Shown one piece after another: positions 1-64,000 of a DNA stretch of 64,000 bases. How positions within the stretch are numbered: the first letter of the stretch is position 1; the number at the start of each line of letters is the position of its first letter. The notes below the pieces were generated by a model that made no database searches, was not told the origin of the DNA, and was given only the letters and a program-made list of their open reading frames with translations. A program made the position numbers and the translations under genes. Source of the stretch: Microbacterium ureisolvens (GTDB lineage Bacteria > Actinomycetota > Actinomycetes > Actinomycetales > Microbacteriaceae); the NCBI RefSeq assembly GCF_019511645.1, contig NZ_JAEUAX010000004.1, positions 62,001 through 126,000 of the forward strand, read 5' to 3'.

Positions 1-341
1 GCCGGGGAACGCAGGCGTGGCCGTGGATCTCGCTCGAGGACGAGGTGCGGGCGATCCGCCACGTCATCGACGCCCGCCTCACCGGGCCGGTGAACCTCTC
101 GGGGCCGACCCGCGCCACGGCGAACGACCTCGGGTTCGCCCTCGCGGTGCGGATGAACCGGCCGTTCCTGCTGCGCGCGCCGGTGTGGGGCATGAAGCTC
201 GTGCTCGGTGCGGACGCCACCGAGGCGATCCTCACCGCCGACGCCCACGTCGCACCCGAGGCTCTCGAGAAGTCGGGTTTCGTGTTCTCGAACCCGACGG
301 TCGAGGACGCGGTCGCGGCGGCCGTGCCTGCAGCAGCCTGA
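1..341 (+). CDS. TIGR01777-type NAD-dependent epimerase, C-terminal fragment
   Basis: Only the last ~112 residues are in the window; the 5' end lies upstream. The frame can be read from base 3 and begins GTQAWPWISLEDEVRAI, which matches the conserved stretch of the SulA-like/TIGR01777 epimerase family (an extended short-chain dehydrogenase fold). It ends with the DUF1731-like tail, where LRAPVWGMKLVLGADATEAIL fits the family pattern of a proline/leucine-rich turn and the A-x-x-L region. The family is widespread, has a predicted NAD(P)-binding Rossmann fold at the missing N terminus, and its substrate is generally unknown. An internal GTG at 45 is not a real start because homology extends upstream of it. 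It converges on the minus-strand gene ending at 354. Confidence 0.8.
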   Translation, partial: RGTQAWPWISLEDEVRAIRHVIDARLTGPVNLSGPTRATANDLGFALAVRMNRPFLLRAPVWGMKLVLGADATEAILTADAHVAPEALEKSGFVFSNPTVEDAVAAAVPAAA

Positions 342-353
342 TCCTGCGCGGGT

Positions 354-803
354 TCAGGCGAGGCGGTCGGTCTTCTCGAGGCGGATGGCCGCCCGCACGG
401 CTTCCCGCGCGCGCCGCCGGTCCCCGGCGGCGTCATAGGCGAGTCCGAGCCGGTACCACGCTCGCCAGTCGTCGGGGTGCGCCTCGACCTCGGCGCGGTA
501 CGCGGGGAAGACGGCGTCGCCATCCTCGCGCAGCACACGCCCGCTCGGACGCACTGCGACCTCGTCCTGCGTGAGCGCACCCTCCGCCTCGAGCCGGGTG
601 CCGAGCTGCTGCGCGCGCACCCCGAACCACAGCTCACGCCCGAGCGCCCACGCGGCGATGAGCGGGAGCACGACGAGAGCGGCGCCCATCGCGACGCCGA
701 CGGGGTCACCGCTGACCAGCAGAAGCCACGCGCGCTGCCCGACGAGCACGATGTACAGCGCGAGCAGCGCCGCCATGACGGCGACGCCGATTCGGGCGCT
801 CAT
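354..803 (-). CDS. Membrane protein with TPR-like C-terminal segment
   Basis: A 149-residue protein with two probable membrane segments near the N terminus (about residues 6-32 and 38-55), followed by a soluble part. Residues ~105-140 (DDWRAWYRLGLAYDAAGDRRRAREAVRAAIRL) look like one to one-and-a-half tetratricopeptide repeats, a protein-protein interaction motif. The start overlaps the end of dapB by 4 bases, so the two are almost certainly co-transcribed and translationally coupled. I do not know a function; the link to dapB may be positional only. Small TPR-bearing membrane proteins directly behind dapB are plausible in this bacterial family, but that is recollection, not something shown here. 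Confidence 0.75.
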   Translation of the reverse strand: MSARIGVAVMAALLALYIVLVGQRAWLLLVSGDPVGVAMGAALVVLPLIAAWALGRELWFGVRAQQLGTRLEAEGALTQDEVAVRPSGRVLREDGDAVFPAYRAEVEAHPDDWRAWYRLGLAYDAAGDRRRAREAVRAAIRLEKTDRLA

Positions 804-1615
804 GCGCCGGTCGCGCGGGCGACCTGGCCGGGCACTCCGCCCTCGTCGACGGGTCGGCCGTCGGGCTCGGCGGCACGGCGGCCGACGCCGATGTCGATCA
901 GGCTGTCGAGGCCGACGACGACACCCGAGGCGTCGCGTGCAGCAGCGAGGGCGAGACGGATGCCGGGACCGTAGGCCTGCGCGGGCTCGACGGTGTCGTG
1001 CACGATCGTGAGCGACTCCCCCGCCCCCGAGAGGATCGTCTCCTGGCGGGCGACGACGCCCGGGCGGCGGAGCGAGTGGATCGGCACGCTCGCGACCTGC
1101 TGACCTCGGGCACGCTGGTCGACGTGGGGCGACTCGACCGGGCCGACTCCGTCGCGCGCAGCGGCGATGAGCTCGGCCGTGCGCACTGCCGTGCCGCTCG
1201 GCGAATCGATCTTGGTCTCACGATGCGCCTCGACGATCTCGATCGACGGGAAGAACGGCGCCGCCGCGGCGGCGAGAGCAGAGCCCAGCACCGAGCCCAG
1301 TGAGAAGTTGGGGATGAAGACCGCCCCCGTGCCGGCGGCGTCGACGAGCGGGCGAACCAGCGCGATCCGCTCGGCCGACCACCCGGAGGTGCCGACGAGC
1401 ACGTTGATGCCGCGCTCGATCGCGGCGCGGACGACGTCGATCGAGACCGCGGGCGTCGACGCGTCGACCACCAGGTCGGCGCCTTCGAGCTCCGACAGCT
1501 CCGAACGGGACGACAGCACCGCGCTGACCTCGAAACCGGGTTCTGCCTCGACCACGTCGCGGATGATCGCGCCGAGCTTTCCGGTGCCGCCGACGATGGC
1601 CACGCGTGTCGTCAT
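800..1615 (-). CDS. dapB: 4-hydroxy-tetrahydrodipicolinate reductase
   Basis: DapB reduces the cyclic product of DapA with NAD(P)H in the diaminopimelate/lysine pathway, which supplies cell-wall peptidoglycan. The 271-residue product opens with the nucleotide-binding glycine motif VAIVGGTGKLGAII, has the VGTSGW segment near residue 77, the catalytic-loop signature EAHRETKIDSPSGTA (H-R-x-K-x-D-x-P-S-G-T-A) around residue 130, and normal length. The promoter is leaderless: TAGGAT lies at 1622-1627 (minus strand) and six bases separate it from the ATG. The neighbouring acetyltransferase promoter is divergent, about 50 bp away. In many actinobacteria dapB follows pnp; here it is 2.6 kb downstream of pnp on the same strand. 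Confidence 0.96.
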   Translation of the reverse strand: MTTRVAIVGGTGKLGAIIRDVVEAEPGFEVSAVLSSRSELSELEGADLVVDASTPAVSIDVVRAAIERGINVLVGTSGWSAERIALVRPLVDAAGTGAVFIPNFSLGSVLGSALAAAAAPFFPSIEIVEAHRETKIDSPSGTAVRTAELIAAARDGVGPVESPHVDQRARGQQVASVPIHSLRRPGVVARQETILSGAGESLTIVHDTVEPAQAYGPGIRLALAAARDASGVVVGLDSLIDIGVGRRAAEPDGRPVDEGGVPGQVARATGA

Positions 1616-1675
1616 GCCTCCATCCTAGGCGGCGGCCCCGCGACCGGCCGGGCCGGCGGGACCGTGGCGGGCGCC

Positions 1676-1681
1676 TAGGCT
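1676..1681 (+). promoter_or_regulatory. -10 box of the acetyltransferase gene (leaderless)
   Basis: TAGGCT followed by GGAGGC and then GTG at 1688. Six bases between the -10 hexamer and the start codon puts the expected transcription start on the first base of the start codon. It faces the dapB -10 box at 1622-1627. Confidence 0.6.
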
Positions 1682-1687
1682 GGAGGC

Positions 1688-2161
1688 GTGGTGACCCTCC
1701 GCCCCTCCCCCGTCGACGCGCCCGACGCCCACGCCCTCCTCGCCGAGTACTTCCGGACCCGCACCGAAGGTTTCGCCGAACAGGGCGTCGCGTACCGCAC
1801 GACCTTCCCCGACCCGGCGGCCTTCGTGCCGCCCGCCGGCGTCTTCGTCGTGCTCGACGACGACGAGGGCGTCGCACAGGGTTGCGGCGGCATCCGGCTC
1901 GTCCCCGAGGGTCCGCTCGGCACGCGGTACGAGCTGAAGCACCTGTACCTGAGGCCGGTCACCCGCGGACGCGGTTGGGGGCGGCTGCTCGTCGAGGACC
2001 TCATGGAGCGCGCGCGCGGATTCGGCGCCGCCGAGCTCGTCCTGGACACGCATCACTCGCTCGAAGCCGCAGGCGCGCTCTACGCCCGCACCGGGTTCGT
2101 CGCAATCGAGCCCTACAACGACAACCCGAACGCGTCCCGATGGTTCGGGAAACCACTCTGA
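1688..2161 (+). CDS. GNAT-family N-acetyltransferase
   Basis: A 157-residue acyl-CoA-dependent acetyltransferase of the GCN5 fold. The acetyl-CoA pyrophosphate loop is clear: ELKHLYLRPVTRGRGWGRLLVEDL, containing the R-x-x-G-x-G/W-x-x-L pattern (residues ~84-105), followed by ELVLDTHHSLEAAGALYARTGFVAIEPYNDNP, the usual beta5-alpha4 region with A-x-x-L-Y-x-x-x-G-F. Substrate unknown; the family includes acetylases of small molecules, antibiotics and protein N termini. The GTG start at 1688 is chosen because the -10 box TAGGCT ends six bases upstream, giving a leaderless transcript; a second GTG follows directly at 1691. Confidence 0.85.
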   Translation: MVTLRPSPVDAPDAHALLAEYFRTRTEGFAEQGVAYRTTFPDPAAFVPPAGVFVVLDDDEGVAQGCGGIRLVPEGPLGTRYELKHLYLRPVTRGRGWGRLLVEDLMERARGFGAAELVLDTHHSLEAAGALYARTGFVAIEPYNDNPNASRWFGKPL

Positions 2162-2168
2162 GCGCCGG

Positions 2169-2771
2169 TCAGACGGGGTAGACCTCAGGAAGGCCGGTCC
2201 GCAGCTCGACGGGCAGATGGGCGAGGTCGTTGTGCGACAGCAGGGTCCACGGGCGGCCCTGCTTCTGCGCGATCACCGTCAGTCCGCAGTGCGCCTGGTT
2301 GAGCGTCATCCAGCGCCAGTCGGGGGCCTGCAGCACCTCGCGCACGAACCACGCGATGACGAAGTTGTGCGTGATCAGGAGTTCGTGCACCTCACCGCGC
2401 TTGCGCGCCAGGAACTCGCTCACGGCATCCGACATCTGCGCACGCCCTGCCTCGATCTCGGCCTCGGTGACCGAGCCGAAGAACGGCTCGAAGGCGGCGG
2501 GCGTCTCGTCGGTCATGCCGGTCGGCACGCAGTCGAACAGCAGCGCCGACGGTTCCGGCGTGAGCGAGGGCATCCGCTCGGCGACCGCGCGAGCGGTCTG
2601 GCTGGCCCGCTCGAGAGGCGAGTGCCACAGCGCGTCGAAGGGCACGCCCGAGAGCCGGTCGGCGAGCAGCGCGGCCTGGCGGCGTCCGCGCGGCGACAGG
2701 GGTCCGTCGACGAGTCCGTGCTCGGCATCCTGATGTTCGCCATGCCGCACGAGGTAGATGTAGTGCGTCAC
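2169..2771 (-). CDS. Histidine phosphatase family protein (phosphoglycerate mutase-like)
   Basis: About 200 residues. The catalytic motif YLVRHGEH appears at residues ~5-12 (R-H-G-E), with the second histidine in ELLITHNFVIAWFV near residue 137 and the LSPRGRRQA segment near residue 28 that is typical of this fold. Members dephosphorylate sugars, nucleotides or proteins through a phosphohistidine intermediate; the actual substrate is not evident. The start is placed at the GTG at 2771, with GGAG eight bases upstream and the product beginning MTHYIYLVRHG; a GTG at 2780 would add three residues. It converges on the acetyltransferase gene with only seven bases between the two ends. Confidence 0.85.
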   Translation of the reverse strand: MTHYIYLVRHGEHQDAEHGLVDGPLSPRGRRQAALLADRLSGVPFDALWHSPLERASQTARAVAERMPSLTPEPSALLFDCVPTGMTDETPAAFEPFFGSVTEAEIEAGRAQMSDAVSEFLARKRGEVHELLITHNFVIAWFVREVLQAPDWRWMTLNQAHCGLTVIAQKQGRPWTLLSHNDLAHLPVELRTGLPEVYPV

Positions 2772-2883
2772 GCAGTTCACTCCGTCGGGGATCGCGTGCC
2801 TGGGGAAGGCACTTCCTCCACCCTACGACACGTCGTCGCAGCGATTCACTGCCTGTGGACGGCGAGTCCCATACGGGCGGTGA

Positions 2884-3933
2884 CTACACCGAGGCGCGCG
2901 CGATATCGGACAGCTGCCCGCGGCTGAGGCGGACGCCGACGCCCTGGACGAGCTCCTCGACGTGCTGCGGCGCGTACGCGTTCACGATAGGCGCGGTGAC
3001 GAGCTTCTGCGACAGGAGCCACGCGACGGCGACCGCCGCATCAGGCACGCCGAGCTCGGCGCCGACGGCGTCGAGCGCGCGCAGCGTGCGGCTCCCCCGC
3101 CGGTTGAGGTTCGCCGCGAGCTGCGCTCCGCGCACCGAGAGGGCCCCGCGGATCTTCGAGCGCTGCCTGCCCGCGAGGAAACCGTGCTCCAGCGCGTGGG
3201 ACGGCGTCACGGCCATGCCCTGCGCCCCTGCGACGAGGCGCAGATCGGCGTCGAACTCGTGACGGCGCAGGACGTTGAAGGGAACGTCGAGCACCGTGAT
3301 GCGGGGGTAGCCCGCCGACGCGAAGATGCGCGCCTCGACCAGCTGCGCGGCGCTGTAGCCGATGGCACCGAGCGAGCGCACCTTGCCGGTCTCGACGAGC
3401 CATTCCGCGGTCGCGAGTGTGTCCTCGAGCGATGAAGCGCGGTCTGTCGTCGCATCGAGGTAGAGCACGTCGATGCGGTCGGTGCGCAGGCGGTTCAGCG
3501 AGGCCTCGACAGCCCGCACGAGGTTGACCGGGCCCAGACCGGGGTTGTCGGCATGGCCGCCGACACGGACGGCGAGCACGATGTCGTCGCGGAGACCGCG
3601 CGAATGCAGCCACTGGCCGATGATGTGCTCGCTGCGACCGCTCGAATAGCTGTCGGCGGTGTGCACCGCGTTGCCGCCCAGTTCGGCATAGGTGTCGAGG
3701 ATCGCGTGGCTCGACTCGAGGTCGACGTTCCACCCGAACTCCGCGGCGCCGAGGATCAGCGGGAAGATGTGCGAGCCGCTCTCGCCGAGTGCGACGCGCA
3801 GGTTGCTGCCGATGGAGGGGCCCTGCACCGGGATCGGGGCGGAGGGGTGCGGGCCGCGCAGGACGCCGCCGGACGCGGGTGCGGAATCCGGACTCGACGA
3901 TGGGAGCGTCGAGTCAACGCCGAAGTAAGCCAT
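2884..3933 (-). CDS. Aldo/keto reductase family protein with altered active site
   Basis: A 349-residue protein with the (beta/alpha)8 aldo/keto reductase fold: LILGAAEFGW, then GGNAVHTADSYSSGRSEHIIGQWL (the conserved D and Y), and SLNRLRTDRIDVLYLDATTD. Of the usual D-Y-K-H tetrad, Asp and Tyr are present, but the lysine position reads LAVRVGG (Arg instead of Lys) and the histidine position reads LYLDATTD (no His). About 50 extra residues rich in Ser and Pro precede the barrel. I place the start at the ATG at 3933, where GAGGGGGTG precedes it at good distance; an upstream in-frame ATG at 4035 is unlikely. It could be a NADPH-binding protein with lost or changed catalysis. Confidence 0.8.
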   Translation of the reverse strand: MAYFGVDSTLPSSSPDSAPASGGVLRGPHPSAPIPVQGPSIGSNLRVALGESGSHIFPLILGAAEFGWNVDLESSHAILDTYAELGGNAVHTADSYSSGRSEHIIGQWLHSRGLRDDIVLAVRVGGHADNPGLGPVNLVRAVEASLNRLRTDRIDVLYLDATTDRASSLEDTLATAEWLVETGKVRSLGAIGYSAAQLVEARIFASAGYPRITVLDVPFNVLRRHEFDADLRLVAGAQGMAVTPSHALEHGFLAGRQRSKIRGALSVRGAQLAANLNRRGSRTLRALDAVGAELGVPDAAVAVAWLLSQKLVTAPIVNAYAPQHVEELVQGVGVRLSRGQLSDIARASV

Positions 3934-4153
3934 GTGCCACCCCCTCACGAATCCCCTGGGGAATGTCGTGATCACTGTGCGCGCCCCCCGGCGCTTACAC
4001 ACAGGGTAGGCCAGTCCGGACACGGAGCCGTTCACTGAGGCGATCTAAGGACGAACATTACATAACGCTTTGGTCACGGAGCACTGTTCCCTCAGGCGTC
4101 TGTCCCCCGAACGGCGGACGGCGCGGGCGGTGCGCCTACCGGACGACCGACGA

Positions 4154-4187
4154 CGGATGCCCGCCCCCTCGCGGGGACGGGCATCCG
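4154..4187 (-). terminator. Hairpin terminator downstream of pnp
   Basis: A perfect 10-bp stem, CGGATGCCCG (4154-4163) and CGGGCATCCG (4178-4187), with an inner CCCC/GGGG stem around a tcgc loop. It sits 40 bases past the pnp stop codon. There is no strong U tract, which is common in high-GC actinobacteria. The CGGATGCC core recurs in other terminators in this window. Confidence 0.75.
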
Positions 4188-4226
4188 AGATCATCGACCG
4201 GACGAGCCGGACGGCGACGGTGACGT

Positions 4227-6506
4227 TCAGCCTTCCGCGGGACCCTCGGGACCCTCGCTGGCCGCGGCGCGACCCTCCTGGTCGGCGGCCTCCTCGAGCA
4301 CGGGCTCGAGGGAGAGCTTGCCGCGGTCGTCGATCTTCGTGATCTTGACGAGCAGCTTCTGGCCGACCGAGAGCACGTCCTCGACGTTCTCCACGCGCTT
4401 GCCGCCGGCGAGCTTGCGGACCTCGCTGACGTGCAGCAGGCCGTCCTTGCCGGGCAGGAGCGAGATGAACGCGCCGAACGTCGCGATCTTGACGACCGTT
4501 CCGAGGAACTGCTCGCCGACCTCCGGGTTGGTGGGATTGGCGATCGCGTTGACCTGGGCGCGTGCGGCCTCGGCCGAGGGGCCGTCGGTCGCGCCGATGT
4601 AGACGGTGCCGTCCTCCTCGATGGAGATCTGCGCGCCGGTCTCGTCCTGGATGGCGTTGATCGTCTTGCCCTTCGGGCCGATCAGCTCGCCGATCTTGTC
4701 GACCGGGATCTGCACGCTGATCACGCGCGGGGCGGTCGGCGCCATCTCGTCCGGGCCGTCGATCGCAGCGTTGAGCACGTTGAGGATCGTGAGGCGTGCG
4801 TCCTTGGCCTGCGTCAGCGCGGCGGCGAGGACCGACGACGGGATGCCGTCGAGCTTCGTGTCGAGCTGGATGGCGGTGACGAACTCGCTCGTTCCGGCGA
4901 CCTTGAAGTCCATGTCGCCGAGGGCGTCCTCGGCGCCGAGGATGTCGGTCAGCGCGGCGTAGCGCGTCTGGCCGTCGACCTCGTCCGACACGAGACCCAT
5001 CGCGATGCCGGCGACGGGGGCGCGCAGCGGCACACCCGCGTTCAGCAGCGACAGCGTCGAGGCGCAGACCGAGCCCATCGACGTCGAGCCGTTGGACCCG
5101 AGCGCCTCGGACACCTGGCGGATGGCGTACGGGAACTCCTCGCGGCTCGGCAGCACCGGCACGAGCGCGCGCTCGGCCAGGAAGCCGTGCCCGATCTCGC
5201 GACGCTTCGGGCTGCCCACGCGGCCGGTCTCACCGGTCGAGTAGGGCGGGAAGTTGTAGTGGTGCATGTAGCGCTTGCTCGTGACCGGCGACAGCGAGTC
5301 GATCTGCTGCTCCATCTTGAGCATGTTCAGCGTGGTGACACCCAGGATCTGGGTCTCGCCGCGCTGGAAGATCGCCGAGCCGTGGACGCGCGGGATGACC
5401 TGCACCTCGGCGTCGAGCGGGCGGATGTCGGCCAGGCCACGTCCGTCGATGCGGACGCCCTCGGCGAGGATGCGGCCGCGCACGATCTTCTTCGTGACGG
5501 ACTTGTAGGCGGCGCTGAACTCGAGCGTCGCGACCGAGGGGAGCTCGCCCGCCTCGACAGCCGCGAGCAGCTCGGCCTTGACGGCCTCCTTGATCGCGTC
5601 GTCGGCGTTCTGACGCTCCTGCTTGTCGGCGATCTGGTACACCGGCACGAGCTGGTCGTACGCGCGGCCGGCCACGAAGTCGTAGACCTCCTGGCTGTAC
5701 TGCGGGAAGACCGGGTAGGGCTGGATCTCTTTCGCGGCGGCGTTCGCCACGACGTTCTGCGCGGCGACGAGCTCCTTGATGAACGGCTTCGAGGCCTCCA
5801 GCCCCGCTGCGACGATCTCTTCGCTGGGCTTGGTGGCGCCGGCCTTGATGAGGTTCCAGCTGTGCTCGGTGGCCTCGGCCTCGACCATCATGATCGCGAC
5901 GTCGCCGTCGGGCAGGACACGACCGGCGACGATGAGGTCGAACACGGCCTCCTCGAGCTGCGTCACCGTCGGGAACGCGATCCACTGGTCTGCGTGCTCG
6001 CCGTGACCCGGGATGAGCGCGAGGCGCACACCGGCGATCGGGCCCGAGAACGGCAGTCCGGAGATCTGCGTCGACAGCGAGGCCGCGTTGATCGCGAGCG
6101 CGTCGTAGAACTCGCCCGGCGCGATCGAGAGCACCGTGACGACGATCTGCACCTCGTTGCGCAGGCCGTCGACGAACGACGGGCGCAGCGGACGGTCGAT
6201 GAGACGGCACACGAGGATCGCCTCGGTCGAGGGACGGCCCTCGCGACGGAAGAACGAACCGGGGATCTTGCCCGCCGCGTACGAACGCTCTTCGACGTCG
6301 ACGGTCAGCGGGAAGAAGTCGAAGCCCTCACGAGGCGACTTGCCGGCGCTGGTCGCCGACAGGAGCATCGTCTCCTCGTCGAGGTACGCGGCGACGGCAC
6401 CCTGTGCCTGCTGCGCGAGTCGTCCGGTCTCGAACCGGACGGTACGGGTGCCGAAGCGGCCGTTGTCGAGAACGGCCTCAGCGGCGGTGATTTCAGGACC
6501 TTCCAA
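4227..6506 (-). CDS. pnp: Polyribonucleotide nucleotidyltransferase (PNPase)
   Basis: PNPase is a phosphorolytic 3'-to-5' exoribonuclease and RNA-tailing enzyme, forming a trimer in the cytoplasm. The ~759-residue product has two RNase PH domains (roughly 1-240 and 340-560), a KH domain with [25 protein letters not shown] (around 595-640) and a C-terminal S1 domain ([34 protein letters not shown]). The RNase PH core includes GGTSMGS-like [18 protein letters not shown] choose the TTG at 6506 as start: AAGGAGAG lies just upstream and the product then begins [21 protein letters not shown], as in actinobacterial PNPases. rpsO, usually adjacent, is 20 kb away. A hairpin terminator follows. Confidence 0.97.
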
Positions 6507-6836
6507 GAGGTCTCTCCTTCTTTGTTTAGGCTCGCACGCGCGTTTCGCGCACGAGCTTGTGCGAAGGAGCAGGAACACGCAGATCTCGGCGCGCGGGAGT
6601 GCCGCGGGGTTCGCCAGCGCTGGTCACCAGTAGAAGACCACCCGACGTCGGCCGGCGGGGAATCCACCACAGGGGACCAGCTTCCTGCCGGCCTGCTCCA
6701 CAGTGCCCATATGAAGCACAGTGCTCACATGTGGAATTGGGCGGTTGCCACACGGCAACCTTCCCAAGCCTATCAGCAGGGCGCCCGATGACCCCCACCC
6801 TGGCGGGCGTCGTATGCCGCGCCTAGGGTGGGGGTC
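6507..6836. other. Intergenic region carrying the pnp leader and the DUF5302 promoter
   Basis: 330 bases between divergent genes, with no convincing coding frame. At 6743-6760 there is a compact perfect hairpin (GGTTGCC, four-base loop, GGCAACC). Read on the minus strand it would lie in a long pnp leader if transcription starts farther upstream. The E. coli pnp leader hairpin cleaved by RNase III is a known precedent for autoregulation; whether this one works that way is inference. On the plus strand, TAGGGT followed by GGGGGTC leads directly into the ATG at 6837. Confidence 0.55.
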
Positions 6837-7019
6837 ATGAGCACCGACGAGAAGCCGGCGTCTGCGGCATCCGATGAGATGAAGCGAAAGTTCAAGGAAG
6901 CACTCGACAAGAAGAACGCGAACCACCGCCAGGGCGAGTCCCACATGGACGCCGACTCGGCGATCCACGGCACGCACGGGGCCGTCACGAAGCGCGAGTT
7001 CCGTCGCAAGAGCGGATAG
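6837..7019 (+). CDS. DUF5302 small protein
   Basis: A 60-residue, highly charged protein (MSTDEKPASAASDEMKRKF at the start; ends TKREFRRKSG). It fits the actinobacterial DUF5302 family, small basic-acidic proteins with a central DKKNANHRQGESHMDADSAIHG segment. No function is known. The start is the ATG at 6837, seven bases after a TAGGGT -10 box, so the transcript should be leaderless. An in-frame GTG further upstream is ignored for that reason. Two further small acidic genes follow closely on the same strand and may share this promoter. Confidence 0.8.
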   Translation: MSTDEKPASAASDEMKRKFKEALDKKNANHRQGESHMDADSAIHGTHGAVTKREFRRKSG

Positions 7020-7029
7020 GAGCAAGGTC

Positions 7030-7161
7030 ATGGTCTTCGACCCGACGTTCCACGAGATCTCGAATCAGGCCGACGAGCTGCCCGACCTCGACGGCTCGGA
7101 CGAGGCTCCTCCTCTGGAGGACGACGAGGCGAACGAACTCCCGCCGTACGGCGAGGAATGA
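7030..7161 (+). CDS. 43-residue acidic protein of unknown function
   Basis: The frame encodes MVFDPTFHEISNQADELPDL and then an acidic, proline-containing tail ending ANELPPYGEE. It begins 10 bases after DUF5302, with AGGAGCAAGGTC directly before the ATG (an AGGAG ribosome site about seven bases upstream). The length, spacing and strong third-position GC support it as a real small gene. Acidic, no membrane segment, no motif recognised. It could be a small regulatory or binding protein; there is no evidence for a particular role. Confidence 0.6.
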   Translation: MVFDPTFHEISNQADELPDLDGSDEAPPLEDDEANELPPYGEE

Positions 7162-7174
7162 TCGTGAGGCGGCC

Positions 7175-7360
7175 ATGAGCGACTTCCGGGAGCGCATCCC
7201 CGACGACGAACGAGACGTGCCCGTCGACGACGGGGTGGAGTTCGAGCTGCCGCCACCGACCATCGACCCGCTCGAGGCGGTCGAGGAGGACGTCGACGAC
7301 CTGGAGCTGGAGGAGCGAGAGGCGGCGATCGAGGCAGGAGAGATCGGCCCCGAAGACTGA
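7175..7360 (+). CDS. 61-residue acidic protein of unknown function
   Basis: MSDFRERIPDDERDVPVDDG followed by a strongly acidic, helix-prone C-terminal half (VEEDVDDLELEEREAAIEAG). It starts 13 bases after the previous small gene, with GTGAGGCGGCC upstream. Nearly half of the residues are Asp or Glu. I recognise no family. It ends at a strong bidirectional hairpin (7362-7396), consistent with it being the last gene of a three-gene small-protein operon starting at 6837. Confidence 0.6.
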   Translation: MSDFRERIPDDERDVPVDDGVEFELPPPTIDPLEAVEEDVDDLELEEREAAIEAGEIGPED

Positions 7361-7361
7361 A

Positions 7362-7396
7362 CGGGCGGGCGCGGGCTCGACACCCGCGCCCGCCCG
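7362..7396. terminator. Bidirectional terminator between the small-protein operon and dctA
   Basis: A perfect 14-bp GC stem (7362-7375 with 7383-7396) and a seven-base loop, followed on the plus strand by CTTTCG. It lies directly between two convergent gene ends at 7360 and 7406, so it probably serves both. Confidence 0.85.
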
Positions 7397-7405
7397 CTTT
7401 CGCGC

Positions 7406-8857
7406 TCAGCGTGAGAGCAGCTCGTCGCGCTCGCGAGCGCGACGCTCCTTGGCCTCCGCCTCGGTGATCGCGGCCTCCTCGAGACCCTGCACGCCGACCG
7501 CGTCCGCGGCGGGCGACATCCCGTCGTGGCCGTCGCCCGACAGCGTCGTCTCGTCGAACGGCAGCTCCCCCGCCAGGACGCGGCGGGCGCGGGCCGCGTC
7601 GAACTCCTTGGTCCAGGTGCCGATCAGCACCGTCGCGACAGCGTTGCCGGTGAAGTTCGTGAGGGCGCGGCCCTCCGACATGAACCGGTCGATGCCGACG
7701 ATGACGCCGACGCCGTTGACGAGGTCGGGGCGGTACGCCTGCAGACCGCCCGCGAGAGTCGCGAGGCCGGCGCCCGTGACACCCGCAGCTCCCTTGGACG
7801 CGATGATCATGAAGACGAGCAGGCCGATCTGCTGGCCGATCGACATCGGGGCCCCCATGCCGCTCGCGATGAACAGTGACGCCATCGTGAGGTAGATCGC
7901 GGTCCCGTCGAGGTTGAACGAGTAGCCGGTCGGCACGGTGATGCCGACCACCGGCTTCGACACCCCGAGGTGCTCCATCTTCGCGATGAGGCGCGGAAGG
8001 GCCGACTCGGAGGACGACGTGCCGACGATCAGCAGGTACTCGCGAGCGAGGTACTTGATGAGGCTGAAGATGTTCACGCGCGTCACGACGTACAGCAGCG
8101 TGCCGAGGACGCCGACGATGAACACCACGCACGTGATGTAGAACGCGATCATCAGCGTGCCGAGCGCCCAGATCGCGGCGATGCCGGTGTTGCCGACGAC
8201 CGCGGCGATCGCGCCGAACGCGCCGATCGGCGCGAGCCACAGGATCATGCCCAGGATGCGGAACACCAGCGCCTGCAGATGCTTGACCGCGTTCATGATC
8301 GGCGCGCCCTTGTCGCCCATCTGCTGCAGCGCGAAGCCGACGAGCAGCGCGATGAAGAGCACCTGCAGCACGCTCTCGCCGGTGAAGGCGGAGAAGAACG
8401 TCGTCGGGATGATGCCCAGGATGAACTCCTGCGTGGTCTTGGCCTCGGCGGTGGACTCGTAGGTGGCGTTCGCCATGTTGAGACCCTCGCCCGGGTGCAG
8501 CAGGTTGCCGACCACTAGGCCGATGGCGAGCGCGAACGTCGACATGACCATGAAGTACAGCAGTGCGAGGCCGCCGATCTTGCCGACCGTCGCCGCCTTC
8601 GCGATGGAGCCCACGCCCACCACGATCGTGCAGAAGATGATCGGCGCGATCATCATCTTGATGAGGGCGACGAAGCCCTCGCCGAGCGGTTTGAGGGCGA
8701 CGCCGACGTCGGGCCAGACCAGGCCGACGATCGCCCCGAGGACGACCGCGGCGATGACCGAGAGGTAGAGCCAGGTGTGCTTGTCCCACGCCTGCTTGCC
8801 GCGCCTCCAGTTGAAGCCGGGGAGCGTGAAGGACGTGGTGCGGGTCGAGAGAGCCAT
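7406..8857 (-). CDS. dctA: Dicarboxylate:cation symporter, DctA type
   Basis: A ~483-residue inner-membrane transporter of the DAACS family, importing C4-dicarboxylates such as succinate, fumarate and malate with protons or sodium. Eight or so membrane segments, the serine-rich re-entrant loop GTSSSESALPRLIAKMEHLGV, the PTGYSFNLDGTAIYLTMASLFIA motif and the second hairpin ASKGAAGVTGAGLATLAGGL are all visible. The C terminus is a charged tail. The ATG at 8857 is preferred over one codon upstream because AGGAGG is then five bases away. It is divergent from a CitA/CitB-type two-component system, a likely regulator. Confidence 0.93.
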   Translation of the reverse strand: MALSTRTTSFTLPGFNWRRGKQAWDKHTWLYLSVIAAVVLGAIVGLVWPDVGVALKPLGEGFVALIKMMIAPIIFCTIVVGVGSIAKAATVGKIGGLALLYFMVMSTFALAIGLVVGNLLHPGEGLNMANATYESTAEAKTTQEFILGIIPTTFFSAFTGESVLQVLFIALLVGFALQQMGDKGAPIMNAVKHLQALVFRILGMILWLAPIGAFGAIAAVVGNTGIAAIWALGTLMIAFYITCVVFIVGVLGTLLYVVTRVNIFSLIKYLAREYLLIVGTSSSESALPRLIAKMEHLGVSKPVVGITVPTGYSFNLDGTAIYLTMASLFIASGMGAPMSIGQQIGLLVFMIIASKGAAGVTGAGLATLAGGLQAYRPDLVNGVGVIVGIDRFMSEGRALTNFTGNAVATVLIGTWTKEFDAARARRVLAGELPFDETTLSGDGHDGMSPAADAVGVQGLEEAAITEAEAKERRARERDELLSR

Positions 8858-9027
8858 CATTGCCTCCTGCGGGATGAAGCGGCGGTGTTCCGCGTGCCGC
8901 TCGAGTGTGCGGCGTGTCAGACAGCGTGCGCGCCGACCGCGCCGAGGGCGATTTACGGTCGTATTGGTCCCGTCTCAGGGCTCCCTCGCACCGCCCTCCA
9001 CGGGCGAGGATGGAGGCGGCGGCATCG

Positions 9028-10305
9028 ATGAGGAGAGCCATGTCGGCGAGGACGAAGCAGGGCAGCGCGGCATCGCGCGTGTTCGTCGCCGTCGCGCTCA
9101 CCGCCGCCGTGATCGTCACAGCCCTCGCCGCCGTGCTCGTCGTCGACGCGGAGCGCTCCGAACGGAGCGAGGCGGAGGAGGTGACGCGCGCCGTCGCGGC
9201 GTCGCTGGCATCCCTGCCCGAGGTCGCGGAGTCCCTGAGGGCGCCGGAGCCTTCCGAGACCCTGCAGCCTCTCGCCGCCGAGGTGATGACGCGAACGGGG
9301 CTGGACTTCATCACGATCATGACGCCCGACGGCATCCGCGTCAGCCACCGCGACCCGGCCGAGGTCGGCCGCCACTACCTGGGCACGATCCCGAGCACGC
9401 CGCGCGTCTTCACCGAGGAGTTCACCGGCACCCTGGGGCCCTCGGTGCGAACGATCGTGCCGGTCACCGTCGACGGCGAACTGGTCGGCTGGGTCTCTGT
9501 CGGCGTCACCATAGGCAGCATCTGGTCGAAGATCCTTCCTCGCCTGCCCTTCGTCGTGTCCATCGCACTCGCGCTGCTGGCGGCGGGCCTCGTCGGCGCA
9601 TGGCTCGCACGCCGCACGACGCGGCGCGTCGCGGGCGACCTTCCCGCCGGGACGATCCGCGACGCCGTCGCGTCGTACGAGTCGGTCCGCACGCTCGGGG
9701 AGGCGCTGCGGGCGCAGACGCACGAGCACGGCAACCGCATGCACACCGCTGTGTCGCTGCTCGAACTCGGCCGCACCGGGGAGGCGATCGAGATCTTGAC
9801 CGAGACGTCGCGGCAGTCTCAGGAGCTCGTCGATCAGGTCGCCGCACGCCGCGGCGGCGACCCGACGGTGGGCGCGCTGCTGCTGGGCAAGGCCGCGCAG
9901 GCGCGCGAGCGCGGCATCGAGTGGTCGGCAGAGATCGACCCGCACGCGCCCCGCAGCGTACTGACGGCCGTCGACGCGGTGTCCGTCGTCGGCAACCTCA
10001 TCGACAACGCGATGGATGCTGCGGCCGCCGCAGACGCGCCGCGCTGGGTGCGCGTGGCGTTCAGGTCGACGGCCTCCTCCCCCGCAGGGCTGCAGGTGGA
10101 GGTGTCGGACAGCGGCGCCGGAGTGCCGGAGCCGCTGCGCGAGCGCATCTACGAGCACGGGTTCTCCACGAAGCCCGGCGGAGCCCAGGGGCGAGGTGTC
10201 GGCCTCGCGCTGGTGCGCTCCATCGTGACGAGCGCAGGCGGCGAGATCGAGCTGCGCGACGACCCCACCACCTTCGTGGTGACCCTGCCGGCGAGTGTGC
10301 CATGA
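9028..10305 (+). CDS. Sensor histidine kinase of the CitA/DcuS family
   Basis: About 425 residues: transmembrane segment 1 at ~16-39, an extracytoplasmic PAS-like sensor domain (~42-170, with LDFITIMTPDGIRVSHRDP and EEFTGTLGPSVRTIVPV), transmembrane segment 2 at ~172-194, then a kinase core. The phosphoacceptor is H232 in LRAQTHEHGNRMH, the pattern of DcuS/CitA kinases. ATP-binding boxes are VVGNLIDNAMDA (N), DSGAGVP (G1) and GRGVGLALVRSIV (G2). Such kinases sense citrate or C4-dicarboxylates. There is no clear cytoplasmic PAS domain. The start could also be the ATG at 9040. It overlaps the response regulator by ATGA and is divergent from dctA, which it probably controls. Confidence 0.9.
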   Translation: MRRAMSARTKQGSAASRVFVAVALTAAVIVTALAAVLVVDAERSERSEAEEVTRAVAASLASLPEVAESLRAPEPSETLQPLAAEVMTRTGLDFITIMTPDGIRVSHRDPAEVGRHYLGTIPSTPRVFTEEFTGTLGPSVRTIVPVTVDGELVGWVSVGVTIGSIWSKILPRLPFVVSIALALLAAGLVGAWLARRTTRRVAGDLPAGTIRDAVASYESVRTLGEALRAQTHEHGNRMHTAVSLLELGRTGEAIEILTETSRQSQELVDQVAARRGGDPTVGALLLGKAAQARERGIEWSAEIDPHAPRSVLTAVDAVSVVGNLIDNAMDAAAAADAPRWVRVAFRSTASSPAGLQVEVSDSGAGVPEPLRERIYEHGFSTKPGGAQGRGVGLALVRSIVTSAGGEIELRDDPTTFVVTLPASVP

Positions 10306-10994
10306 TCCGGGTGCTCCTCGTCGATGACGACGCGCTCACCCTGGAACTGCACCGCGACTATCTCGCGCGCCTGTACGGCTTCGAAGCGGTCGGCGAGTGC
10401 ACGGGCGCACGTGCGGCGATCGACGCCGTCCTGCAGCTCGGCGACGAGGTCGACCTGGTGCTGCTGGACGTCACGATGCCGGACGGCACCGGCCTCGATG
10501 TGCTGAGGCACGTGCGGGCGCGAGGGGCAACGGTGGACGTCATCGCGATCACCGGAGTCCGGGACGCCGACGTCGTCCGCCAGATGGTGTCGCTGGGCGT
10601 CGCACAGTACCTCGTGAAGCCGTTCACCTTCGCGGTCTTCCGCGAGCGCCTGGAGCAGTACCTCGAGTTCCGGCGGCGCGCGGCCCAGGCGGCAGGCGCG
10701 CCCACACAGGCCGAGATCGATGCGCTCCTCGGAGCCCTCCGGCCGGCGACGCCCGTCGCGCTGCCGAAGGGGCTCTCGGCTGACACGCTCGCGCGGATCA
10801 GCGACGAGGTGCGCGAGCACGGCCCGGTCTCGGCCGCCGAGGCAGCAGAGCGGCTGGGGATGTCGCGGGTGGCCGCCCGCCGCTACCTCGAGCACCTCGT
10901 GACCGAGGGCCGCGCTCACCGCGCCGCCCGGTATGGCACGCGCGGCCGGCCCGAGTCGGAGTACGCGTGGGCGCAGCATCCGTCCGTCCCGTAA
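10302..10994 (+). CDS. Response regulator of the CitB/DcuR family
   Basis: A 230-residue two-domain regulator. The receiver domain (1-120) has the acidic pair DDD at residues 8-10, the phosphoacceptor D56 in LVLLDVTMPDGTG, T84-like ITG and K in YLVKPFTF. The C-terminal domain (~150-228) contains a helix-turn-helix, GPVSAAEAAERLGMSRVAARRYLEHLVTEG, followed by the RYGTRGRPESEYAW wing typical of CitB/DcuR. The ATG overlaps the kinase stop codon by four bases, so the two are translationally coupled. The likely target is the divergent dctA promoter in 8858-9027. Confidence 0.92.
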   Translation: MIRVLLVDDDALTLELHRDYLARLYGFEAVGECTGARAAIDAVLQLGDEVDLVLLDVTMPDGTGLDVLRHVRARGATVDVIAITGVRDADVVRQMVSLGVAQYLVKPFTFAVFRERLEQYLEFRRRAAQAAGAPTQAEIDALLGALRPATPVALPKGLSADTLARISDEVREHGPVSAAEAAERLGMSRVAARRYLEHLVTEGRAHRAARYGTRGRPESEYAWAQHPSVP

Positions 10995-11157
10995 GTGAGC
11001 AGAGACCGGACATCGCTCTCTCACGCGATGTGAGGGATGACGGCGGCGCCCGATCGGTATAGCTTCGGCACCGAAGGGACCGACCGGGGGCGGTGGACCG
11101 TCATCGCAGACTCCGACGCGCAGCGGCGCGGCCGGTCCGCCCAGCGATGGAGGATGA

Positions 11158-12525
11158 ATGTACCAGGACGAGGCGCTTCAGCCGACCTTCACCCGAGCCG
11201 GCGAGGCGACGACCGCGAGGTACAACGTCATCCCCGACGCCGAGATGCTGCCCGAGACCGCATACCGCGTGATCCGGGACCAGACGATGCTCGACGGCAA
11301 CGCGCGGCTGAATCTCGCGACATTCGTCGGGACGTGGATGGACGACTACGCCAGCCGGCTCGCCGTGGAGTCCGCCGACAAGAACATGATCGACAAGGAC
11401 GAGTATCCGGCCACGGCCGCCATCGAGGAGTGCTGCTGGCGCATCCTCGGCGACCTGTGGAACGTGCCCGACGACGACGATGTGATCGGCACCTCGACCA
11501 TCGGCTCGTCGGAGGCGTGCATGCTCGGCGGCCTCGCGCTGAAGCGTCGCTGGCAGCACGCGCGTCGCGCCGCCGGGAAGTCGACCGAGAAGCCGAACCT
11601 CATCATGAGCTCGGCGGTGCAGGTGTGCTGGGAGAAGTTCTGCAACTACTTCGACGTCGAGATGCGACTGATCCCCGTAACGGCGGAGCACCCGCTCATG
11701 GACGGCACCGGGCTCGAGGACTACGTCGACGAGAACACCATCGGCGTGGTGGCGATCGTGGGCGTCACGTACACCGGCGCCTACGAGCCGGTGAAGGCCA
11801 TCGCCGCGAAGCTCGACGAGATCCAGGCCAAGACGGGTCTCGACATCCCGATGCATGTGGACGGCGCCTCGGGAGCGATGGTCGCGCCGTTCCTGCAGCC
11901 CGACCTCGAATGGGACTTCCGGGTGGAGCGCGTGCAGTCCATCAACACCTCGGGTCACAAGTACGGACTCGTATATCCGGGCGTGGGCTGGGTGGTGTGG
12001 CGCAACGCTGCGGCGCTGCCGGACGACCTCGTCTTCAAGGTGAGCTACCTGGGCGGATCGATGCCGACCTTCGCGCTCAACTTCTCGCGGCCGGGCACCC
12101 AGGTGCTGCTGCAGTACTACCGGTTCCTGCGCCTGGGCCGCGCCGGCTACACGGCGATCCAGCAGGCCTCGCAGGACGTCGCCGTGTACCTCTCGTCGGC
12201 GGTCGCCGAGCTCGACGCGTTCGAGCTGCTGAGCGACGGCACCGACATCCCCGTGTTCGCCTGGCGGCTCACCCCGGGCCACACCGACAAGTGGACGCTG
12301 TATCACCTGTCGGAGCGGCTGCGGATCAAGGGCTGGCTCGTTCCCGCGTATCCGCTCTCGGGCGAGCTGTCGGATCAGACGGTGATGCGCATCGTGTGCC
12401 GCAACGGACTGAGCCGCGACCTCGCCGAGGACCTGATGAACGACATCCGCAGCGAGACCGAATTCCTCGACTCGCTCGACAGCCCCATGCCGCACCCCGG
12501 CATCGGTGCCGCCTTCCACCATTGA
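11158..12525 (+). CDS. gadB: Glutamate decarboxylase
   Basis: A 455-residue PLP enzyme converting glutamate to GABA and CO2 while consuming a proton; it takes part in acid resistance or GABA metabolism. The PLP lysine is K268 in INTSGHKYGLVYPGVGWVVWR. Other family markers: ARLNLATFVGTWM near residue 53, IGTSTIGSSEACMLGGLA, HVDGASGAMVAPF (Asp and Ala flanking the cofactor) and FSRPGTQVLLQYYRFLRLG. Length is normal. The ATG is preceded by GGAGGATGA. A possible -10-like TAGCTT lies about 100 bases upstream. No glutamate/GABA antiporter is next to it; instead a membrane protein overlaps its end. Confidence 0.95.
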   Translation: MYQDEALQPTFTRAGEATTARYNVIPDAEMLPETAYRVIRDQTMLDGNARLNLATFVGTWMDDYASRLAVESADKNMIDKDEYPATAAIEECCWRILGDLWNVPDDDDVIGTSTIGSSEACMLGGLALKRRWQHARRAAGKSTEKPNLIMSSAVQVCWEKFCNYFDVEMRLIPVTAEHPLMDGTGLEDYVDENTIGVVAIVGVTYTGAYEPVKAIAAKLDEIQAKTGLDIPMHVDGASGAMVAPFLQPDLEWDFRVERVQSINTSGHKYGLVYPGVGWVVWRNAAALPDDLVFKVSYLGGSMPTFALNFSRPGTQVLLQYYRFLRLGRAGYTAIQQASQDVAVYLSSAVAELDAFELLSDGTDIPVFAWRLTPGHTDKWTLYHLSERLRIKGWLVPAYPLSGELSDQTVMRIVCRNGLSRDLAEDLMNDIRSETEFLDSLDSPMPHPGIGAAFHH

Positions 12526-13178
12526 GTGCCCGGCGACCGCTCGACCCGACCGCGCGGCGGATCCGGCGACTCCGACGGGAGTCCTGGGGCTTCGCGGTCG
12601 GATCGGCGCTGTTCTTCATCGGCGTGGTCCCGGCGTACGCCGCGTGGGCGGGGCCGGTCGGCGCGAACGCGACGTTCTTCGCCGGGTCGATCTTCTTCAC
12701 GACCGCGGGGCTCATCCAGCTGCTGCTCAGCGGTCGCCGCACGCCCGACGCCCGCATGAACCCGGCGGATCGCGCGGACTGGTGGGCGGCGGCGATCCAA
12801 TTCGCCGGAACGCTCCTCTTCAACGTCTCCACCGCCGCCGCCCTGATCGCCGCGATCACCGATCCGAGCTACGTCGGCGCGGGCTGGCGGCCCGACGCGT
12901 GGGGCTCGGCCGCGTTCCTCGTCTCCAGCGTGCTGGCGGTGGTCGCGACCAAGGACCGGGGAACACTGTGGGACCGCGACGCCCGCACGTGGCATGGCAC
13001 CGGTCTCAACCTCCTGGGGTCGATCGCCTTCGGCGTCTCGGCGGTCGCGGCGTTCGTCGTGCCCTCGACCGGCGAGCTGCTGAGCCCGCTGTGGGCGGAT
13101 CTCGGCACCGGTATCGGCGCGCTCTGCTTCTTCGCGGCCGCCCTCCTGGCACGCCGCACCATCGGCGACGCGGACTGA
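12522..13178 (+). CDS. YrhK-like multi-pass membrane protein
   Basis: About 218 residues with six probable membrane segments (FAVGSALFFIGVVPAYAAWA, TFFAGSIFFTTAGLIQLLL, AAIQFAGTLLFNVSTAAALIAA and three more). The repeated pattern GSxxFxxG and the overall layout match proteins carrying YrhK-like domains. The frame has no ATG or GTG near its start; the TTG at 12522 overlaps the gadB stop as TTGA, giving a product beginning MSARRPLDPTARRIRRL. This overlap suggests coupling to gadB. Whether it moves GABA or protons is unknown; it does not resemble the GadC antiporter. Confidence 0.7.
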   Translation: MSARRPLDPTARRIRRLRRESWGFAVGSALFFIGVVPAYAAWAGPVGANATFFAGSIFFTTAGLIQLLLSGRRTPDARMNPADRADWWAAAIQFAGTLLFNVSTAAALIAAITDPSYVGAGWRPDAWGSAAFLVSSVLAVVATKDRGTLWDRDARTWHGTGLNLLGSIAFGVSAVAAFVVPSTGELLSPLWADLGTGIGALCFFAAALLARRTIGDAD

Positions 13179-13186
13179 AAGGACGC

Positions 13187-15172
13187 TCAGCCGGCGTGCG
13201 CACGGGCGGGCACGTCGCCCGGACCGCCGATGAGCACGTAGTCGGCGTGCTTGGCGACGAGCCCGTCGCCGGCCGTGCGGCCGTGCAGGCGCCGCCACAC
13301 CCAGGGCAGGGCATCGCGGCGGAGCCACGTGCCCGGCAGCACCGGATCGTCGTCGGCGTGCAGGCTGGCGTCGAGCTCGCCGAGCGCCTCGGCATCGGGC
13401 ACGCCGAGCGCCTCAGCCGCGCGGTAAGCGAGGTACCGGTGACCGCGGGGGCGCAGGTGCACCTTGTCGTCGGCCCAGAGATCGAGGTCGCCGATCGCCG
13501 GGAGGCCGCCCTCGTCGAGGAACGCGTCGGTGTCGAGCAGCACCGCACCCGTGGCCGCCGCGATGCGCCGCAGCTCCGACGAGAACACCGCGAACCGGCG
13601 CGCGAACAGCCGCGCCGGACGGCGCCGCGGGAGGAACGGCGTGACGAGGAGCACGTCGATGCCGGCGCCGCGCAGCTCGCGCACGGCCCGCTCGAGGTCG
13701 CCGGCGACGGCGACCGGGTCGACACTGCGCGAGACGAGGTCGTTGGCCCCGATGAGCATCGACACCAGCTGCGGCCGGAGGGCCAGGGCCTCGGGCACCT
13801 GCTCGCTCACCACGTGACGCACCCTGCGGCTGCGCACCGCGAGGTTCGCGTAGCGGAACGGCTCGCCGGAGCCCCCGGCGTGGGCGAGCAGCTGCGCGAG
13901 GCGATCCGCCCAGCCGCGGTACTGCCCGACCGGCATGCGCGAGGCGTCGCACAGCCCCTCGGTGATGGAGTCGCCGAGTGCGACGAACCGCGACCACGAG
14001 CGGCGCGGCGCAGGCGTCAGCACCTCCGGCCGGGTCGCCGCGCGCTGTGGCTGCGCGTCGTCGATGGGGCGCAGCATCCGCGCCTCGTCGTAGTGCTCCA
14101 CCAGGCGACGGCAGACGGCGCTCCAGGTGCGCTCCCGCACCGATTCGTGGGCCGCCGCCGCGAAGGCTCGGCGCTTGCCGGCGTCGCCGGCGAGGTCGGC
14201 GACGCGCGCACGCAGGTCTCCGAGGTCGCCGGGGCGGTAGAGCCAGCCGTCGACGCTGGAGCGCACCAGGTCGACGGGGCCGCCGACGCCGGTCGCCACG
14301 ACGGGCACGCCGCTCGCCAGCGCCTCCTGGATCGTCTGACCGAACGTCTCGCTCTCGCCGGGATGCACGAACACGTCGAAGCTCGCGAGCGCCTCGGCGA
14401 GGGCGGGGCCGGTGAGGTGGCCCGTGAACACGGCGCCGGGCAGCACGCGCTCGAGCGCCGCTCGCGCCGGTCCGTCGCCGACGATCACGAGGCGGGTGCC
14501 GGAGAGCCCGGCGAGCGCGGCGAGATCCTCGACCTGCTTCTCGGGTGCGAGGCGGCCGACATAGCCGACGATCGTCTGGTCCGGCGCGATCCGGGCACGC
14601 CAGTCGTCGTTGCGACGCTCGGGGCCGAATCGCTCGACGTCGACGCCCCGTCCCCATCGGCGCAGGCGGTCCACGCCCAGGTCCTCGAGCTGGCGCAGCG
14701 ACGCCGTCGAGGGTGCGAGGGTGAGGGTCGCCCGCCGGTGCAGGCGCTTGACGTGCCGGCCGACGAGCGCCGCGGCCTGGGGCATCCCATACTTCTCCGC
14801 GTAGGCGACGACGTCGGTCTGGTACACCGCGACGGTCGGCACGCGCAGTGCGTCGGCCGCCGCGAGCCCCTGCCACCCGAGCACGAACGGGGATGCCAGA
14901 TGCACGACATCCGGCCGGAACCCACGGAGGATCGCGGTCAGCCGCGCCGCGCGCGCGAACACGACGCGCACCTCGGGATACGACGGCAGCGGCGCCGAGC
15001 GCAGCAGCTCGGTGCGGGCGCCGTGGAGATCGGCGGTGATCTCGCCGGCGCGGGGTGCGATGACGAGGGTCTCGTGTCCCTGCGCGGCCAGGTGACGCAG
15101 GACGTGGAGCACCGACCCCGTCACCCCGTTCATGTGGGGCAGGAACGATTCGGCGAGCAGTGCGACTCTCAC
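13187..15172 (-). CDS. GT4 glycosyltransferase fused to an SGNH/GDSL hydrolase
   Basis: A 661-residue two-domain protein. Residues 1-370 are a GT-B glycosyltransferase close to actinobacterial GDP-mannose-dependent alpha-mannosyltransferases: MRVALLAESFLPHMNGVTGS, VGYVGRLAPEKQVEDL and the E-x7-E motif E275...E283 in HPGESETFGQTIQEALASG. After a short linker, residues 395-590 form an SGNH hydrolase with GDS (S402), GAND (475-478) and D569-x-x-H572 in WADDKVHLRP. The likely role is building and acyl-editing a lipid-linked or envelope glycan, in the cytoplasm since no signal peptide is present. The GTG start has CACCCT six bases before GGAGGC-GTG. Divergent from dedA. Confidence 0.88.
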   Translation of the reverse strand: MRVALLAESFLPHMNGVTGSVLHVLRHLAAQGHETLVIAPRAGEITADLHGARTELLRSAPLPSYPEVRVVFARAARLTAILRGFRPDVVHLASPFVLGWQGLAAADALRVPTVAVYQTDVVAYAEKYGMPQAAALVGRHVKRLHRRATLTLAPSTASLRQLEDLGVDRLRRWGRGVDVERFGPERRNDDWRARIAPDQTIVGYVGRLAPEKQVEDLAALAGLSGTRLVIVGDGPARAALERVLPGAVFTGHLTGPALAEALASFDVFVHPGESETFGQTIQEALASGVPVVATGVGGPVDLVRSSVDGWLYRPGDLGDLRARVADLAGDAGKRRAFAAAAHESVRERTWSAVCRRLVEHYDEARMLRPIDDAQPQRAATRPEVLTPAPRRSWSRFVALGDSITEGLCDASRMPVGQYRGWADRLAQLLAHAGGSGEPFRYANLAVRSRRVRHVVSEQVPEALALRPQLVSMLIGANDLVSRSVDPVAVAGDLERAVRELRGAGIDVLLVTPFLPRRRPARLFARRFAVFSSELRRIAAATGAVLLDTDAFLDEGGLPAIGDLDLWADDKVHLRPRGHRYLAYRAAEALGVPDAEALGELDASLHADDDPVLPGTWLRRDALPWVWRRLHGRTAGDGLVAKHADYVLIGGPGDVPARAHAG

Positions 15173-15311
15173 GCCTCCAGGGTGACGTGACAGACGAGCA
15201 CGGATGCCGCGAACCGGCCTCCGTGCGCAAGAGTTCACCGGATGCACCGCGGCGGGTCACCGGACGTGCCCCGTTCGGTCGCCGTTCACCGCGGGCGGCT
15301 ACCAAGGAGAC

Positions 15312-15920
15312 ATGGTCGAGAACCTGCTGACCACGGTCGCGTCGAGCGCATGGGCGCTGCCGCTGCTGTTCGTGCTCGTGCTGGGCGACGCCTTCCTCGT
15401 GGTGGTCCCAGGCGAGGCGGCCGTCACCGCGCTGGGTGCGCTGGCCGTCTCGCAGGGCGAGCCGGCGCTCGCGGCGATCGTGCTCGTCGCCGCGGCTGCC
15501 GCGCTCATGGGCGATGCGGCATGCTATGTCGTCGGGCGGACCATCGGCCTCGAGCGGTGGCGGTGGATGCGCACGTCACGCGCACAGGCCGCCGTCGCGT
15601 GGGCGCGGGTGCGCCTGGAGCGCCGGTCGGCCGTCGTGCTGTTCACCGCGCGGTTCATCCCGTTCGCGCGGCTCGCGATCAATCTGACGGCGGGTGCGAC
15701 GCGCCTGACGGCGCCGCGATACCTCGCGGTGGCGGGACTCGCCGCACTCGCGTGGGCGACATACCAGGCCCTGGTGGGAGCCGTCGTCGCTGCGGTGGTC
15801 CCCGGCGGCCCGGTCGTCGCCGTCGCCGTATCTGTGGCCTTCGCGGTCGGCCTCGGGCTCGCCATCGACGCGGTTCTCGCCCGGCGGCTCGGCGCGAGGC
15901 GGGCGGCCGAGGGCGAATGA
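15312..15920 (+). CDS. DedA/SNARE-associated family membrane protein
   Basis: 202 residues, five or six membrane segments. The family marker GDAACYVVGRTIGLERWRWM and the re-entrant region VVLFTARFIPFARLAINLTAGATRLTAPRYLA (F/T-A-R-F-x-P, the conserved arginine and proline) identify DedA proteins. These act in the cytoplasmic membrane, with recent evidence elsewhere that some flip undecaprenyl phosphate or phospholipids. AAGGAGAC precedes the ATG. It is divergent from the glycosyltransferase fusion, and a lipid-carrier role would fit that neighbour, but this is inference. Confidence 0.88.
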   Translation: MVENLLTTVASSAWALPLLFVLVLGDAFLVVVPGEAAVTALGALAVSQGEPALAAIVLVAAAAALMGDAACYVVGRTIGLERWRWMRTSRAQAAVAWARVRLERRSAVVLFTARFIPFARLAINLTAGATRLTAPRYLAVAGLAALAWATYQALVGAVVAAVVPGGPVVAVAVSVAFAVGLGLAIDAVLARRLGARRAAEGE

Positions 15921-15962
15921 CCGCGGGCCGGCGATGTCGCCCGACCACGGCATGATGGGGCG

Positions 15963-16784
15963 GTGGCAGACGTGACCTCGAACGGATACGACGACGGCTT
16001 CCTCGGCATCCCGCTCCCGCTCCCCCGTCCTGCTGACGGGCGCGAGGTGCGCGAGCTGACCTACCCGCGGTTCACCGTGCTGCTCGATCCGCAGCGCCGG
16101 CTCGCGGCCGTGACCGGAGTGAACATCGACGGCGCCGCGTTGCAGGATCTGCCCCGCACGGGCGAATGGGATCTCGATCCCCGGATCCCGGCAACAGAGC
16201 AGGCCGGCCCGGCCGTCTACTCGTCGAACGACCTCGATCGGGGGCATCTCGTGCGCCGCCGCGATCCCGGGTGGGGCACCGAGGAAGAGGCCAGGCGGGC
16301 GACGGAGGCGACGTTCACCTATTCGAACGCGGCGCCGCAGGCGAGCGGGTTCAACCAGTCGAAGGAGCTCTGGCTCGGATTGGAGGACCACGTGCTCGAG
16401 TTCGCCGAGACCACCGACGAGCGGATCAGCGTCTTCACCGCACCGGTGCTGGCCGAGGACGACCCGCCCTACCGGGGCATCCGTGTTCCGCGCCGGTTCT
16501 TCAAGGTCGCCACCTGGACGACGCGGGAGGACGGCGTGCCCCGGCTCGCCGCCGCGGGCTTCGTGCTGGACCAGTCGGAGCTCATCGACCTGAGCCGCGG
16601 TGTGCTCGCCGTGCCGACGCTCGGCTCCTTCCGCACGTTCCAGGTGCCGATCGCCGACATCGCGGAGATGTCGGGTGCCGACCTCGGGGCCCTCGTCGAC
16701 GCGGACGTGCTCGCCCAGACGGCAGTTCGCGGAGAGAGCGCGTGGCGCCCTCTCCGCGAACCGGAGGATGTCGTTCTCGGCTGA
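15963..16784 (+). CDS. DNA/RNA non-specific endonuclease (NUC family)
   Basis: 273 residues of the beta-beta-alpha-metal NUC fold. The catalytic signature D-R-G-H is present in SSNDLDRGHLVRRRDPGWG, with the metal-binding asparagine further on in FTYSNAAPQASGFNQSKELWLGLEDHVLEFA (the N-x-x-P-Q...N-Q pattern). There is no signal peptide, so it either acts inside the cell or is exported by another route. The GTG start follows CATGAT by six bases, consistent with a leaderless transcript. No immunity gene or toxin-delivery domain is adjacent. It converges with the FMN reductase gene, three bases apart. Confidence 0.88.
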   Translation: MADVTSNGYDDGFLGIPLPLPRPADGREVRELTYPRFTVLLDPQRRLAAVTGVNIDGAALQDLPRTGEWDLDPRIPATEQAGPAVYSSNDLDRGHLVRRRDPGWGTEEEARRATEATFTYSNAAPQASGFNQSKELWLGLEDHVLEFAETTDERISVFTAPVLAEDDPPYRGIRVPRRFFKVATWTTREDGVPRLAAAGFVLDQSELIDLSRGVLAVPTLGSFRTFQVPIADIAEMSGADLGALVDADVLAQTAVRGESAWRPLREPEDVVLG

Positions 16785-16787
16785 CGA

Positions 16788-17438
16788 CTACTCCCCCGCG
16801 AGACCGCCGAGCAGGTGACCGAACGAACGGCCTTCACCGAGGTAGTTGGCGGGATCGAACGGGTCGGAGTCCGTCGCGGGCTGGCGCCGCGCGATGGCGT
16901 CCGCGAGTTCCCGGGCACCGCGGTCGATGCGCTCCCCGAGCGGCGCCACGTTGTCGGCCGACGAGCCCCAGTCGCTCGACGCGGCGAACACGCCTGTCGA
17001 CACGGGCTCTGCGTGCAGGTATGTGAACAGCGGCCGGATTGCGTAGTCGATCGCGAGCGAGTGCCGGGCGGTGCCCGCGTTCGCGCCGATCAGCACCGGC
17101 TTGCCGGTGAGTGCGTCGGGGTCGAGCACGTCGATGAACGACTTGAAGAGCCCCGAGTAGCTCGTCGAGAAGATCGGAGTGACAGCGATCACGGCGTCCG
17201 CCGAGACGACCGCGTTGATCACCGACTCGAGGGCCGGCGGTGCGAAGCCCGTCAGGAGGTTGTTCGTGATGTCGTGCGCGTAGTCGCGCAGCTCGAACAC
17301 GTCCACCTCGACCTCGATACCGCGCTCGGACAGCTGCTTCGCCGTCGCGGCGGCGAGGCGGTCGGCGAGCATGCGGGTCGAGGACGGGTTCGACAGGCCG
17401 GCCGAGACCACCGCGATGCGGCGCGCTGAGGTGGTCAT
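16788..17438 (-). CDS. CE1759-family NAD(P)H-dependent FMN reductase
   Basis: 216 residues with a flavodoxin-like fold. The FMN phosphate loop is IAVVSAGLSNPSSTRMLADRL near the N terminus; VIAVTPIFSTSYSGLFKSFIDVLDPDALTGKPVLIGANAGTARHSL contains the typical P-x-F-x-x-S-Y-S-G-x-F-K-x-x-x-D pattern. It supplies reduced FMN to a partner monooxygenase. The ATG at 17438 lies one base after the stop of the upstream luciferase-like gene, with GAGGCGTG before it, so the two form a tight operon. A much longer upstream open frame is a shadow of that neighbour. Confidence 0.9.
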   Translation of the reverse strand: MTTSARRIAVVSAGLSNPSSTRMLADRLAAATAKQLSERGIEVEVDVFELRDYAHDITNNLLTGFAPPALESVINAVVSADAVIAVTPIFSTSYSGLFKSFIDVLDPDALTGKPVLIGANAGTARHSLAIDYAIRPLFTYLHAEPVSTGVFAASSDWGSSADNVAPLGERIDRGARELADAIARRQPATDSDPFDPANYLGEGRSFGHLLGGLAGE

Positions 17439-17439
17439 C

Positions 17440-18666
17440 TCACGCCTCCTTCCGGCCGAGGCCGAACGCGGCACCCGCCGGGGCGGGGCTGTCCTGGTAG
17501 GGGCTCGCGCCCACGAGGTTGTCACCGCGGTTCGCGCCGGGGATGGCCTGGCGCGGCGCCTCGTCGCCGTACTTCGCGGCCACGAGGTTCGCGTGGGTCG
17601 GGGCATCCGGAACACCCGCCGGACGGTTCTTCTGCAGCTCCTTGCGCAGCACCGGAACCACCTCACCGCCCAGGATGTCGAGCTGCTCGAGCACGGTCTT
17701 GAGCGGCAGGCCGGCGTGGTCCATGAGGAACAACTGGCGCTGGTAGTCGCCGTACGTCTCGCGCATGGCGGCGTAGCGGTCGATCACCTGTTGCGGCGAG
17801 CCCACGGTGAGCGGGGTCATCTCACTGAAGTCCTCCAGCGACGGGCCGTGGCCGTACACCGGCGCGTTGTCGAAGTACGGGCGGAACTGCGTCACCGCGT
17901 CCTGAGACTTCGCCGCCATGAAGACCTGCCCGCCGAGCCCGACGATCGCCTGCTCGGGCGTGCCGTGGCCGTAGTGCGCGAAGCGCTGGCGGTACAGCGC
18001 GATCAGGCGCTGGTAGTGCTCCTTCGGCCAGAAGATGTTGTTCGCGAAGAAGCCGTCGCCGTAGTACGCGGCCTGCTCGGCGATCTCGGGCGTGCGGATC
18101 GAGCCGTGCCACACGAACGGCGCGACGCCGTCGAGCGGGCGGGGAGTCGAAGTGAAGCCCTGCAGCGGGGTGCGGAACTGGCCCTCCCAGTCCACGACGT
18201 CCTCCCGCCAGAGGCGGTGCAGCAGGTTGTAGTTCTCGATCGCGAGGGGCAGGCCCTGGCGGATGTCCTTGCCGAACCACGGGTACACCGGGCCGGTGTT
18301 GCCTCGACCGATCATGAGGTCGGCGCGGCCGTCCGACACGTGCTGCAGCATCGCGTAGTCCTCGGCGATCTTCACCGGGTCGTTCGTGGTGATGAGCGTC
18401 GTGGCCGTCGAGAGGATGAGGCGCTCGGTCTGCGCGGCGATGTACGCGAGGGTCGTGGTCGGCGACGACGACCAGAACGGCGGGTTGTGGTGCTCGCCCA
18501 GGGCGAAGACGTCGAGGCCCACCTCCTCGGCGTGCTTCGCGATCCTCAGGGTCGCCTTGATCCGCTCCGCCTCACTGGGCGTGGTGCCGTCGGTCGGGTC
18601 CTGGGTGATGTCGGACACCGTGAAGATGCCGAACTGCATACCCGACCACGTGGTGCTCTCGCTCAC
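17440..18666 (-). CDS. CE1758-family FMN-dependent luciferase-like monooxygenase
   Basis: 408 residues of the bacterial luciferase (LLM) barrel. Visible signatures: MQFGIFTVSDIT at the first strand, LDVFALGEHHNPPFWSSSPTTTLAYIAAQTERLILSTATTLITTNDPVKIAEDYAMLQHVSDGRADLMIGRGN (the E-H-H and the A-E-x-x-A-x-L-x-x-x-S-x-G-R segments). It probably oxidises an unknown small molecule with FMNH2 from the adjacent reductase. The GTG at 18666 is preferred: GGAGAA lies eight bases upstream; upstream in-frame ATG at 18717 gives a low-complexity extension. The 160-base upstream region holds an AT-rich patch around 18716-18745 that probably includes the promoter. Confidence 0.9.
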   Translation of the reverse strand: MSESTTWSGMQFGIFTVSDITQDPTDGTTPSEAERIKATLRIAKHAEEVGLDVFALGEHHNPPFWSSSPTTTLAYIAAQTERLILSTATTLITTNDPVKIAEDYAMLQHVSDGRADLMIGRGNTGPVYPWFGKDIRQGLPLAIENYNLLHRLWREDVVDWEGQFRTPLQGFTSTPRPLDGVAPFVWHGSIRTPEIAEQAAYYGDGFFANNIFWPKEHYQRLIALYRQRFAHYGHGTPEQAIVGLGGQVFMAAKSQDAVTQFRPYFDNAPVYGHGPSLEDFSEMTPLTVGSPQQVIDRYAAMRETYGDYQRQLFLMDHAGLPLKTVLEQLDILGGEVVPVLRKELQKNRPAGVPDAPTHANLVAAKYGDEAPRQAIPGANRGDNLVGASPYQDSPAPAGAAFGLGRKEA

Positions 18667-18827
18667 GATCGCTTCTCCGCTCTTTCGCCGTGCGGGTTCT
18701 CCGTCGTGCGAATCCATGCAAATGAATGTATCTCGTGCAACGTGTGCGCTCCAAGATTATTCCGGCCCGTGTCGGAATGGATGGCGGCCCCGATCCGGCG
18801 AGTGCGGGAGACGGATGCTGAACCCCG

Positions 18828-19721
18828 CTATCCGCCTTCTCGTCGCCCGTCGGCGAAGAGCTGCAGCATGTCGCGCGCGAGCTGGTGCGGGGCCGTCTCG
18901 CAGGGCGCGTGGCCCGTGGGGTAGATCGCGACGCGCGCGCCGATCCGCGCGGCATAGGCATCGTGCTGCGCCTGAGGCCAGAGGTCCTGCTCCCCGACGG
19001 CGATGAGCTTCGGGATGTCGACGGCGGCGACCGCGTCGGCGAAGTCCGGCGTCGCCATCATGAGGCCGATGACGTCGTCGATGCAGGCGCGCCCCGTGAT
19101 GCCCAGGCGCTCGCGGACGAAGGCGATGCGCCCGGGAGGCGTGCGGTTGAGGTTGTAGCGGATGCCCCACAGGATGAGCCCCGCTGCGCGGTGCGGCGAC
19201 ATGTCGGAGATCGGCCCGATGTGCTTCACCCCGCGGAACACCTGCCCGGTCGCGGGGGGCGCCGCCATCAGCGTGAGGCTCAGGAAGAGGTCGGGGCGCG
19301 CGACGAGCGCGAGCTCGGTGACGAGCCCCGCGAAGCTGTAACCCAGAACGTGCGCGGGGCCGGCCTCCTCGAGGATCGCGAGCAGGTCGCCGACGAACAG
19401 CGCGTAGTCGTACGAAGCCCGTGGCGGGTCGAGGTGCTGCGGGCCGGCGGCGGCCGACTCGTAGTGCCCGGCGATGTCGTAGGACTCGACGCGATAGCCG
19501 GCGGCCGCCAGCAGCGGGAACAGGAGGACGAAGTCCTCCTTGGATCCCGCGACGCCCGGCACCAGCACGACCCTCGGCGCGTCGGGGTCGCCGAGGCGCA
19601 CGCGCGCGAGACCGCCACTGGGGGCGCGGAACACGTCGCGCACGGTGCCGGTGGGAAAGACATGCCAGTCGAGGTCGGCAATGGCCTGGTCGCGCTGCAG
19701 CGCGTCGTCGATCGTCGTCAT
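18828..19721 (-). CDS. Alpha/beta-hydrolase
   Basis: 297 residues with a complete hydrolase fold. The nucleophile elbow is GYSFAG (S in AHVLGYSFAGLVTELAL), the oxyanion region is VLVPGVAGSKEDF, the acid is likely in IAVGEQDLWPQAQ, and the histidine lies in IYPTGHAPCETAPH. The substrate is unknown; the cap region is short. The ATG at 19721 is chosen because conserved sequence begins just after it. It is divergent from the acyltransferase gene at 19903, with about 180 bases between. Confidence 0.85.
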   Translation of the reverse strand: MTTIDDALQRDQAIADLDWHVFPTGTVRDVFRAPSGGLARVRLGDPDAPRVVLVPGVAGSKEDFVLLFPLLAAAGYRVESYDIAGHYESAAAGPQHLDPPRASYDYALFVGDLLAILEEAGPAHVLGYSFAGLVTELALVARPDLFLSLTLMAAPPATGQVFRGVKHIGPISDMSPHRAAGLILWGIRYNLNRTPPGRIAFVRERLGITGRACIDDVIGLMMATPDFADAVAAVDIPKLIAVGEQDLWPQAQHDAYAARIGARVAIYPTGHAPCETAPHQLARDMLQLFADGRREGG

Positions 19722-19902
19722 CGCGCCTGCGAGATTACCGCTCGGGACGACCGTCGAGCTCGTTCTGACGCGGCGCGTAGTCGATGTGGCCGCCGTCCCC
19801 ACGCCCGTAGACGCACTCAGACAGCGTGGGACTCGGTGTCGGGCGCCAGCGGGTCGCGGCGCGCGGCGGCTAGTCTGGTCTGCGCCCCGGCGAGAGGTGA
19901 CC

Positions 19903-21084
19903 ATGACCGGCAGCAGCGTTCCGCCCACGGCGACGACCCCGACCCCGACGGGATCCATCGCCCGTCCGCGGCGACGCACGCCGTTCTGGGACAACGCGCG
20001 GTTCGCGTGCATCGTGTTCGTCGTGCTCGGCCACGCGGTGCAGCGCCTCACGTACGACTCCGACATCGCGCTGGGGCTTTACCTGGTGATCTACGCGTTC
20101 CATATGCCCGCATTCGCGATCATCTCCGGTTACTTCTCGAAGTCGGATGCGCCGACCAAGACGCAGATGGCGCGCGTGATCACCGACATCCTGGTGCCGT
20201 ACCTCGTCTTCGAGGGGTTGTGGACCCTGACCAAGTGGCTGGTCGAGGGCCAGGCGAACCCCAACATCACCCAGCCCTCCTGGACGCTGTGGTTCCTGCT
20301 CGCGCTCGGCATCTTCCGGCTCGTGCTCCCCTACCTCGCCCTGCTGCGCTGGCCGCTGCTGTGGACGGTGGCGATCTCGATCGGCGCCGGCTATCTGCCC
20401 AACATCGGCTCGACGTTCTCGCTGTCGCGCACGCTGGGCCTGCTGCCGTTCTTCACGCTCGGCTGGTGGCTGCGCGAGCACGACGTCGTGGCGCGGCTGC
20501 GCCTTCTCGACCGCCGTCCCTGGTGGGTGGTCGCCGGCGGTCTCGGACTGTTCGCCGTCGCCGGTTGGGCGGCGTGGTTCTTCGTCGACGACTGGCGCGC
20601 GATGAACCTGCGCGAGTGGCTGTTCTACGACGAGAACTACGCGTCGATCGGCGGCACGCAGTGGTGGGCTGGCGGCGTGCGTCTCGCGCTCATGGTCATC
20701 GCCGTGGTGCTGTCGACGGCGTTCTTCGCACTCGTGCCGCGCGACACGCACTGGTGGACGCACTTCGGCCAGTACACGATGTACGTCTATCTCCTGCACT
20801 CGTTCGTGCTGTACCCGTTCCGCGAGAACGGCCTCCTGCGCAACGCCGAGCCGACCTGGCTCTGGCTGCCGCTCGTGATCGTCGGATCCGTGCTCATCGC
20901 GCTGGGGCTCGCGACGAAGCCGGTGCGCCGCATCTTCCGTCCGCTGGTCGAGCCGCGCCCGACGTGGCTGTTCGCCGATCGCACCCTCGCGCGCCGTGAG
21001 GGGCGGCGCAACGATCCCACGGGCTCGCGCCGGCCCCGGGAAGACCCCCGGCCGCCACGACCCGACCCGCGCCAGAACGGCTAG
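19903..21084 (+). CDS. Acyltransferase 3 family membrane protein
   Basis: 393 residues with about ten membrane segments, of the acyltransferase-3/fucose-4-O-acetylase-like group. The N-terminal signature RTPFWDNARFACIVFVVLGHAVQRL (W-D-N-x-R, H in GH) matches the first membrane helix with its essential histidine, and YAFHMPAFAIISGYFSK is the second motif. These proteins transfer acyl groups from cytoplasmic acyl-CoA to exported sugars or lipids. The C-terminal 40 residues are a basic, proline-rich tail. GAGAGGTGACC precedes the ATG. It may modify an envelope glycan; no biosynthetic cluster surrounds it. Confidence 0.87.
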   Translation: MTGSSVPPTATTPTPTGSIARPRRRTPFWDNARFACIVFVVLGHAVQRLTYDSDIALGLYLVIYAFHMPAFAIISGYFSKSDAPTKTQMARVITDILVPYLVFEGLWTLTKWLVEGQANPNITQPSWTLWFLLALGIFRLVLPYLALLRWPLLWTVAISIGAGYLPNIGSTFSLSRTLGLLPFFTLGWWLREHDVVARLRLLDRRPWWVVAGGLGLFAVAGWAAWFFVDDWRAMNLREWLFYDENYASIGGTQWWAGGVRLALMVIAVVLSTAFFALVPRDTHWWTHFGQYTMYVYLLHSFVLYPFRENGLLRNAEPTWLWLPLVIVGSVLIALGLATKPVRRIFRPLVEPRPTWLFADRTLARREGRRNDPTGSRRPREDPRPPRPDPRQNG

Positions 21085-21141
21085 GACGAACCGCGCGGAC
21101 CCGGCGGTCGCGTGCGGGCGCACACGACCTCGGATCACCCG

Positions 21142-22092
21142 TCAGTCCACGGCACGCGCATAGCGCTCCGCGAGACGCCGCAGGTGCGGCAGGAGCTCGG
21201 CGGGCGAGTCCACCGTGAAGTCCATGCCCAGCATCCCGATGTAAGCGGCGATCGTCTCGAGGCTGTCGGCACCCGTGACAAGCACCGAGGTCGACGGGTC
21301 CACCGCCTCGACCACTCCGACCGTCGGATTGATACGCGCGATCACCTGCTCGGCAGGCGCCGCGATCCGCAGTCGCGCGTGCACGTTCCATCCCCCGGCC
21401 GCGATCGAGCGCAGAGCGAAGTCCGTGAAGTCTCCCCCGGGCACGGGCACGGGGTCGAAGCGTCGCCGCGTCGGCATGCGGGGCTGGATCCAGTCCAGCC
21501 GGAACGTCTCCCATTCCTCGGTGTCGGGGTCGCGCGCGACGAGGTACCACCGGCGCTGCCAGCTGAGCAGTCGGTACGGCTCCACACGCCGCGGGGTGCC
21601 TCGATCGTCGAAGCGGAGCCACTCCCCGGCGTGCACGGCGTGAGCGACGGCGGCGAGCACCTGTGAGTCGACCTCGGGGTCGGGCGCGTCGGTGCCGACG
21701 TTCTCGGGCCCGCTGTCGATCGTCGCCGCGACCGCGTCGACGGTCGGCCGCAGTCGCTCGGGCAGCACCTGGAGCAGCTTCGCGAGCGCGCGGGCGCCCG
21801 CCTCGTCCACGCCGGCGACGCCGCGGGCCACGCGCAACCCGATGGCCACGGCGACGGCCTCCTCGTCGTCCAGCAGCAGGGGCGGCAGCTTTCCGCCCGC
21901 CGCCAGCCGGTACGACCCGGCACGGCCCCGCTCGGCCTCGACGGGATAGCCGAGGGAGCGCAGGCGCTCGATGTCGGTGCGGATCGTGCGCACCGAGACG
22001 TCGAGGCGTGCGGCCAGTTCGGGACCGGGCCACCGTGGTCGGCCCTGCAGCAGGGCCAGCAGCGCGAGCATCCGCGCGGATGTGTCGGCCAT
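21142..22092 (-). CDS. WYL-domain transcriptional regulator (YafY type)
   Basis: 316 residues. An N-terminal winged helix-turn-helix (MADTSARMLALLALLQGRPRW then LAARLDVSVRTIRTDIERLRSLGYPV), a linker with LPPLLLDDEEAVAVAIGL, and a WYL domain at ~150-200 (YRLLSWQRRWYLVARDPDTEEWETFRLDWI) followed by a WCX-like C-terminal part. WYL domains sense ligands, often nucleic-acid-like or small molecules. The start at 22092 gives the canonical MADTSARML opening. It is divergent from the epoxide hydrolase, and the dyad at 22140-22162 in between is a probable operator. Confidence 0.88.
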   Translation of the reverse strand: MADTSARMLALLALLQGRPRWPGPELAARLDVSVRTIRTDIERLRSLGYPVEAERGRAGSYRLAAGGKLPPLLLDDEEAVAVAIGLRVARGVAGVDEAGARALAKLLQVLPERLRPTVDAVAATIDSGPENVGTDAPDPEVDSQVLAAVAHAVHAGEWLRFDDRGTPRRVEPYRLLSWQRRWYLVARDPDTEEWETFRLDWIQPRMPTRRRFDPVPVPGGDFTDFALRSIAAGGWNVHARLRIAAPAEQVIARINPTVGVVEAVDPSTSVLVTGADSLETIAAYIGMLGMDFTVDSPAELLPHLRRLAERYARAVD

Positions 22093-22139
22093 GTCGCTCG
22101 GCACACCACCGATCTGGATTTCCGGCCACCGGTTCAGAT

Positions 22140-22162
22140 ATCAGGAAGATAACCTGCCTGAT
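22140..22162. promoter_or_regulatory. Candidate operator between the WYL regulator and epoxide hydrolase genes
   Basis: A perfect 6-bp dyad, ATCAGG at 22140-22145 and CCTGAT at 22157-22162, separated by 11 bases. It covers the spacer region just upstream of the TAACGT -10 box (22170-22175) of the epoxide hydrolase gene, so a protein bound here could block that promoter. The obvious candidate is the WYL regulator encoded divergently. Confidence 0.5.
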
Positions 22163-22182
22163 TCGACCATAACGTCGAAGAC

Positions 22183-23324
22183 ATGGACAACGCAACCACC
22201 CCCACCGCCGTCATCCGCCCCTTCCGCATCGACATCGCGCAGACCGACCTCGACGACCTCGCCGACCGCCTCGCGCGCACGCGGCTGCCGCAGCCGGCAC
22301 CGTCCGACGACTGGGACTCGGGCACGCCGAACGGCTACCTCGCCGAAGCGGTCGCGCGGTGGCGCGACGGCTTCGACTGGCGCGCCGCCGAGGCGCGGAT
22401 GAACGAGTTCGCGCACTTCACCACCGAGATCGACGGGCAGACCATCCACTTCGTGCACGTGCGCTCGCCGCACGCGGGGGCGACGCCGCTGCTGCTCGCC
22501 CACACCTACCCCGGCTCGTTCGTGGACTACCTCGACATGATCGCGCCCCTCGTCGACCCCGTCGCGCACGGCGGCCGCGCCGAGGACGCCTTCGACGTCG
22601 TCGTGCCCGACGCGCCGGGCTTCGGCTTCAGCCAGCCGGTCGCCGAGGCCGGCTGGACCACCGCGCGCGTCGCCGCCGCATACGACACGCTCATGCGCCG
22701 CCTCGGGTATGACTCCTACGGCATCCACGGCAGCGACAACGGCGCGATGGTCGCCCGCGAGCTGGGCCTCATCGACCCCGCGGGATTCCTGGGGCTGCAC
22801 GTGCTCCAGCTGTTCTCCTTCCCCTCGGGCGACCCGGCCGAGTTCGAGCGCCTCAAGCCGCAGGATCACGCTGCGCTCGAGCACATGCAGTGGTTCCAGT
22901 CGGTCGGCGCATACAACACCATGAACGCCGCCCGCCCGCAGACCATCGCCGCGGCGCTGTCGGACTCCCCCGTGGGACACTCGCGTACGCCGAGCTGTTC
23001 AACTCGTTCGGCAACGGCACGTCGCTGGTCCCGCTCGATGCGATCCTCACCGAGGTCAGCGTCGCCTGGTTCGCCAACGCCTCGGCCGGGATGAGCCGCG
23101 CGTACCGCGACAACGCCCTGGCGGATGCCGAGCCCCGCGTGAGCGACGCGCGCACGGGTGTCGCGGTGTTCAAGGACGACTTCCAGACGATCAAGGTGTT
23201 CGCCGAGCGCGACAACACGAACATCGTGCACTGGAGCCGATTCGAGCGCGGCGGCCACTACGCGGCGCTCGAGGTCCCCGAGCTCGTCGTCGACGACATC
23301 CGAGCCTTCTTCGCGCGCTCCTGA
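22183..23324 (+). pseudogene. Epoxide hydrolase (EHN-domain family), frameshifted
   Basis: The first frame (22183 to about 22977) encodes an EHN-type epoxide hydrolase N terminus: IRPFRIDIAQTDLDDLADRLARTRLP, the hydrolase core with HTYPGSFVDYLDMI, PDAPGFGFSQP, and the nucleophile segment YGIHGSDNGAMVARELG (Asp nucleophile in G-S-D-N-G). Near 22975-22980 the homology leaves this frame and resumes in the +1-shifted frame as LAYAELFNSFGNGTSLVPL and continues to 23324 with the catalytic histidine in RFERGGHYAALEVPELVVDDI. One base is missing around GTGGGACACTCGC. Both parts are otherwise intact, so this is a recent mutation, a programmed event or a sequencing error. The leaderless promoter TAACGT is intact. 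Confidence 0.85.
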
Positions 23325-23421
23325 CGCGACTCCCAGCCGGGGCTGCGGACGCTTCCGCGGCCCCGGCTTAACCGTGCGCAACAAACGGGCGGACGCTGCA
23401 TCCTCGGCCTACTCTCGCACC

Positions 23422-24444
23422 ATGACCGACCTCAACCTGCCGATCCTCGACCTCTCCCGGCTCGACGCGGGCCCGCAGGCCGCCGCGCAGTTCCGCGACG
23501 ACCTGCGCGCCGCGACCCACGACGTCGGCTTCTTCTACCTGACCGGCACGGGCGTCTCCCCGGAGCTGGAGGCCCGCCTGCACCAGGCCGCTCGCGACTT
23601 CTTCGCCCTCCCCGAGGCCGACAAGCTCGCGATCGAGAATGTCAACAGCCCGCACTTCCGCGGCTACACGCGGGTCGGCGGCGAACGGACGCAGGGGAAG
23701 GTCGACTGGCGCGAGCAGATCGACATCGGCCCCGAGCGCGAAGCGATCACCGACGAAGACGCCCCCGACTTCTCGCGGCTCATCGGCCCGAACCTGTGGC
23801 CGAGCGCCCAGCCGGAGCTCCGCGAGGTGGTCTCGGAGTGGCACGACCACCTGTCGGGGGTCGCCCGCAAGCTGCTGCGTGCGTGGGCGCTGTCGCTCGG
23901 CGCCCCCGAGAGCTACTTCGACGAGCACTTCGGCGAGCCCTCGACGCTCATCAAGATCGTGCGCTACCCGGGCAAGGAGGACCCGACGCCGCAGCAGGGT
24001 GTCGGCGCGCACAAGGACTCGGGCGTGCTGACGCTGCTGTGGGTCGAGCCCGGCAAGGGAGGTCTGCAGGTGGAGCGCGACGGAGAGTGGGTCGACGCTC
24101 CCCCGGTGCCCGGCGCCTTCGTCGTCAACATCGGCGAGCTGCTCGAGTACGCGACGCAGGGGTACCTCATCGCGACCAAGCACCGCGTGATCTCGCCGCG
24201 TTACCCTGACGACCGCATCTCGGTGCCGTTCTTCTTCAACCCGGCCCTCGACAAGCGCCTGCCGCTCATCGAGCTGCCGGCCGAGCTGGCGGCGCAGGCG
24301 CGCGGCGTCACGCAGGATCCATCCAATCCGATCCACGCCCTTTATGGTGAGAACGCCCTGAAGTCGCGCCTGCGCGCGCACCCCGACGTCGCAGGGATCC
24401 ACCACGCGGATCTCGTCGCCGCCCGGGCCGAAGCATCCGCCTGA
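23422..24444 (+). CDS. 2-oxoglutarate/Fe(II)-dependent oxygenase, isopenicillin N synthase family
   Basis: 340 residues. The N-terminal DIOX_N region (LPILDLSRLD...ATHDVGFFYLTGTGV) is followed by the double-stranded beta-helix core. The iron triad is H197-x-D199 (GVGAHKDSGVLTLL) and H254 (IATKHRVISP), and the co-substrate pair is R265-x-S267 in DRISVPFFFNP. These enzymes hydroxylate or oxidise small molecules; the exact substrate cannot be told. The ATG at 23422 follows TACTCT by six bases (leaderless). Transcribed in the same direction as the broken epoxide hydrolase and PfkB kinase, each with its own promoter. Confidence 0.92.
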   Translation: MTDLNLPILDLSRLDAGPQAAAQFRDDLRAATHDVGFFYLTGTGVSPELEARLHQAARDFFALPEADKLAIENVNSPHFRGYTRVGGERTQGKVDWREQIDIGPEREAITDEDAPDFSRLIGPNLWPSAQPELREVVSEWHDHLSGVARKLLRAWALSLGAPESYFDEHFGEPSTLIKIVRYPGKEDPTPQQGVGAHKDSGVLTLLWVEPGKGGLQVERDGEWVDAPPVPGAFVVNIGELLEYATQGYLIATKHRVISPRYPDDRISVPFFFNPALDKRLPLIELPAELAAQARGVTQDPSNPIHALYGENALKSRLRAHPDVAGIHHADLVAARAEASA

Positions 24445-24515
24445 CCTGCCTGCACCACCCCCGCGGCGTGCGCAAGGGGCTCGCGGCCGCACCGGTGCCC
24501 GCCTAGCGTCGAAGC

Positions 24516-25538
24516 ATGAGCGACGTCACGATCTTCGCACCGTCCCCGACGCTCACCGTCACCGTCGAGGAGCACGACGGCGAGCCCGACATCCACCTGC
24601 ACGCCGGCGGGCAGGGCGTGTGGCAGGCCCGCATGCTGGTGGGGCTGGGCGCCTCCGTCACGATGTGCTGCACCCTCACGGGTGAGATCGGACGGATGCT
24701 GCGTCACCTGCTCGAAGACGAGGGTCTGACGGTCGTGGGGGTCGAACGGCCGGGCAAGGCGTCGGCGTACGTGCACGACCGCCGGGGCGGCGAACGGCGC
24801 ATCGTCGCCGAGAGCGAGGGAGAGCCGCTGGCGCGCCACGATCTCGACGAGCTGTACGGCGTCGCCCTCCGCGACGGCCTGCAATCGGGTCTCGTGATCC
24901 TCAGCGGCCCCGCCGGCGGCGAGACGCTTCCCGCCGACACGTACCGCCGTCTGGCGGCGGACCTGCGCCGGGGCGGAGCGAAGGTCGTCGTCGACCTGGC
25001 CGGCAAGCGGCTCGTGGCGGCACTGGAAGGCGGGGTCGACGTGCTGAAGGTGAGCGAGGAGGAACTGGTCGCGGACGGCCTGCTCGTCGACGGCTCCCCC
25101 GCCGCGCTGCTCGCGACCATGCGCGACCTGCACCGCAGAGGCGCTGCCGCGGTCATCGTGTCGCGCGGCAGCAAGCCGCTCCTGCTGCTGGACTCCGACG
25201 GCTTCGTCGAGGTCGAGTCGCCGCGGATGGAGGTGGCCGACATGCGCGGCGCGGGAGACTCCCTCACGGCCGGTGTCGCGGCCGGGCTGGCGCGCGGTGA
25301 GTCCGTGCGCGAGGCGGTCGTCACCGGCGCGGCGGCGGGTGCGCTCAACGTCACGAGGCACGGCCTCGGCACGGGCGATCCGGAGACCATCGAACAGCTG
25401 CGCGAGTCGGTGACCGTCCGCGAGCTCGTCGACAACTCCGCGGCGGGGGTCACCCAGCCCGTCACCGGTCATGTCAGCCCGGACGGGCTGGCCGCACTGG
25501 CCGACCCGCGGCCGCCCGACGCGGAGGTGCCGCGATGA
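24516..25538 (+). CDS. PfkB-family carbohydrate kinase
   Basis: 340 residues of the ribokinase fold. HAGGQGVWQARMLVGLGASVTMCCTLTGEIG is the first PfkB signature (G-G-x-G-x-x-x-A), and MRGAGDSLTAGVAAGLARGE the second, with the catalytic Asp in GAGDS around residue 247. It is related to the 1-phosphofructokinase/tagatose kinase branch by length and layout, but HLHAGGQGVWQA replaces the common N-x-A in that motif, so the sugar is uncertain. The C-terminal 45 residues are a low-complexity tail. Leaderless: TAGCGT, CGAAGC, ATG. Its last four bases overlap surE (ATGA), indicating an operon. Confidence 0.87.
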   Translation: MSDVTIFAPSPTLTVTVEEHDGEPDIHLHAGGQGVWQARMLVGLGASVTMCCTLTGEIGRMLRHLLEDEGLTVVGVERPGKASAYVHDRRGGERRIVAESEGEPLARHDLDELYGVALRDGLQSGLVILSGPAGGETLPADTYRRLAADLRRGGAKVVVDLAGKRLVAALEGGVDVLKVSEEELVADGLLVDGSPAALLATMRDLHRRGAAAVIVSRGSKPLLLLDSDGFVEVESPRMEVADMRGAGDSLTAGVAAGLARGESVREAVVTGAAAGALNVTRHGLGTGDPETIEQLRESVTVRELVDNSAAGVTQPVTGHVSPDGLAALADPRPPDAEVPR

Positions 25539-26305
25539 CCCGCACCCTCATCACCAACGACGACGGCATCGACGCCCCCGGTCTCCACGCACTCGCGGCA
25601 GCCGCGCGAGACGCCGGGCTCGATGTGACGGTCGCCGCCCCGATGCGGCAGTCGAGCGGCTCGAGCGCCTCGATCGTCGCCGCCGAGGAGGACGGCCGCA
25701 TCGCCATCGAGGAGCGCCGGCTGCCGCGGCTCGACGGCATCCCCGCTTTCGCGGTGCGCGGCGGTCCCGGCCTGGTCGCGCTCATCGCCGCCCACGGCGC
25801 ATTCGGCGATCCGGCAGAGCTCGTGCTGTCGGGAGTGAATCATGGCGCGAACGTCGGCCGCGCCATCCTCCACTCCGGCACCGTCGGCGCGGCGCTCACG
25901 GGCGGACTGAACGGCGCGTGGGGCGCCGCGGTCTCGCTCGACGTCGGCATGAACCCCACCGCGTTCCACTGGGACGCGGCGGCCGCTGTAGCGCTCGATG
26001 TGGTGCCATTCCTGCTCGCGCGCCCGCGGGGAACGGTGGTGAACCTCAACGTTCCCAACACCCCCACGAGCCGGGGCGTGATCGAGGCGTCGCTCGCACC
26101 GTTCGGCATCGTGCAGACGACGCTCAGCGAACGGGACGTGGGCCACATCCGGCTCGCGGTCGAGGATCTGCCGAACACCCCCGAGCCGGGCACCGATGCG
26201 GCCTACCTCGCCGAGGGATGGGTCACGCTGACGGGCCTCGACCCGGTCTCGCACGTGCCGCTCGGCTTCACCCGGGGCGCAGCATCCGCTCCCCGGCAAA
26301 GGTGA
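25535..26305 (+). CDS. surE: 5'/3'-nucleotidase SurE
   Basis: 256 residues; a metal-dependent phosphatase of nucleoside monophosphates and polyphosphate. The metal site is ITNDDGIDAPGL (D9, D10), with APMRQSSGSSASI (the Ser), LSGVNHGANVGRAILHSGTVGAALTGGLNGAWGAAVSL (the catalytic Asn and the H-S-G-T-V-x-A-A signature). Length normal. Coupled to the PfkB-family kinase by a four-base overlap, suggesting a shared role in salvage of a phosphorylated sugar or nucleoside, which is inference. A strong terminator follows immediately. Confidence 0.94.
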   Translation: MTRTLITNDDGIDAPGLHALAAAARDAGLDVTVAAPMRQSSGSSASIVAAEEDGRIAIEERRLPRLDGIPAFAVRGGPGLVALIAAHGAFGDPAELVLSGVNHGANVGRAILHSGTVGAALTGGLNGAWGAAVSLDVGMNPTAFHWDAAAAVALDVVPFLLARPRGTVVNLNVPNTPTSRGVIEASLAPFGIVQTTLSERDVGHIRLAVEDLPNTPEPGTDAAYLAEGWVTLTGLDPVSHVPLGFTRGAASAPRQR

Positions 26306-26333
26306 AGGCCTCCCCACACCGTGGGGAGGCCTT
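26305..26333. terminator. Bidirectional terminator between surE and rpsO
   Basis: A perfect 13-bp stem (26305-26317 with 26321-26333) and a three-base loop. It begins on the last base of the surE stop codon and lies 39 bases before the rpsO end, so it can serve both convergent genes. Confidence 0.85.
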
Positions 26334-26371
26334 CCAAGAATGTTTTGCGCGATTGAACGCTGGTCGATGCC

Positions 26372-26641
26372 TTATCGACGGAGACCGAGGCGCTCGATGA
26401 GCGAGCGGTAACGGTTGATGTCGATGTCCTGCAGGTAACCCAGCAGGCGGCGGCGCTGACCGACGAGCAGGAACAGCCCACGACGCGAGTGGTGGTCGTG
26501 CTTGTGCTCCTTGAGGTGCTCGGTGAGGTCCTTGATGCGCTGCGTCAGCATCGCGACCTGCACCTCGGGGGATCCGGTGTCACCGGGGTGCGTCGCGTAC
26601 TCTTCGATGATCGCCTTCTTGACGTCTGCTTCCAGTGCCAT
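26372..26641 (-). CDS. rpsO: 30S ribosomal protein S15
   Basis: 89 residues, the standard S15 length. It binds the central domain of 16S rRNA. The sequence is textbook: [58 protein letters not shown], containing the S15 signature L-x-x-H-x-x-x-H-x-x-D-x-x-S. The ATG at 26641 is preceded by GAGGGGATCACCT. In most actinobacteria rpsO lies between ribF and pnp; here both partners are far away (32 kb and 20 kb) though on the same strand. Confidence 0.98.
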
Positions 26642-26731
26642 AGGTGATCCCCTCTCTGCTTGTTGCGCGGTGCCCGTCACCCGATGTGCGAGCTCTCTTT
26701 CTCCGCGGCCGATCCAACGGCAACCTGAAGA

Positions 26732-26737
26732 GTCTAC
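26732..26737 (-). promoter_or_regulatory. Probable -10 box of rpsO
   Basis: TAGACT on the minus strand, about 90 bases before the rpsO ATG. This gives a leader of ~85 nt, unlike the leaderless genes nearby, and leaves room for S15 autoregulation as known in other bacteria. No clear -35 hexamer. Confidence 0.4.
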
Positions 26738-26794
26738 CAGCGAACGGATGCCCCGGCGAACCGGCCGCCTGCAAGCCCAGGTACGCTCGGACGC

Positions 26795-27016
26795 ATGCAG
26801 TACACCGTCCGCGTCAAACCGGGCAGCCGACGCGGACCGCGGGTCGACGAAGACGACGACGGACTCGTCGTCTTCGTGAGGGAGCGCGCCGTCGACGGCG
26901 CCGCGAACGAGGGCGTCGTCCGCGCTCTCGCGGCGCATTTCGCGGTGGCGCCGAGCCGCGTGACGATCCTTCGCGGCCACAGCGCGCGCATCAAGCGCGT
27001 GGAAGTCACGCCGTAG
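26795..27016 (+). CDS. DUF167 (YggU) family protein
   Basis: 73 residues. [13 protein letters not shown] at the start and [39 protein letters not shown] are the DUF167 signatures (P-x-x-G-x-A-N-x-x-V/L and the S-R-x-K motif). The family is broadly conserved, small and of uncertain function; structures are known. The ATG follows TACGCT by seven bases, a leaderless promoter. Divergent from rpsO. Confidence 0.88.
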
Positions 27017-27100
27017 CGTGACCGCCGCACATCGGCGGATTTCAGACGTCGCATCGCGGCGCGGCCTCCGGCGTCGGCGGGCGAGCGTACCGTGGCCTCC

Positions 27101-28042
27101 GTGACCTCGACTCGAACTCCTCCCCCCGCGGTGCGCGCGGAGAGACTGCCGTCCCCCCGGTGGATCACGGTGCAGTTCGTGCTCGCCGGGATCGTGTGGG
27201 GTGCGAGCTTCCTCTTCATGAAGGTGTCGCTCACCGGCATCTCGCCGGCGCAGGTCGCGTGGACGCGCATCCTCCTCGGAGCTCTCACGCTCGGCGTCCT
27301 CGTGCTCCTGCGGCGCGAGCAGATGACCCGCCGCCTCACGGTGTGGGCGCACCTGACGGTGCTCGGTCTCACGTTCTGCGTCATCCCGTTCCTGCTCTTC
27401 TCGTGGGCGCAGCAGCACGTCAGCTCGGGCGTCGCGAGCATCTTCAACGCGACCACCCCGATCATGACCGCGATCATGGCGTGGCTCGTGTTCCGGGTGG
27501 AGCGTCTGAAGGCGCTGCAGGTCATCGGCATCGGCGTCGGGATCCTGGGCGTCGTCGTGATCATCGCGCCATGGCAGGGCATCGCGTTCGACGGGAGCCT
27601 GGTCGCAGAGCTGGCGATCCTCGGCGCCACCGCGAGCTATGGCTTCAGCTTCGCCTACATGCGGCGCTTCGTCTCGAACACCGGAATGTCGGCGCTCGCG
27701 TTCACCTTCGGCTACATCGCGATGGCGGCCGTCGTGATGGCGATGCTCACACCGATCCTCGTACTCACGCCGGTGCGCTTGGACATCCCGATCGTGGCGA
27801 GCCTGCTGCTGCTCGGGTGCCTCGGCACCGGTATCGCGTACGTGTGGAACCAGAACACCGTGCGTGCGTGGGGGCCGACTCGGGCTTCGACCGTGACCTA
27901 CATCACCCCCGTCGTCGGCGTGATCCTCGGCATCGTGATCCTCGGCGAGACGGTGACGTGGAACGAGCCGGTCGGCGCGCTCGTCGTGTTCCTCGGCATC
28001 CTGCTCGCGCAGGACCGGCTGCGCCGACGCCCGCGCGTCTGA
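27101..28042 (+). CDS. EamA-family (DMT superfamily) transporter
   Basis: About 313 residues with ten membrane segments in two EamA halves. [19 protein letters not shown] opens the first half; the second begins [23 protein letters not shown] and ends [41 protein letters not shown], where P-x-x-x-x-x-x-G-x-x-x-L-G-E is the typical final motif. Such proteins export amino acids or other metabolites; the substrate is unclear. I prefer the GTG at 27101 over the GTG at 27092, since the latter overlaps a TACCGT -10 box (27088-27093) that sits seven bases before 27101. Confidence 0.88.
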
Positions 28043-28058
28043 ACCTCCCGCATACATG

Positions 28059-28097
28059 CGAAGAGCGGATGCCTCGGGGCGAGGCATCCGCTCTTCG
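28059..28097. terminator. Bidirectional terminator between the EamA and YceI genes
   Basis: A 17-bp perfect stem (28059-28075 with 28081-28097), loop of five bases. It contains GGATGCC and its complement, the same core as in the pnp, pfkA and ALDH terminators. Confidence 0.85.
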
Positions 28098-28110
28098 TCG
28101 CTGGTGCGCG

Positions 28111-28674
28111 TCAGTCCTGCTGGAGGGCGCCCTGCAGGTCGAGCGTGATCGTGACGTCCTTGCCGACGAGCACGCCGCCGGTCTCGAGCGCGGCGTTCCA
28201 GGTGAGGCCGAAGTCCTCGCGGTTGACGACCGTCTTGGCCGTCGCGCCCGCCTTGTAGTTGCCCCACGGGTCGGTGCCGAAGCCGCCGAACTCGAACTCG
28301 AAGGTGACGGGCTTGGTGATGCCGCGGATGGTCAGGTCGCCGTCGACGAGGAACTCGCCGTTCTCGACGCGCGCGCCGGTCGAGCGGAACTCCATCGTCG
28401 GGTGGTTCTCGGTGTCGAAGAAGTCGGCCGAGCGCAGGTGGTTGTCGCGGCCCTCGTCCTTGGTGTCGACGGAGGTGACATCGACGGACGCCTCGACCTG
28501 GGCGTCGAGCGGGTTCGCGGGGGCGATCAGCGTCGCGCTCTTCATGCCGAAGGTGCCGCGCACCTTCGAGATCATCATGTGGCGCACGCTGAAGGTGACC
28601 TCGCTGTGCGCGGGGTCGAGCACCCAGGTGCCCGCCTTGTAGCCGGGAACGTCGATCGTGGTCGTGTCGGTCAT
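28111..28674 (-). CDS. YceI family protein
   Basis: 187 residues of the lipocalin-like YceI fold that binds isoprenoid-type lipids: [40 protein letters not shown] at the front, then [32 protein letters not shown] (the D-x-R-D-x-H-L-x-S-x-D-F-F pattern) and [13 protein letters not shown]. No signal peptide, so it is cytoplasmic here, as in many actinobacterial members. GAAGGACGACC precedes the ATG at 28674. It may belong to polyprenoid storage or transport, but this is family knowledge only. Confidence 0.92.
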
Positions 28675-28794
28675 GGTCGTCCTTCGTCTGGGGGTCCGGT
28701 GGCTGCCGGCTCGCGCCGGCATACGGGGTGGAACGCGCGGGGCTCGCGGATCTATTCCCGTGAATGGAAAGTCTCTCACACGCCGACATGACGA

Positions 28795-28823
28795 AGGGGA
28801 CGGATGCCGCGCACCCGTCCCCT
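28795..28823 (-). terminator. Terminator downstream of the FKBP gene
   Basis: Nine-base stem AGGGGACGG (28795-28803) with CCGTCCCCT (28815-28823) around an 11-base loop. It is 16 bases past the FKBP stop. Confidence 0.65.
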
Positions 28824-28838
28824 CTCGATCGCTCTGGG

Positions 28839-29207
28839 TCAGCCGACCTTGATGAGGTCGATGACGAAGATCAGCGTCTTGCCGCCGAGGAAGTGCCCGC
28901 CGGCGGGGCCATAGGCGAGGTGCGGCGGGATGACGAGCTCGCGGCGACCGCCTTCCTTCATGCCCGGGATGCCGTCCTGCCAGCCCTGGATGAGGCCGCG
29001 CAGCGGGAACTGGATGCTCTCCCCGCGGTTCCACGACGAGTCGAACTCTTCGCCGCTCTCGTACTCGACGCCCACGTAGTGGACGGTCACGGTGTCGCCG
29101 GGCTTCGCCTCGGCGCCCTCGCCCACGACGATGTCGCGGACGACGAGGTCGGCCGGAGCCGGGCCGGCGGGTGCGTCGATCTCGGGCTTGGTGCGGTCGT
29201 CAGTCAT
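28839..29207 (-). CDS. FKBP-type peptidyl-prolyl cis-trans isomerase
   Basis: 122 residues: an acidic proline-rich lead of 20 residues and a single FKBP domain with the standard active-site pattern [61 protein letters not shown]. Aromatic residues Y, F, D, W and the final F-V-I-D-L are in place. It speeds proline isomerisation in protein folding in the cytoplasm. The ATG at 29207 is chosen; GGAGGC is directly before it with TTGGAT further up, resembling the leaderless pattern but with a weaker -10 box. An ATG at 29219 is also in frame. Confidence 0.93.
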
Positions 29208-29320
29208 GCCTCCATCCAACCATCCGGAGCCCGCGCACGCCGAGCGAGTTCGCCGTCAGGGGAACCGCCCGCGTTCCCTTGACACCCGCGCCAGGCCCCC
29301 GGCATGCTGGGGGCAGACCA

Positions 29321-29371
29321 ACTCAGCGCTCGGTAGACACGCAGGCATCGCCGCGGCACCGAGCGCTGAGT
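29321..29371. repeat. 14-bp perfect inverted repeat with a 23-base loop
   Basis: ACTCAGCGCTCGGT at 29321-29334 and ACCGAGCGCTGAGT at 29358-29371. It lies between the divergently placed FKBP start (29207) and the PrsW end (29398). It may be the PrsW terminator, but the loop is long and there is no U tract on that side; CTTTGTT follows on the plus strand. Confidence 0.7.
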
Positions 29372-29397
29372 CTTTGTTCGCGGGCGACGCTCCGCGC

Positions 29398-30627
29398 CTA
29401 CGGCGCGAACATCGCCGCCCGGGTCGCCGCGGTCTTCGCAAGCAGGTCACGCTCTTCCGCCGCCGCGTGCGGATCCCGCCCCGAGATCGCCCGCTGACGG
29501 CTCGCGGCCAGGGCCGTGGCATCGGTGATGAAGGTCCTCATGAGGGCGGTACGGTCTCCTCGCAGCGTCCGCGCCCACGCGAGCGCAGCCCTGCGCCCGG
29601 CGGACGTCGCGAGCATGTCGACCTCCTGCGGAGTGAACCACCCCGCGGCCGCGTACTCGCCGAGCCGGCGCCTGGTGAGGCGCGACTCCTCCCGCCTGAG
29701 CGCCACGATGCCGAGGATGAACCCGATGAACAGCGGCACCTGCAGCGTGAGGTACAGGAAGAAGAAGTCGCCGAACATCGCCGAGCCGTTCCAGAACGCG
29801 TGCAGCGCGATCGCGCCCGCGAGCCCGAGCAGCCCGGGTCCGATCGCCTGCGCGGCCGACAGCCCGCGCCGCGCAGCAAGACCCAGAGCGAAACCGGTGA
29901 CGCTCGTGAACATGACGTGCGCGAACGGCGAGAGGATCCCACGGAGGAAGAACGTCATGGTGGTCTCGGCCGCTCCCCCCTCGATGAAGCTCACCGCGAA
30001 GTACTGGATGTTCTCGGTGAACGCGAAGCCGGCTCCGACGAGTGCTCCGTAGACGATGCCGTCGACCGGGCCGTCGAACGCGCGCCGGGCGGTCGCGAAG
30101 ATGAGGAAGACGCCGAGCCCCTTGGCGAACTCCTCGACCACCGGCGCCTGTACGACCGTCTGCAGCACCTCGCGAGCACCGGTGGTCGCCGGCCCGAACA
30201 CCATCGACAGCACGAGGTCGACGCCGAGCGCGATGGCGACGGCGGCGATCGCGCCCCACGCGATGGCGAGGACGAGCAGTCCCCGCGGCTCGGGCTCCCA
30301 CCGGTCCACGATCCGCAGCGCCAACAGCACACCGACGAGGGGCACGACAGCGAGCACCATCCCGAGGAGCGACGCGGCGGGTCCGAGTGCGTTGAGGAAG
30401 TACGCCACCAGCACTGCCAGCCCGAGAACGAGGACGCCGATGATCCAGACCGACGCGCTGCGTCCGCGACGAGAGGCAGCGCCGGTGGGGACCGGCACGG
30501 GTGCGGGCGACGTCGCCGGCGGCGTGATCGCCGCGGGCGCGGCGATGCGCGGCTGGGCGAGTGCGGAAGCGAACTCCGGCGGCGTGAGCGAGGGCCGGGG
30601 ACGGGAAGCACCGGGGTCGAGCGTCAT
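29398..30627 (-). CDS. PrsW-family intramembrane protease
   Basis: 409 residues, about eight membrane segments after a 55-residue proline/alanine-rich cytoplasmic head. PrsW proteases are related to CAAX proteases; the catalytic motifs are all visible: VVEEFAKGLGVF (E-E), GAGFAFTENIQYF (F-x-x-x-E-N), SPFAHVMFTSVTG (H) and AIALHAFWNGSAM (H-x-x-x-N). In Bacillus, PrsW cleaves an anti-sigma factor; no sigma or anti-sigma gene is adjacent here. The ATG at 30627 follows TAGGCT by six bases on the minus strand (leaderless) and is divergent from the FAH-family gene, whose -10 box is only about 60 bases away. Confidence 0.92.
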   Translation of the reverse strand: MTLDPGASRPRPSLTPPEFASALAQPRIAAPAAITPPATSPAPVPVPTGAASRRGRSASVWIIGVLVLGLAVLVAYFLNALGPAASLLGMVLAVVPLVGVLLALRIVDRWEPEPRGLLVLAIAWGAIAAVAIALGVDLVLSMVFGPATTGAREVLQTVVQAPVVEEFAKGLGVFLIFATARRAFDGPVDGIVYGALVGAGFAFTENIQYFAVSFIEGGAAETTMTFFLRGILSPFAHVMFTSVTGFALGLAARRGLSAAQAIGPGLLGLAGAIALHAFWNGSAMFGDFFFLYLTLQVPLFIGFILGIVALRREESRLTRRRLGEYAAAGWFTPQEVDMLATSAGRRAALAWARTLRGDRTALMRTFITDATALAASRQRAISGRDPHAAAEERDLLAKTAATRAAMFAP

Positions 30628-30712
30628 GCGCACAGCCTAGGGTGCACGACGCTCACCCGTCATACGAGCTGTGGACGGCCCGTTCGCGCACCCCGGCGGC
30701 TAGGTTGGGGGC

Positions 30713-31576
30713 ATGCGCTTCGCCCATGTCGTGCCACCGGGGTCGGGCGAGCCGAGGCTCGCCCTGGTCGACGGCGACGACGTGGAGATCGTCGCCGAGC
30801 TGTTCGACGGAGCGCCGCGGGTACTGGAAGAGCTCATCGCCGGCGGCGACGACATGCTCGCCCGCGTGGGGGATGCCGCAGGCAACGGGACGCGGCATCC
30901 GCTCGACGCGATGGGGTTCGCGTCCGCCGTCCTCGCGCCGCCGGTCATCCTCGCGATCGGGCTCAACTACGCGGCGCACTCCAGCGAACTGGGACTCAAG
31001 ACGGACTCGACGCCGACCGTGTTCGTGCTCTGGCCCAACTCCCTCGCCGGTCACGACCACACCACGATCTGGCCACGATCTCTCAGCGAGTCGGTCGACT
31101 ACGAGGCCGAGCTCGGCGTCATCATCGGCACCCCCGCGAAGGACGTGGCCCCCGAGGACGCCCTCGACCACGTCTGGGGCTACACGGTGGTCAACGACAT
31201 CACCGCACGCGACATCCAGTACTCCGAGGCGCAGTGGTCGCGCTGCAAGTCCTTCGACGGGTTCACGCCGACGGGTCCGTTCGTGGTGACCGCGGACGAG
31301 ATCCCGGACCCGCAGGACCTCCACATCTGGACGGTGCTCGACGGCACCACGCTGCAGGATGCGACCACCGGTCAGATGGTGCGTCCGGTCGCGACGCTGA
31401 TCTCGCACCTGTCGAAGTCGGCGACGCTGCTGCCCGGAACGCTCATCTCGACGGGCAGCCCCGGCGGGGCCGGCTACTCGCGGGATCCGCAGGTGTTCCT
31501 GCGCGACCGCTCCACGGTCACCGTCGGGATCGACGGCATCGGGGCTCTCACGACGCACTGCCGCATCCTCGGCTGA
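30713..31576 (+). CDS. Fumarylacetoacetate hydrolase family protein
   Basis: 287 residues of the FAH fold, a divalent-metal C-C hydrolase or decarboxylase family. GLNYAAHSSELGL, VDYEAELGVIIG (E-x-E metal ligands), YTVVNDITARDIQ (D) and KSFDGFTPTGPFVV followed by LIPGTLISTGSPGG-like LLPGTLISTGSPGGAGY are all present. Closest functional relatives are 2-hydroxyhepta-diene-dioate isomerases and acylpyruvases; the substrate is unknown. Leaderless: TAGGTT (30701-30706), GGGGGC, ATG. Confidence 0.9.
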   Translation: MRFAHVVPPGSGEPRLALVDGDDVEIVAELFDGAPRVLEELIAGGDDMLARVGDAAGNGTRHPLDAMGFASAVLAPPVILAIGLNYAAHSSELGLKTDSTPTVFVLWPNSLAGHDHTTIWPRSLSESVDYEAELGVIIGTPAKDVAPEDALDHVWGYTVVNDITARDIQYSEAQWSRCKSFDGFTPTGPFVVTADEIPDPQDLHIWTVLDGTTLQDATTGQMVRPVATLISHLSKSATLLPGTLISTGSPGGAGYSRDPQVFLRDRSTVTVGIDGIGALTTHCRILG

Positions 31577-31628
31577 GGCGCGCCGCGGCCGCGGGCCCTG
31601 GCGCTCCCGGCCGCCGGCACACGGCGAC

Positions 31629-31655
31629 GGCGGGCGCTCCGTGGAGCAGCCCGCC
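31629..31655. terminator. Bidirectional terminator between the FAH and proline-rich membrane protein genes
   Basis: GGCGGGC (31629-31635) pairs with GCCCGCC (31649-31655), extended inside by GCTCC/GGAGC, leaving a two-base loop and one bulged A. It separates two convergent genes. Confidence 0.75.
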
Positions 31656-31666
31656 GCCGGGATCGG

Positions 31667-32200
31667 TCAGCGCGAGACCGTCGAGCAGTCGACGGGGAGG
31701 CCGCGCACCTCGACGGTGCCTGAGAAATCCACCGCCTGGCACGCCTGCAGCACCTCCGCCGAGAACGTGAGGAGCGGCACGACGAGGGCGAAGAACAGGA
31801 TGATGCCGAGGACCATCAGCACAGCCGAGATGATGATGGCGGCGAGGGCGAAGCCGTTCTTGGCTCCGGCCTTGCGGCTCTGCACGAGGGCGACGATGCC
31901 TAGGATAAGCGCGATCAGCTGCACGAAGAACGACAGGATGAACGCGACGATGCCGAGCGTCTTGCCCGGAACGGGCGCGCCGGCCGGCGCGCCGTACGCC
32001 GCCGGCGGCGCGGCGCTGTAGGCGGGCGCGCCCGCAGAGTACGCCGGCGGAGCCGCCGCGTACCCGGGCGCCGCGGGGGCGGTGTACCCCGGTGCGGGGG
32101 CGGCGGGAGGCGCCGGCGCGTCGGCCGGCGGCGGCGCAGTGGGCTGCGACGCGGGCTGCTGCGGCGGCTCGGGTGCCGACGGGTTCTGCGGATCGGTCAT
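31667..32200 (-). CDS. DUF4190-like membrane protein with a proline/alanine/tyrosine-rich head
   Basis: 177 residues. Residues 1-78 are disordered and rich in Pro, Ala and Tyr (repeats such as APPAYSAGAPAYSA). Two membrane segments follow: KTLGIVAFILSFFVQLIALILGIVALVQSRKAGAKNGFALAAIIISAVLMVLGIILFFALVV, matching the DUF4190-type pair in which G-I-V-A-L...S-R-x-x-G-x-K-N-G-x-A-L-A-A sits between helices. A short external C-terminal domain has two cysteines (ACQAVDF and PVDCST). The function is unknown; such proteins often accompany membrane or secretion complexes. Its own promoter is not evident. Confidence 0.82.
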   Translation of the reverse strand: MTDPQNPSAPEPPQQPASQPTAPPPADAPAPPAAPAPGYTAPAAPGYAAAPPAYSAGAPAYSAAPPAAYGAPAGAPVPGKTLGIVAFILSFFVQLIALILGIVALVQSRKAGAKNGFALAAIIISAVLMVLGIILFFALVVPLLTFSAEVLQACQAVDFSGTVEVRGLPVDCSTVSR

Positions 32201-32262
32201 TTCTCGCCTTTCGTTCGAGTCTCCCTGACGCTATCGATCGGGAGCCGCCCGCGGCAACCGGC

Positions 32263-33744
32263 TCAGCGCGTGTCCGCCCGAGCCTCCTCGACGACCTCCT
32301 CGGGAGCCCCCACGACCGGGATCGCGGCGGTGACGGTCTCCAGCCCCGACAGGCGGGCGGGCGAGAGCTGCTTGGTGACCTCGTCGCGCGACATGAGGCC
32401 GGCCTCGACGACGAGGTCCGCGACGGCGCGCCCGGTGAGCAGGGCGGTCTTCGCCAGCGCCGCGGCCGCCGCATAGCCGATGAACGGTGTCAGCGCCGTG
32501 ATGACGCCGACCGACGAGCCGACCATGGCGCCGAGCTGCTCGCGGTTCGCGGTGATGCCGTCGACGCAGTTCACGCGCAGGGTGTACATCGCCTGCCGCA
32601 GCCACGTGATCGACTGGAAGATCGAGTGCGCGATCACCGGCTCGAACGCGTTGAGCTGCAGCTGGCCGCCCTCGACCGCCATCGTCACGGTGAGGTCGGC
32701 GCCGGCCACCGAGAACGCGACCTGGTTGACGACCTCGGGGATGACCGGGTTCACCTTGCCGGGCATGATGCTGGAGCCCGCCTGCCGCGCGGGCAGGTTG
32801 ATCTCGCCGAACCCGGCCTGCGGCCCGGACGAGAGCAGGCGCAGGTCGTTGCAGATCTTCGACAGCTTGATCGCGTTGCGCTTGAGCGACGCCGAGAACG
32901 ACATGAATGAGCCGGTGTCGCTGGTGGACTCGACCAGGTCGGAGGCCGTGGCGAGGTCGAGCCCCGAGATCTCGCGCAGGTGGCGCAGCACCGCAGGCGC
33001 GTACGACGGGTGCGTGGTGATCCCAGTGCCGATCGCCGTCGCCCCCATGTTGATCTCGTACAGGAGGTAGGCGTTCTCGGTGAGGCGCTGGTGGTCGTAG
33101 CCGAGCGTCGTGGCGAATCCATGGAACTCCTGGCCGAGCGTCATGGGCACGGCGTCCTGCAGCTGGGTGCGGCCGACCTTGAGAACGTCGTGGAACTCGA
33201 CGGCCTTCGCGAGGAACGCTCGGCGGAGCAGGTCGAGCTCCTCGAGCAGGGTCTTGAGGTCCAGGCCGAGGCCGACCTTGATCGCGGTCGGGTAGACGTC
33301 GTTCGTCGACTGGCTGCGGTTGGTGTCGTCGATCGGCGAGAGGAACGCGTAGTCGCCCTTGGGCCGGCCGGCGAGCTCGAGCGCGATGTTGGTGATGACC
33401 TCGTTCGCGTTCATGTTCGTCGATGTGCCGGCGCCGCCCTGGATGACGCCCACGACGAACTGGTCATGGAAGTCGCCGTCGATGACGAGCTGTGCGGCGC
33501 GGTCGATGAGATCGGCCTTGGCGGGGTCGAGAACGCCGATCTCACGGTTCGCCCGGGCCGACGCCTGCTTCACCATCGCGAGCCCCCGCACCAGGTCGGG
33601 GTAGACCGAGATCGGCCTCTTCGAGATCGGGAAGTTCTCCAGCGCACGGGCGGTGTGGATGCCCCAGTACGCGTCGGCGGGGATCTCGAGGGATCCCAGG
33701 GAGTCGGTCTCGATGCGAGTTCGCGTCATTGCGTCCAGAGCCAT
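32263..33744 (-). CDS. aspA: Aspartate ammonia-lyase
   Basis: 493 residues; interconverts aspartate with fumarate and ammonia as a cytoplasmic tetramer. It has SLGSLEIPADAYWGIHTARALENFPIS at the start, the GAGTSTNMNANEVI segment, TNDVYPTAIK, and the fumarase/aspartase signature GSSIMPGKVNPV with the catalytic Ser. The ATG at 33744 (MALDAMTRTR) has GAGGA about ten bases upstream; an ATG at 33729 is a possible alternative. A -10 box TAGGCT lies at 33795-33800 (minus strand), giving a ~44-nt leader, and a GTACACC dyad just upstream is a probable operator. Along with dctA and gadB it points to active dicarboxylate and amino-acid metabolism. Confidence 0.95.
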   Translation of the reverse strand: MALDAMTRTRIETDSLGSLEIPADAYWGIHTARALENFPISKRPISVYPDLVRGLAMVKQASARANREIGVLDPAKADLIDRAAQLVIDGDFHDQFVVGVIQGGAGTSTNMNANEVITNIALELAGRPKGDYAFLSPIDDTNRSQSTNDVYPTAIKVGLGLDLKTLLEELDLLRRAFLAKAVEFHDVLKVGRTQLQDAVPMTLGQEFHGFATTLGYDHQRLTENAYLLYEINMGATAIGTGITTHPSYAPAVLRHLREISGLDLATASDLVESTSDTGSFMSFSASLKRNAIKLSKICNDLRLLSSGPQAGFGEINLPARQAGSSIMPGKVNPVIPEVVNQVAFSVAGADLTVTMAVEGGQLQLNAFEPVIAHSIFQSITWLRQAMYTLRVNCVDGITANREQLGAMVGSSVGVITALTPFIGYAAAAALAKTALLTGRAVADLVVEAGLMSRDEVTKQLSPARLSGLETVTAAIPVVGAPEEVVEEARADTR

Positions 33745-33819
33745 GTGTTGCAGTCCTCGTGGGTCGTTCACAGCGGTGTGCGGGGATGCTTCGAGCCTAC
33801 TCGCGGTGCCTGTCGACCG

Positions 33820-33861
33820 GGGTGTACACGGCGTACACCCGGCTCCGCCGTCACGTACACC
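33820..33861. promoter_or_regulatory. Candidate operator upstream of aspA
   Basis: A dyad of GGGTGTAC (33820-33827) and GTACACCC (33833-33840) with five bases between, and a third half site CGTACACC at 33854-33861. The dyad abuts or overlaps the -35 position of the aspA promoter (TAGGCT at 33795-33800 on the minus strand). A regulator is not encoded next to it. Confidence 0.55.
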
Positions 33862-33896
33862 GCGGCGGTCGCAGCGTGGCGACCTGAACGGTGTCG

Positions 33897-34805
33897 TCAG
33901 GGCCGTTTGCGTGAGAACGCCTCGAGCCGTTCCTCGGGCGTGAGCCGCGACATCCGCTCGACCCATTCCGCAGAGAAGACGTCGCCGGTCGGCGCCTCGG
34001 ACACGGGCACGACGGCGTGAGTGATCGTGTCGTCGTACACGTGCACGAGGTGGAACGACTGGCCGGCGTCCATGCCGTTGACGTCCACCGCGGGGCGCGC
34101 GAGGTTCATCGTGTAGCAGGTGGCCGCGGCGACGCTCACCGGGACGCCCGCGAACGTGCCGCTCGTGGAGTAGTGCAGGTGCCCCGCGAGGATCGCGCGC
34201 ACATCGGTGCCGGCGATCACGTCGGCGAGCCTTCCCTGGTCGCGCAGCTCCAGGATGTCGAACAGCGGCACGTGCGACGGCAGCGGCGGATGGTGCAGCG
34301 CGAGGATCGTTCCGAGCGGTGCCGGCGTCGCCAGCTCGCGGCCCAGCCACTCGAGCTGCCCGTGGTCGAGGTCGCCGTGATGCCAGCCGGGGACGGTCGA
34401 GTCGAGGCCGATGAGCCGCAGTCCCCCGAGATCCCAGACTCCCGTGACGGGCTCTTCCGTGGCCTCGAGCCCGAGCAGGTCGCGGCGAAGCGCCGGGCGC
34501 TCGTCATGGTTGCCGGCGAGCCACACCACCGGCGCGCCGAGTCGCTCCGCGACCGGCTCCACCGCAGCGCGCAGCGCCGCGTACGCGTCAGGCTCGCCGA
34601 GATCCGTCAGGTCGCCAGTGAAGACGATGGCATCGGGATGGATGCCGGTGGCCTCGACCGCCTCGAGGGCACGGGCGAGATTCGCCGCGGTGTCGAAACG
34701 GCCGCCGAGCGGCACGTTGCCCGCGAGCAGGTGCGTGTCGCTCACGTGCAGCAGCGTGCGTCTGGCGGGCGGGTACTGACCGAACTGCACGGATGCCGCG
34801 TCCAT
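33897..34805 (-). CDS. CpdA-like metallophosphoesterase
   Basis: 302 residues of the calcineurin-like fold, closest to class III cyclic-AMP phosphodiesterases. Metal-site motifs in order: LLHVSDTHLLAG (D23, H25), VFTGDLTDLGEP, WLAGNHDERPAL, ILALHHPPLPS and ILAGHLHYSTSG. The role could be cAMP hydrolysis or another phosphodiester; the family is diverse. The -10 box TAGACT lies at 34812-34817 and the ATG follows six bases later, so the transcript is leaderless. The first three bases of this -10 box are the TAG stop codon of the upstream gene. Confidence 0.9.
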   Translation of the reverse strand: MDAASVQFGQYPPARRTLLHVSDTHLLAGNVPLGGRFDTAANLARALEAVEATGIHPDAIVFTGDLTDLGEPDAYAALRAAVEPVAERLGAPVVWLAGNHDERPALRRDLLGLEATEEPVTGVWDLGGLRLIGLDSTVPGWHHGDLDHGQLEWLGRELATPAPLGTILALHHPPLPSHVPLFDILELRDQGRLADVIAGTDVRAILAGHLHYSTSGTFAGVPVSVAAATCYTMNLARPAVDVNGMDAGQSFHLVHVYDDTITHAVVPVSEAPTGDVFSAEWVERMSRLTPEERLEAFSRKRP

Positions 34806-34814
34806 GCGGCGAGT

Positions 34815-37800
34815 CTATTGGGGCAACGCGGACCGAGTGTCCTTCGCGCAGGCGGGTTCGTACGGCCGATCAGCGAAGACGTCATGCCACTCTTGCGCGC
34901 TCAGGCCGCGCCCTGCGACGGCACAGGCTCGCTGGACCCAGAGGTCGGGGTCTGCAGAGACCCTCACGCGGCCGCCTTCCGGGAGGTCGTAGACGAGGGT
35001 GCGCTCGTCGTCCGGAAGGGGCAGGCCGTCGAGACCTCTGACCACATGGAACGACTCGGTCCAATCGTCCAGGATCCACGTGAACAGCGCCCCGTCCTTG
35101 CCTGCCGTCACGAGTTCGCCCGTCGGAAGGAACGCCACGGCACGCACGGTGTCGAGGTGGCCGTCGAGGACCTCCTCGAGGTCTCCGTTGCTCGTGCGCC
35201 AGACCAGCGCGCGGTCACCCGCGATCGTCGCGACGTGGGTGCCGTCAGGGCTGAACGCGCCGTCCACGACGGGGTCGTCCATCTGGAGCAGCCGCGATCG
35301 AGCCGGATCCGCCAGGTCGACGATGCGCGCCGCGTGGCGACCTTGCCTGACGAGCAGGGTCTGCCCATGGGGGTTCACTGCGAGCAGCCCGTCCCCTTCG
35401 ATCTCGTCGATGAGCGCGCCATTCGCGGTGTCGAACACGGCGGTAGGACCGAATCCGCTCGCGTACAGCCTCGTCCCGTCGGCGGAGAACCGCACCCTTC
35501 CGAACGAGTCCGCCCAGCTCGGGGGTCCGGGATTGGTGCCCGCTCGCGGGAGGTGGAGCATGAAGGCCTCGTCCGGTGCGTTCACCCTCCACATCGCGAC
35601 GTTCGCGCCCTCGGCCGCCCACGGAAGGGGCGCGATGATCGCCGCCAGCGACTCGTCCCGCGAGTACTCGATGTCGAGCACCTCCGAGTCGAACTCGGGG
35701 AAGGTCAGCTCGCGAGTTCGGGGGCCCCAGGAGTCGAGCGTGCGAAGGTCAGGTGCTTCGCACCAGCCGGAGCCACCGCAATCGCCCTGCATCACGCTCA
35801 GCGCGATCCGCCCGCCCGGTCCCTCCGCCGCGTCGAGGACGATCGCTCCCCCCACGTCCGCCGACGCGACCTGCATCCCCTTCTCCAGATCGACGACGCT
35901 CGCGCTGATCGTGTCGTCGATGACCAGCGCGATGGAATCGTCGGCGCCGAGCATCATCGTCTCGATGCCCATGCCATCGCTCAATCGCGTCACGCTCGCG
36001 ATGCGCGGGCTGCGGCCCATGACATCGAGGAGAGATCTTCGTGTCGTCGGCGCGTCCCACAGACCGATCGCCTCCACCGCCAAGAGGAGTGCGCGTTCGT
36101 AAACGGGCTCTGCGAGGGCGAGCGCGGAAACCCGCCGCGCATCGTCCATCACCGCCCGCTTGTTCGCCTCCGACGTCTGCACCGCCGCGAGGGCACCGGC
36201 CGCGAGCGCGACCACTGCGAGCGCCGCCGTCGCTCCGGCCAGCCATCGCAGACGCCGGACCGAGCGTCGTTCCCTCTGCAGCTGACGCCGTGTCGCGTCG
36301 AGATCCTCCGCCTCTCGCTGGACCGAGGCGTCCAGGAACGCGACCTCCACCGGTGCGAGCACCGGCCGCGCCGACTCTCGCCACTGAACCGCCGCGCCCA
36401 GTCGGCCCCCACGATAGAGCTCGCTGTCGGGTCGCCTCATCTCCTCCCACGCGGTCGCCGCGGCGTTGAGATGACGCATGGTTCGCTGCCCCTCGACGTC
36501 GTCGGCGAGCCACTCGTGCAGACGGGGCCATTCGCGGGCGACGGCCTCGTGCGCGAGCTGGTAGGAGTCCTCGTCGCTGGTCACGAGCCGGGCATCCACC
36601 AATCGTTCGGCCACGCGCGCGTGCGCCCCATCCACCGCGACGGTCGCGCGGCTCACCCGCTGACAGATGACGCCGCCGTCTCGGGAAGGCTCGACGAGTC
36701 GCAGGAGGATGTCGCGCACCAGCCGCGCCTCGTCGCCCCGCAGGTCCGCGAACATCTCCTCGGCGGTCTGGGCGACGGCGCCGTCGATCTCCCCTGAGGC
36801 GCGGTAGCCGTCGATACTCAGCACCCGTCCCTCGCGTCGCTGCCAGACCTGATACAGCGCGTGCGAGAGCAGGGGCAGGCTGCGCCCGTCGGCATCACGC
36901 ACCAGCACCTCCACCAGCCCCGGCTCGAGAATCAGTCCCGCCTGCCGCGCGGGCTTCTCGATCACCGCGCGCAGGCCGTCGGCCGCGAGCGGACCCAGCA
37001 TCATGAGGTGCGCCTGAATGAGGCCCGCGAAGCCGTGGTGGTCGGCGAGATCGCCCAGCCGATCCGCGCGGATCGCCATCACGAGCGGACCTTGGAACAC
37101 CAGTCGACCGAGCTCCTCGAAGAACTGGCGAGTCTGGTCCGAGTCGTCGATGGCGAACGCCTGCTCGCACTGGTCGACGATCAGCAGAGACTCGGAATCG
37201 TGCGCCGCGAGTCCGCGCAGCATCTCCAGAGGTCGCTCGCCGGGGGTGACGATCGTCACGCGCCTGCCCTGCGCCGCGAGGTGCGCGGCGATCCCCGCAC
37301 GAACGAAGGAAGACTTGCCGACCCCGGAGGATCCCGAGACGACGAGCACGGCGTGCCGCTCGAGCTCCTGAAGTGCATGGTCGAGCTCCTCTTCGCGACC
37401 GAAGTACCGTTCCCCGTCGTCCATCCCCGCCGGCGGGAGACCGAAGTACGGACAGTCGGCGCTCCCCGCTCGGAACACGGCAGAGGACTGCAGTGCGGGA
37501 TCCTGCCGGAGGATCGCCTGCTCGAGGGTCGCGAGTTCCACGCACGGGTCGAGGCCGAGCTCGGCGGCGAGCAGTTCTCGTCCACGACGGATCGTGGCCA
37601 GGGCGTCCGCCTGGCGCCCCTGGCGATACTGTGCGAGACCGAGGATCACCCAGCGGCGTTCGCGCATGGGCGATTCCGCCACCCGGGCACGCGCTTCAGC
37701 AGCTGCGTCGATCAGGTCTCCCGACTGCAGCCGCGCCTCCAACAGAGATTCCTCCGCGGCGAGGCGGATCTCGTCGAGCCGATCGGCCTCGATGCGCGCG

Positions 37801-38216
37801 GGCTCCCAATCAGCCAGCTCGGAAAAGGGCTGTCCTCGCCAGAGGCCGAGGGCCTGCGAGAACGAATGGGCAGCGCGATCCGGCTCATCCATCTCGAGCA
37901 GCCGCGACCCGCGCTCGATGAACTGCTCGAATCGAGCGGCGTCGAGGTCGACGGCGGTGGGCGCGAGCATGTACCCCGCCGCCGTCGTCTCGATCGCGGA
38001 CGCGGGCAGCTGCCGCCGCAGTCGCATGATGCAGCCAGGGATCACCTTCGACCATGAAGCGGGGGGCGCGTCCCCCCAGACCGCGGTCGCGAACGACTCG
38101 AGCGTGACCGCTCTCCCGATCCGCGCCGCGAGCGCGCCCAGCACGAGACGATCACGAGGCGCGAGGGCGATCCGGCCGTCGTCGAGAGTCACTGCCCCCA
38201 GCACGCGGAGGTCCAT
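34815..38216 (-). CDS. SARP/BTAD-type regulator fused to a STAND NTPase and a beta-propeller
   Basis: 1,133 residues. N-terminal OmpR-like DNA-binding domain (1-90, MDLRVLGAVTLDDGRIAL), BTAD helical domain (95-235, DLDAARFEQFIERGSRLLE), STAND NTPase (265-620) with Walker A GSSGVGKSS at 295-303 and Walker B LLIVDQCEQ near 348, one membrane-like helix at about 655-680 (WLAGATAALAVVALAAGALAAV), and a WD40-like propeller (about 720-1110) with repeats such as GHLDTVRAVAFLPTGELVTAGKDGALFTW. Such proteins act as large signal-responsive regulators. The ATG at 38216 is six bases after CACAGT, with TTGACG 17 bases upstream as -35. Two 14-bp repeats precede the promoter. Confidence 0.92.
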   Translation of the reverse strand: MDLRVLGAVTLDDGRIALAPRDRLVLGALAARIGRAVTLESFATAVWGDAPPASWSKVIPGCIMRLRRQLPASAIETTAAGYMLAPTAVDLDAARFEQFIERGSRLLEMDEPDRAAHSFSQALGLWRGQPFSELADWEPARIEADRLDEIRLAAEESLLEARLQSGDLIDAAAEARARVAESPMRERRWVILGLAQYRQGRQADALATIRRGRELLAAELGLDPCVELATLEQAILRQDPALQSSAVFRAGSADCPYFGLPPAGMDDGERYFGREEELDHALQELERHAVLVVSGSSGVGKSSFVRAGIAAHLAAQGRRVTIVTPGERPLEMLRGLAAHDSESLLIVDQCEQAFAIDDSDQTRQFFEELGRLVFQGPLVMAIRADRLGDLADHHGFAGLIQAHLMMLGPLAADGLRAVIEKPARQAGLILEPGLVEVLVRDADGRSLPLLSHALYQVWQRREGRVLSIDGYRASGEIDGAVAQTAEEMFADLRGDEARLVRDILLRLVEPSRDGGVICQRVSRATVAVDGAHARVAERLVDARLVTSDEDSYQLAHEAVAREWPRLHEWLADDVEGQRTMRHLNAAATAWEEMRRPDSELYRGGRLGAAVQWRESARPVLAPVEVAFLDASVQREAEDLDATRRQLQRERRSVRRLRWLAGATAALAVVALAAGALAAVQTSEANKRAVMDDARRVSALALAEPVYERALLLAVEAIGLWDAPTTRRSLLDVMGRSPRIASVTRLSDGMGIETMMLGADDSIALVIDDTISASVVDLEKGMQVASADVGGAIVLDAAEGPGGRIALSVMQGDCGGSGWCEAPDLRTLDSWGPRTRELTFPEFDSEVLDIEYSRDESLAAIIAPLPWAAEGANVAMWRVNAPDEAFMLHLPRAGTNPGPPSWADSFGRVRFSADGTRLYASGFGPTAVFDTANGALIDEIEGDGLLAVNPHGQTLLVRQGRHAARIVDLADPARSRLLQMDDPVVDGAFSPDGTHVATIAGDRALVWRTSNGDLEEVLDGHLDTVRAVAFLPTGELVTAGKDGALFTWILDDWTESFHVVRGLDGLPLPDDERTLVYDLPEGGRVRVSADPDLWVQRACAVAGRGLSAQEWHDVFADRPYEPACAKDTRSALPQ

Positions 38217-38245
38217 GACGACACTGTGAAACCCGCGCCGGTTTC

Positions 38246-38304
38246 CGTCAAGGACCCTGATATCAGGCTGATACCCGCGCCAGGTCGGCCGATATCAGAC
38301 TGAT
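38246..38304. promoter_or_regulatory. Promoter and paired repeats upstream of the SARP/STAND gene
   Basis: On the minus strand the -35 TTGACG (38246-38251), a 17-base spacer and CACAGT lead into the ATG at 38216. Upstream are two copies of a 14-bp word: GATATCAGGCTGAT at 38259-38272 and GATATCAGACTGAT at 38291-38304, 13 of 14 bases alike. Their starts are 32 bp apart, three helical turns, and centres lie about 49 and 81 bases before the start, typical for activator sites. Confidence 0.6.
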
Positions 38305-38339
38305 GGATCTGGCCCGCGGAACGGGGGGCTTCGGGTTCC

Positions 38340-38669
38340 TCAGTGGTTGAAGACGATGAGAAGCAGGCCGCCGAGCACCGCCGCGGCGCAGACAGCGAAG
38401 CACGCGTATGCGCCGACGAGCGCGAAGCGCTTCTGCCCTTCGGTGAGCGGGTTGCGCTTCGCCGCCTTCGCAGCGGCCTTCTCGGCGCGCCGCGCCTCCT
38501 TCTCGGAGATGACGGTGATGGCGTCGGTGAACTCCGCCGGGGCGACCACGGGAGGACGCCCCGCACGTACCAGCAGCCGGAGCCCCAGCGCGTAGAAACC
38601 GACCACAACGACAGCAGAGGTGAACGCCGCGACGAAAACCTGAACGAAGGCGAGCCAGTTGATGGTCAT
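38340..38669 (-). CDS. Small two-helix membrane protein coupled to pit
   Basis: 109 residues, a membrane helix at each end (FVQVFVAAFTSAVVVVGFYALGLRLLV and LVGAYACFAVCAAAVLGGLLLIVF) and a charged, lysine-rich middle (SEKEARRAEKAAAKAAKRNPLTEGQKRF). It starts four bases inside the end of the phosphate transporter, so it is in the same operon. Small membrane proteins behind pit genes occur in related actinobacteria by recollection; a role as a transporter accessory is plausible but unproven. Confidence 0.75.
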   Translation of the reverse strand: MTINWLAFVQVFVAAFTSAVVVVGFYALGLRLLVRAGRPPVVAPAEFTDAITVISEKEARRAEKAAAKAAKRNPLTEGQKRFALVGAYACFAVCAAAVLGGLLLIVFNH

Positions 38670-39961
38670 CGCGGGCCTCCGTTCTTCGGCCGGTTCTCGG
38701 ATCGCCCGGCTGCCTTGGCGGCCTTCTTGGCCGCCATCTCCGCCGCGGCGACCCGGCGCGCCTCCTCGCGCGCGATGGCACGCTGGCGGCGTGTGGGCGG
38801 CGGGTTGCGCTTGACCTTCACGGCGCGACCGGAGTCGGCCACCTCGCTCATCGCATTCGACGCGGTGACCTCATCGCGGCGGGAGCGCAGGAAGAGCGCC
38901 AGGATGATCGCGACCGCGAGGACGGCGTCGATGATGACGCCCCACACGGGGAGCCACACCACGATGAGTGCCGCAGCCGCCCCCACGGCACCGGCCGCAG
39001 GCAGCGTGAGGATCCAGCCCACCATGATGCGGCCGGCGGTGCGCCACCGCACCTGCGAGCCACGGCGTCCGAGGCCCGAGCCGATGACCGAGCCGGACGC
39101 GACCTGCGTGGTCGACAGCGCGAAGCCCAGTGCGCTCGAGGCGAGGATCGTGGACGCCGTCGACGCCTCGGCGGAGAAGCCCTGCGCGGGCTTCACCTCG
39201 GTGAGACCCTTGCCGAGCGTGCGGATGATGCGCCAGCCGCCCATGTAGGTGCCGAGCGCGATCGTGATCGCACACGCGAACACGACCCAGGTCTGCGGCT
39301 CGGGGTTCGAGGCCGACTGCAGGCCCGCGGTGATGAGGAGGAGGGTGATGATGCCCATCGTCTTCTGCGCATCGTTCGTGCCGTGGGCGAGCGCCACCAG
39401 CGACGACGTGAAGATCTGGCCGAACCGGAACCCGTCGCGCCCGTCGGGCTTGCTGTCGTAGCGCCGCGTGAGCACGTAGGCGAGCTTCGTCGCGGTGAAC
39501 GCGATCACACCGGCCGTGACCGGCGCGATGAACGCCGGCAGGATCACCTTCGACATCACGACGCCGAAGTTCACCGCCGTGACGCCCACGCCGACGATCG
39601 TCGCGCCGATGAGGCCGCCGAACAGTGCATGCGACGACGACGAGGGAAGACCCAGCAGCCAGGTGAGCATGTTCCACGTGATGGCGCCGATGAGGCCGGC
39701 GAGGATGATCTCGGGGAAGATGTTCGCCGAGATCTGATCCTCATTGATGATGCCGCCTGAGATCGTCTGGGCGACCTCCGTCGACAGGAATGCGCCGACC
39801 AGATTGAGGACGGCGGCGAGGAGTACAGCGGTCTTGGGCTTGAGCGCGCCGGTCGCGATCGGCGTCGCCATCGCGTTCGCGGTGTCATGGAAGCCGTTCG
39901 TGAAATCGAAGAACAGCGCGAGCGCGATCACCAGAACGATGATGAGGGTTGCGGTTTCCAC
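38666..39961 (-). CDS. pit: Low-affinity inorganic phosphate transporter, PiT family
   Basis: 431 residues, about ten membrane segments. The two PiT repeats are visible: FFDFTNGFHDTANAMATPIATGAL near the start and ALAHGTNDAQKTMGIITLLLITAG in the second half, with the signatures G-x-x-D-x-A-N-A and G-x-N-D-x-x-K. It imports phosphate with protons or divalent metal. The C terminus is a basic, alanine/lysine-rich tail. The region before the start includes a possible PHO box at 40027-40048. Confidence 0.94.
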   Translation of the reverse strand: METATLIIVLVIALALFFDFTNGFHDTANAMATPIATGALKPKTAVLLAAVLNLVGAFLSTEVAQTISGGIINEDQISANIFPEIILAGLIGAITWNMLTWLLGLPSSSSHALFGGLIGATIVGVGVTAVNFGVVMSKVILPAFIAPVTAGVIAFTATKLAYVLTRRYDSKPDGRDGFRFGQIFTSSLVALAHGTNDAQKTMGIITLLLITAGLQSASNPEPQTWVVFACAITIALGTYMGGWRIIRTLGKGLTEVKPAQGFSAEASTASTILASSALGFALSTTQVASGSVIGSGLGRRGSQVRWRTAGRIMVGWILTLPAAGAVGAAAALIVVWLPVWGVIIDAVLAVAIILALFLRSRRDEVTASNAMSEVADSGRAVKVKRNPPPTRRQRAIAREEARRVAAAEMAAKKAAKAAGRSENRPKNGGPR

Positions 39962-40026
39962 CGTTCGCTTTCGGGGAGGAGGAGTGGAGAGGGGTGTGCC
40001 GACGAGATCGGCGCGACGAACGAACA

Positions 40027-40048
40027 GTTCACCAAGGATTCAGGTACC
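40027..40048. promoter_or_regulatory. Possible PHO box upstream of pit
   Basis: GTTCACCAAGG followed directly by ATTCAGGTACC. The first 11-mer fits the PhoP direct-repeat unit described in Streptomyces; the second is a weaker match. It is 66 bases from the pit start and 70 from ptrB, so it could act on either. Confidence 0.35.
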
Positions 40049-40118
40049 GGCAACCGGCCAGGAAGAATCCTACATCGGCGACCCTGACGGTCAACTCGGA
40101 GGCGACTAGCGTGGAACG

Positions 40119-42263
40119 GTGACTCTCAGCGACTCCGCACCCTCTCCGTCCACCCCTGTCGCCGGCATCCGTCCGCCCGTCGCCGACAGCAGGATCACCG
40201 TCCGGTCGCATCACGGCGATGACGTCGAAGACCGCTACGAGTGGTTCCGCCAGAAGGAGGACGCCGCCGTCATCGCGCACCTCGAAGCCGAGAACGCGTA
40301 TACCCAGCAGCGCACCGCACACCTCGAGGGTCTGCGCGAGCGCATCTTCGGCGAGATCAAGGGCCGCACTCTCGAGACCGACCTCTCGGTGCCGACCCGG
40401 CGCGGCGACTGGTGGTACTACGGGCGCACTCTCGAGGGCAAGCAGTACGGCATCCAGTGCCGGGCTCCGCTCGCGTCCGCCGAGGACTGGACGCCGCCCG
40501 AGCTGTCCCCGGACATCGAGGTACCGGGCGAGCAGATCCTTCTCGACGGCAATGTCGAGGCCGAGGGCCACGAGTTCTTCTCGCTCGGCAGCTTCGAGGT
40601 GTCGAACGACGGCACGCTCATGCTCTACGGCGTCGACGTCGCGGGCGACGAGCGCTACACCGTGCGCGTGCGCAACCTGGCCACCGGCGAACAGCTCCCC
40701 GACGAGATCCCCGACACGTTCGCCGGCGCGACCTTCTCCCCTGACGGCCGGTTCATCGTCTACACCACCGTCGACGACGCGTGGCGGCCCGACACCGTGT
40801 GGCTGCACGAGCTCGGCACGCCGGTCCAGGGCGACGCGAAGCTCTTCCACGAGCCTGACGAGAAGTTCTGGGTCGGCGCCGGGTTCACCCGCAGCGACCG
40901 CTACCTCGTGATCGGCCTCGGCTCGTCCATCACCTCCGAGGAATGGCTCCTGGATGCCGACGACCTCCGTGGCGAGCCGCGCGTGGTGTGGCCGCGCACC
41001 GAGGGCGTCGAGTACGACTCGGAGCACGCCGTCGTCGACGGCGAGGACGTCCTCTTCATCCTCCACAACGACGGAGCCCTGGATTTCGAGCTGGTGCGGG
41101 TGGCAGCATCCGATCCCTCCGGCGACCGCTCTGTCGTCATCCCGCACCGTCCCGGCGAGCGCCTGCTCGGCGTCTCGACGTTCCGCGACTGGGGCGTCGT
41201 GGGCTACCGCCGCGGCGGCCTCGCACGCCTCGGCTTGCTCGACTACGCGACGGGCGGGGTCGACGAGATCGCGTTCGACGAACCGCTGTACTCCGTGGGC
41301 ACCGGCGGCAACCCCGAGTGGGCTCCCCCGCTGCTGCGCCTGGGCTACGGCTCGTTCGTCACGCCCGGCACGGTCTACGACCTCGACGTCGCCACGCGCG
41401 AACTGCACCTGCGCAAGCGCCAGCCGGTGCTGGGCGGCTACGAGCCCGACGACTACGCCCAGGCGCGCGTCTGGGCGACAGCGCAGGACGGTACGCAGAT
41501 CCCGATCTCGCTCGTGTGGAAGCGCTCGTTCGGCGACGCCGGCCTCGCGCCACGGCCGATGCACCTGTACGGCTACGGCTCGTACGAGCACTCCATCGAG
41601 CCCGGGTTCTCGGTGCCGCGGCTGTCGGAGCTCGACCGGGGAGTCGTGTTCGCGGTGGCGCACGTGCGCGGCGGCGGCGAGATGGGCCGGCAGTGGTACG
41701 AGGACGGCAAGCTCCTCAACAAGCGCAACACCTTCACGGACTTCGTCGACAGCGCGCTGCACCTCATCGACAACGGATACACGACGGCGTCCCAACTCGT
41801 CGCGGAAGGCGGCTCCGCCGGCGGGCTGCTGATGGGCGCGGTCGCCAACATCGCGCCCGAGCTGTTCGCCGGCGTGCTCGCGGATGTGCCGTTCGTCGAC
41901 GCGCTCACGACGATCCTCGACCCGTCGCTGCCGCTGACGGTGATCGAGTGGGACGAGTGGGGCGACCCGCTGCACAACGCCGACGTCTACACGTACATGA
42001 AGTCGTACTCGCCGTACGAGAACGTGCGGACGGATGCTGCGTACCCGAGGATCCTCGCCGTCACGTCGCTCAACGACACCCGCGTGCTGTACGTCGAGCC
42101 TGCGAAGTGGGTCGCGCGCCTGCGCGAAGTCGGCGCCGACGCTCTGCTCAAGTGCGAGATGGTCGCCGGCCACGGCGGCGTCTCAGGCCGCTACAACGCG
42201 TGGCGCGAGCGCGCCTTCGAGCTGGCGTGGCTTCTGGACGTGCTCGGCGTCGCCGACGCCTGA
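40119..42263 (+). CDS. ptrB: Oligopeptidase B (S9A family serine peptidase)
   Basis: 714 residues, normal length. A propeller domain (about 80-420) gates an alpha/beta-hydrolase catalytic domain. The nucleophile motif is GGSAGGLLMGAVANIAPELF; the Asp is in VTSLNDTRVLYVEP and the His in MVAGHGGVSGRYNAWRE. Conserved MHLYGYGSYEHSIEPGFSV and VAHVRGGGEMGRQWYEDGKL match oligopeptidase B, which cuts short peptides after Arg or Lys in the cytoplasm. The GTG start at 40119 follows TAGCGT (40107-40112) by six bases; a CTGACG at 40084-40089 gives a 17-base spacer. Confidence 0.95.
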   Translation: MTLSDSAPSPSTPVAGIRPPVADSRITVRSHHGDDVEDRYEWFRQKEDAAVIAHLEAENAYTQQRTAHLEGLRERIFGEIKGRTLETDLSVPTRRGDWWYYGRTLEGKQYGIQCRAPLASAEDWTPPELSPDIEVPGEQILLDGNVEAEGHEFFSLGSFEVSNDGTLMLYGVDVAGDERYTVRVRNLATGEQLPDEIPDTFAGATFSPDGRFIVYTTVDDAWRPDTVWLHELGTPVQGDAKLFHEPDEKFWVGAGFTRSDRYLVIGLGSSITSEEWLLDADDLRGEPRVVWPRTEGVEYDSEHAVVDGEDVLFILHNDGALDFELVRVAASDPSGDRSVVIPHRPGERLLGVSTFRDWGVVGYRRGGLARLGLLDYATGGVDEIAFDEPLYSVGTGGNPEWAPPLLRLGYGSFVTPGTVYDLDVATRELHLRKRQPVLGGYEPDDYAQARVWATAQDGTQIPISLVWKRSFGDAGLAPRPMHLYGYGSYEHSIEPGFSVPRLSELDRGVVFAVAHVRGGGEMGRQWYEDGKLLNKRNTFTDFVDSALHLIDNGYTTASQLVAEGGSAGGLLMGAVANIAPELFAGVLADVPFVDALTTILDPSLPLTVIEWDEWGDPLHNADVYTYMKSYSPYENVRTDAAYPRILAVTSLNDTRVLYVEPAKWVARLREVGADALLKCEMVAGHGGVSGRYNAWRERAFELAWLLDVLGVADA

Positions 42264-42273
42264 GCCGGCGGCG

Positions 42274-42340
42274 CGCCGAACCAGGGGGTTCCGGCCGAGC
42301 CCGGGGACGACGCCCTCGGTCTCGGCCGGACGTCTGGGGT
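42274..42340 (+). repeat. Nested-palindrome intergenic element, copy A
   Basis: Starts CGCCGAACCAGGGGG and contains a core at 42301-42326 that matches copy B (45399-45424) at 25 of 26 positions. The core folds with CCGGCCGAG (42291-42299) against CTCGGCCGG (42321-42329). The right outer arm is degraded compared with copy B. It lies between the convergent ptrB and LuxR-ATPase genes and may also act as a terminator. Confidence 0.7.
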
Positions 42341-42366
42341 ACCACGCGACCGGGGCCCCGGTCAGG

Positions 42367-45291
42367 TCAGCGACCGGTGTCGCGGGCGAAGGCGGCGGCC
42401 TCGGTGCGGTTGGCCACGCCGAGCTTCAGGAGGATCGATGAGACGTGGACCGACGCTGTCTTCGGGCTGATGAACAGCGCCCGGCCGATCTGCGCGTTGC
42501 TCATGCCTCGGGCTACGAGCCCGAGAACCTGTGACTCGCGTTCCGTGAGCGACGCGACCCTCGTGCCCGGGTCGCTCGCAAGGCCGGCGCGGGCCGCGAG
42601 CTCGTCGGCCCACCGCACGACGAGCGCATCACCCGTCGCCGGAGCCTGTTCCCGCAGTTCCGCGAGCGCCGCCTCAGCACCAGCCCGGTCGCCGGACGCG
42701 ACCAACGCCTCGGCGAGCCGCAGCCGGGCGAGGTGCACGAACTGGACAGGCAGTCCGTTTCCGACGCGCGCCTCGGCGAGCGCCGCCCTCCACATGGCCA
42801 CGTGGGCCGGGGGCCAGGCATCCGCCGCGAGCTCCGCCGCCACGCAGGCGACGAGCGGAGTGAGCGCCCCACGATCCGCGAGCGCGGAGGCGACCGCCTC
42901 GGCCTCTTCACGGACGTCGGCGACGCCGCGGTCGATAGAGGCGTTCATGCCCTGCACCCCGTCAGCCTCCGCGACCAGCCAGGCTCGCAGCGGAAGTGCC
43001 CATGGACGCACCCAGGACTGGGTCTCGGAGGCGCGCAGGACCGTCTCGAGCTCGAGAGCGCCAGAGAGCAGCGCGAGCTTGCGGCGGTCGTCGTGCTCGT
43101 CCGAGACCCGGACCAGTCGTTCGAGGAGGTCGAGCCGCCGCCACCCGGCGTCCTCGTCCGGCACGTCGAAGACCTCCGGCATCTCCTCGCGGACCAACCG
43201 ACGCTTTTCGGCGTAGGCCTCCAGCCGGTCGCCCCACACGTCGCCCTCGGCGAGGATGCGGAGCGCACTCGAACGGTCGAGTGGCACCGTCATGAGCTGC
43301 AGGGCGCGGCGCGCCAGCGCCACACTCTCGTCGACGCGGCCGAGCGGGAGGAGCACCTGACCCATCAGCAGCATGGCGACCGCGCCATGACCACGCTCCC
43401 GTCCGGCGTCGAGCGCCTCGCGGAGCATCAGGGCGTAGATCTCGAGCGCCCCCTCGTAACGACCTTCGAAGAACGCGACGTCGGCGAGCAGCATCCGAGC
43501 GCGGTGCCGTTCCACCGCCCCATCCGCCACCGCGAGCGCCTCCCGCGCCGCAGCGGCGGCGAGATCCAGCTCGCCTTCGAACGCGAACCGCCCGGCGAGG
43601 TTCGTCAGGCAGATCGCGAGCGTCGCGGGATCCTCCGCGTCGCGAGCGATCGCGACCGCCGCTTGCAGGGCATCGATCTCGTGGCGACCGAGCAGGCTTC
43701 GGACGAGTGCGAGCAGCGCGCGGGCAGCGGGCTCCTCGCGGTGCGTAAGCAGCCCTTCTGCTTCGGCGAGAGCGTCTTCGTCGGCCCGGTTCGTAATCCA
43801 TCCCTCGCACAGCACCAGCCACCACAGCGCGGCGGCGCGCTCGACGGGATCACTCGGTTCCGGAAGCGCGAGCGCGGCCCTGACGACCGTCCGCGCCTCC
43901 TCGTAGTCTCCGGCGTGCCAGAGCGCCTCGCCCGCGCGCCGCAGCACCTCCATCCGTGACGCGCCGCCGGCGCGGACATCCGCGTCGGGAACGACGTCCC
44001 ACCAGTCGGCGAGGCGGCGCCAGAGCGCCGCAGTCACGGACGGAGCGAGTTCGGCTCCGGGCTGAGCGAGGCACCGGATCGTTGCGTCGAAGGCCGCGGA
44101 CAGATCCCCTGCCATCGCCCTATGCTCGGCGACGGCGGCGAGGGCCGAGAACGACGCGCCGGCCCGGTGCTCGAGCGCATCGGCGTACGACCGATGCGCG
44201 TCGCGGCGCGCCCCCGGAGGCACGTCGGCGTAGACCGCTTCCCGCAGCAGCGCGTGCCGGAACCGGTACCCGGTCGCCGACACCGCGATGATCCCGCGGT
44301 CGAGCGCCTCCCGGACACCGTCTTCGAGGAGCGCGGGGTCCGCTCCGGTCACCCGCAGGAGGACGTCGTGGTCGACGTCGTCACCGCCGACGGACAGCAC
44401 CTCGATCAGGTGCCGTGCCTGCGGCGAGGCGCTCCGGTATCGCAGCAGCAGCAGATCACGCAGAGCGCCCGGAAGCGCCTCTCCGTCGAGCGCGACGAGT
44501 TCCTCGACGAAGAACGGCACACCACCGCTGCGCGCGGCGATCGCGTCGGTCGCCGGCCGCGAGAACCGACCCGGCGCGATCGCCTCGATCTGGCCACCCA
44601 CGTCGTCCGCGGACAGCCGTTCCAGTTCGATGTGCGGGATGCTGCGCCGGCCCTCCAGCGCCACCACCGCCGAGAGCGTGGTCCGGGTCGCCGGCTCGTC
44701 AGGCCTGTAGGTCAGCACCAGTGTGATGTGACGGCCGCGCAACGTGGTGGCGAGAATCGTGGCGAACGACGCGGTGAGGGCGTCCGCCCAGTGAAGGTCT
44801 TCGACCACGATCACGACGTGGAACCGCTCGCTCAAGCGCTCGACGACCATCTCGATCGTGTCCGAGATGATGTCCGACGAGGGCTCGACCGGTTCGCGTG
44901 TCGGCGTCGCAGACGATTCCGCAAGCTCCGGAACCAGCACCGCCAGAGTGCGCACCGCGCCGGGCGACGTCGACACGACGTCGAGCAGGCCGTCCCCCAC
45001 GCCAACTCTGAGGTCCCGCACGAGGCCGCGGAGCGCATGGAACGGCGGCGCGACATCGCCCCCGTCGACGCACTGCGCTGTCGCCACCACGACGGGCGGG
45101 TCGTCCGGCGACGCCTCCGCGCGCAACGACCTGATCGCCTCCTCGACGAGCCGCGTCTTGCCGATCCCCGCCTCCCCGCGGATCACCACCGCGCGCGGCA
45201 CGCCGGCTCGCCCGTCCGATAGCGCGCCGCGGACCGCGTCGAACTCCGCCTGGCGTCCGATCAGCACGGGACTCACGGCGACCCCAGCCAC
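42367..45291 (-). CDS. Large ATP-binding LuxR-family transcriptional regulator (LAL type)
   Basis: About 974 residues. N-terminal AAA/STAND ATPase with Walker A VIRGEAGIGKTRLVEEAI (near residue 38) and Walker B VIVVEDLHWADALTASFATIL; a long helical middle with TPR-like pairs; and a C-terminal LuxR helix-turn-helix LTERESQVLGLVARGMSNAQIGRALFISPKTASVHVSSILLKLGV. This is the MalT/LAL architecture, in which inducer and ATP binding control DNA binding. The target genes are unknown. The GTG at 45291 follows CACGAT by six bases and begins the conserved SPVLIGRQAEF region; a longer upstream frame is not homologous. Copies of a palindromic element lie on both sides. Confidence 0.9.
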   Translation of the reverse strand: MAGVAVSPVLIGRQAEFDAVRGALSDGRAGVPRAVVIRGEAGIGKTRLVEEAIRSLRAEASPDDPPVVVATAQCVDGGDVAPPFHALRGLVRDLRVGVGDGLLDVVSTSPGAVRTLAVLVPELAESSATPTREPVEPSSDIISDTIEMVVERLSERFHVVIVVEDLHWADALTASFATILATTLRGRHITLVLTYRPDEPATRTTLSAVVALEGRRSIPHIELERLSADDVGGQIEAIAPGRFSRPATDAIAARSGGVPFFVEELVALDGEALPGALRDLLLLRYRSASPQARHLIEVLSVGGDDVDHDVLLRVTGADPALLEDGVREALDRGIIAVSATGYRFRHALLREAVYADVPPGARRDAHRSYADALEHRAGASFSALAAVAEHRAMAGDLSAAFDATIRCLAQPGAELAPSVTAALWRRLADWWDVVPDADVRAGGASRMEVLRRAGEALWHAGDYEEARTVVRAALALPEPSDPVERAAALWWLVLCEGWITNRADEDALAEAEGLLTHREEPAARALLALVRSLLGRHEIDALQAAVAIARDAEDPATLAICLTNLAGRFAFEGELDLAAAAAREALAVADGAVERHRARMLLADVAFFEGRYEGALEIYALMLREALDAGRERGHGAVAMLLMGQVLLPLGRVDESVALARRALQLMTVPLDRSSALRILAEGDVWGDRLEAYAEKRRLVREEMPEVFDVPDEDAGWRRLDLLERLVRVSDEHDDRRKLALLSGALELETVLRASETQSWVRPWALPLRAWLVAEADGVQGMNASIDRGVADVREEAEAVASALADRGALTPLVACVAAELAADAWPPAHVAMWRAALAEARVGNGLPVQFVHLARLRLAEALVASGDRAGAEAALAELREQAPATGDALVVRWADELAARAGLASDPGTRVASLTERESQVLGLVARGMSNAQIGRALFISPKTASVHVSSILLKLGVANRTEAAAFARDTGR

Positions 45292-45334
45292 GACGCCATC
45301 GTGGCACGCGCGCCCGCCCCGCGTCAGGGGTGCG

Positions 45335-45363
45335 GACGGATGCCGCGGGCCGAGGCATCCGTC
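45335..45363 (-). terminator. Hairpin downstream of pfkA
   Basis: GACGGATGCC (45335-45344) pairs with GGCATCCGTC (45354-45363), extended by GTGCGG/CCGCAC outside with a small bulge. It carries the CGGATGCC core common to terminators here and separates pfkA from the LuxR gene. Confidence 0.65.
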
Positions 45364-45371
45364 ATACCGCA

Positions 45372-45444
45372 CGCCGAAACAGGGGATCCGCGCCGAAACC
45401 GGGGACAACGCCCTCGGTCTCGGCGGCAATTTCCTGGTTCGGCG
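45372..45444 (+). repeat. Nested-palindrome intergenic element, copy B
   Basis: Outer arms CGCCGAAACAGG (45372-45383) and CCTGGTTCGGCG (45433-45444) pair with one mismatch; inner arms GCCGAAACCGGGG (45392-45404) and CCCTCGGTCTCGGC (45411-45424) pair with two mismatches. Same orientation as copy A and about 3.1 kb from it; the LuxR gene lies between. It ends 20 bases before the pfkA stop. Confidence 0.75.
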
Positions 45445-45464
45445 AGACGCAGCGCGCCGGAGGG

Positions 45465-46493
45465 TCAGCCGAAGAGCGCCGCGGCCTCTTCGTAGCGGTA
45501 GAGCGGAACCGTGTTGAGCTCGCCGAGGGCGTCGGCGAAGGGGACGCGCACGATGTCCGTACCGCGCATGGCGACCATCTGACCCCATGCACCGTCGACG
45601 ACCGCGTCGGCGGCGTGCAGGCCGAGGCGGGTCGCGAGCACACGGTCGAATCCGGAGGGCGAGCCGCCACGCTGGATGTGACCGAGCACCGTCGCACGGG
45701 TCTCGATGCCCGTGATGCGCTCGATCTCGGGCGCGAGGATCTCGCTGATGCCGCCGAGGCGCGGGCGGTTGAAGGCGTCGAGACCCTTGTCGCTGTAGGC
45801 CTCGTCCATGCCCTTGAGGGTGAAGCCCTCCGAGACGACGACGAGGGGCGCGCGGCCGCGGTCGTGGGCTTTGGAGACCAGCGCGGTGATCTCGTCGAGC
45901 GACATCGGCACCTCGGGGATGCAGATGGCGTGGGCGCCCGCAGCCATGCCGGCGTGCAGCGCGATCCAGCCGACGTGGCGGCCCATCACCTCGGCGACCA
46001 TGCACCGCTGGTGCGAGTCGCCCGTCGTGCGCAGGCGGTCCATGGCGTCGGTCGCGATGTTGACGGCGGTGTCGAAGCCGAAGGAGTAGTCGGTGGCGCG
46101 GAGATCGTTGTCGATCGTCTTCGGAACGCCGAGCACGTTGATTCCGTCGTTCGACAGGCGGTTCGCCGCCGCCAGGGTGCCCTCGCCGCCGATCGCGATG
46201 ATGCCGTCGAGGCGGTGGCCGTACATCGTCTTGGCGATGTTCTCGGCGCCGCCGCGCGGGCCTTCGTAAGGGTTCGTGCGCGAGGTGCCGAGGATCGTGC
46301 CGCCGATCTTCGACAGGCCCTTCACCTCGTGACGAGTGAGCGGGAAGAAGTCGCCGTCCACCACGCCACGCCAGCCGTCGCGGATTCCGACGAACTCGAG
46401 GTCGTAGTTGGTCGTGCCCTTGAGCACCACACCGCGGATGACCGCGTTGAGCCCGGGGCAGTCGCCGCCGCTCGTCAGGATGCCGATCTTCAT
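45465..46493 (-). CDS. pfkA: 6-phosphofructokinase
   Basis: 342 residues; phosphorylates fructose 6-phosphate in glycolysis. MKIGILTSGGDCPGLNAVIRGVV is the nucleotide region, IIAIGGEGTLAAANRL and VPKTIDNDL the active site, and MVAEVMGRHVGWIALHAGMA the substrate site. The residue pair that decides phosphoryl donor reads G (GGEG) and K (PKTIDND). By analogy with the group III actinobacterial enzymes this combination uses ATP, whereas D plus K marks pyrophosphate enzymes. The ATG at 46493 has GAGGAACACAGCA upstream. Several hairpins follow the gene. Confidence 0.95.
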   Translation of the reverse strand: MKIGILTSGGDCPGLNAVIRGVVLKGTTNYDLEFVGIRDGWRGVVDGDFFPLTRHEVKGLSKIGGTILGTSRTNPYEGPRGGAENIAKTMYGHRLDGIIAIGGEGTLAAANRLSNDGINVLGVPKTIDNDLRATDYSFGFDTAVNIATDAMDRLRTTGDSHQRCMVAEVMGRHVGWIALHAGMAAGAHAICIPEVPMSLDEITALVSKAHDRGRAPLVVVSEGFTLKGMDEAYSDKGLDAFNRPRLGGISEILAPEIERITGIETRATVLGHIQRGGSPSGFDRVLATRLGLHAADAVVDGAWGQMVAMRGTDIVRVPFADALGELNTVPLYRYEEAAALFG

Positions 46494-46674
46494 TGCTGTG
46501 TTCCTCGCTGTCGGGTCGGTGAAGAGGGTCGGCGTCGCTGCCTCCCCCGACACTAGTGCCGGAAGCGCCGCCCTGCCACACGCGGTCGCCGGGCCATGGC
46601 CGGGTCAGTCCGCGACCCGCTCCCAGACATCGTTCTCGTGGCGCTCGCCGCTCGCCGCCCTGCGTGCCGACGTC

Positions 46675-46731
46675 GCGCGCAACGGCCGCGGTCGCCCGCA
46701 ACGGCCGCGGTCGCGCGCAACGGCCGCGGTC
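46675..46731 (+). repeat. Three tandem copies of a 19-bp unit
   Basis: The unit GCGCGCAACGGCCGCGGTC occurs at 46675-46693, 46694-46712 (one change, GCCCGC) and 46713-46731, followed by a partial decayed copy. Confidence 0.85.
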
Positions 46732-46747
46732 GCGCCGACGGACGCGA

Positions 46748-46783
46748 CGAGGGGCGGTGCGAGACCGCACCGCCGCCCCTCGT
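46748..46783 (-). terminator. Hairpin downstream of the SNF2 helicase gene
   Basis: ACGAGGGGCGG...TGCG pairs with the complementary arm around an aga loop, with a three-base bulge in one arm. It is 13 bases beyond the SNF2 stop codon. Confidence 0.6.
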
Positions 46784-46795
46784 GCGAATCGGACG

Positions 46796-48949
46796 CTACG
46801 CGGCGCCGAGCGCCTGACGCAGCAGGTGCATGAGCGCCGAGAGCTGCACCGAGTCACTCGACTGCGGGTCGACCTGCTCGCCGTCGAGCGCGCGGGCGGC
46901 CAGCCCCTGCTTGGAGTCGATGAGCTCGGCGATCTTGGTGTCGATCGTGTGCGCGGCGATGATGCGCCACGCGGTCACGGGCTCGTCCTGGCCGATGCGG
47001 TGCACGCGGTCGATCGCCTGGGTCTGCTCCGCGGCCGTCCACGACAGTTCGGCGAGCACGACGTTCGAGGATGCCTGCATGTTCACGCCGACGCCCGCCG
47101 CGGTCAGCGAGCAGACCGCGATGCCGACCTCGGGGTCGTTGTTGAAGGCGTCGATCGCCTGCTGGCGGGCCGAGGTGGCCTGATCGCCGCGCAGCGACAC
47201 GGTCTTGAGCCCCGAGGCGGCGAAGTGCGCCTCGGCGGTGTCCATGACGTCGATGTGCTTGGCGAAGAAGACGACCTTGCCCACCGAGCGCTGCAGCTGC
47301 ACCGCGTAGTCTGCGGCGAGCACGGCCTTGGCCTGGCCGATCTTGCGCACCATGGTGAAGACGTTCTCGGAGCCCGTGCCGGCGGCCTTCGACTCCTCGA
47401 GCTCGTTGTGCGCGACGAGACGGACGATGTCCTCGTCGATGTGGCCGGGGCCGTAGCCGCGGTCCCCGCGCGCCTCGATGATGCGCCGGTACTTCGCGGC
47501 GAGCCGCTCGCCCAGCTCGCGCTCGGCCTGACGGATCGAGCGGCCGAACTCGTCGTCGAGCTCCACGGGGAGGTCGGCGATGAGCTTGTCGGGCAGGTCG
47601 GCCGCGACATCCTTCTTCTTGCGCCGGACGATGCCCATCGAGATGACCGCGTCGCGGGCCTCTGGGTAGAAGGCCTTGTCGGCGGGGGTCAGCCCCGTCT
47701 CGTCGAGCTTCTCCATGAGCACCGGACCGGGCTTCTCACCAGTGGTCCAACCGAGGAAGCGCCAGATCGCGTCGAAGTCCTCGACGTCGTTGATCAGGGG
47801 CGTGCCCGTGAGAGCGAGCAGCAGCGGGTTGGGCACCTGCTCGCGGATGCGCGTCGCAAGCGCCAGCACGTTCTGCGAACGCTGCGATGTGAGGTTCTTG
47901 ATGAAGTGCGCCTCGTCGACGACCATGCCCTTGAGGCCGATCGAGCCGAGCCACGAGAGGTGACGGTCGAGGATCTCGTAGTTGACGATGAACACGTCGG
48001 CGAACGCATCGATGCCTTCGCCATCACCGTGGATCACCGTCGCGCGTCGCTGGGGCGTCCAGCGCTCCACCTCGCGTGCCCAGTTCATCTTCACGACGTT
48101 GGGCACGACCGCGAGAAGCGGGTACGCGTTCGCGACGGATGCTGCGAGCACCGACTCCGCCGTCTTGCCGAGGCCCGGCTCGTCGGCCAGGAGGAAAGTG
48201 CGGTGCCCCGCGCGCACGGATTCGAGGAACCTCGACTGGTGCGGCATCACCTCGAGGCCCTTGGGCGACAGGCGGTCGAACTCCGGCACAGGCGGAAGCT
48301 CCATCGACGCGGTCGCACCGCCGGCGCCTGTCTCGAATGCCTTGTACAGCGGGCCCATGAGCTCCCAGCTGTCGAGGCGGCGGCGCGGCGTCTGCTTCGG
48401 AGCACGGATCGTGAGATCCGGCGCGAGGAACGGGTTGGAGTCGCGGCGGGCCTCGACCTGCGGCGGCACCACCTGACGCTCGGCGAGCGCGGCGGGCACG
48501 ACCGGCGCCACGACCGGCGCGACGTCGGTGATGATGAGCTCGTCGGGCGCCAGCTCGGCCCCCGACTCGAGCAGCCAGTCGCGTCGCATGCGCCGCGCGA
48601 CAGGAGAGGTGGCCTGGTCGACCTCGAGCAGCTGGATGAGCGACGTGTCGCGCGCGGCCGTCTTCGCGAGGATGGTGGCGACCCCGTCGAGCCGCTTCAG
48701 CAGCTCGGCGCGCGCAGCATCCGTCAGCTCCGTGTCGCTCTTCACACGGGCGCGCTCCTCGCGCACCAGGAATGCGATGACCTGGAACTTGACGCGGTTC
48801 GTGGGCCCGAGCTTGCCGCGCTGGGCCTTGGCCTCGACCTCGCGCACCTTGCGGGCGAGGATCGGGATGATGGGGGCCTCGTCGTCGCGGCGCGCGGACG
48901 AGGACTTGCGGCGACGCTGCGCCGTCTGGGCGGGTGCCGTGGTCGGCAT
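46796..48949 (-). CDS. SNF2-family DNA-dependent ATPase/helicase
   Basis: 717 residues. A divergent N-terminal 240 residues, then helicase motifs: I LLADEPGLGKTAESVLAA, Ia VVPNVVKMNWAREVERW, II VVDEAHFIKN (DEAH), III LALTGTPLIN, then in the C-terminal lobe IV KVVFFAKHIDVMDT, V GVGVNMQASSNVVL and VI QTQAIDRVHRIGQDEPV. It is a compact SMARCAL1-like enzyme, remodelling or annealing DNA. The N terminus is rich in basic residues, with no recognised zinc finger. The ATG at 48949 is preceded by AGGAGGAGC. Standing alone, not next to restriction or defence genes. Confidence 0.92.
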   Translation of the reverse strand: MPTTAPAQTAQRRRKSSSARRDDEAPIIPILARKVREVEAKAQRGKLGPTNRVKFQVIAFLVREERARVKSDTELTDAARAELLKRLDGVATILAKTAARDTSLIQLLEVDQATSPVARRMRRDWLLESGAELAPDELIITDVAPVVAPVVPAALAERQVVPPQVEARRDSNPFLAPDLTIRAPKQTPRRRLDSWELMGPLYKAFETGAGGATASMELPPVPEFDRLSPKGLEVMPHQSRFLESVRAGHRTFLLADEPGLGKTAESVLAASVANAYPLLAVVPNVVKMNWAREVERWTPQRRATVIHGDGEGIDAFADVFIVNYEILDRHLSWLGSIGLKGMVVDEAHFIKNLTSQRSQNVLALATRIREQVPNPLLLALTGTPLINDVEDFDAIWRFLGWTTGEKPGPVLMEKLDETGLTPADKAFYPEARDAVISMGIVRRKKKDVAADLPDKLIADLPVELDDEFGRSIRQAERELGERLAAKYRRIIEARGDRGYGPGHIDEDIVRLVAHNELEESKAAGTGSENVFTMVRKIGQAKAVLAADYAVQLQRSVGKVVFFAKHIDVMDTAEAHFAASGLKTVSLRGDQATSARQQAIDAFNNDPEVGIAVCSLTAAGVGVNMQASSNVVLAELSWTAAEQTQAIDRVHRIGQDEPVTAWRIIAAHTIDTKIAELIDSKQGLAARALDGEQVDPQSSDSVQLSALMHLLRQALGAA

Positions 48950-49188
48950 GCTCCTCCTGAGCGTGAGTGCCGGATAGGGAGTCCGGCGGGGATCGGATGT
49001 CACCGATGGTTCTGCGTGCTCCCGCGGGCGGCGCGAACGCCGTCGCGAACGCGGGATCAGGGATTCGCCGCCGGCGGTCGCGGGCACTCGCTTCTGCGAG
49101 CTGCGGCATCGTCAACGGGTTTTCCCACGCACCATTCTAGGGGAACGGGCCCTCGAACGGGGCAATCCGGCGCGGGAGAACGCGGAAC

Positions 49189-49833
49189 TCAGCCCCAGAG
49201 GGTCGCCACGATGTCTTCGGTGTACCCCTCGGGCGCGAAGTTGATCCACGCGGTCGTCACGAGCCCGCCGCCACCGACGTAGTGCGTCTCGCCGCGGGTG
49301 TACTCTTCGTCGTCGAGCGTCACGCCCTTCTGCTCGATGCGGCACACGGTGCCGCCCCCCAGCGGCTCGCAGCCGAAGCCCGCCTGCGGCAGCGCGGCGA
49401 GCACGGCTTCCTCCTGGCCGGCGTCGATCGCGGTCACATTGGTCGCGAGCCCGTACTCGCTCGGCTGACCCCACGAGCACCGCAGCGTCGGCGCTCCGCT
49501 GTGGATGATCTCGAGCAGATCGGCGTTCTCCGTCGACAGCATCGTCACGCCGGGGTCGTTGAGAGGCGGGTTCGCCGACTGCAGCTGAGCGAGCATCGCG
49601 GCCGAGTAGATCTCCTCGCAGGCGCCAGGCACCTCGAAGCCGGCCGCGGGCTTGTCTGTCTCGGTCGGGCTGACCGACGGGTCCGGCGTCTGTTCCTGCG
49701 TCGTGCTCGTGGGGCTGCCCGACGGAGTAGCCGGGGATTCGGGTCGACATCCTGTGACGACCGTAGCCAGGGCGGTGAGCGCGACGCACCCGATCACGAT
49801 CCGTGTCAACCGGCTCTGCACGACCATTCCCAC
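49189..49833 (-). CDS. Predicted lipoprotein
   Basis: About 214 residues. A signal peptide with lipobox VVTGC (the Cys near residue 29) is followed by a Ser/Thr/Pro-rich linker (PATPSGSPTSTTQEQTPDPS) and a globular domain with three further cysteines (PGACEEIYSA, LRCSWG, GFGCEPLGGGTVCRIEQ). It will be anchored to the outer face of the cytoplasmic membrane. The family is unknown to me; the fold recalls DUF3558-like actinobacterial lipoproteins. The start is either the GTG at 49833 or the ATG at 49827; AGAGG upstream fits the GTG better. Confidence 0.75.
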   Translation of the reverse strand: MGMVVQSRLTRIVIGCVALTALATVVTGCRPESPATPSGSPTSTTQEQTPDPSVSPTETDKPAAGFEVPGACEEIYSAAMLAQLQSANPPLNDPGVTMLSTENADLLEIIHSGAPTLRCSWGQPSEYGLATNVTAIDAGQEEAVLAALPQAGFGCEPLGGGTVCRIEQKGVTLDDEEYTRGETHYVGGGGLVTTAWINFAPEGYTEDIVATLWG

Positions 49834-49937
49834 GCCACCTCTCGCGCGCCGCCGCAGGCGGAAGGCGGCGCGCTTTCGACCCTAACGAGGCGGAAGGACG
49901 GATGCTGCGGGCCACGCCGCGCGCACGGTCACCGCAG

Positions 49938-50834
49938 TCACGGGCCCGCGTACGCGCTCTGCCACTCCGACAGCGTATGCGGGTCGTCGGTGACGATGCC
50001 GTCGACACCGAGGGCCGTCACCTCATCCCACTGGGAGTCGTCGTTGAGCGTGTAGACGACGACGCGCGCGCCCACGGCGTGCAGTTCGTCGACGATCCCC
50101 GGCCGCGCGAGGACGGCCTTGCGGTTCACGACGACGCCGCGCGCGCCGGCCTCGGCGACGGCGCTCACCACGTCCGAAGGGAGCTGTTTGAGGATGAGCA
50201 GCCGCGACAGCACGTCCGACCCGGCCGCCGCGAGCGCGAGCGTACGTGCGTCGAAGCTCGCGAACACGATTCGACGCTCGAGGCCCCGCGCGGCCACCTC
50301 GGCGACGGCGGCATCGATGGCCGCGGCATCCCATTGGCCCTTCATCTCAACGATGGCCCGACCCTCGGTGGCGGCGAGGGCATCGAGGAACTCCACGAAG
50401 GTGGGGACAGGCGTGCCGGCGTAGGCGCGGTCGAACCACGCGCCGGCGTCGAGCGCCTTCACCTCGGCGAGCGTCAGCGCGGCCAGCCGGCCATGGCCGT
50501 CGGTCGTGCGGTCGACGGTCTTGTCGTGCATGAGCACGGGGTGGCGATCGGCGGTGAGGGCGACGTCGACCTCGACGTAGTCGAACCCGCCCGCGAGAGC
50601 CGCGCTGATGGCGGGCAGCGTGTTCTCCGGCGCGGTCGCCGCTCCCCCGCGATGGCTGGCGATGAACGCGGCCGCCCCCGGCGTGCGCTCATCGCCCATG
50701 AGCTCCCGCGAGCTCACGCGCGCGGGAGTGGCGCCGAGGAAGGCGATCACCAGGCTCGCGGTCGCGAGAACGCCCATGACGGACAGAGCGTGAATCCGGT
50801 CGCGGGGGCGATCGGAGGCCGCGGTGTAGGGCAT
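49938..50834 (-). CDS. Glycerophosphodiester phosphodiesterase
   Basis: 298 residues with an N-terminal membrane anchor or signal (HALSVMGVLATASLVIAFLGATPA) and one GDPD barrel. Catalytic features: FIASHRGGAATAPENTLPAI (His-Arg and the E-N pair), DYVEVDVALTADRHPVLMHDKTVDRTTDG (E-x-D and the second His). It hydrolyses glycerophosphodiesters outside the membrane, releasing glycerol 3-phosphate. The domain ends with the standard VYTLNDDSQWDEVTALGVDGIVTDDP. The ATG at 50834 is nine bases after GGGAGG; an upstream GTG in the same frame gives unrelated sequence. Confidence 0.92.
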   Translation of the reverse strand: MPYTAASDRPRDRIHALSVMGVLATASLVIAFLGATPARVSSRELMGDERTPGAAAFIASHRGGAATAPENTLPAISAALAGGFDYVEVDVALTADRHPVLMHDKTVDRTTDGHGRLAALTLAEVKALDAGAWFDRAYAGTPVPTFVEFLDALAATEGRAIVEMKGQWDAAAIDAAVAEVAARGLERRIVFASFDARTLALAAAGSDVLSRLLILKQLPSDVVSAVAEAGARGVVVNRKAVLARPGIVDELHAVGARVVVYTLNDDSQWDEVTALGVDGIVTDDPHTLSEWQSAYAGP

Positions 50835-50915
50835 CGGGCATGTCCTCCCGGGGGTCGTTCCCCACGTCCTCGTCGACGTGGTGCGGACCACTCTACATGC
50901 GCCGTTACCTATTCG

Positions 50916-52151
50916 TTACTCTGTTTTGGCTCGGCTTTCACGCACCATGCGGACGGCGTCCCAGAGCGCCTCCGCGACGTCATCCTTGGACCCGCGCCGG
51001 GCGCCGATGACCTCGCCGTCGGCACTGATGATCGTGACGGCGTTGTCTGTCGCCTCGAATCCCTTGGACCAGCCGACCTCGTTCACCGCGAGAAGATCGG
51101 CGCCTTTGCGCGCGGCCTTGCGGCGCCCGCGGTCGAGCAGCGTCTCACCGTCGCCGGGAGTCTCTGCCGCGAAGCCGACGATCGTCTGCCCCTCCCGGCG
51201 ACTGCGGACCAGCCCCGCGAGGATGTCATCGTTCTCGATGAGGTCGAGCGTGATCCCCCCGACCGGCGCGGACTCCTTGGCGCGCTTGAGCGGCGACACC
51301 TCGGCCACGCGGTAGTCGGCGACAGCCGCGGCCATCACGACGATGTCTGCCCGTTCCGCCTCGGCCGCGATCGCTGTGCCGAGCTCGGCCGCGGTGCCGG
51401 CGCGCACGACACGAAGACCTGGACGAGCGGATGCCGCAGCCAGCACGCCGTCGTCGACGTGGGCGGCGACCAGCACGACGTCCGCCCCGCGCTCCGCGGC
51501 GGAGAGCGCGAGCGCCACGCCCTGCCGTCCGCTGGAACGGTTGCCGATGTAGCGCACGGGGTCGATCGGCTCGCGCGTGCCTCCCGCGCTCACGACGACT
51601 CGCAGTCCGCGCAGATCGCCGGCGTCACCCTCGGCCGCGGCGAGCGCCGCGTCGAAGATGACCTCGGGTTCCGACATCCGCCCCGGCCCGCTGTCGCCGC
51701 CGGTCAGCTCCCCCTCTTCAGGGCCCACCACGATGACACCGCGCTGGCCGAGGACCGCCATGTTGTGAACGGTCGAGGGATGCCGCCACATCTCCGTGTG
51801 CATCGCCGGCGCGACGACGACCGGCGCCGTGGTGGCGAGTAGTGTCGTTCCGAGGAGGTCGTCCGCGAGTCCCGCGGTCATCTTCGCCAGGGTGTTCGCC
51901 GTCGCGGGCGCCACGATCACGAGGTCGGCCGCCTGTCCGAGCGCGACGTGACGCACGCGTGCGACGTCGTCGTGGACGGAGGTCGTCACGGGCTGACGGC
52001 TGATCGCCTCCCACGTCGGCTTCCCCACGAACCGCAGTGCGTCCTCCGTGGGAACGACGTGAACCTCGTGGCCGGCTTTGACCAGCAGACGCACGAGCTG
52101 AACCGTCTTGTAGGCGGCGATGCCACCGGTGACCCCGACTACGACGAACAC
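50916..52151 (-). CDS. coaBC: Bifunctional phosphopantothenoylcysteine decarboxylase/phosphopantothenate-cysteine ligase
   Basis: 411 residues; makes 4'-phosphopantetheine for coenzyme A. The N-terminal FMN-dependent CoaC domain has VVVGVTGGIAAYKTVQLVRLL, the catalytic His in VARVRHVALGQAADLVIVAPATANTLAKM, and PAMHTEMWRHPSTVHN (P-A-M-N-like motif). The CoaB domain starts at about 195 with VVVSAGGTREPIDPVRYIGNRSSGRQGVALA and includes KIKKR-like PLKRAKESAP plus VGFAAET. GTG at 52151; CAAGAT precedes by six bases. A longer frame upstream is a shadow. Confidence 0.95.
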   Translation of the reverse strand: MFVVVGVTGGIAAYKTVQLVRLLVKAGHEVHVVPTEDALRFVGKPTWEAISRQPVTTSVHDDVARVRHVALGQAADLVIVAPATANTLAKMTAGLADDLLGTTLLATTAPVVVAPAMHTEMWRHPSTVHNMAVLGQRGVIVVGPEEGELTGGDSGPGRMSEPEVIFDAALAAAEGDAGDLRGLRVVVSAGGTREPIDPVRYIGNRSSGRQGVALALSAAERGADVVLVAAHVDDGVLAAASARPGLRVVRAGTAAELGTAIAAEAERADIVVMAAAVADYRVAEVSPLKRAKESAPVGGITLDLIENDDILAGLVRSRREGQTIVGFAAETPGDGETLLDRGRRKAARKGADLLAVNEVGWSKGFEATDNAVTIISADGEVIGARRGSKDDVAEALWDAVRMVRESRAKTE

Positions 52152-52219
52152 CCTCCGATCTTGGCACGACTGCCCGACACCCGGTCCCGCACCGGACGAC
52201 ACCACCCGAGGAGCCCCGC

Positions 52220-52936
52220 ATGTGCACCGTCGTGATCCGCGTCCCCGAATCGGCGGACGAGCCCACGCGAGTGCTCGCGATCCGCGACGAGGACCCTGCC
52301 CGGCCGTGGAACCCGCTCGGCCGCTGGTGGCCCGAGGCCAACGACGGCGTCGTGGGCGTGCGCGACGTGCGCGCGGGCGGAGCATGGCTCGCGGCGGACC
52401 CGGCTGCCGGACGCCTGGCCGTGCTCCTCAATCGCGCCGACGAGTCGACGCGCCCCGAGTCCGAGCTCGTCTCCCGTGGGAGCATCGTGCTCGACGCCGT
52501 CGCCGGGCGCTCCCCTGCCGGCGCGCCCGCGACGCACGGCTTCAACCTGGTCGAGGTCGAGGGCCCTCACGCGCGCGTGCTCACCTGGGACGGCGCGACT
52601 CTGCGCACGACCGAACTCGAGCCCGGCACGCATATGATCGCCCACGACGACGTCGACGACAGCGCAACGCCACGCATCGTGCGGTGGCTGGGCGAGTTCC
52701 AGGCCACCGCACCCGCGACGGACGGACGATGGTGGATGCCGTGGGTCGAGGTGCTCGAGCGCTCCGCCGAACTCCCTCCCACCGACGACGGGGCGATCAT
52801 CCGCGACAACCGCCCGCACGGCTATCCGACCCTGTCACTGCTCGCGTGCGTGGCCTCGGTGTCGGCGCACGACGTCGACGTGCACTACGGGGAGCTCCGC
52901 GAGCCGGGCCAGTGGGGCGGCCTCGAACTGGGCTGA
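52220..52936 (+). CDS. NRDE/TANGO2-family protein
   Basis: 238 residues beginning MCTVVIRV, with the family-defining Cys2, and IRDEDPARPWNPLGRWWPEANDGVVGVRDVRAGGAWLA, where the NRDE motif appears as IRDE. Then GRLAVLLNRADE. These Ntn-hydrolase-like proteins include eukaryotic TANGO2; their role is unresolved, with recent proposals of haem handling. GAGGAG precedes the ATG by about seven bases. It is divergent from coaBC. Confidence 0.85.
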   Translation: MCTVVIRVPESADEPTRVLAIRDEDPARPWNPLGRWWPEANDGVVGVRDVRAGGAWLAADPAAGRLAVLLNRADESTRPESELVSRGSIVLDAVAGRSPAGAPATHGFNLVEVEGPHARVLTWDGATLRTTELEPGTHMIAHDDVDDSATPRIVRWLGEFQATAPATDGRWWMPWVEVLERSAELPPTDDGAIIRDNRPHGYPTLSLLACVASVSAHDVDVHYGELREPGQWGGLELG

Positions 52937-53003
52937 GCGATCCCTCAGCGGTTCGTGGTGTCGACACCGGAACGCGCTGTCACCTCATCACCCCTTCGCG
53001 GTG

Positions 53004-53570
53004 CTACCGCCCGATGTGTTGCTCGCCGGGCTCGTTAGCGGTGATGCGGGCGTGCGGCTTCGCCCCCCTACGCCGCGTCGCACCGACGGCCCAGACGATG
53101 AACACCCCGGCCCCGACCACATTTACCAGCATGAGCAGGACCAGCCATGCCCAACCGAGTGGCAGTGGCGCGGCGCCGGCTCCCAGCCGTGTGGCGAGAT
53201 ACGCCACGAGTGTCACGGCGAACGCCGCACCCAGCCAACGATGCGCCAGATAGAGCCATCCCCGCGGGGAGCCCGCACGACTGAAGGGCCGACGCCTGCG
53301 ACGGATCAGATCGATGAGCAGCGCCACCCCGAGTCCTGCGACCATCACGGTAAGGGCGAGGAAGAACGCGACGTTCGCCGGTCCGCCGCCCTCAGCTTCG
53401 ACCTGCCACATCTCGAGCCATCCCTCGACAGTGATCGCGCCGTTCTGCTCGTAGAGGTACAGGGGCACACTCGCCATCACCCACAGCCACAGCAGCACTC
53501 CCGCGCCGCGGTGGACGATGCGCACGACGCGCATCGGACGATGTGGCCGGCGGGACTCGGCGAGGGTCAT
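53004..53570 (-). CDS. Four-helix membrane protein of unknown function
   Basis: About 188 residues with four membrane segments (VLLWLWVMASVPLYLYE, VAFFLALTVMVAGLGVALLIDLI, LGAAFAVTLVAYLATRLG, LVLLMLVNVVGAGVFIVWAVG). Histidines at RIVHRGAGVLLWLW and YLAHRWLG are spaced like haem or quinone ligands in small cytochrome-like proteins, so it may be a DUF420- or YdhU-like cytochrome, but this is weak. The ATG at 53570 is chosen because GAGGAGCAGGCC precedes it; an ATG at 53591 is also in frame. Confidence 0.65.
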   Translation of the reverse strand: MTLAESRRPHRPMRVVRIVHRGAGVLLWLWVMASVPLYLYEQNGAITVEGWLEMWQVEAEGGGPANVAFFLALTVMVAGLGVALLIDLIRRRRRPFSRAGSPRGWLYLAHRWLGAAFAVTLVAYLATRLGAGAAPLPLGWAWLVLLMLVNVVGAGVFIVWAVGATRRRGAKPHARITANEPGEQHIGR

Positions 53571-53742
53571 GGCCTGCTCCTCGATCACCATTGATCGCGT
53601 GCATTCCGCGTGGGCCTCACTATGGCAGAGCAGATGGCGCCCCACAACGGGGCGGGAGAACGGGCGATAGCACCCGCCGACAGCCGACCACCGTGCTGTT
53701 GCGAGGTCTCGTCATGGCGAGGTGAGGGTCAAAGAACGGAAA

Positions 53743-53783
53743 GGAGCGGAACGGATGCCTCGGCCAGGCATCCGTTCCGCTCC
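53743..53783 (-). terminator. Terminator of the deoC operon
   Basis: An 18-bp perfect stem (53743-53760 with 53766-53783), five-base loop, 22 bases beyond the truncated ALDH stop. It contains ACGGATGCC and its complement. Confidence 0.85.
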
Positions 53784-53805
53784 GGCAGTCCGCCGTCCCG
53801 CGCTG

Positions 53806-54669
53806 CTACACCAGGCTCTTGGGGTGCCACACCGTTTTGGTCTCGGTGAAGGCGGTGATGCGGGCGAGGCTCGGGGCCGCGGCATCCGTCCCGTTCTCGG
53901 GAGGGAGCACCCGCGTGAGCGTCTCGGCCGCCGCGATCTGAAGATCGATCCAGTCGAGGTCGCCCGCGCCGACCAGGTCCAGCGCGTGCACGTCGGGGTG
54001 CGAGGCGAGCCACGGCGCGATCTCGGCCGGCGAGCCGGTCAGCACGTTGACGACTCCCCCGGGCACGTCGCTCGTCGCGAGCACCTCGGCAAGGCTGATG
54101 CCCGACAGCGGGTAGCGCTGCGAGGCGACCACGACCACCGAGTTGCCCGTCACGAGCGCGGGCGCGATGGCCGACACGAGACCGACGAGCGCGGTCTCCT
54201 GCGGAGCGATGATGCCGACCACGCCGGTCGGCTCGGGCACCGAGATGTTGAAGTACGGGCCGGCGACCGGGTTGCCGTTGCCGGCGACCTGGCCGTACTT
54301 GTCGCACCAGCCCGCATACCAGACCCAGCGGTCGATCGACTCGTCGACCTCGGCGGCGGCCACCGCAGCGGAGACCCCGGTCTGCTGGATGATCTCGTCG
54401 ACGAACTGGGCGCGACGGCCCTCGAGGATCTCGGCGACCCGGTACAGCACCTGGCCGCGGTTGTACGCGGTCGCCCCCGACCAGCCCTTCACGGCGCCAC
54501 GGGCGGCGACGACCGCATCCCGGGCGTCCTTGCGGGAGGCGAGCGCGGCGTTCGCGAGGAAGTCGCCCTTCGGGGTCGCCACCTCGTACGTCCGGCCCGA
54601 CTCGCTGCGGGGGAAGGCGCCGCCGATGTAGAGCTTGTACGTCTTGGGAACGGTGAGTCGCGTGCTCAT
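53806..54669 (-). CDS. Short aldehyde dehydrogenase-like protein (no catalytic domain)
   Basis: 287 residues, against 450-500 for a full aldehyde dehydrogenase. It keeps the NAD-binding half: YKLYIGGAFPRSESGRTYEVATPKGDFLANAALASRKDARDAVVAAR, EPTGVVGIIAPQETALVGLVSAIAPALVTGNSVVVVAS. The catalytic Cys and the oligomerisation tail are absent, and the gene ends cleanly (KTVWHPKSLV) before an intact terminator, so it is not simply frameshifted. AGGAGGTCTCGGC precedes the ATG, which overlaps the full-length ALDH gene by four bases. Paired full-plus-short ALDH genes behind deoC recur in actinobacteria as I recall; it may form a heteromer with its neighbour. Confidence 0.88.
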   Translation of the reverse strand: MSTRLTVPKTYKLYIGGAFPRSESGRTYEVATPKGDFLANAALASRKDARDAVVAARGAVKGWSGATAYNRGQVLYRVAEILEGRRAQFVDEIIQQTGVSAAVAAAEVDESIDRWVWYAGWCDKYGQVAGNGNPVAGPYFNISVPEPTGVVGIIAPQETALVGLVSAIAPALVTGNSVVVVASQRYPLSGISLAEVLATSDVPGGVVNVLTGSPAEIAPWLASHPDVHALDLVGAGDLDWIDLQIAAAETLTRVLPPENGTDAAAPSLARITAFTETKTVWHPKSLV

Positions 54670-56162
54670 GCCGAGACCTCCTTCTTCGAACGGCCGGCAT
54701 TGACCCGGGCGGCGGAGTCGACGGATGCTGCGCCCTTGAGGTACGCGGCCAGTCCGTGGCGGCCGCCCTCGCGGCCGTAGCCCGACTCCTTGTAGCCGCC
54801 GAACGGCGACGACGGGTCGAACCGGTTGAACGTGTTCGCCCAGACGACGCCCGCGCGCAGGCGGTCGGCGACAGCGAGGATGCGTGAGCCCTTGTCGGTC
54901 CATATGCCGGCCGACAGGCCGTACGGGGTGTTGTTGGCCTTCTCGATGGCCTCCGCCGGCGTGCGGAACGTGAGCACCGACAGCACCGGGCCGAAGATCT
55001 CGTCGCGGGCGATGCGGTGGCTCGCCTGCACGTTCGTGAAGATCGTCGGCGCGAACCAGAAGCCGTTGTCGGGGATCACGCAGTCCGCGCTCCAGCGCTC
55101 GGCGCCCTCCTCCTCGCCGACCTTGCTGAGCTCGCGGATGCGGTCGAGCTGCTCGCGCGAGTTGATGGCCCCGATGTCGGTGTTCTTGTCGAGCGGGTCG
55201 CCGAGGCGCAGCGTCGAAAGGCGGTCCTTCAACCGGTCGACGACTTCGTCGTGGATCGACTCCTGCACGAGCAGGCGGCTGCCGGCGCAGCACACGTGCC
55301 CCTGGTTGAAGAAGATGCCGTTGACGATGCCTTCGACGGCCTGATCGATGGGGGCGTCCTCGAACACGATGTTCGCGGCCTTGCCGCCGAGTTCGAGGGT
55401 GAGCTTCTTGTCGGTGCCCGCGACCGCCTTCGCGATCTCGCGGCCGACGGCGGTCGAGCCGGTGAACGCGACCTTGTCGACATCGGGATGCCGCACCAGC
55501 GCCGCGCCCGTCGCGCCGGCGCCCGTGACGATGTTGACCACGCCGGGCGGCAGATCGGCCTGCTGCAGGATCTCGGCGAAGATGAGCGCCGACAGCGGCG
55601 TGGTCTCGGCGGGCTTGAGCACGACGGTGTTGCCCGCGGCGAGCGCCGGGGCGATCTTCCACGCGAGCATGAGCAGCGGGAAGTTCCACGGGATCACCTG
55701 CCCGGCGACGCCCAGCGAGCGCGGGTCTGCGCCCAGCCCGGCGTAGTCGAGCTTGTCGGCCCAGCCGGCGTAGTAGAAGAACCAGGCGGCGACCAGCGGC
55801 ACGTCGACGTCGCGGCTCTCCTTGATGGGCTTGCCGTTGTCGAGGCTCTCGGCCACCGCGAGCTCGCGCGCTCGCTCCTGGACGAGGCGCGCGATGCGGA
55901 AGAGATACTTGCCGCGATCCCGGCCGCTCATCTTCGACCACGTCCTGTCGTAGGCGCGACGCGCGGCGGCGACGGCGGCGTCGACATCCGCGTCGCTCGC
56001 CGAGGCGATGGCGGCGATGTGCTTCTCGTCGGCGGGCGAGATCGTGGCGAACGACTCGCCCGACCCCGGTCGGAACTCGCCGTCGATGAACAGCCCGTAC
56101 TCCTCGCGGAGGTTCAGGATCGCGCGGGACTCGGGGGCAGGTGCGTATTCGAGGAAACTCAT
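54666..56162 (-). CDS. Aldehyde dehydrogenase, full length
   Basis: 498 residues. LFIDGEFRPGSGESFATISPADEKHIAAIASA opens the Rossmann part; VIPWNFPLLMLAWKIAPALAAGNTVVLKPAETTPLSALIFAEIL binds NAD; FTGSTAVGREI and LELGGKAANIVF (catalytic Glu) and FFNQGHVCCAGSRLLVQ (catalytic Cys) are intact. In the deoC context it most likely oxidises acetaldehyde from deoxyribose 5-phosphate cleavage to acetate, which is inference from position. It starts 15 bases after deoC. Confidence 0.93.
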   Translation of the reverse strand: MSFLEYAPAPESRAILNLREEYGLFIDGEFRPGSGESFATISPADEKHIAAIASASDADVDAAVAAARRAYDRTWSKMSGRDRGKYLFRIARLVQERARELAVAESLDNGKPIKESRDVDVPLVAAWFFYYAGWADKLDYAGLGADPRSLGVAGQVIPWNFPLLMLAWKIAPALAAGNTVVLKPAETTPLSALIFAEILQQADLPPGVVNIVTGAGATGAALVRHPDVDKVAFTGSTAVGREIAKAVAGTDKKLTLELGGKAANIVFEDAPIDQAVEGIVNGIFFNQGHVCCAGSRLLVQESIHDEVVDRLKDRLSTLRLGDPLDKNTDIGAINSREQLDRIRELSKVGEEEGAERWSADCVIPDNGFWFAPTIFTNVQASHRIARDEIFGPVLSVLTFRTPAEAIEKANNTPYGLSAGIWTDKGSRILAVADRLRAGVVWANTFNRFDPSSPFGGYKESGYGREGGRHGLAAYLKGAASVDSAARVNAGRSKKEVSA

Positions 56163-56177
56163 GTCTTCTTTCCCGGG

Positions 56178-57185
56178 TCAGTCGATGGTCACGTAGTCGG
56201 CGCCGGAGTAGTGCCCGGTCTTCAGCTTCTGACGCTGCAGGAGCACGTCGTTGAGGAGGCTGGATGCCCCGTACCGGAAGAGGTGCGGCTGCAGCCACTC
56301 CTCGCCGACGGTTTCGGCCACGGTGACGAGGTACTTGATGGCGTCCTTCGAGGTGCGGATGCCGCCGGCCGGCTTCACGCCGACCTTCTCCCCCGTGGCA
56401 CGGTGCCAGTCGCGCACGACTTCGAGCATGAGCAGCGTCACCGGCAGGGTCGCCGCCGGCTGCACCTTGCCCGTCGAGGTCTTGATGAAGTCGCCGCCCG
56501 CGAGGATCGCGAGCCACGACGCGCGCTTGATGTTGTCGTAGGTGGTGAGTTCACCGGTCTCGAGGATCACCTTGAGCGACGCGTAGGTGCCGTCCTCACG
56601 CCGGCACGCCTGCTTGACCCGGGCGATCTGGTCGAACACCAGTCCGTAGCGACCCGCGAGGAACGCCCCGCGGTCGATGACCATGTCGATCTCGTCGGCG
56701 CCGTGGGCGACGGCCTCGGCGGTGTCGGCGAGCTTGATGTCGAGCGAGGCGCGTCCGCTCGGAAAGGCGGTGGCGACCGCCGCGACGCTCACTCCCCCGT
56801 CGTCCGGGTCGCCGTGCGCGGCGCCCAGCGCTTCGACGGCGTAGGGCACCATGTCGCCGTAGACGCAGACGGCGGCGACGCGCGGACAGGTCGGGTCGGA
56901 GGCATCCGGGTTCAGCGCCTTCGCGACGAGCGAGCGCACCTTGCCGGGCGTGTCGGCGCCCTCGAGGGTGGTGAGGTCGATGAGCTCGATGATCTTGTCG
57001 AGTGCCCACGCCTTCGACGTGGTCTTGATCGAGCGGGTGCCGAGCGCAGCGGCGCGCTGCTCGAGGCCGACGGCGTCGACGCCGGACAGCCCGTGGAGGT
57101 AGCGCCGCAGCGTGGTGTCGTCGGGCTGTCCGCCGAGCAGCTCGACGGCCCGCTCGGGCAGCGTCACGATGGAGGTGCCTGACAT
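56178..57185 (-). CDS. deoC: Deoxyribose-phosphate aldolase
   Basis: 335 residues, the longer actinobacterial form. It cleaves 2-deoxyribose 5-phosphate to glyceraldehyde 3-phosphate and acetaldehyde. The Schiff-base lysine is in GGDFIKTSTGKVQPAATLPV, with the proton-relay Lys in VGVKPAGGIRTSKDAIKYL and Asp in DEIDMVIDRGAFLAGRYG. The ATG at 57185 lies 52 bases after the SorC-type regulator gene. It is the second gene of the operon. Confidence 0.95.
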   Translation of the reverse strand: MSGTSIVTLPERAVELLGGQPDDTTLRRYLHGLSGVDAVGLEQRAAALGTRSIKTTSKAWALDKIIELIDLTTLEGADTPGKVRSLVAKALNPDASDPTCPRVAAVCVYGDMVPYAVEALGAAHGDPDDGGVSVAAVATAFPSGRASLDIKLADTAEAVAHGADEIDMVIDRGAFLAGRYGLVFDQIARVKQACRREDGTYASLKVILETGELTTYDNIKRASWLAILAGGDFIKTSTGKVQPAATLPVTLLMLEVVRDWHRATGEKVGVKPAGGIRTSKDAIKYLVTVAETVGEEWLQPHLFRYGASSLLNDVLLQRQKLKTGHYSGADYVTID

Positions 57186-57237
57186 GTCCTGACCTGGCTT
57201 TCGTTGGGGTTCGGAAAGGGGATGCTGATGCCGCGGT

Positions 57238-58182
57238 TCACGCGTCGAGAAGGTGCTGCGCCGTGGATTCGTCGGTGACGAGCACGGTGCACAGGCGCGA
57301 CGCGACGACCGCGGACGCGATCGCGCGTTTGGGGGTGCCGGCGATCGCGCAGATCGCGACATCGGCGCGACGCAGGTCGTCGAGCGAGACACCCACGGTC
57401 CGGGCATCGAGTTCGTCATCGGCGATGCGTCCGTCGGCGGTGATGTACCGCCCGACGACATCGCCGACCGCACCCGCCTCGACGAGCCGGTCGATGTCGG
57501 CCGTCGTGAGGTACCCGCTGTCGACGTGGACGGAGCCGTGGTCGGCGGGGCCCGCGCTGAAGAGATAGGCGTTCGCGGAGCGCGCCGCGTCGAGTACGCC
57601 GGCAACGACGCGGTCGTCCTCGATCGCCTCCTTGGTCGCACGCCGCTCCAGGATGGCCGGGCTCGGCAGCAGCGCAGCGGTGCCCCCGCCCTTCTGCGCG
57701 ATGCTCACCGCGGTCGCCGCGGCGGTGCCGGGCCGCTGGCTCATGCTGACGCCGCCGTTGATCTGCACGACATCGGTGCCCTGCGACCACCCGTCGCGGA
57801 GGTGATGTGCGACGTCCGACAGCGTGCGCCCCCAGCTGACACCGAGCACGGGCGGGTGCGGCCGCATCGCGGCCAGATAGTCGGCGGCGGCCTGGGCCAC
57901 CCGCTGCTGGAGCTCGTCTTCGCTGCGGACGCCGGCGCGCGACACCACGACGGCGTCGGTCAGACTGCGCTCGTCGCGCAGACGCCGCTCGAGCTGCGGC
58001 CGGCGCGCGCGGGAGTGGAGGATCTCGATGCGGACGAACCCCTCCTCCTTCGCCTGGGTGAGCAGACGGCCGACCTTCCATCGAGTGATCTGGAGGTTCC
58101 GGCCGATCTCCTCCTGCGTGAGGTTCTCCTCGTAGTACAGCTCGGCGGCTCGAATCGAGAGAAGCTCGTCGACGGCGTCCAC
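57238..58182 (-). CDS. SorC/DeoR-type sugar-binding transcriptional regulator
   Basis: 314 residues. N-terminal helix-turn-helix (VDELLSIRAAELYYEENLTQEEIGRNLQITRWKVGRLLTQAKEEGFVRIEI) and a C-terminal sugar-phosphate-binding domain (VLGVSWGRTLSDVAHHL and INGGVSMSQRPGTAAATAVSIAQK are typical). In this setting its effector is probably deoxyribose 5-phosphate, controlling its own operon. The GTG at 58182 has GAAGGGAGAACC upstream and is preferred over an earlier ATG in the same frame. A dyad at 58252-58265 upstream may be the operator. Confidence 0.9.
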   Translation of the reverse strand: MDAVDELLSIRAAELYYEENLTQEEIGRNLQITRWKVGRLLTQAKEEGFVRIEILHSRARRPQLERRLRDERSLTDAVVVSRAGVRSEDELQQRVAQAAADYLAAMRPHPPVLGVSWGRTLSDVAHHLRDGWSQGTDVVQINGGVSMSQRPGTAAATAVSIAQKGGGTAALLPSPAILERRATKEAIEDDRVVAGVLDAARSANAYLFSAGPADHGSVHVDSGYLTTADIDRLVEAGAVGDVVGRYITADGRIADDELDARTVGVSLDDLRRADVAICAIAGTPKRAIASAVVASRLCTVLVTDESTAQHLLDA

Positions 58183-58251
58183 GGTTCTCCCTTCGTCGTC
58201 CCCTCCAGGCTGACACAGTCCACCCGCCTGCGCCAACATCTGCACAGAGTT

Positions 58252-58265
58252 TGCTCAGATGAGCA
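58252..58265. promoter_or_regulatory. Candidate operator of the deoC operon
   Basis: Perfect dyad TGCTCA-GA-TGAGCA, about 70 bases before the GTG start. A related half site, ATCTGCACA, is at 58239-58247, forming a second imperfect dyad with TGCTCAGAT. Confidence 0.45.
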
Positions 58266-58296
58266 CCCCGCCGGAGTTGGAACCGGAACGGATGCC

Positions 58297-58671
58297 TCAG
58301 CCGCCGGTGCTCGCCGGCGGCCGGACGGTGACCTTCGGCTGGCGCAGCAGAACGATGACGCCGATGCCCACGACGACGACGAACGCGATGGACAGCGTCG
58401 TGAACGCGAACCAGTTGTCGTCGAGCGCGAGGACGATCGCCGCCGACACGACCGCGATGGCCGCCGCGATGAGCTTGGACGCGAACTTCATGCCCATGCC
58501 CGGCGTCAGCCGCCCTGCCGGCGAATCGCCCCGCGCGAGGATGAGATCCGCGAACGCGTCGAGGGTCGCCAGCAACGAGGCGGAGTATGCGACCGCGCAC
58601 CCGAGGGCGCCCCACAGGTTGACGGAATCGTCGGCCGCCGCATCGGCGGCCATCAGGACCAGCGCGTGCAC
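58297..58671 (-). CDS. Small membrane protein of unknown function
   Basis: 124 residues with three or four membrane helices (NLWGALGCAVAYSASLLATLDAFADLIL, FASKLIAAAIAVVSAAIVLAL, WFAFTTLSIAFVVVVGIGVIVLL). No family is recognised. The GTG start at 58671 follows TACGAT by six bases on the minus strand, which supports both the start and a leaderless transcript. It stands alone between the deoC operon and ribF. Confidence 0.7.
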   Translation of the reverse strand: MHALVLMAADAAADDSVNLWGALGCAVAYSASLLATLDAFADLILARGDSPAGRLTPGMGMKFASKLIAAAIAVVSAAIVLALDDNWFAFTTLSIAFVVVVGIGVIVLLRQPKVTVRPPASTGG

Positions 58672-58753
58672 GCCTCGATCGTAGGGGCGAGCGGGCGCGC
58701 CGGTCTACGGGTGCGGAGAGCACACGAGCGGACGGATGCCGCCACCCGGCTCG

Positions 58754-59725
58754 TCAGGTCAGCTCGCGTCGCACGCGCTCGATGTCGTCGCTCATCTGCG
58801 CGATGAGCGGCTCGATCCCCTCGAACGCGACCATGCCCCGGATCCGCGCCACGAACTCGATCTCGACGACGTGTCCGTACAGGTCGAGGTCGGTCTCGTC
58901 GAGCACGTACGCCTCGACCTGGCGCACGACCACATCATCGAACGTGGGATTCGTGCCGATGCTGATCGCCGCGGGGTACCGAACGCTGCTGCGCGGCTCG
59001 GATGCCCCGTCCCGAGGCATCCCCTCGTCCACCAGCCATCCGGCGTAGACACCCTCGGCGGGCACGAAGCCCTCGAGATCAGGAGAGAGGTTCGCAGTCG
59101 GGAAGCCCAGCTCACGGCCGCGCTTCAGCCCATGGACGACCTCGCCGCGCACCGCATGCGGACGGCCCAGCAGACGCGTCGCCCCCGCCACGTCACCGAC
59201 GTCGAGCAGTTCGCGAACCCAGGTCGATGAGACGCGCCGGCCGGCGTCGATCGCTCGGACGTCGTCGACGATGTCGACCTCGAAGCCGAACTCGGCGCCG
59301 AGCTCCCGCAGCAGTCCGGGATCGCCCGCACCGCCGCGCCCGAAGCGGAAGTCCGCGCCGACCATGACGATCCGCACTCCGAGTGCACCGACCAGCACGT
59401 GCTCGACGAACTTCCGCGCTCCGAGATCGGCGAGCGTGCGGTCGAAGGTGAGCATGAGCGTGGCGTCGACGCCCGCGTCCGCCAGCAGGCGGAGCTTCTG
59501 TTCGACACCCACCAGGCTGTCCGGGCAGATCTCGGGGCGCAGCAGCGCCAGCGGGTTGCGGTCGAACGTCACGGCGACGACGCGTGCACCGGAGGCTTCA
59601 GCATCCACTCTCGCCCGATCGATGACCGCCCGATGTCCGGAGTGCACCCCGTCGAACTTGCCGATCGCGACGACGGAGGGACCGAAGCCCGCGGGCACCT
59701 CGGCGGGGTCGCGGAAGACGATCAC
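58754..59725 (-). CDS. ribF: Bifunctional riboflavin kinase/FAD synthetase
   Basis: 323 residues; makes FMN and FAD from riboflavin. The FAD synthetase half has VVAIGKFDGVHSGHRAVIDRA (the H-x-G-H nucleotidyl-transfer motif) and VGADFRFGRGGAGD, STWVRELLDVGDVAGA. The kinase half from about 190 has GEVVHGLKRGRELGFPTANLSPDLEGFVPAEGVYAGW, with P-T-A-N binding ATP/Mg. The GTG at 59725 overlaps the stop of the upstream membrane gene by four bases. truB lies 850 bases upstream on the same strand; the two are usually adjacent. Confidence 0.95.
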   Translation of the reverse strand: MIVFRDPAEVPAGFGPSVVAIGKFDGVHSGHRAVIDRARVDAEASGARVVAVTFDRNPLALLRPEICPDSLVGVEQKLRLLADAGVDATLMLTFDRTLADLGARKFVEHVLVGALGVRIVMVGADFRFGRGGAGDPGLLRELGAEFGFEVDIVDDVRAIDAGRRVSSTWVRELLDVGDVAGATRLLGRPHAVRGEVVHGLKRGRELGFPTANLSPDLEGFVPAEGVYAGWLVDEGMPRDGASEPRSSVRYPAAISIGTNPTFDDVVVRQVEAYVLDETDLDLYGHVVEIEFVARIRGMVAFEGIEPLIAQMSDDIERVRRELT

Positions 59726-60165
59726 GACGCGACCGCCGCGGGTGCGGGGGTCTGCGCCTCGGCGGGATGATGGGTCGCCAGCCACCAGATGCCGAGGAAC
59801 GGCAGCACGAGCGGCACGAAGAGGTAGCCCAGGCCGAACCACGACCACACCGTCGGGTGCGCGAAGAGCTCCGGCACGACGAGGCTCAGGGTTCCGATGA
59901 CCAGCACGCCGACCAGCTCGAACACGATCGCCACCCACGCGACCACGTACCATCCGCGACGGCCCGCGAACACGAGGGCGAGCGTCGCGACGATGTAGAC
60001 CACCGCAGAGAGCGCCGACAGCGTGTAGGCGACCGGCGCCTCGTCGAAGCGCTCGACGATCTGCACGAAGGATCGACCGGTGGCACCGAGGGCCATGATC
60101 GCGTAGACGATCACGAGCACGCGGCCGATGCCGGTCATACGGGGGCGGGCGGGAGTGGTCGACAT
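59722..60165 (-). CDS. Four-helix membrane protein upstream of ribF
   Basis: 147 residues, helices at VLVIVYAIMALGATGRSF, LSALSAVVYIVATLALVFA, VAWVAIVFELVGVLVIGTLSLV and WFGLGYLFVPLVLPFLGIWWLA. Conserved-looking motif FGLGYLFVPLVLPFLG. Its stop overlaps ribF, so the two are coupled; I recall similar genes upstream of ribF in other Micrococcales but cannot verify that here. Function unknown. Confidence 0.72.
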   Translation of the reverse strand: MSTTPARPRMTGIGRVLVIVYAIMALGATGRSFVQIVERFDEAPVAYTLSALSAVVYIVATLALVFAGRRGWYVVAWVAIVFELVGVLVIGTLSLVVPELFAHPTVWSWFGLGYLFVPLVLPFLGIWWLATHHPAEAQTPAPAAVAS

Positions 60166-60206
60166 AACCAGACGAGTTTAGTTCGTGTCACCGAGCCACG
60201 GCTTCG

Positions 60207-60575
60207 TCACGCGACCTGCACGGTCCAGATGACGTGCATGCGCCACACCATGACCGCGATGGACAGGGCCGCGATGCCCATGATCACCGTGCTCCAGCGG
60301 CTGCGCTCCAGCAGAGCCCAGGCGACGGCCGCGAACGGAAGCAGCACCGCCGAGACGAGGTAGACCCAGAATTCCAGCAGGCTGCCCGACGGCGGATTGC
60401 CGGCGAACGGCGCGATGATCGCGATCACGACCTGCACGAGCAGCAGCAGCTCGACGAGGGCCAGCGAACCGACGGTCCAGTCGCTCGGGCGGCGTCCCGC
60501 GAGACCGGCGATGACGCAGAAGACGCCCGCCGCGACGGCGACGACGACCTGGGCGATCGTGAACCACAGGATCAT
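60207..60575 (-). CDS. Small membrane protein coupled to truB
   Basis: 122 residues with four helices (MILWFTIAQVVVAVAAGVFCVIAG, LVELLLLVQVVIAIIAPFAG, FWVYLVSAVLLPFAAVAWALL, MGIAALSIAVMVWRMHVIW). It overlaps the truB stop by four bases and is thus part of the truB operon. The pattern resembles a DUF-type family found beside truB in relatives. No function can be assigned. Confidence 0.72.
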   Translation of the reverse strand: MILWFTIAQVVVAVAAGVFCVIAGLAGRRPSDWTVGSLALVELLLLVQVVIAIIAPFAGNPPSGSLLEFWVYLVSAVLLPFAAVAWALLERSRWSTVIMGIAALSIAVMVWRMHVIWTVQVA

Positions 60576-61459
60576 CGGGTGGCCTCCTCGGGCATGTTCA
60601 TGGCGCTCTTGACGTCGGCGCCGCGTCGCTCCACGATGCCGACGAGCGCGCCGCGGGGGTCGATGGCGGCGGTCGGGCTCACAAGGAGTCGCCCGGCCGC
60701 GCCGAGGAGCCGCTTGCCGTGGCGGAGGTCGCGCGCCTCGTCCGCGGTCACGTCGAGCCGGCCGAGGACGGCGGCGGCCGCGACCGCGGGATCGAGCAGC
60801 GGGACATCGGCCAGCGTGTCCACGCCGGCGGCCGACGCCACCTCGAAGGGCCCGATGCGGGTGCGGCGCAGCGCCGTGAGGTGCCCCCCGACGCCGAGGG
60901 CGGCGCCGAGGTCGCGCGCGAGCGAGCGGATGTAGGTGCCGCTCGAGCAGTCGACCACCACGTCGAGGTCGACGACGCCCGCCGACCGGCGCTCGGCGAG
61001 CACCTCGAACCGCGACACGGTGACTTCCCGCGCTTTGAGCTGCACGTCCTCCCCCGCCCGGGCAAGATCGTACGCGCGGCGCCCGTCGACCTTGATGGCC
61101 GAATAGGTGCTCGGCACCTGCGAGATGCGTCCGGTCAGGGCGGCGATCGCGCCGCGGATCGCGACGGCGTCGAGGGATGCGGCATCCGTCTGGGAGACGA
61201 CCTGGCCCTCGGCGTCGTCGGTGTCGGTCGCGACCCCGAGCCGGATGGTCGCGTCGTAGGTCTTGTCGAGCCCGACCACGAACGTGAGCAGGCGCGTCGC
61301 GCCCTCGACGCCGAGGACCAGCAGGCCGGTGGCCATCGGGTCGAGCGTGCCGGCGTGGCCGATCTTGCGCGTGCCCAGCGCGCGCCGGGCGCGCGCGACG
61401 ACGTCGTGCGAGGTGATGCCGCCGGGCTTGTCGACCAGCAGGATTCCGGGCGCCGCCAT
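60572..61459 (-). CDS. truB: tRNA pseudouridine(55) synthase
   Basis: 295 residues; isomerises U55 in the T-loop of tRNAs. GILLVDKPGGITSHDVVARARRALGTRKIGHAGTLDPMATGLLVLGVEGATRLL contains catalytic D40 in the signature G-T-L-D-P. Other markers are YDATIRLGVATDTDDAEG, QVPSTYSAIKVDGRRAYDLARAG and CSSGTYIRSLARDLG. The ATG overlaps the uridine-kinase-like gene by one base (A of ATG is the last A of TGA). It starts the ancient truB-ribF-rpsO-pnp order seen along this strand. Confidence 0.96.
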   Translation of the reverse strand: MAAPGILLVDKPGGITSHDVVARARRALGTRKIGHAGTLDPMATGLLVLGVEGATRLLTFVVGLDKTYDATIRLGVATDTDDAEGQVVSQTDAASLDAVAIRGAIAALTGRISQVPSTYSAIKVDGRRAYDLARAGEDVQLKAREVTVSRFEVLAERRSAGVVDLDVVVDCSSGTYIRSLARDLGAALGVGGHLTALRRTRIGPFEVASAAGVDTLADVPLLDPAVAAAAVLGRLDVTADEARDLRHGKRLLGAAGRLLVSPTAAIDPRGALVGIVERRGADVKSAMNMPEEATR

Positions 61460-62139
61460 CAGCTGCGCCCGATGATCCGCGGGTGCGCGAGATTGACGTT
61501 GTCGACGATGACGGATGCAGCGTCCCGCGGCCGCGCTTCGTTCAGGTAGATCTCCTGCCCCTGCCGGTACCGCGCGTTCGACGGCGCATCGGGGTCGGGA
61601 TCACAGCCGTCGCGCAGCGCCATGCGGGCGTAAGAGACCTCGAAGGGAACCTCGAGCCACACCGACCAGTCCCACAGGTCCTGCAGCTCAGGACGATGCA
61701 GGAAGATGCCGTCGACGACGAGCACCGCGTCCAACGGGGCGGTGACCCACTGCGACTCGACTGGCGCGTCGCGCGCCACATCGAACGCGGAGAGCTGGAA
61801 GCCGGTCGTCCCGGCGGTCTGTGCGCCGTCGCGGAACGGATCGATGAGCACACGGCGGAACGTCGCGTAGTCGTAGGAGTCGCGGTAGAAGCCCTCGGGG
61901 CTGCGCCGCCCTCGGACGTAGCGCTCCGCGCGGGGGCGATGGAAGCCGTCGATGCCGGCGCGGAACACCGCGTCCCCCGTCTCGGCGAAGACCTCCGCGA
62001 GGCCATCGGCGAACACCGTCTTGCCCGCGCCGTCGAGCCCGTCGATCGCGACGATGACCCGTCCCGCGGGGTAGCGTCGTCGCACCCGGTCGCGCAGTTC
62101 GCGCCACAGCGTCGTGGTCGGAGTGACGGGCAGGCGCAT
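61459..62139 (-). CDS. Uridine kinase-like P-loop protein
   Basis: 226 residues with Walker A IVAIDGLDGAGKTVFADGLA (GLDGAGKT), then FRAGIDGFHRPRAERY (the D-x-F-H motif of uridine/pantothenate kinases) and VLVVDGIFLHRPEL (Walker B region with D-G-I-F), EVSYARMALRD. It probably phosphorylates a nucleoside or similar metabolite. The ATG at 62139 is six bases after TAGGCT (62146-62151), so it heads the truB operon with a leaderless transcript. Confidence 0.85.
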   Translation of the reverse strand: MRLPVTPTTTLWRELRDRVRRRYPAGRVIVAIDGLDGAGKTVFADGLAEVFAETGDAVFRAGIDGFHRPRAERYVRGRRSPEGFYRDSYDYATFRRVLIDPFRDGAQTAGTTGFQLSAFDVARDAPVESQWVTAPLDAVLVVDGIFLHRPELQDLWDWSVWLEVPFEVSYARMALRDGCDPDPDAPSNARYRQGQEIYLNEARPRDAASVIVDNVNLAHPRIIGRS

Positions 62140-62255
62140 GCTCCCAGCCTACGGCCGACCGACGTCGTGCCCCGCCTGTGCGGTTGGTTGCGGTGACCTC
62201 GCGGGGGCGGATCCGAGGACATCGGCAGTTTCGAGGAGCCCTCCGCCGCATGCAT

Positions 62256-62283
62256 CCTCAGATCCGCGGATCTCCTCTTCCGC
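62256..62283 (-). repeat. Left repeat element beside the DUF559 gene
   Basis: A perfect 14-bp palindrome, AGATCCGCGGATCT (62260-62273), within a stretch related, on the minus strand, to the 21-bp unit seen right of the gene. CCTCAGATCCGCG (62256-62268) is the exact inverse complement of 63240-63252 on the right side. Confidence 0.7.
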
Positions 62284-62301
62284 GACGGCGACGGATCACT
62301 G

Positions 62302-63138
62302 TCATCGCGCCAGGTGGAGGCCCTGCGCCACCGCCCGCATGATGAGGTCCTGCACCTCCTCCCAACGATGGATCACCCGGTGGTAGCCGACGCGGATCAC
62401 GTGGTACCCCATCAGCGTGAGGAGCGCATCGTGGGCGATGTCCTTCTCCCGCTGCGCCCCGACATGATGGCCACCGTCGATCTGCAGCACGAGCCGCTCG
62501 CCGATCAGGAAGTCCACTGGCCGGTCGGCGATCCAGATCTGAGGTCGCACCGGCAGCCGCATCCACTTCAGTCGTGGCGGCACGAAGGACTCGAGCCCCG
62601 AGTCCGACCACGGAGTGGCCACCTCGAGAATCCGGCGTGCCGCAGGGGGAAGGCGCAATCGGCGCATCACCTCCGGACCGACGAGCGACTTGTTGAGCGC
62701 GGACTCCCATATCGCGAGCGCACGCTCGAACGGCTGACAACCGGCCGCGAGGACCAGCACGTTCTCGATCGGGTCCTCGAGGTGATCCGGATGCCGAGGC
62801 ACGGCCGGTTTCGCCCAGTGCACGTGGGCGCCGGCCGGGCGCACGGCGCCGGAGTGGGACGGTGCCGCGACGTGCGGCGCCCCTTCGTGGAGCACCCACA
62901 GCCCCAGGCGGCGCGCTTGCGTCACGCAGCTCAGCACCACGCCCGCTCGGGCGGCGGAGACGAGGAACGGGTCGGCGTCCGGCGTGGCCACCCACCCCTT
63001 GCGCAGGCGCACCAGGCCGCCGTCGGCCAACGCCCGGCGGATCATGTGCCGGCTCCAACCGTCGTCGATCAACGTCGACGTGCGCACCACTCGGCCGCGA
63101 GGCGTGCCGGCGGTGGAGGCATCCGTTGTGCGTGTCAT
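62302..63138 (-). CDS. DUF559 protein with AbiEi-like N-terminal domain
   Basis: 278 residues. The N-terminal ~65 residues (VRTSTLIDDGWSRHMIRRALADGGLVRLRKGWVATPDAD) form a winged-helix AbiEi-antitoxin-like domain. The C-terminal ~80 residues carry a Vsr-like PD-(D/E)xK nuclease fold: QIWIADRPVDFLIGERLVLQIDGGHHVGAQREKDIAHDALLTLMGYHVIRVGYHRVIHRW, with D in VDFLIGERL and the I-D-G-x-x-H motif. DUF559 proteins have not been assigned a job. The ATG at 63138 is six bases after CAGACT (63145-63150). Flanked on both sides by inverted copies of a short repeat. Confidence 0.85.
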   Translation of the reverse strand: MTRTTDASTAGTPRGRVVRTSTLIDDGWSRHMIRRALADGGLVRLRKGWVATPDADPFLVSAARAGVVLSCVTQARRLGLWVLHEGAPHVAAPSHSGAVRPAGAHVHWAKPAVPRHPDHLEDPIENVLVLAAGCQPFERALAIWESALNKSLVGPEVMRRLRLPPAARRILEVATPWSDSGLESFVPPRLKWMRLPVRPQIWIADRPVDFLIGERLVLQIDGGHHVGAQREKDIAHDALLTLMGYHVIRVGYHRVIHRWEEVQDLIMRAVAQGLHLAR

Positions 63139-63239
63139 CCGGCGAGTCTGCGCGTGCCGGCCGATCCGTCGCGCCCGTGGCACACGCCCGGTGGACAACC
63201 GGCGCGACCGGCCTCATGTGAAGGAACCGACACGGGCTC

Positions 63240-63317
63240 GCGGATCTGAGGGGATCTGCGAATCAGAGGAGACTCGGCCCGGGATCGCCCTCTGGCTCGC
63301 AGATCTCCTCTGATCCG
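63240..63317. repeat. Right repeat elements: two inverted copies of a 21-bp unit
   Basis: Copy R1 at 63241-63261 on the plus strand and copy R2 at 63297-63317 on the minus strand match at 19 of 21 positions (unit CGGATCWGAGG then RGATCTGCGA). In addition ATCAGAGGAGA at 63262-63272 is the inverse of 63304-63314. They lie between the DUF559 gene and mutY, upstream of the mutY -10 box (TAAGCT, 63349-63354). Confidence 0.8.
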
Positions 63318-63361
63318 ACGCCACGGCCGTCGGCCCGTCCCCCAGACCTAAGCTGGAACGC

Positions 63362-64000
63362 ATGCCCGACCTTGCCGCACCACTGGTCGAGTGGTACCGG
63401 GCGAACGCCCGCGACCTTCCCTGGCGGCAGCCGGAATTCGGGGCATGGGGCGTGCTCGTGAGCGAGTTCATGCTGCAGCAGACGCCCGTGTACCGCGTCA
63501 TCCCGCACCTCGAGGCGTGGCTCGCACGGTGGCCGACTCCGACCGATCTCGCGGCGGCCGCCCCGGCCGATGCCGTGCGGCAGTGGGCGAACCTTGGCTA
63601 CCCGCGACGGGCGCTGTGGCTGCACCGCGCCGCGGTCGAGATCCGCGACCGCCACGACGGGGTCGTTCCGAGCGACATCGACGCGCTGCTCGCGCTCACC
63701 GGCATCGGCGACTACACCGCGAGGGCGGTCGCCGTCTTCGCCTACGGCGACCGGCACCCCGTGGTCGACACGAACACACGACGCGTGCTGGCGCGCGCAA
63801 TCGAGGGCCGGTCGCAGCCGGGGCCGCCATCGCGTCGCGACCTCGCCGCGATGAACGCGATCCTGCCCGAGGACCGCACAACTGCCGCCGTTGTCAACGC
63901 CGCGGCGATGGAGCTCGGAGCGACCGTCTGCACCGCGCGGATCCCCCGGTGCGACGTCTGTCCACTCAGCGATCGCTGCGCCTGGCTCGCCGTCGGTCGC
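63362..64000 (+). CDS. mutY: A/G-specific adenine glycosylase, 5' part
   Basis: The first 213 codons; the gene continues beyond the window. MutY removes adenine opposite 8-oxoguanine. The N-terminal helix-hairpin-helix core is present: LPWRQPEFGAWGVLVSEFMLQQTPVYRVIPHLEAWLARWP (catalytic Glu in SEFMLQQT), ALLALTGIGDYTARAVAVFAYGDRHPVVDTNTRRVLAR (HhH and the second catalytic Asp), and the iron-sulfur cysteines CTARIPRCDVCPLSDRC (C-x6-C-x2-C-x5-C). The ATG follows TAAGCT by seven bases (leaderless). Confidence 0.94.
   Translation, partial: MPDLAAPLVEWYRANARDLPWRQPEFGAWGVLVSEFMLQQTPVYRVIPHLEAWLARWPTPTDLAAAAPADAVRQWANLGYPRRALWLHRAAVEIRDRHDGVVPSDIDALLALTGIGDYTARAVAVFAYGDRHPVVDTNTRRVLARAIEGRSQPGPPSRRDLAAMNAILPEDRTTAAVVNAAAMELGATVCTARIPRCDVCPLSDRCAWLAVGR

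Follow-up and report, generated by a model that had tools for sequence, protein, structure and literature searches.

A conserved array of 11-bp-spaced half-sites, a candidate self-operator, at the predicted leaderless promoter of an actinobacterial SARP-nSTAND1-WD40 gene

A SARP-nSTAND1-WD40 gene and its promoter

We analyzed a 64,000-nt stretch of the Microbacterium ureisolvens genome (hereafter the window), whose minus strand carries the gene of a 1133-aa SARP-nSTAND1-WD40 regulator (34815-38216, ATG at 38216). Pfam identified a BTAD domain (5.7e-32, 111.5 bits against a cut-off of 22.1), an nSTAND1 NTPase at residues 256-597 (PF20703, 1.3e-89, above cut-off; 36426-37451, minus strand) and a propeller model. 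The protein has the family marks of a SARP, namely an N-terminal OmpR-type winged helix followed by BTAD, with Trans_reg_C at 25.3 bits and thus just under its cut-off of 26.2, and heptamer-like direct repeats with an 11-bp period at the candidate target promoter. It aligned with AfsR in phmmer (E 7e-24) and fell outside the AfsR equivalog NF053617 of NCBIfam (128.7 bits against a cut-off of 1430), with nSTAND1 and WD40 domains in place of that equivalog's NB-ARC and TPR. The nearest named relative of the protein is from Microbacterium sp. Leaf288, at 84-85% identity.

We utilized an AlphaFold model built with 13 sequences (mean pLDDT 66.6, pTM 0.43). It placed a recognition helix at residues 55-69 (38010-38054, minus strand), supported by the phmmer alignment to AfsR, and a β-propeller at residues about 739-1086 (34959-36002, minus strand). 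Foldseek matched the propeller to WD40 proteins (TMt up to 0.81, 5yzv); for the chain, the top match was Apaf-1 (E 3e-16), with a whole-chain TM-score of only about 0.2. A predicted transmembrane segment lies at residues 661-679 (36180-36236, minus strand; hydropathy 2.13), with a net charge of +5 before it and 0 after it. The hydropathy peak near residue 660 was present in all 63 homologues of at least 720 aa, being the strongest peak in 62 and the second in L120, and in those 62 the net charge was +3 to +7 before the segment and -3 to +2 after it. Because the positive charge precedes the segment, an N-inside, C-outside orientation is likely. Further, mostly weaker peaks were found in 24 of the 63 homologues and none in the protein of the window. 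The chain unites a DNA-binding domain and a transmembrane helix predicted from hydropathy and charge, as transmembrane regulators do, and it is probably anchored in the membrane by this one helix, with the SARP and nSTAND1 domains inside and the propeller outside.

The promoter consists of a TTGACG -35 box (38246-38251, minus strand, read 38251-38246) and a CACAGT -10 box (38223-38228, minus strand, read 38228-38223), the latter 17 bp after the -35 box and 6 nt before the ATG. The A of the ATG (38216) coincides with the expected +1, and the leaderless transcript proposed by a first-pass annotation of this DNA therefore fits. Across the family, 65 of 72 promoters have TTGAC 35 or 36 nt upstream of the start codon, so a leaderless architecture appears to be shared by nearly the whole family. 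The -10 boxes of the family have A at the second and T at the sixth position in 63 of 67 cases each. In the window, the -10 box is poor, and the -35 box is good and near consensus.

Upstream of this promoter, the first-pass annotation had described two 14-bp repeats, 32 bp apart and centred at about -49 and -81, as a SARP autoregulation site. Both repeats are there, GATATCAGGCTGAT at 38259-38272 and GATATCAGACTGAT at 38291-38304 (plus strand), identical at 13 of 14 positions, with measured centres of about -49.5 and -81.5; the window holds no other exact copies. Each 14-mer, however, runs from within one half-site across a spacer into its neighbour, the first taking in parts of the half-sites at -59 and -48 and the second parts of those at -91 and -80. 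On the minus strand, the region reads TCCATCA-GTCT-GATATCG-N14-GGTATCA-GCCT-GATATCA-GGGTCC-TTGACG-N17-CACAGT-GTCGTC-ATG. The half-sites are GATATCA at -48 (38258-38264), GGTATCA at -59 (38269-38275), 11 bp from the -48 copy and aligned with it as a pair across the family, and GATATCG at -80 (38290-38296), 21 bp above the -59 copy, with spacings of 21/22 and 32/33 recurring in the family. A fourth, degenerate copy, TCCATCA at -91 (38301-38307), is a weak match 11 bp above the -80 copy, and we assigned it because its phase fits and because relatives such as L078-L083 (L numbers denote our loci) carry better copies there. The repeat unit is therefore a half-site of about 7 bp every 11 bp, the classical SARP geometry, and the 32-bp offset, once taken as a key spacing of three helical turns, is the distance between two half-site pairs (21 + 11). 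The 14-mer is not conserved among homologous promoters, and we discarded it as the binding unit. The -48 half-site ends 6 bp before TTGACG and does not overlap the -35 box, unlike the usual SARP case.

In dinucleotide shuffles of the 123-bp intergenic region (n = 2000), a 14-mer pair with at most one mismatch and within 60 bp arose once. The 4.33-Mb genome contained seven matches to TATCAGNCTGAT with at most one mismatch, three of them exact, all on the two 14-mer copies. Within the window, eight matches to the 14-mer with at most three mismatches were found against 3.1 expected, and these mean little because 4 of 100 shuffles also reached eight.

Conservation of the array and its occurrence in genomes

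We analyzed the conservation of the array by scanning genomes with an alignment of seven homologues. The scan gave 77 loci, of which 67 were laid out by start codon and 10 were left out because they are distant or their N-terminus is missing. The final set of 72 non-identical promoters comprised the window, 65 named loci and six paralogues from the genome of the window and its genus-mates; L091, with a mis-anchored start, and L146, outside the family, had been removed, and near-identical species pairs such as L126/L128 stayed in. A 75-row set used for spacings still includes L091, L146 and one duplicate (L039 = L127).

The motif GRTATC-N5-GRTATC (11 or 12 of 12 matches, up to 400 nt upstream) was found in 51 of the 72 SARP-nSTAND1-WD40 homologues and in none of 23 other SARPs, which were read from the match upstream rather than from a verified start codon. 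A looser pair, G-R-T-A-Y-(C/T/G), occurred in 61 of 72 promoters versus 1.5 in dinucleotide shuffles; its recognisable form is missing in the remaining 11, which counts against a self-operator. Pairs at spacings of 11, 21, 22, 32 and 33 numbered 50, 27, 24, 26 and 19 in the 75-row set, with at most three pairs at every other spacing from 7 to 35. The best pair mostly began at -59 (27 promoters), -70 (16) or -60 (7), giving two classes one helical turn apart. Bearers of the array include Microbacterium, Arthrobacter, Cryobacterium, Cellulomonas, Agromyces, Nocardioides, Kribbella, Pedococcus and an Acidimicrobiales MAG. The first-pass annotation had made its proposal hinge on conservation upstream of orthologues, and the repeats are conserved there.

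Two side observations concern exceptions among these loci. L132, L134 and L136 keep the leaderless TTGAC promoter, and recognisable repeats were not found in them; they have either lost self-control or use another half-site. In L117, from Arthrobacter nitrophenolicus, the operator is intact and the SARP frame is broken (13 stops in the frame given).

We then searched for the array independently of any protein, using GRTATC-N5-GRTATC-N7-TTGAC at 0 mismatches in two overlapping genome sets, 394 from the class and 396 from the order. The motif occurred at 5 and 9 places, 13 of them distinct and the window among them; a control motif read backward gave none in the same genomes. All 13 places lie 58-60 nt before the start codon of a gene matching the protein of the window. 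In 12 of them (one being the window itself), the match covers about 470-490 residues, nearly all that the locus holds, and in L197 it covers 56 residues only. At least two places are not new species, since the promoters of L191 and L195 are those of L109 and L139. In the genomes searched, the array in its -59/-48 geometry thus appears to mark only the SARP-nSTAND1-WD40 gene type; such a search would miss targets of a different geometry. The reading that the repeats are a chance arrangement without function draws on the looser 14-mer matches that shuffled sequences also reached, and it is practically negligible given the conservation across genera, the spacing peaks, the blind search and the covariation described below.

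A genome search had been recommended to find the regulon of the SARP. In its own genome, the pair alone gave 20 matches with at most one mismatch, and its 0-mismatch places were the promoter in the window, the promoter of a paralogue on contig C1 and one place on C49. The pair plus the -35 box gave eight matches with at most three mismatches, namely the gene's own promoter (0 mismatches) and seven others (all with 3), against one match for the control; the seven may include weak further targets. We saw no regulon, and we rejected a wider one in this genome, where the full form with the -35 box occurs once at 0 mismatches. Across the genus, the pair was present in 38 rows from 19 of 99 genomes. 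Among 28 loci with the pair (L152-L177, L060 and L062), an in-phase TTGAC was found only at the SARP promoters L060, L162 and L164, and a TTGC occurs at L154.

The C1 paralogue (G000:C1:137636-139873, loci L041 and L060) is a second SARP-nSTAND1 gene of the same genome, whose product is 42% identical. It has its own GATATCC array at -70/-59 and the helix residue R60, and the combination of its pair and -35 box occurs nowhere else in the genome. The place on C49 (G000:C49:50573-50589, L062) reads GATATC-N5-GATATCC, 58 and 69 nt before an ATG, and has a TAGACT box in the leaderless position without TTGAC. It is possibly a target of the C1 paralogue, or a chance match.

Half-site bases and the recognition helix

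Next, we compared half-site bases with recognition-helix residues in the 59 of 72 promoters with a clear pair; the 13 unclear ones were dropped. Base 2 was G in both copies in 30 of 30 promoters of Q60 proteins and in 8 of 8 with K60, and A in both copies in 8 of 8 with R60; where the protein has P60, as in the window, 12 of 12 promoters have A in one copy or both, and the one other row has a gap. Residue 60 was by far the strongest link of base 2 (z 20, next residue 9, under a null that ignores relatedness). Inside the P60 clade to which the window belongs, L078 and L090 have Q60 and G at base 2, unlike their P60 relatives, which have A there. L198 of the blind set combines P60 with GATATC; the helix could be read in ten further new rows, all of which pair Q60 with G in both copies. 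Against a strict rule, L087 and L089, both dropped as unclear, have P60 and T at base 2. The sampled proteins are related, and on a tree built from residues 91-650 we counted five changes each for the residue-60 class and for base 2; all three supported independent contrasts agree (five on all branches), which is not significant in a sign test (p 0.25).

Other positions showed similar patterns. Base 5 includes C in 7 of 7 promoters of T61 proteins versus 3 of 52 without T61, and of the seven T61 promoters, six have T at base 6 in both copies and one has it in a single copy. The A61 proteins (n = 2) have GGTATGC in three of four half-sites. At base 7, 21 of 24 promoters with Q58 have C in both copies, and 29 of 30 with V58 have A or G. 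The top-ranked residues for bases 5, 6 and 7 were 60, 22 and 58 and not 61, so clade effects are mixed into these links.

In the phmmer alignment, residues P60, G61 and R65 of the window's protein correspond to R87, T88 and R92 of AfsR. In the passages of the AfsR structure paper that describe contacts, R92 contacts T at position 3 of the upstream repeat, T88 contacts the G opposite position 5, and R87 touches the backbone (PMC10936776). In 59 of 59 promoters, both copies have T at base 3, and judged by alignment, the AfsR base contacts at positions 3 and 5 both fit the half-sites of the family. The link between residue 60 and base 2 is left unexplained by this structure, in which the counterpart R87 touches the backbone and not base 2. 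The covariation of the repeats with the recognition helix points to self-binding.

The same data bear on the possibility that another regulator uses the repeats, for example a protein binding the near-palindrome ATCAG-N-CTGAT that the first-pass annotation had noted in each repeat. The palindrome does occur twice in the window, as claimed, yet among 72 promoters it is present only there (both copies) and in the closest relative, L075 (one copy). Found in 2 of 72 homologous promoters, it is not conserved across the family, and we rejected it as a site. Since the repeats also track the SARP recognition helix and the SARP-nSTAND1-WD40 gene type, a different regulator is very unlikely. What stands of the proposed autoregulation site is a SARP-type operator by the gene's own -35 box, without the 14-mer unit, the three-turn spacing or the palindrome.

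Divergent genes, regulation and related systems

The flanking ORFs were called with a simple gene finder. In 41 of 66 homologues, the opposite strand carries an ORF that begins 120-190 nt away and has both a ribosome site and a hydrophobic N-terminus, compared with 11 of 632 in the same scan elsewhere in the loci; 22 of these 41 ORFs contain a lipobox-like motif, and no such secreted-like ORF was found in the other 25 homologues. We observed these divergent genes for small secreted proteins or lipoproteins about 150 nt upstream of the SARP start in L077, L078-L082, L088 and others, and in several members of the window's clade the product is a lipoprotein of about 245 aa without a Pfam domain. 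Among five divergent proteins searched against Pfam, four had no domain and the fifth had a lipid-attachment motif below cut-off. Inspection by eye revealed no common divergent promoter on the other strand across clades. The divergent product is likely a partner of the sensor.

This arrangement raises the question of whether the operator mainly serves the divergent gene, its place at the SARP promoter being a by-product of a shared intergenic region. The frequency of the divergent ORF, 41 of 66 against 11 of 632, speaks for this reading, but the distance and orientation of the half-sites are fixed relative to the SARP start codon, and 25 homologues show no such ORF. Moreover, L077 has the gene order PiT, orf109, lipoprotein, SARP, phosphodiesterase, and the window, L075 and L076 have the same neighbours minus the lipoprotein and an intact operator in all three, which argues that the operator serves the SARP gene. 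We therefore consider a primary role at the divergent gene improbable. Since the sister L077 and the next clade both have the lipoprotein, its loss from the window, L075 and L076, rather than its never having been present, is the simpler reading.

From the array, its conservation and spacing, the recognition-helix covariation and the single full-form occurrence in the genome, we infer that the SARP domain encoded by the following gene has its operator in these repeats, and that a probably membrane-anchored sensor thereby regulates its own gene positively, a reading to which we assign a probability of about 0.75. The candidate operator at its own promoter would supply one of the two marks of an autoregulated gene, the other being expression that depends on the gene's own product. 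The good half-sites at -48, -59 and -80, with the degenerate one at -91, would form a docking array on which several winged-helix domains sit side by side on one helix face, each on about 7 bp with an 11-bp period. An outside signal, in many relatives perhaps together with the divergently encoded secreted partner, would switch the NTPase, and the SARP domains would then assemble on the array. Because the half-sites sit just above a good -35 box, the bound protein would most likely help RNA polymerase to use a promoter whose -10 box is poor and so increase its own leaderless transcript.

The same binding could have the opposite sign, with the protein repressing its own promoter to keep a membrane sensor low. 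A conserved, near-consensus -35 box may need no activator, and an array adjoining it could block polymerase. On the other hand, the -10 box is poor, characterised SARPs are mainly activators in the passages of a SARP review (PMC10972967), and an operator in a like position, that of PimR, activates according to the relevant passages (PMC5930380). Repression is thus unlikely, and activation is the most likely sign by analogy with these regulators.

The operator appears to follow known SARP geometry. In the published passages on PimR, a SARP-LAL regulator acting at pimM, heptameric direct repeats of CGGCAAG are separated by 4-bp spacers, and class I activation is proposed (PMC5930380). As described there, the PimR operator shares with the present one the 11-bp period, the several copies, the position above and not over the -35 box, and the few targets. 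It differs in its half-site (here GRTATC(A/C/G)) and its target (here the candidate is the regulator's own leaderless promoter), in addition, the pairs here are set at 21/22 bp, and beyond its SARP part the protein is an nSTAND1-TM-propeller chain. AfsR at the afs box of afsS, in the passages of PMC10936776, is likewise an OmpR-type winged helix with BTAD on 11-bp direct repeats, with the matching contacts at positions 3 and 5. However, the afs box is centred at -29.5, over a poor -35 box, whereas the present repeats lie upstream of an intact -35 box, and AfsR carries NOD and TPR domains (PMC10936776).

Transmembrane transcription regulators, as presented in passages of PMC10269533, resemble the protein as one-component regulators with the DNA-binding domain inside and a predicted sensor outside; here, in contrast, a STAND NTPase lies between the DNA-binding domain and the membrane. 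Apaf-1-like STAND proteins also have an NTPase followed by a WD40 propeller, but the present protein has a DNA-binding domain as its effector, and its propeller is set apart from the NTPase by a predicted membrane helix. Passages of the SARP review distinguish small, medium, TPR-type large and LAL types (PMC10972967). The words WD40 and transmembrane are absent from its main text, as are SARP, BTAD and WD40 from the text of PMC10269533, and our searches of open-licence papers found none on a WD40 or membrane-anchored SARP.

A broader interpretation, which we put forward tentatively and at somewhat less than even odds, is that these genes encode a widespread, undescribed class of actinobacterial receptors. 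Such Apaf-1-like SARP-NTPase-propeller proteins would be membrane-anchored, sense the outside with a divergent lipoprotein or secreted partner, and line up as a string on their own half-site array, with essentially one target, the promoter region of the pair. Their specificity would drift with residues such as 60 and 61, and this drift would leave paralogues in one genome, two in the genome of the window, insulated from each other. The cited SARP papers concern Streptomyces antibiotic clusters, and the present branch is found in many other actinobacteria. It shows an apparently dedicated self-operator, a readable helix-to-base link and, between NTPase and sensor, a predicted membrane anchor. 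The residue-base link would allow targets to be predicted from sequence, self-control by a sensor that probably spans the membrane is now directly testable, and with a one-target design one promoter fusion could be enough to uncover the signal to which an otherwise unstudied receptor family responds.

Finally, the regulator gene of the window is flanked by a PiT-type transporter gene and a 109-aa ORF on one side and a metallophosphoesterase gene on the other (33897-34805 and 38343-39961). We searched 27 loci for these neighbours, two of them duplicates and some with short flanks, and rejected the downstream phosphodiesterase as a conserved target, as it adjoins the gene only in L075-L077. The regulator may have inserted between the PiT/109-aa ORF and the metallophosphoesterase, a possibility we suspect because only these three loci have those neighbours. 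Elsewhere in the window, a GTTATC/GATATC repeat at 22125-22153 lies between two divergent ORFs, one reading like an HTH regulator and the other like a hydrolase; it looks like the site of a different regulator.
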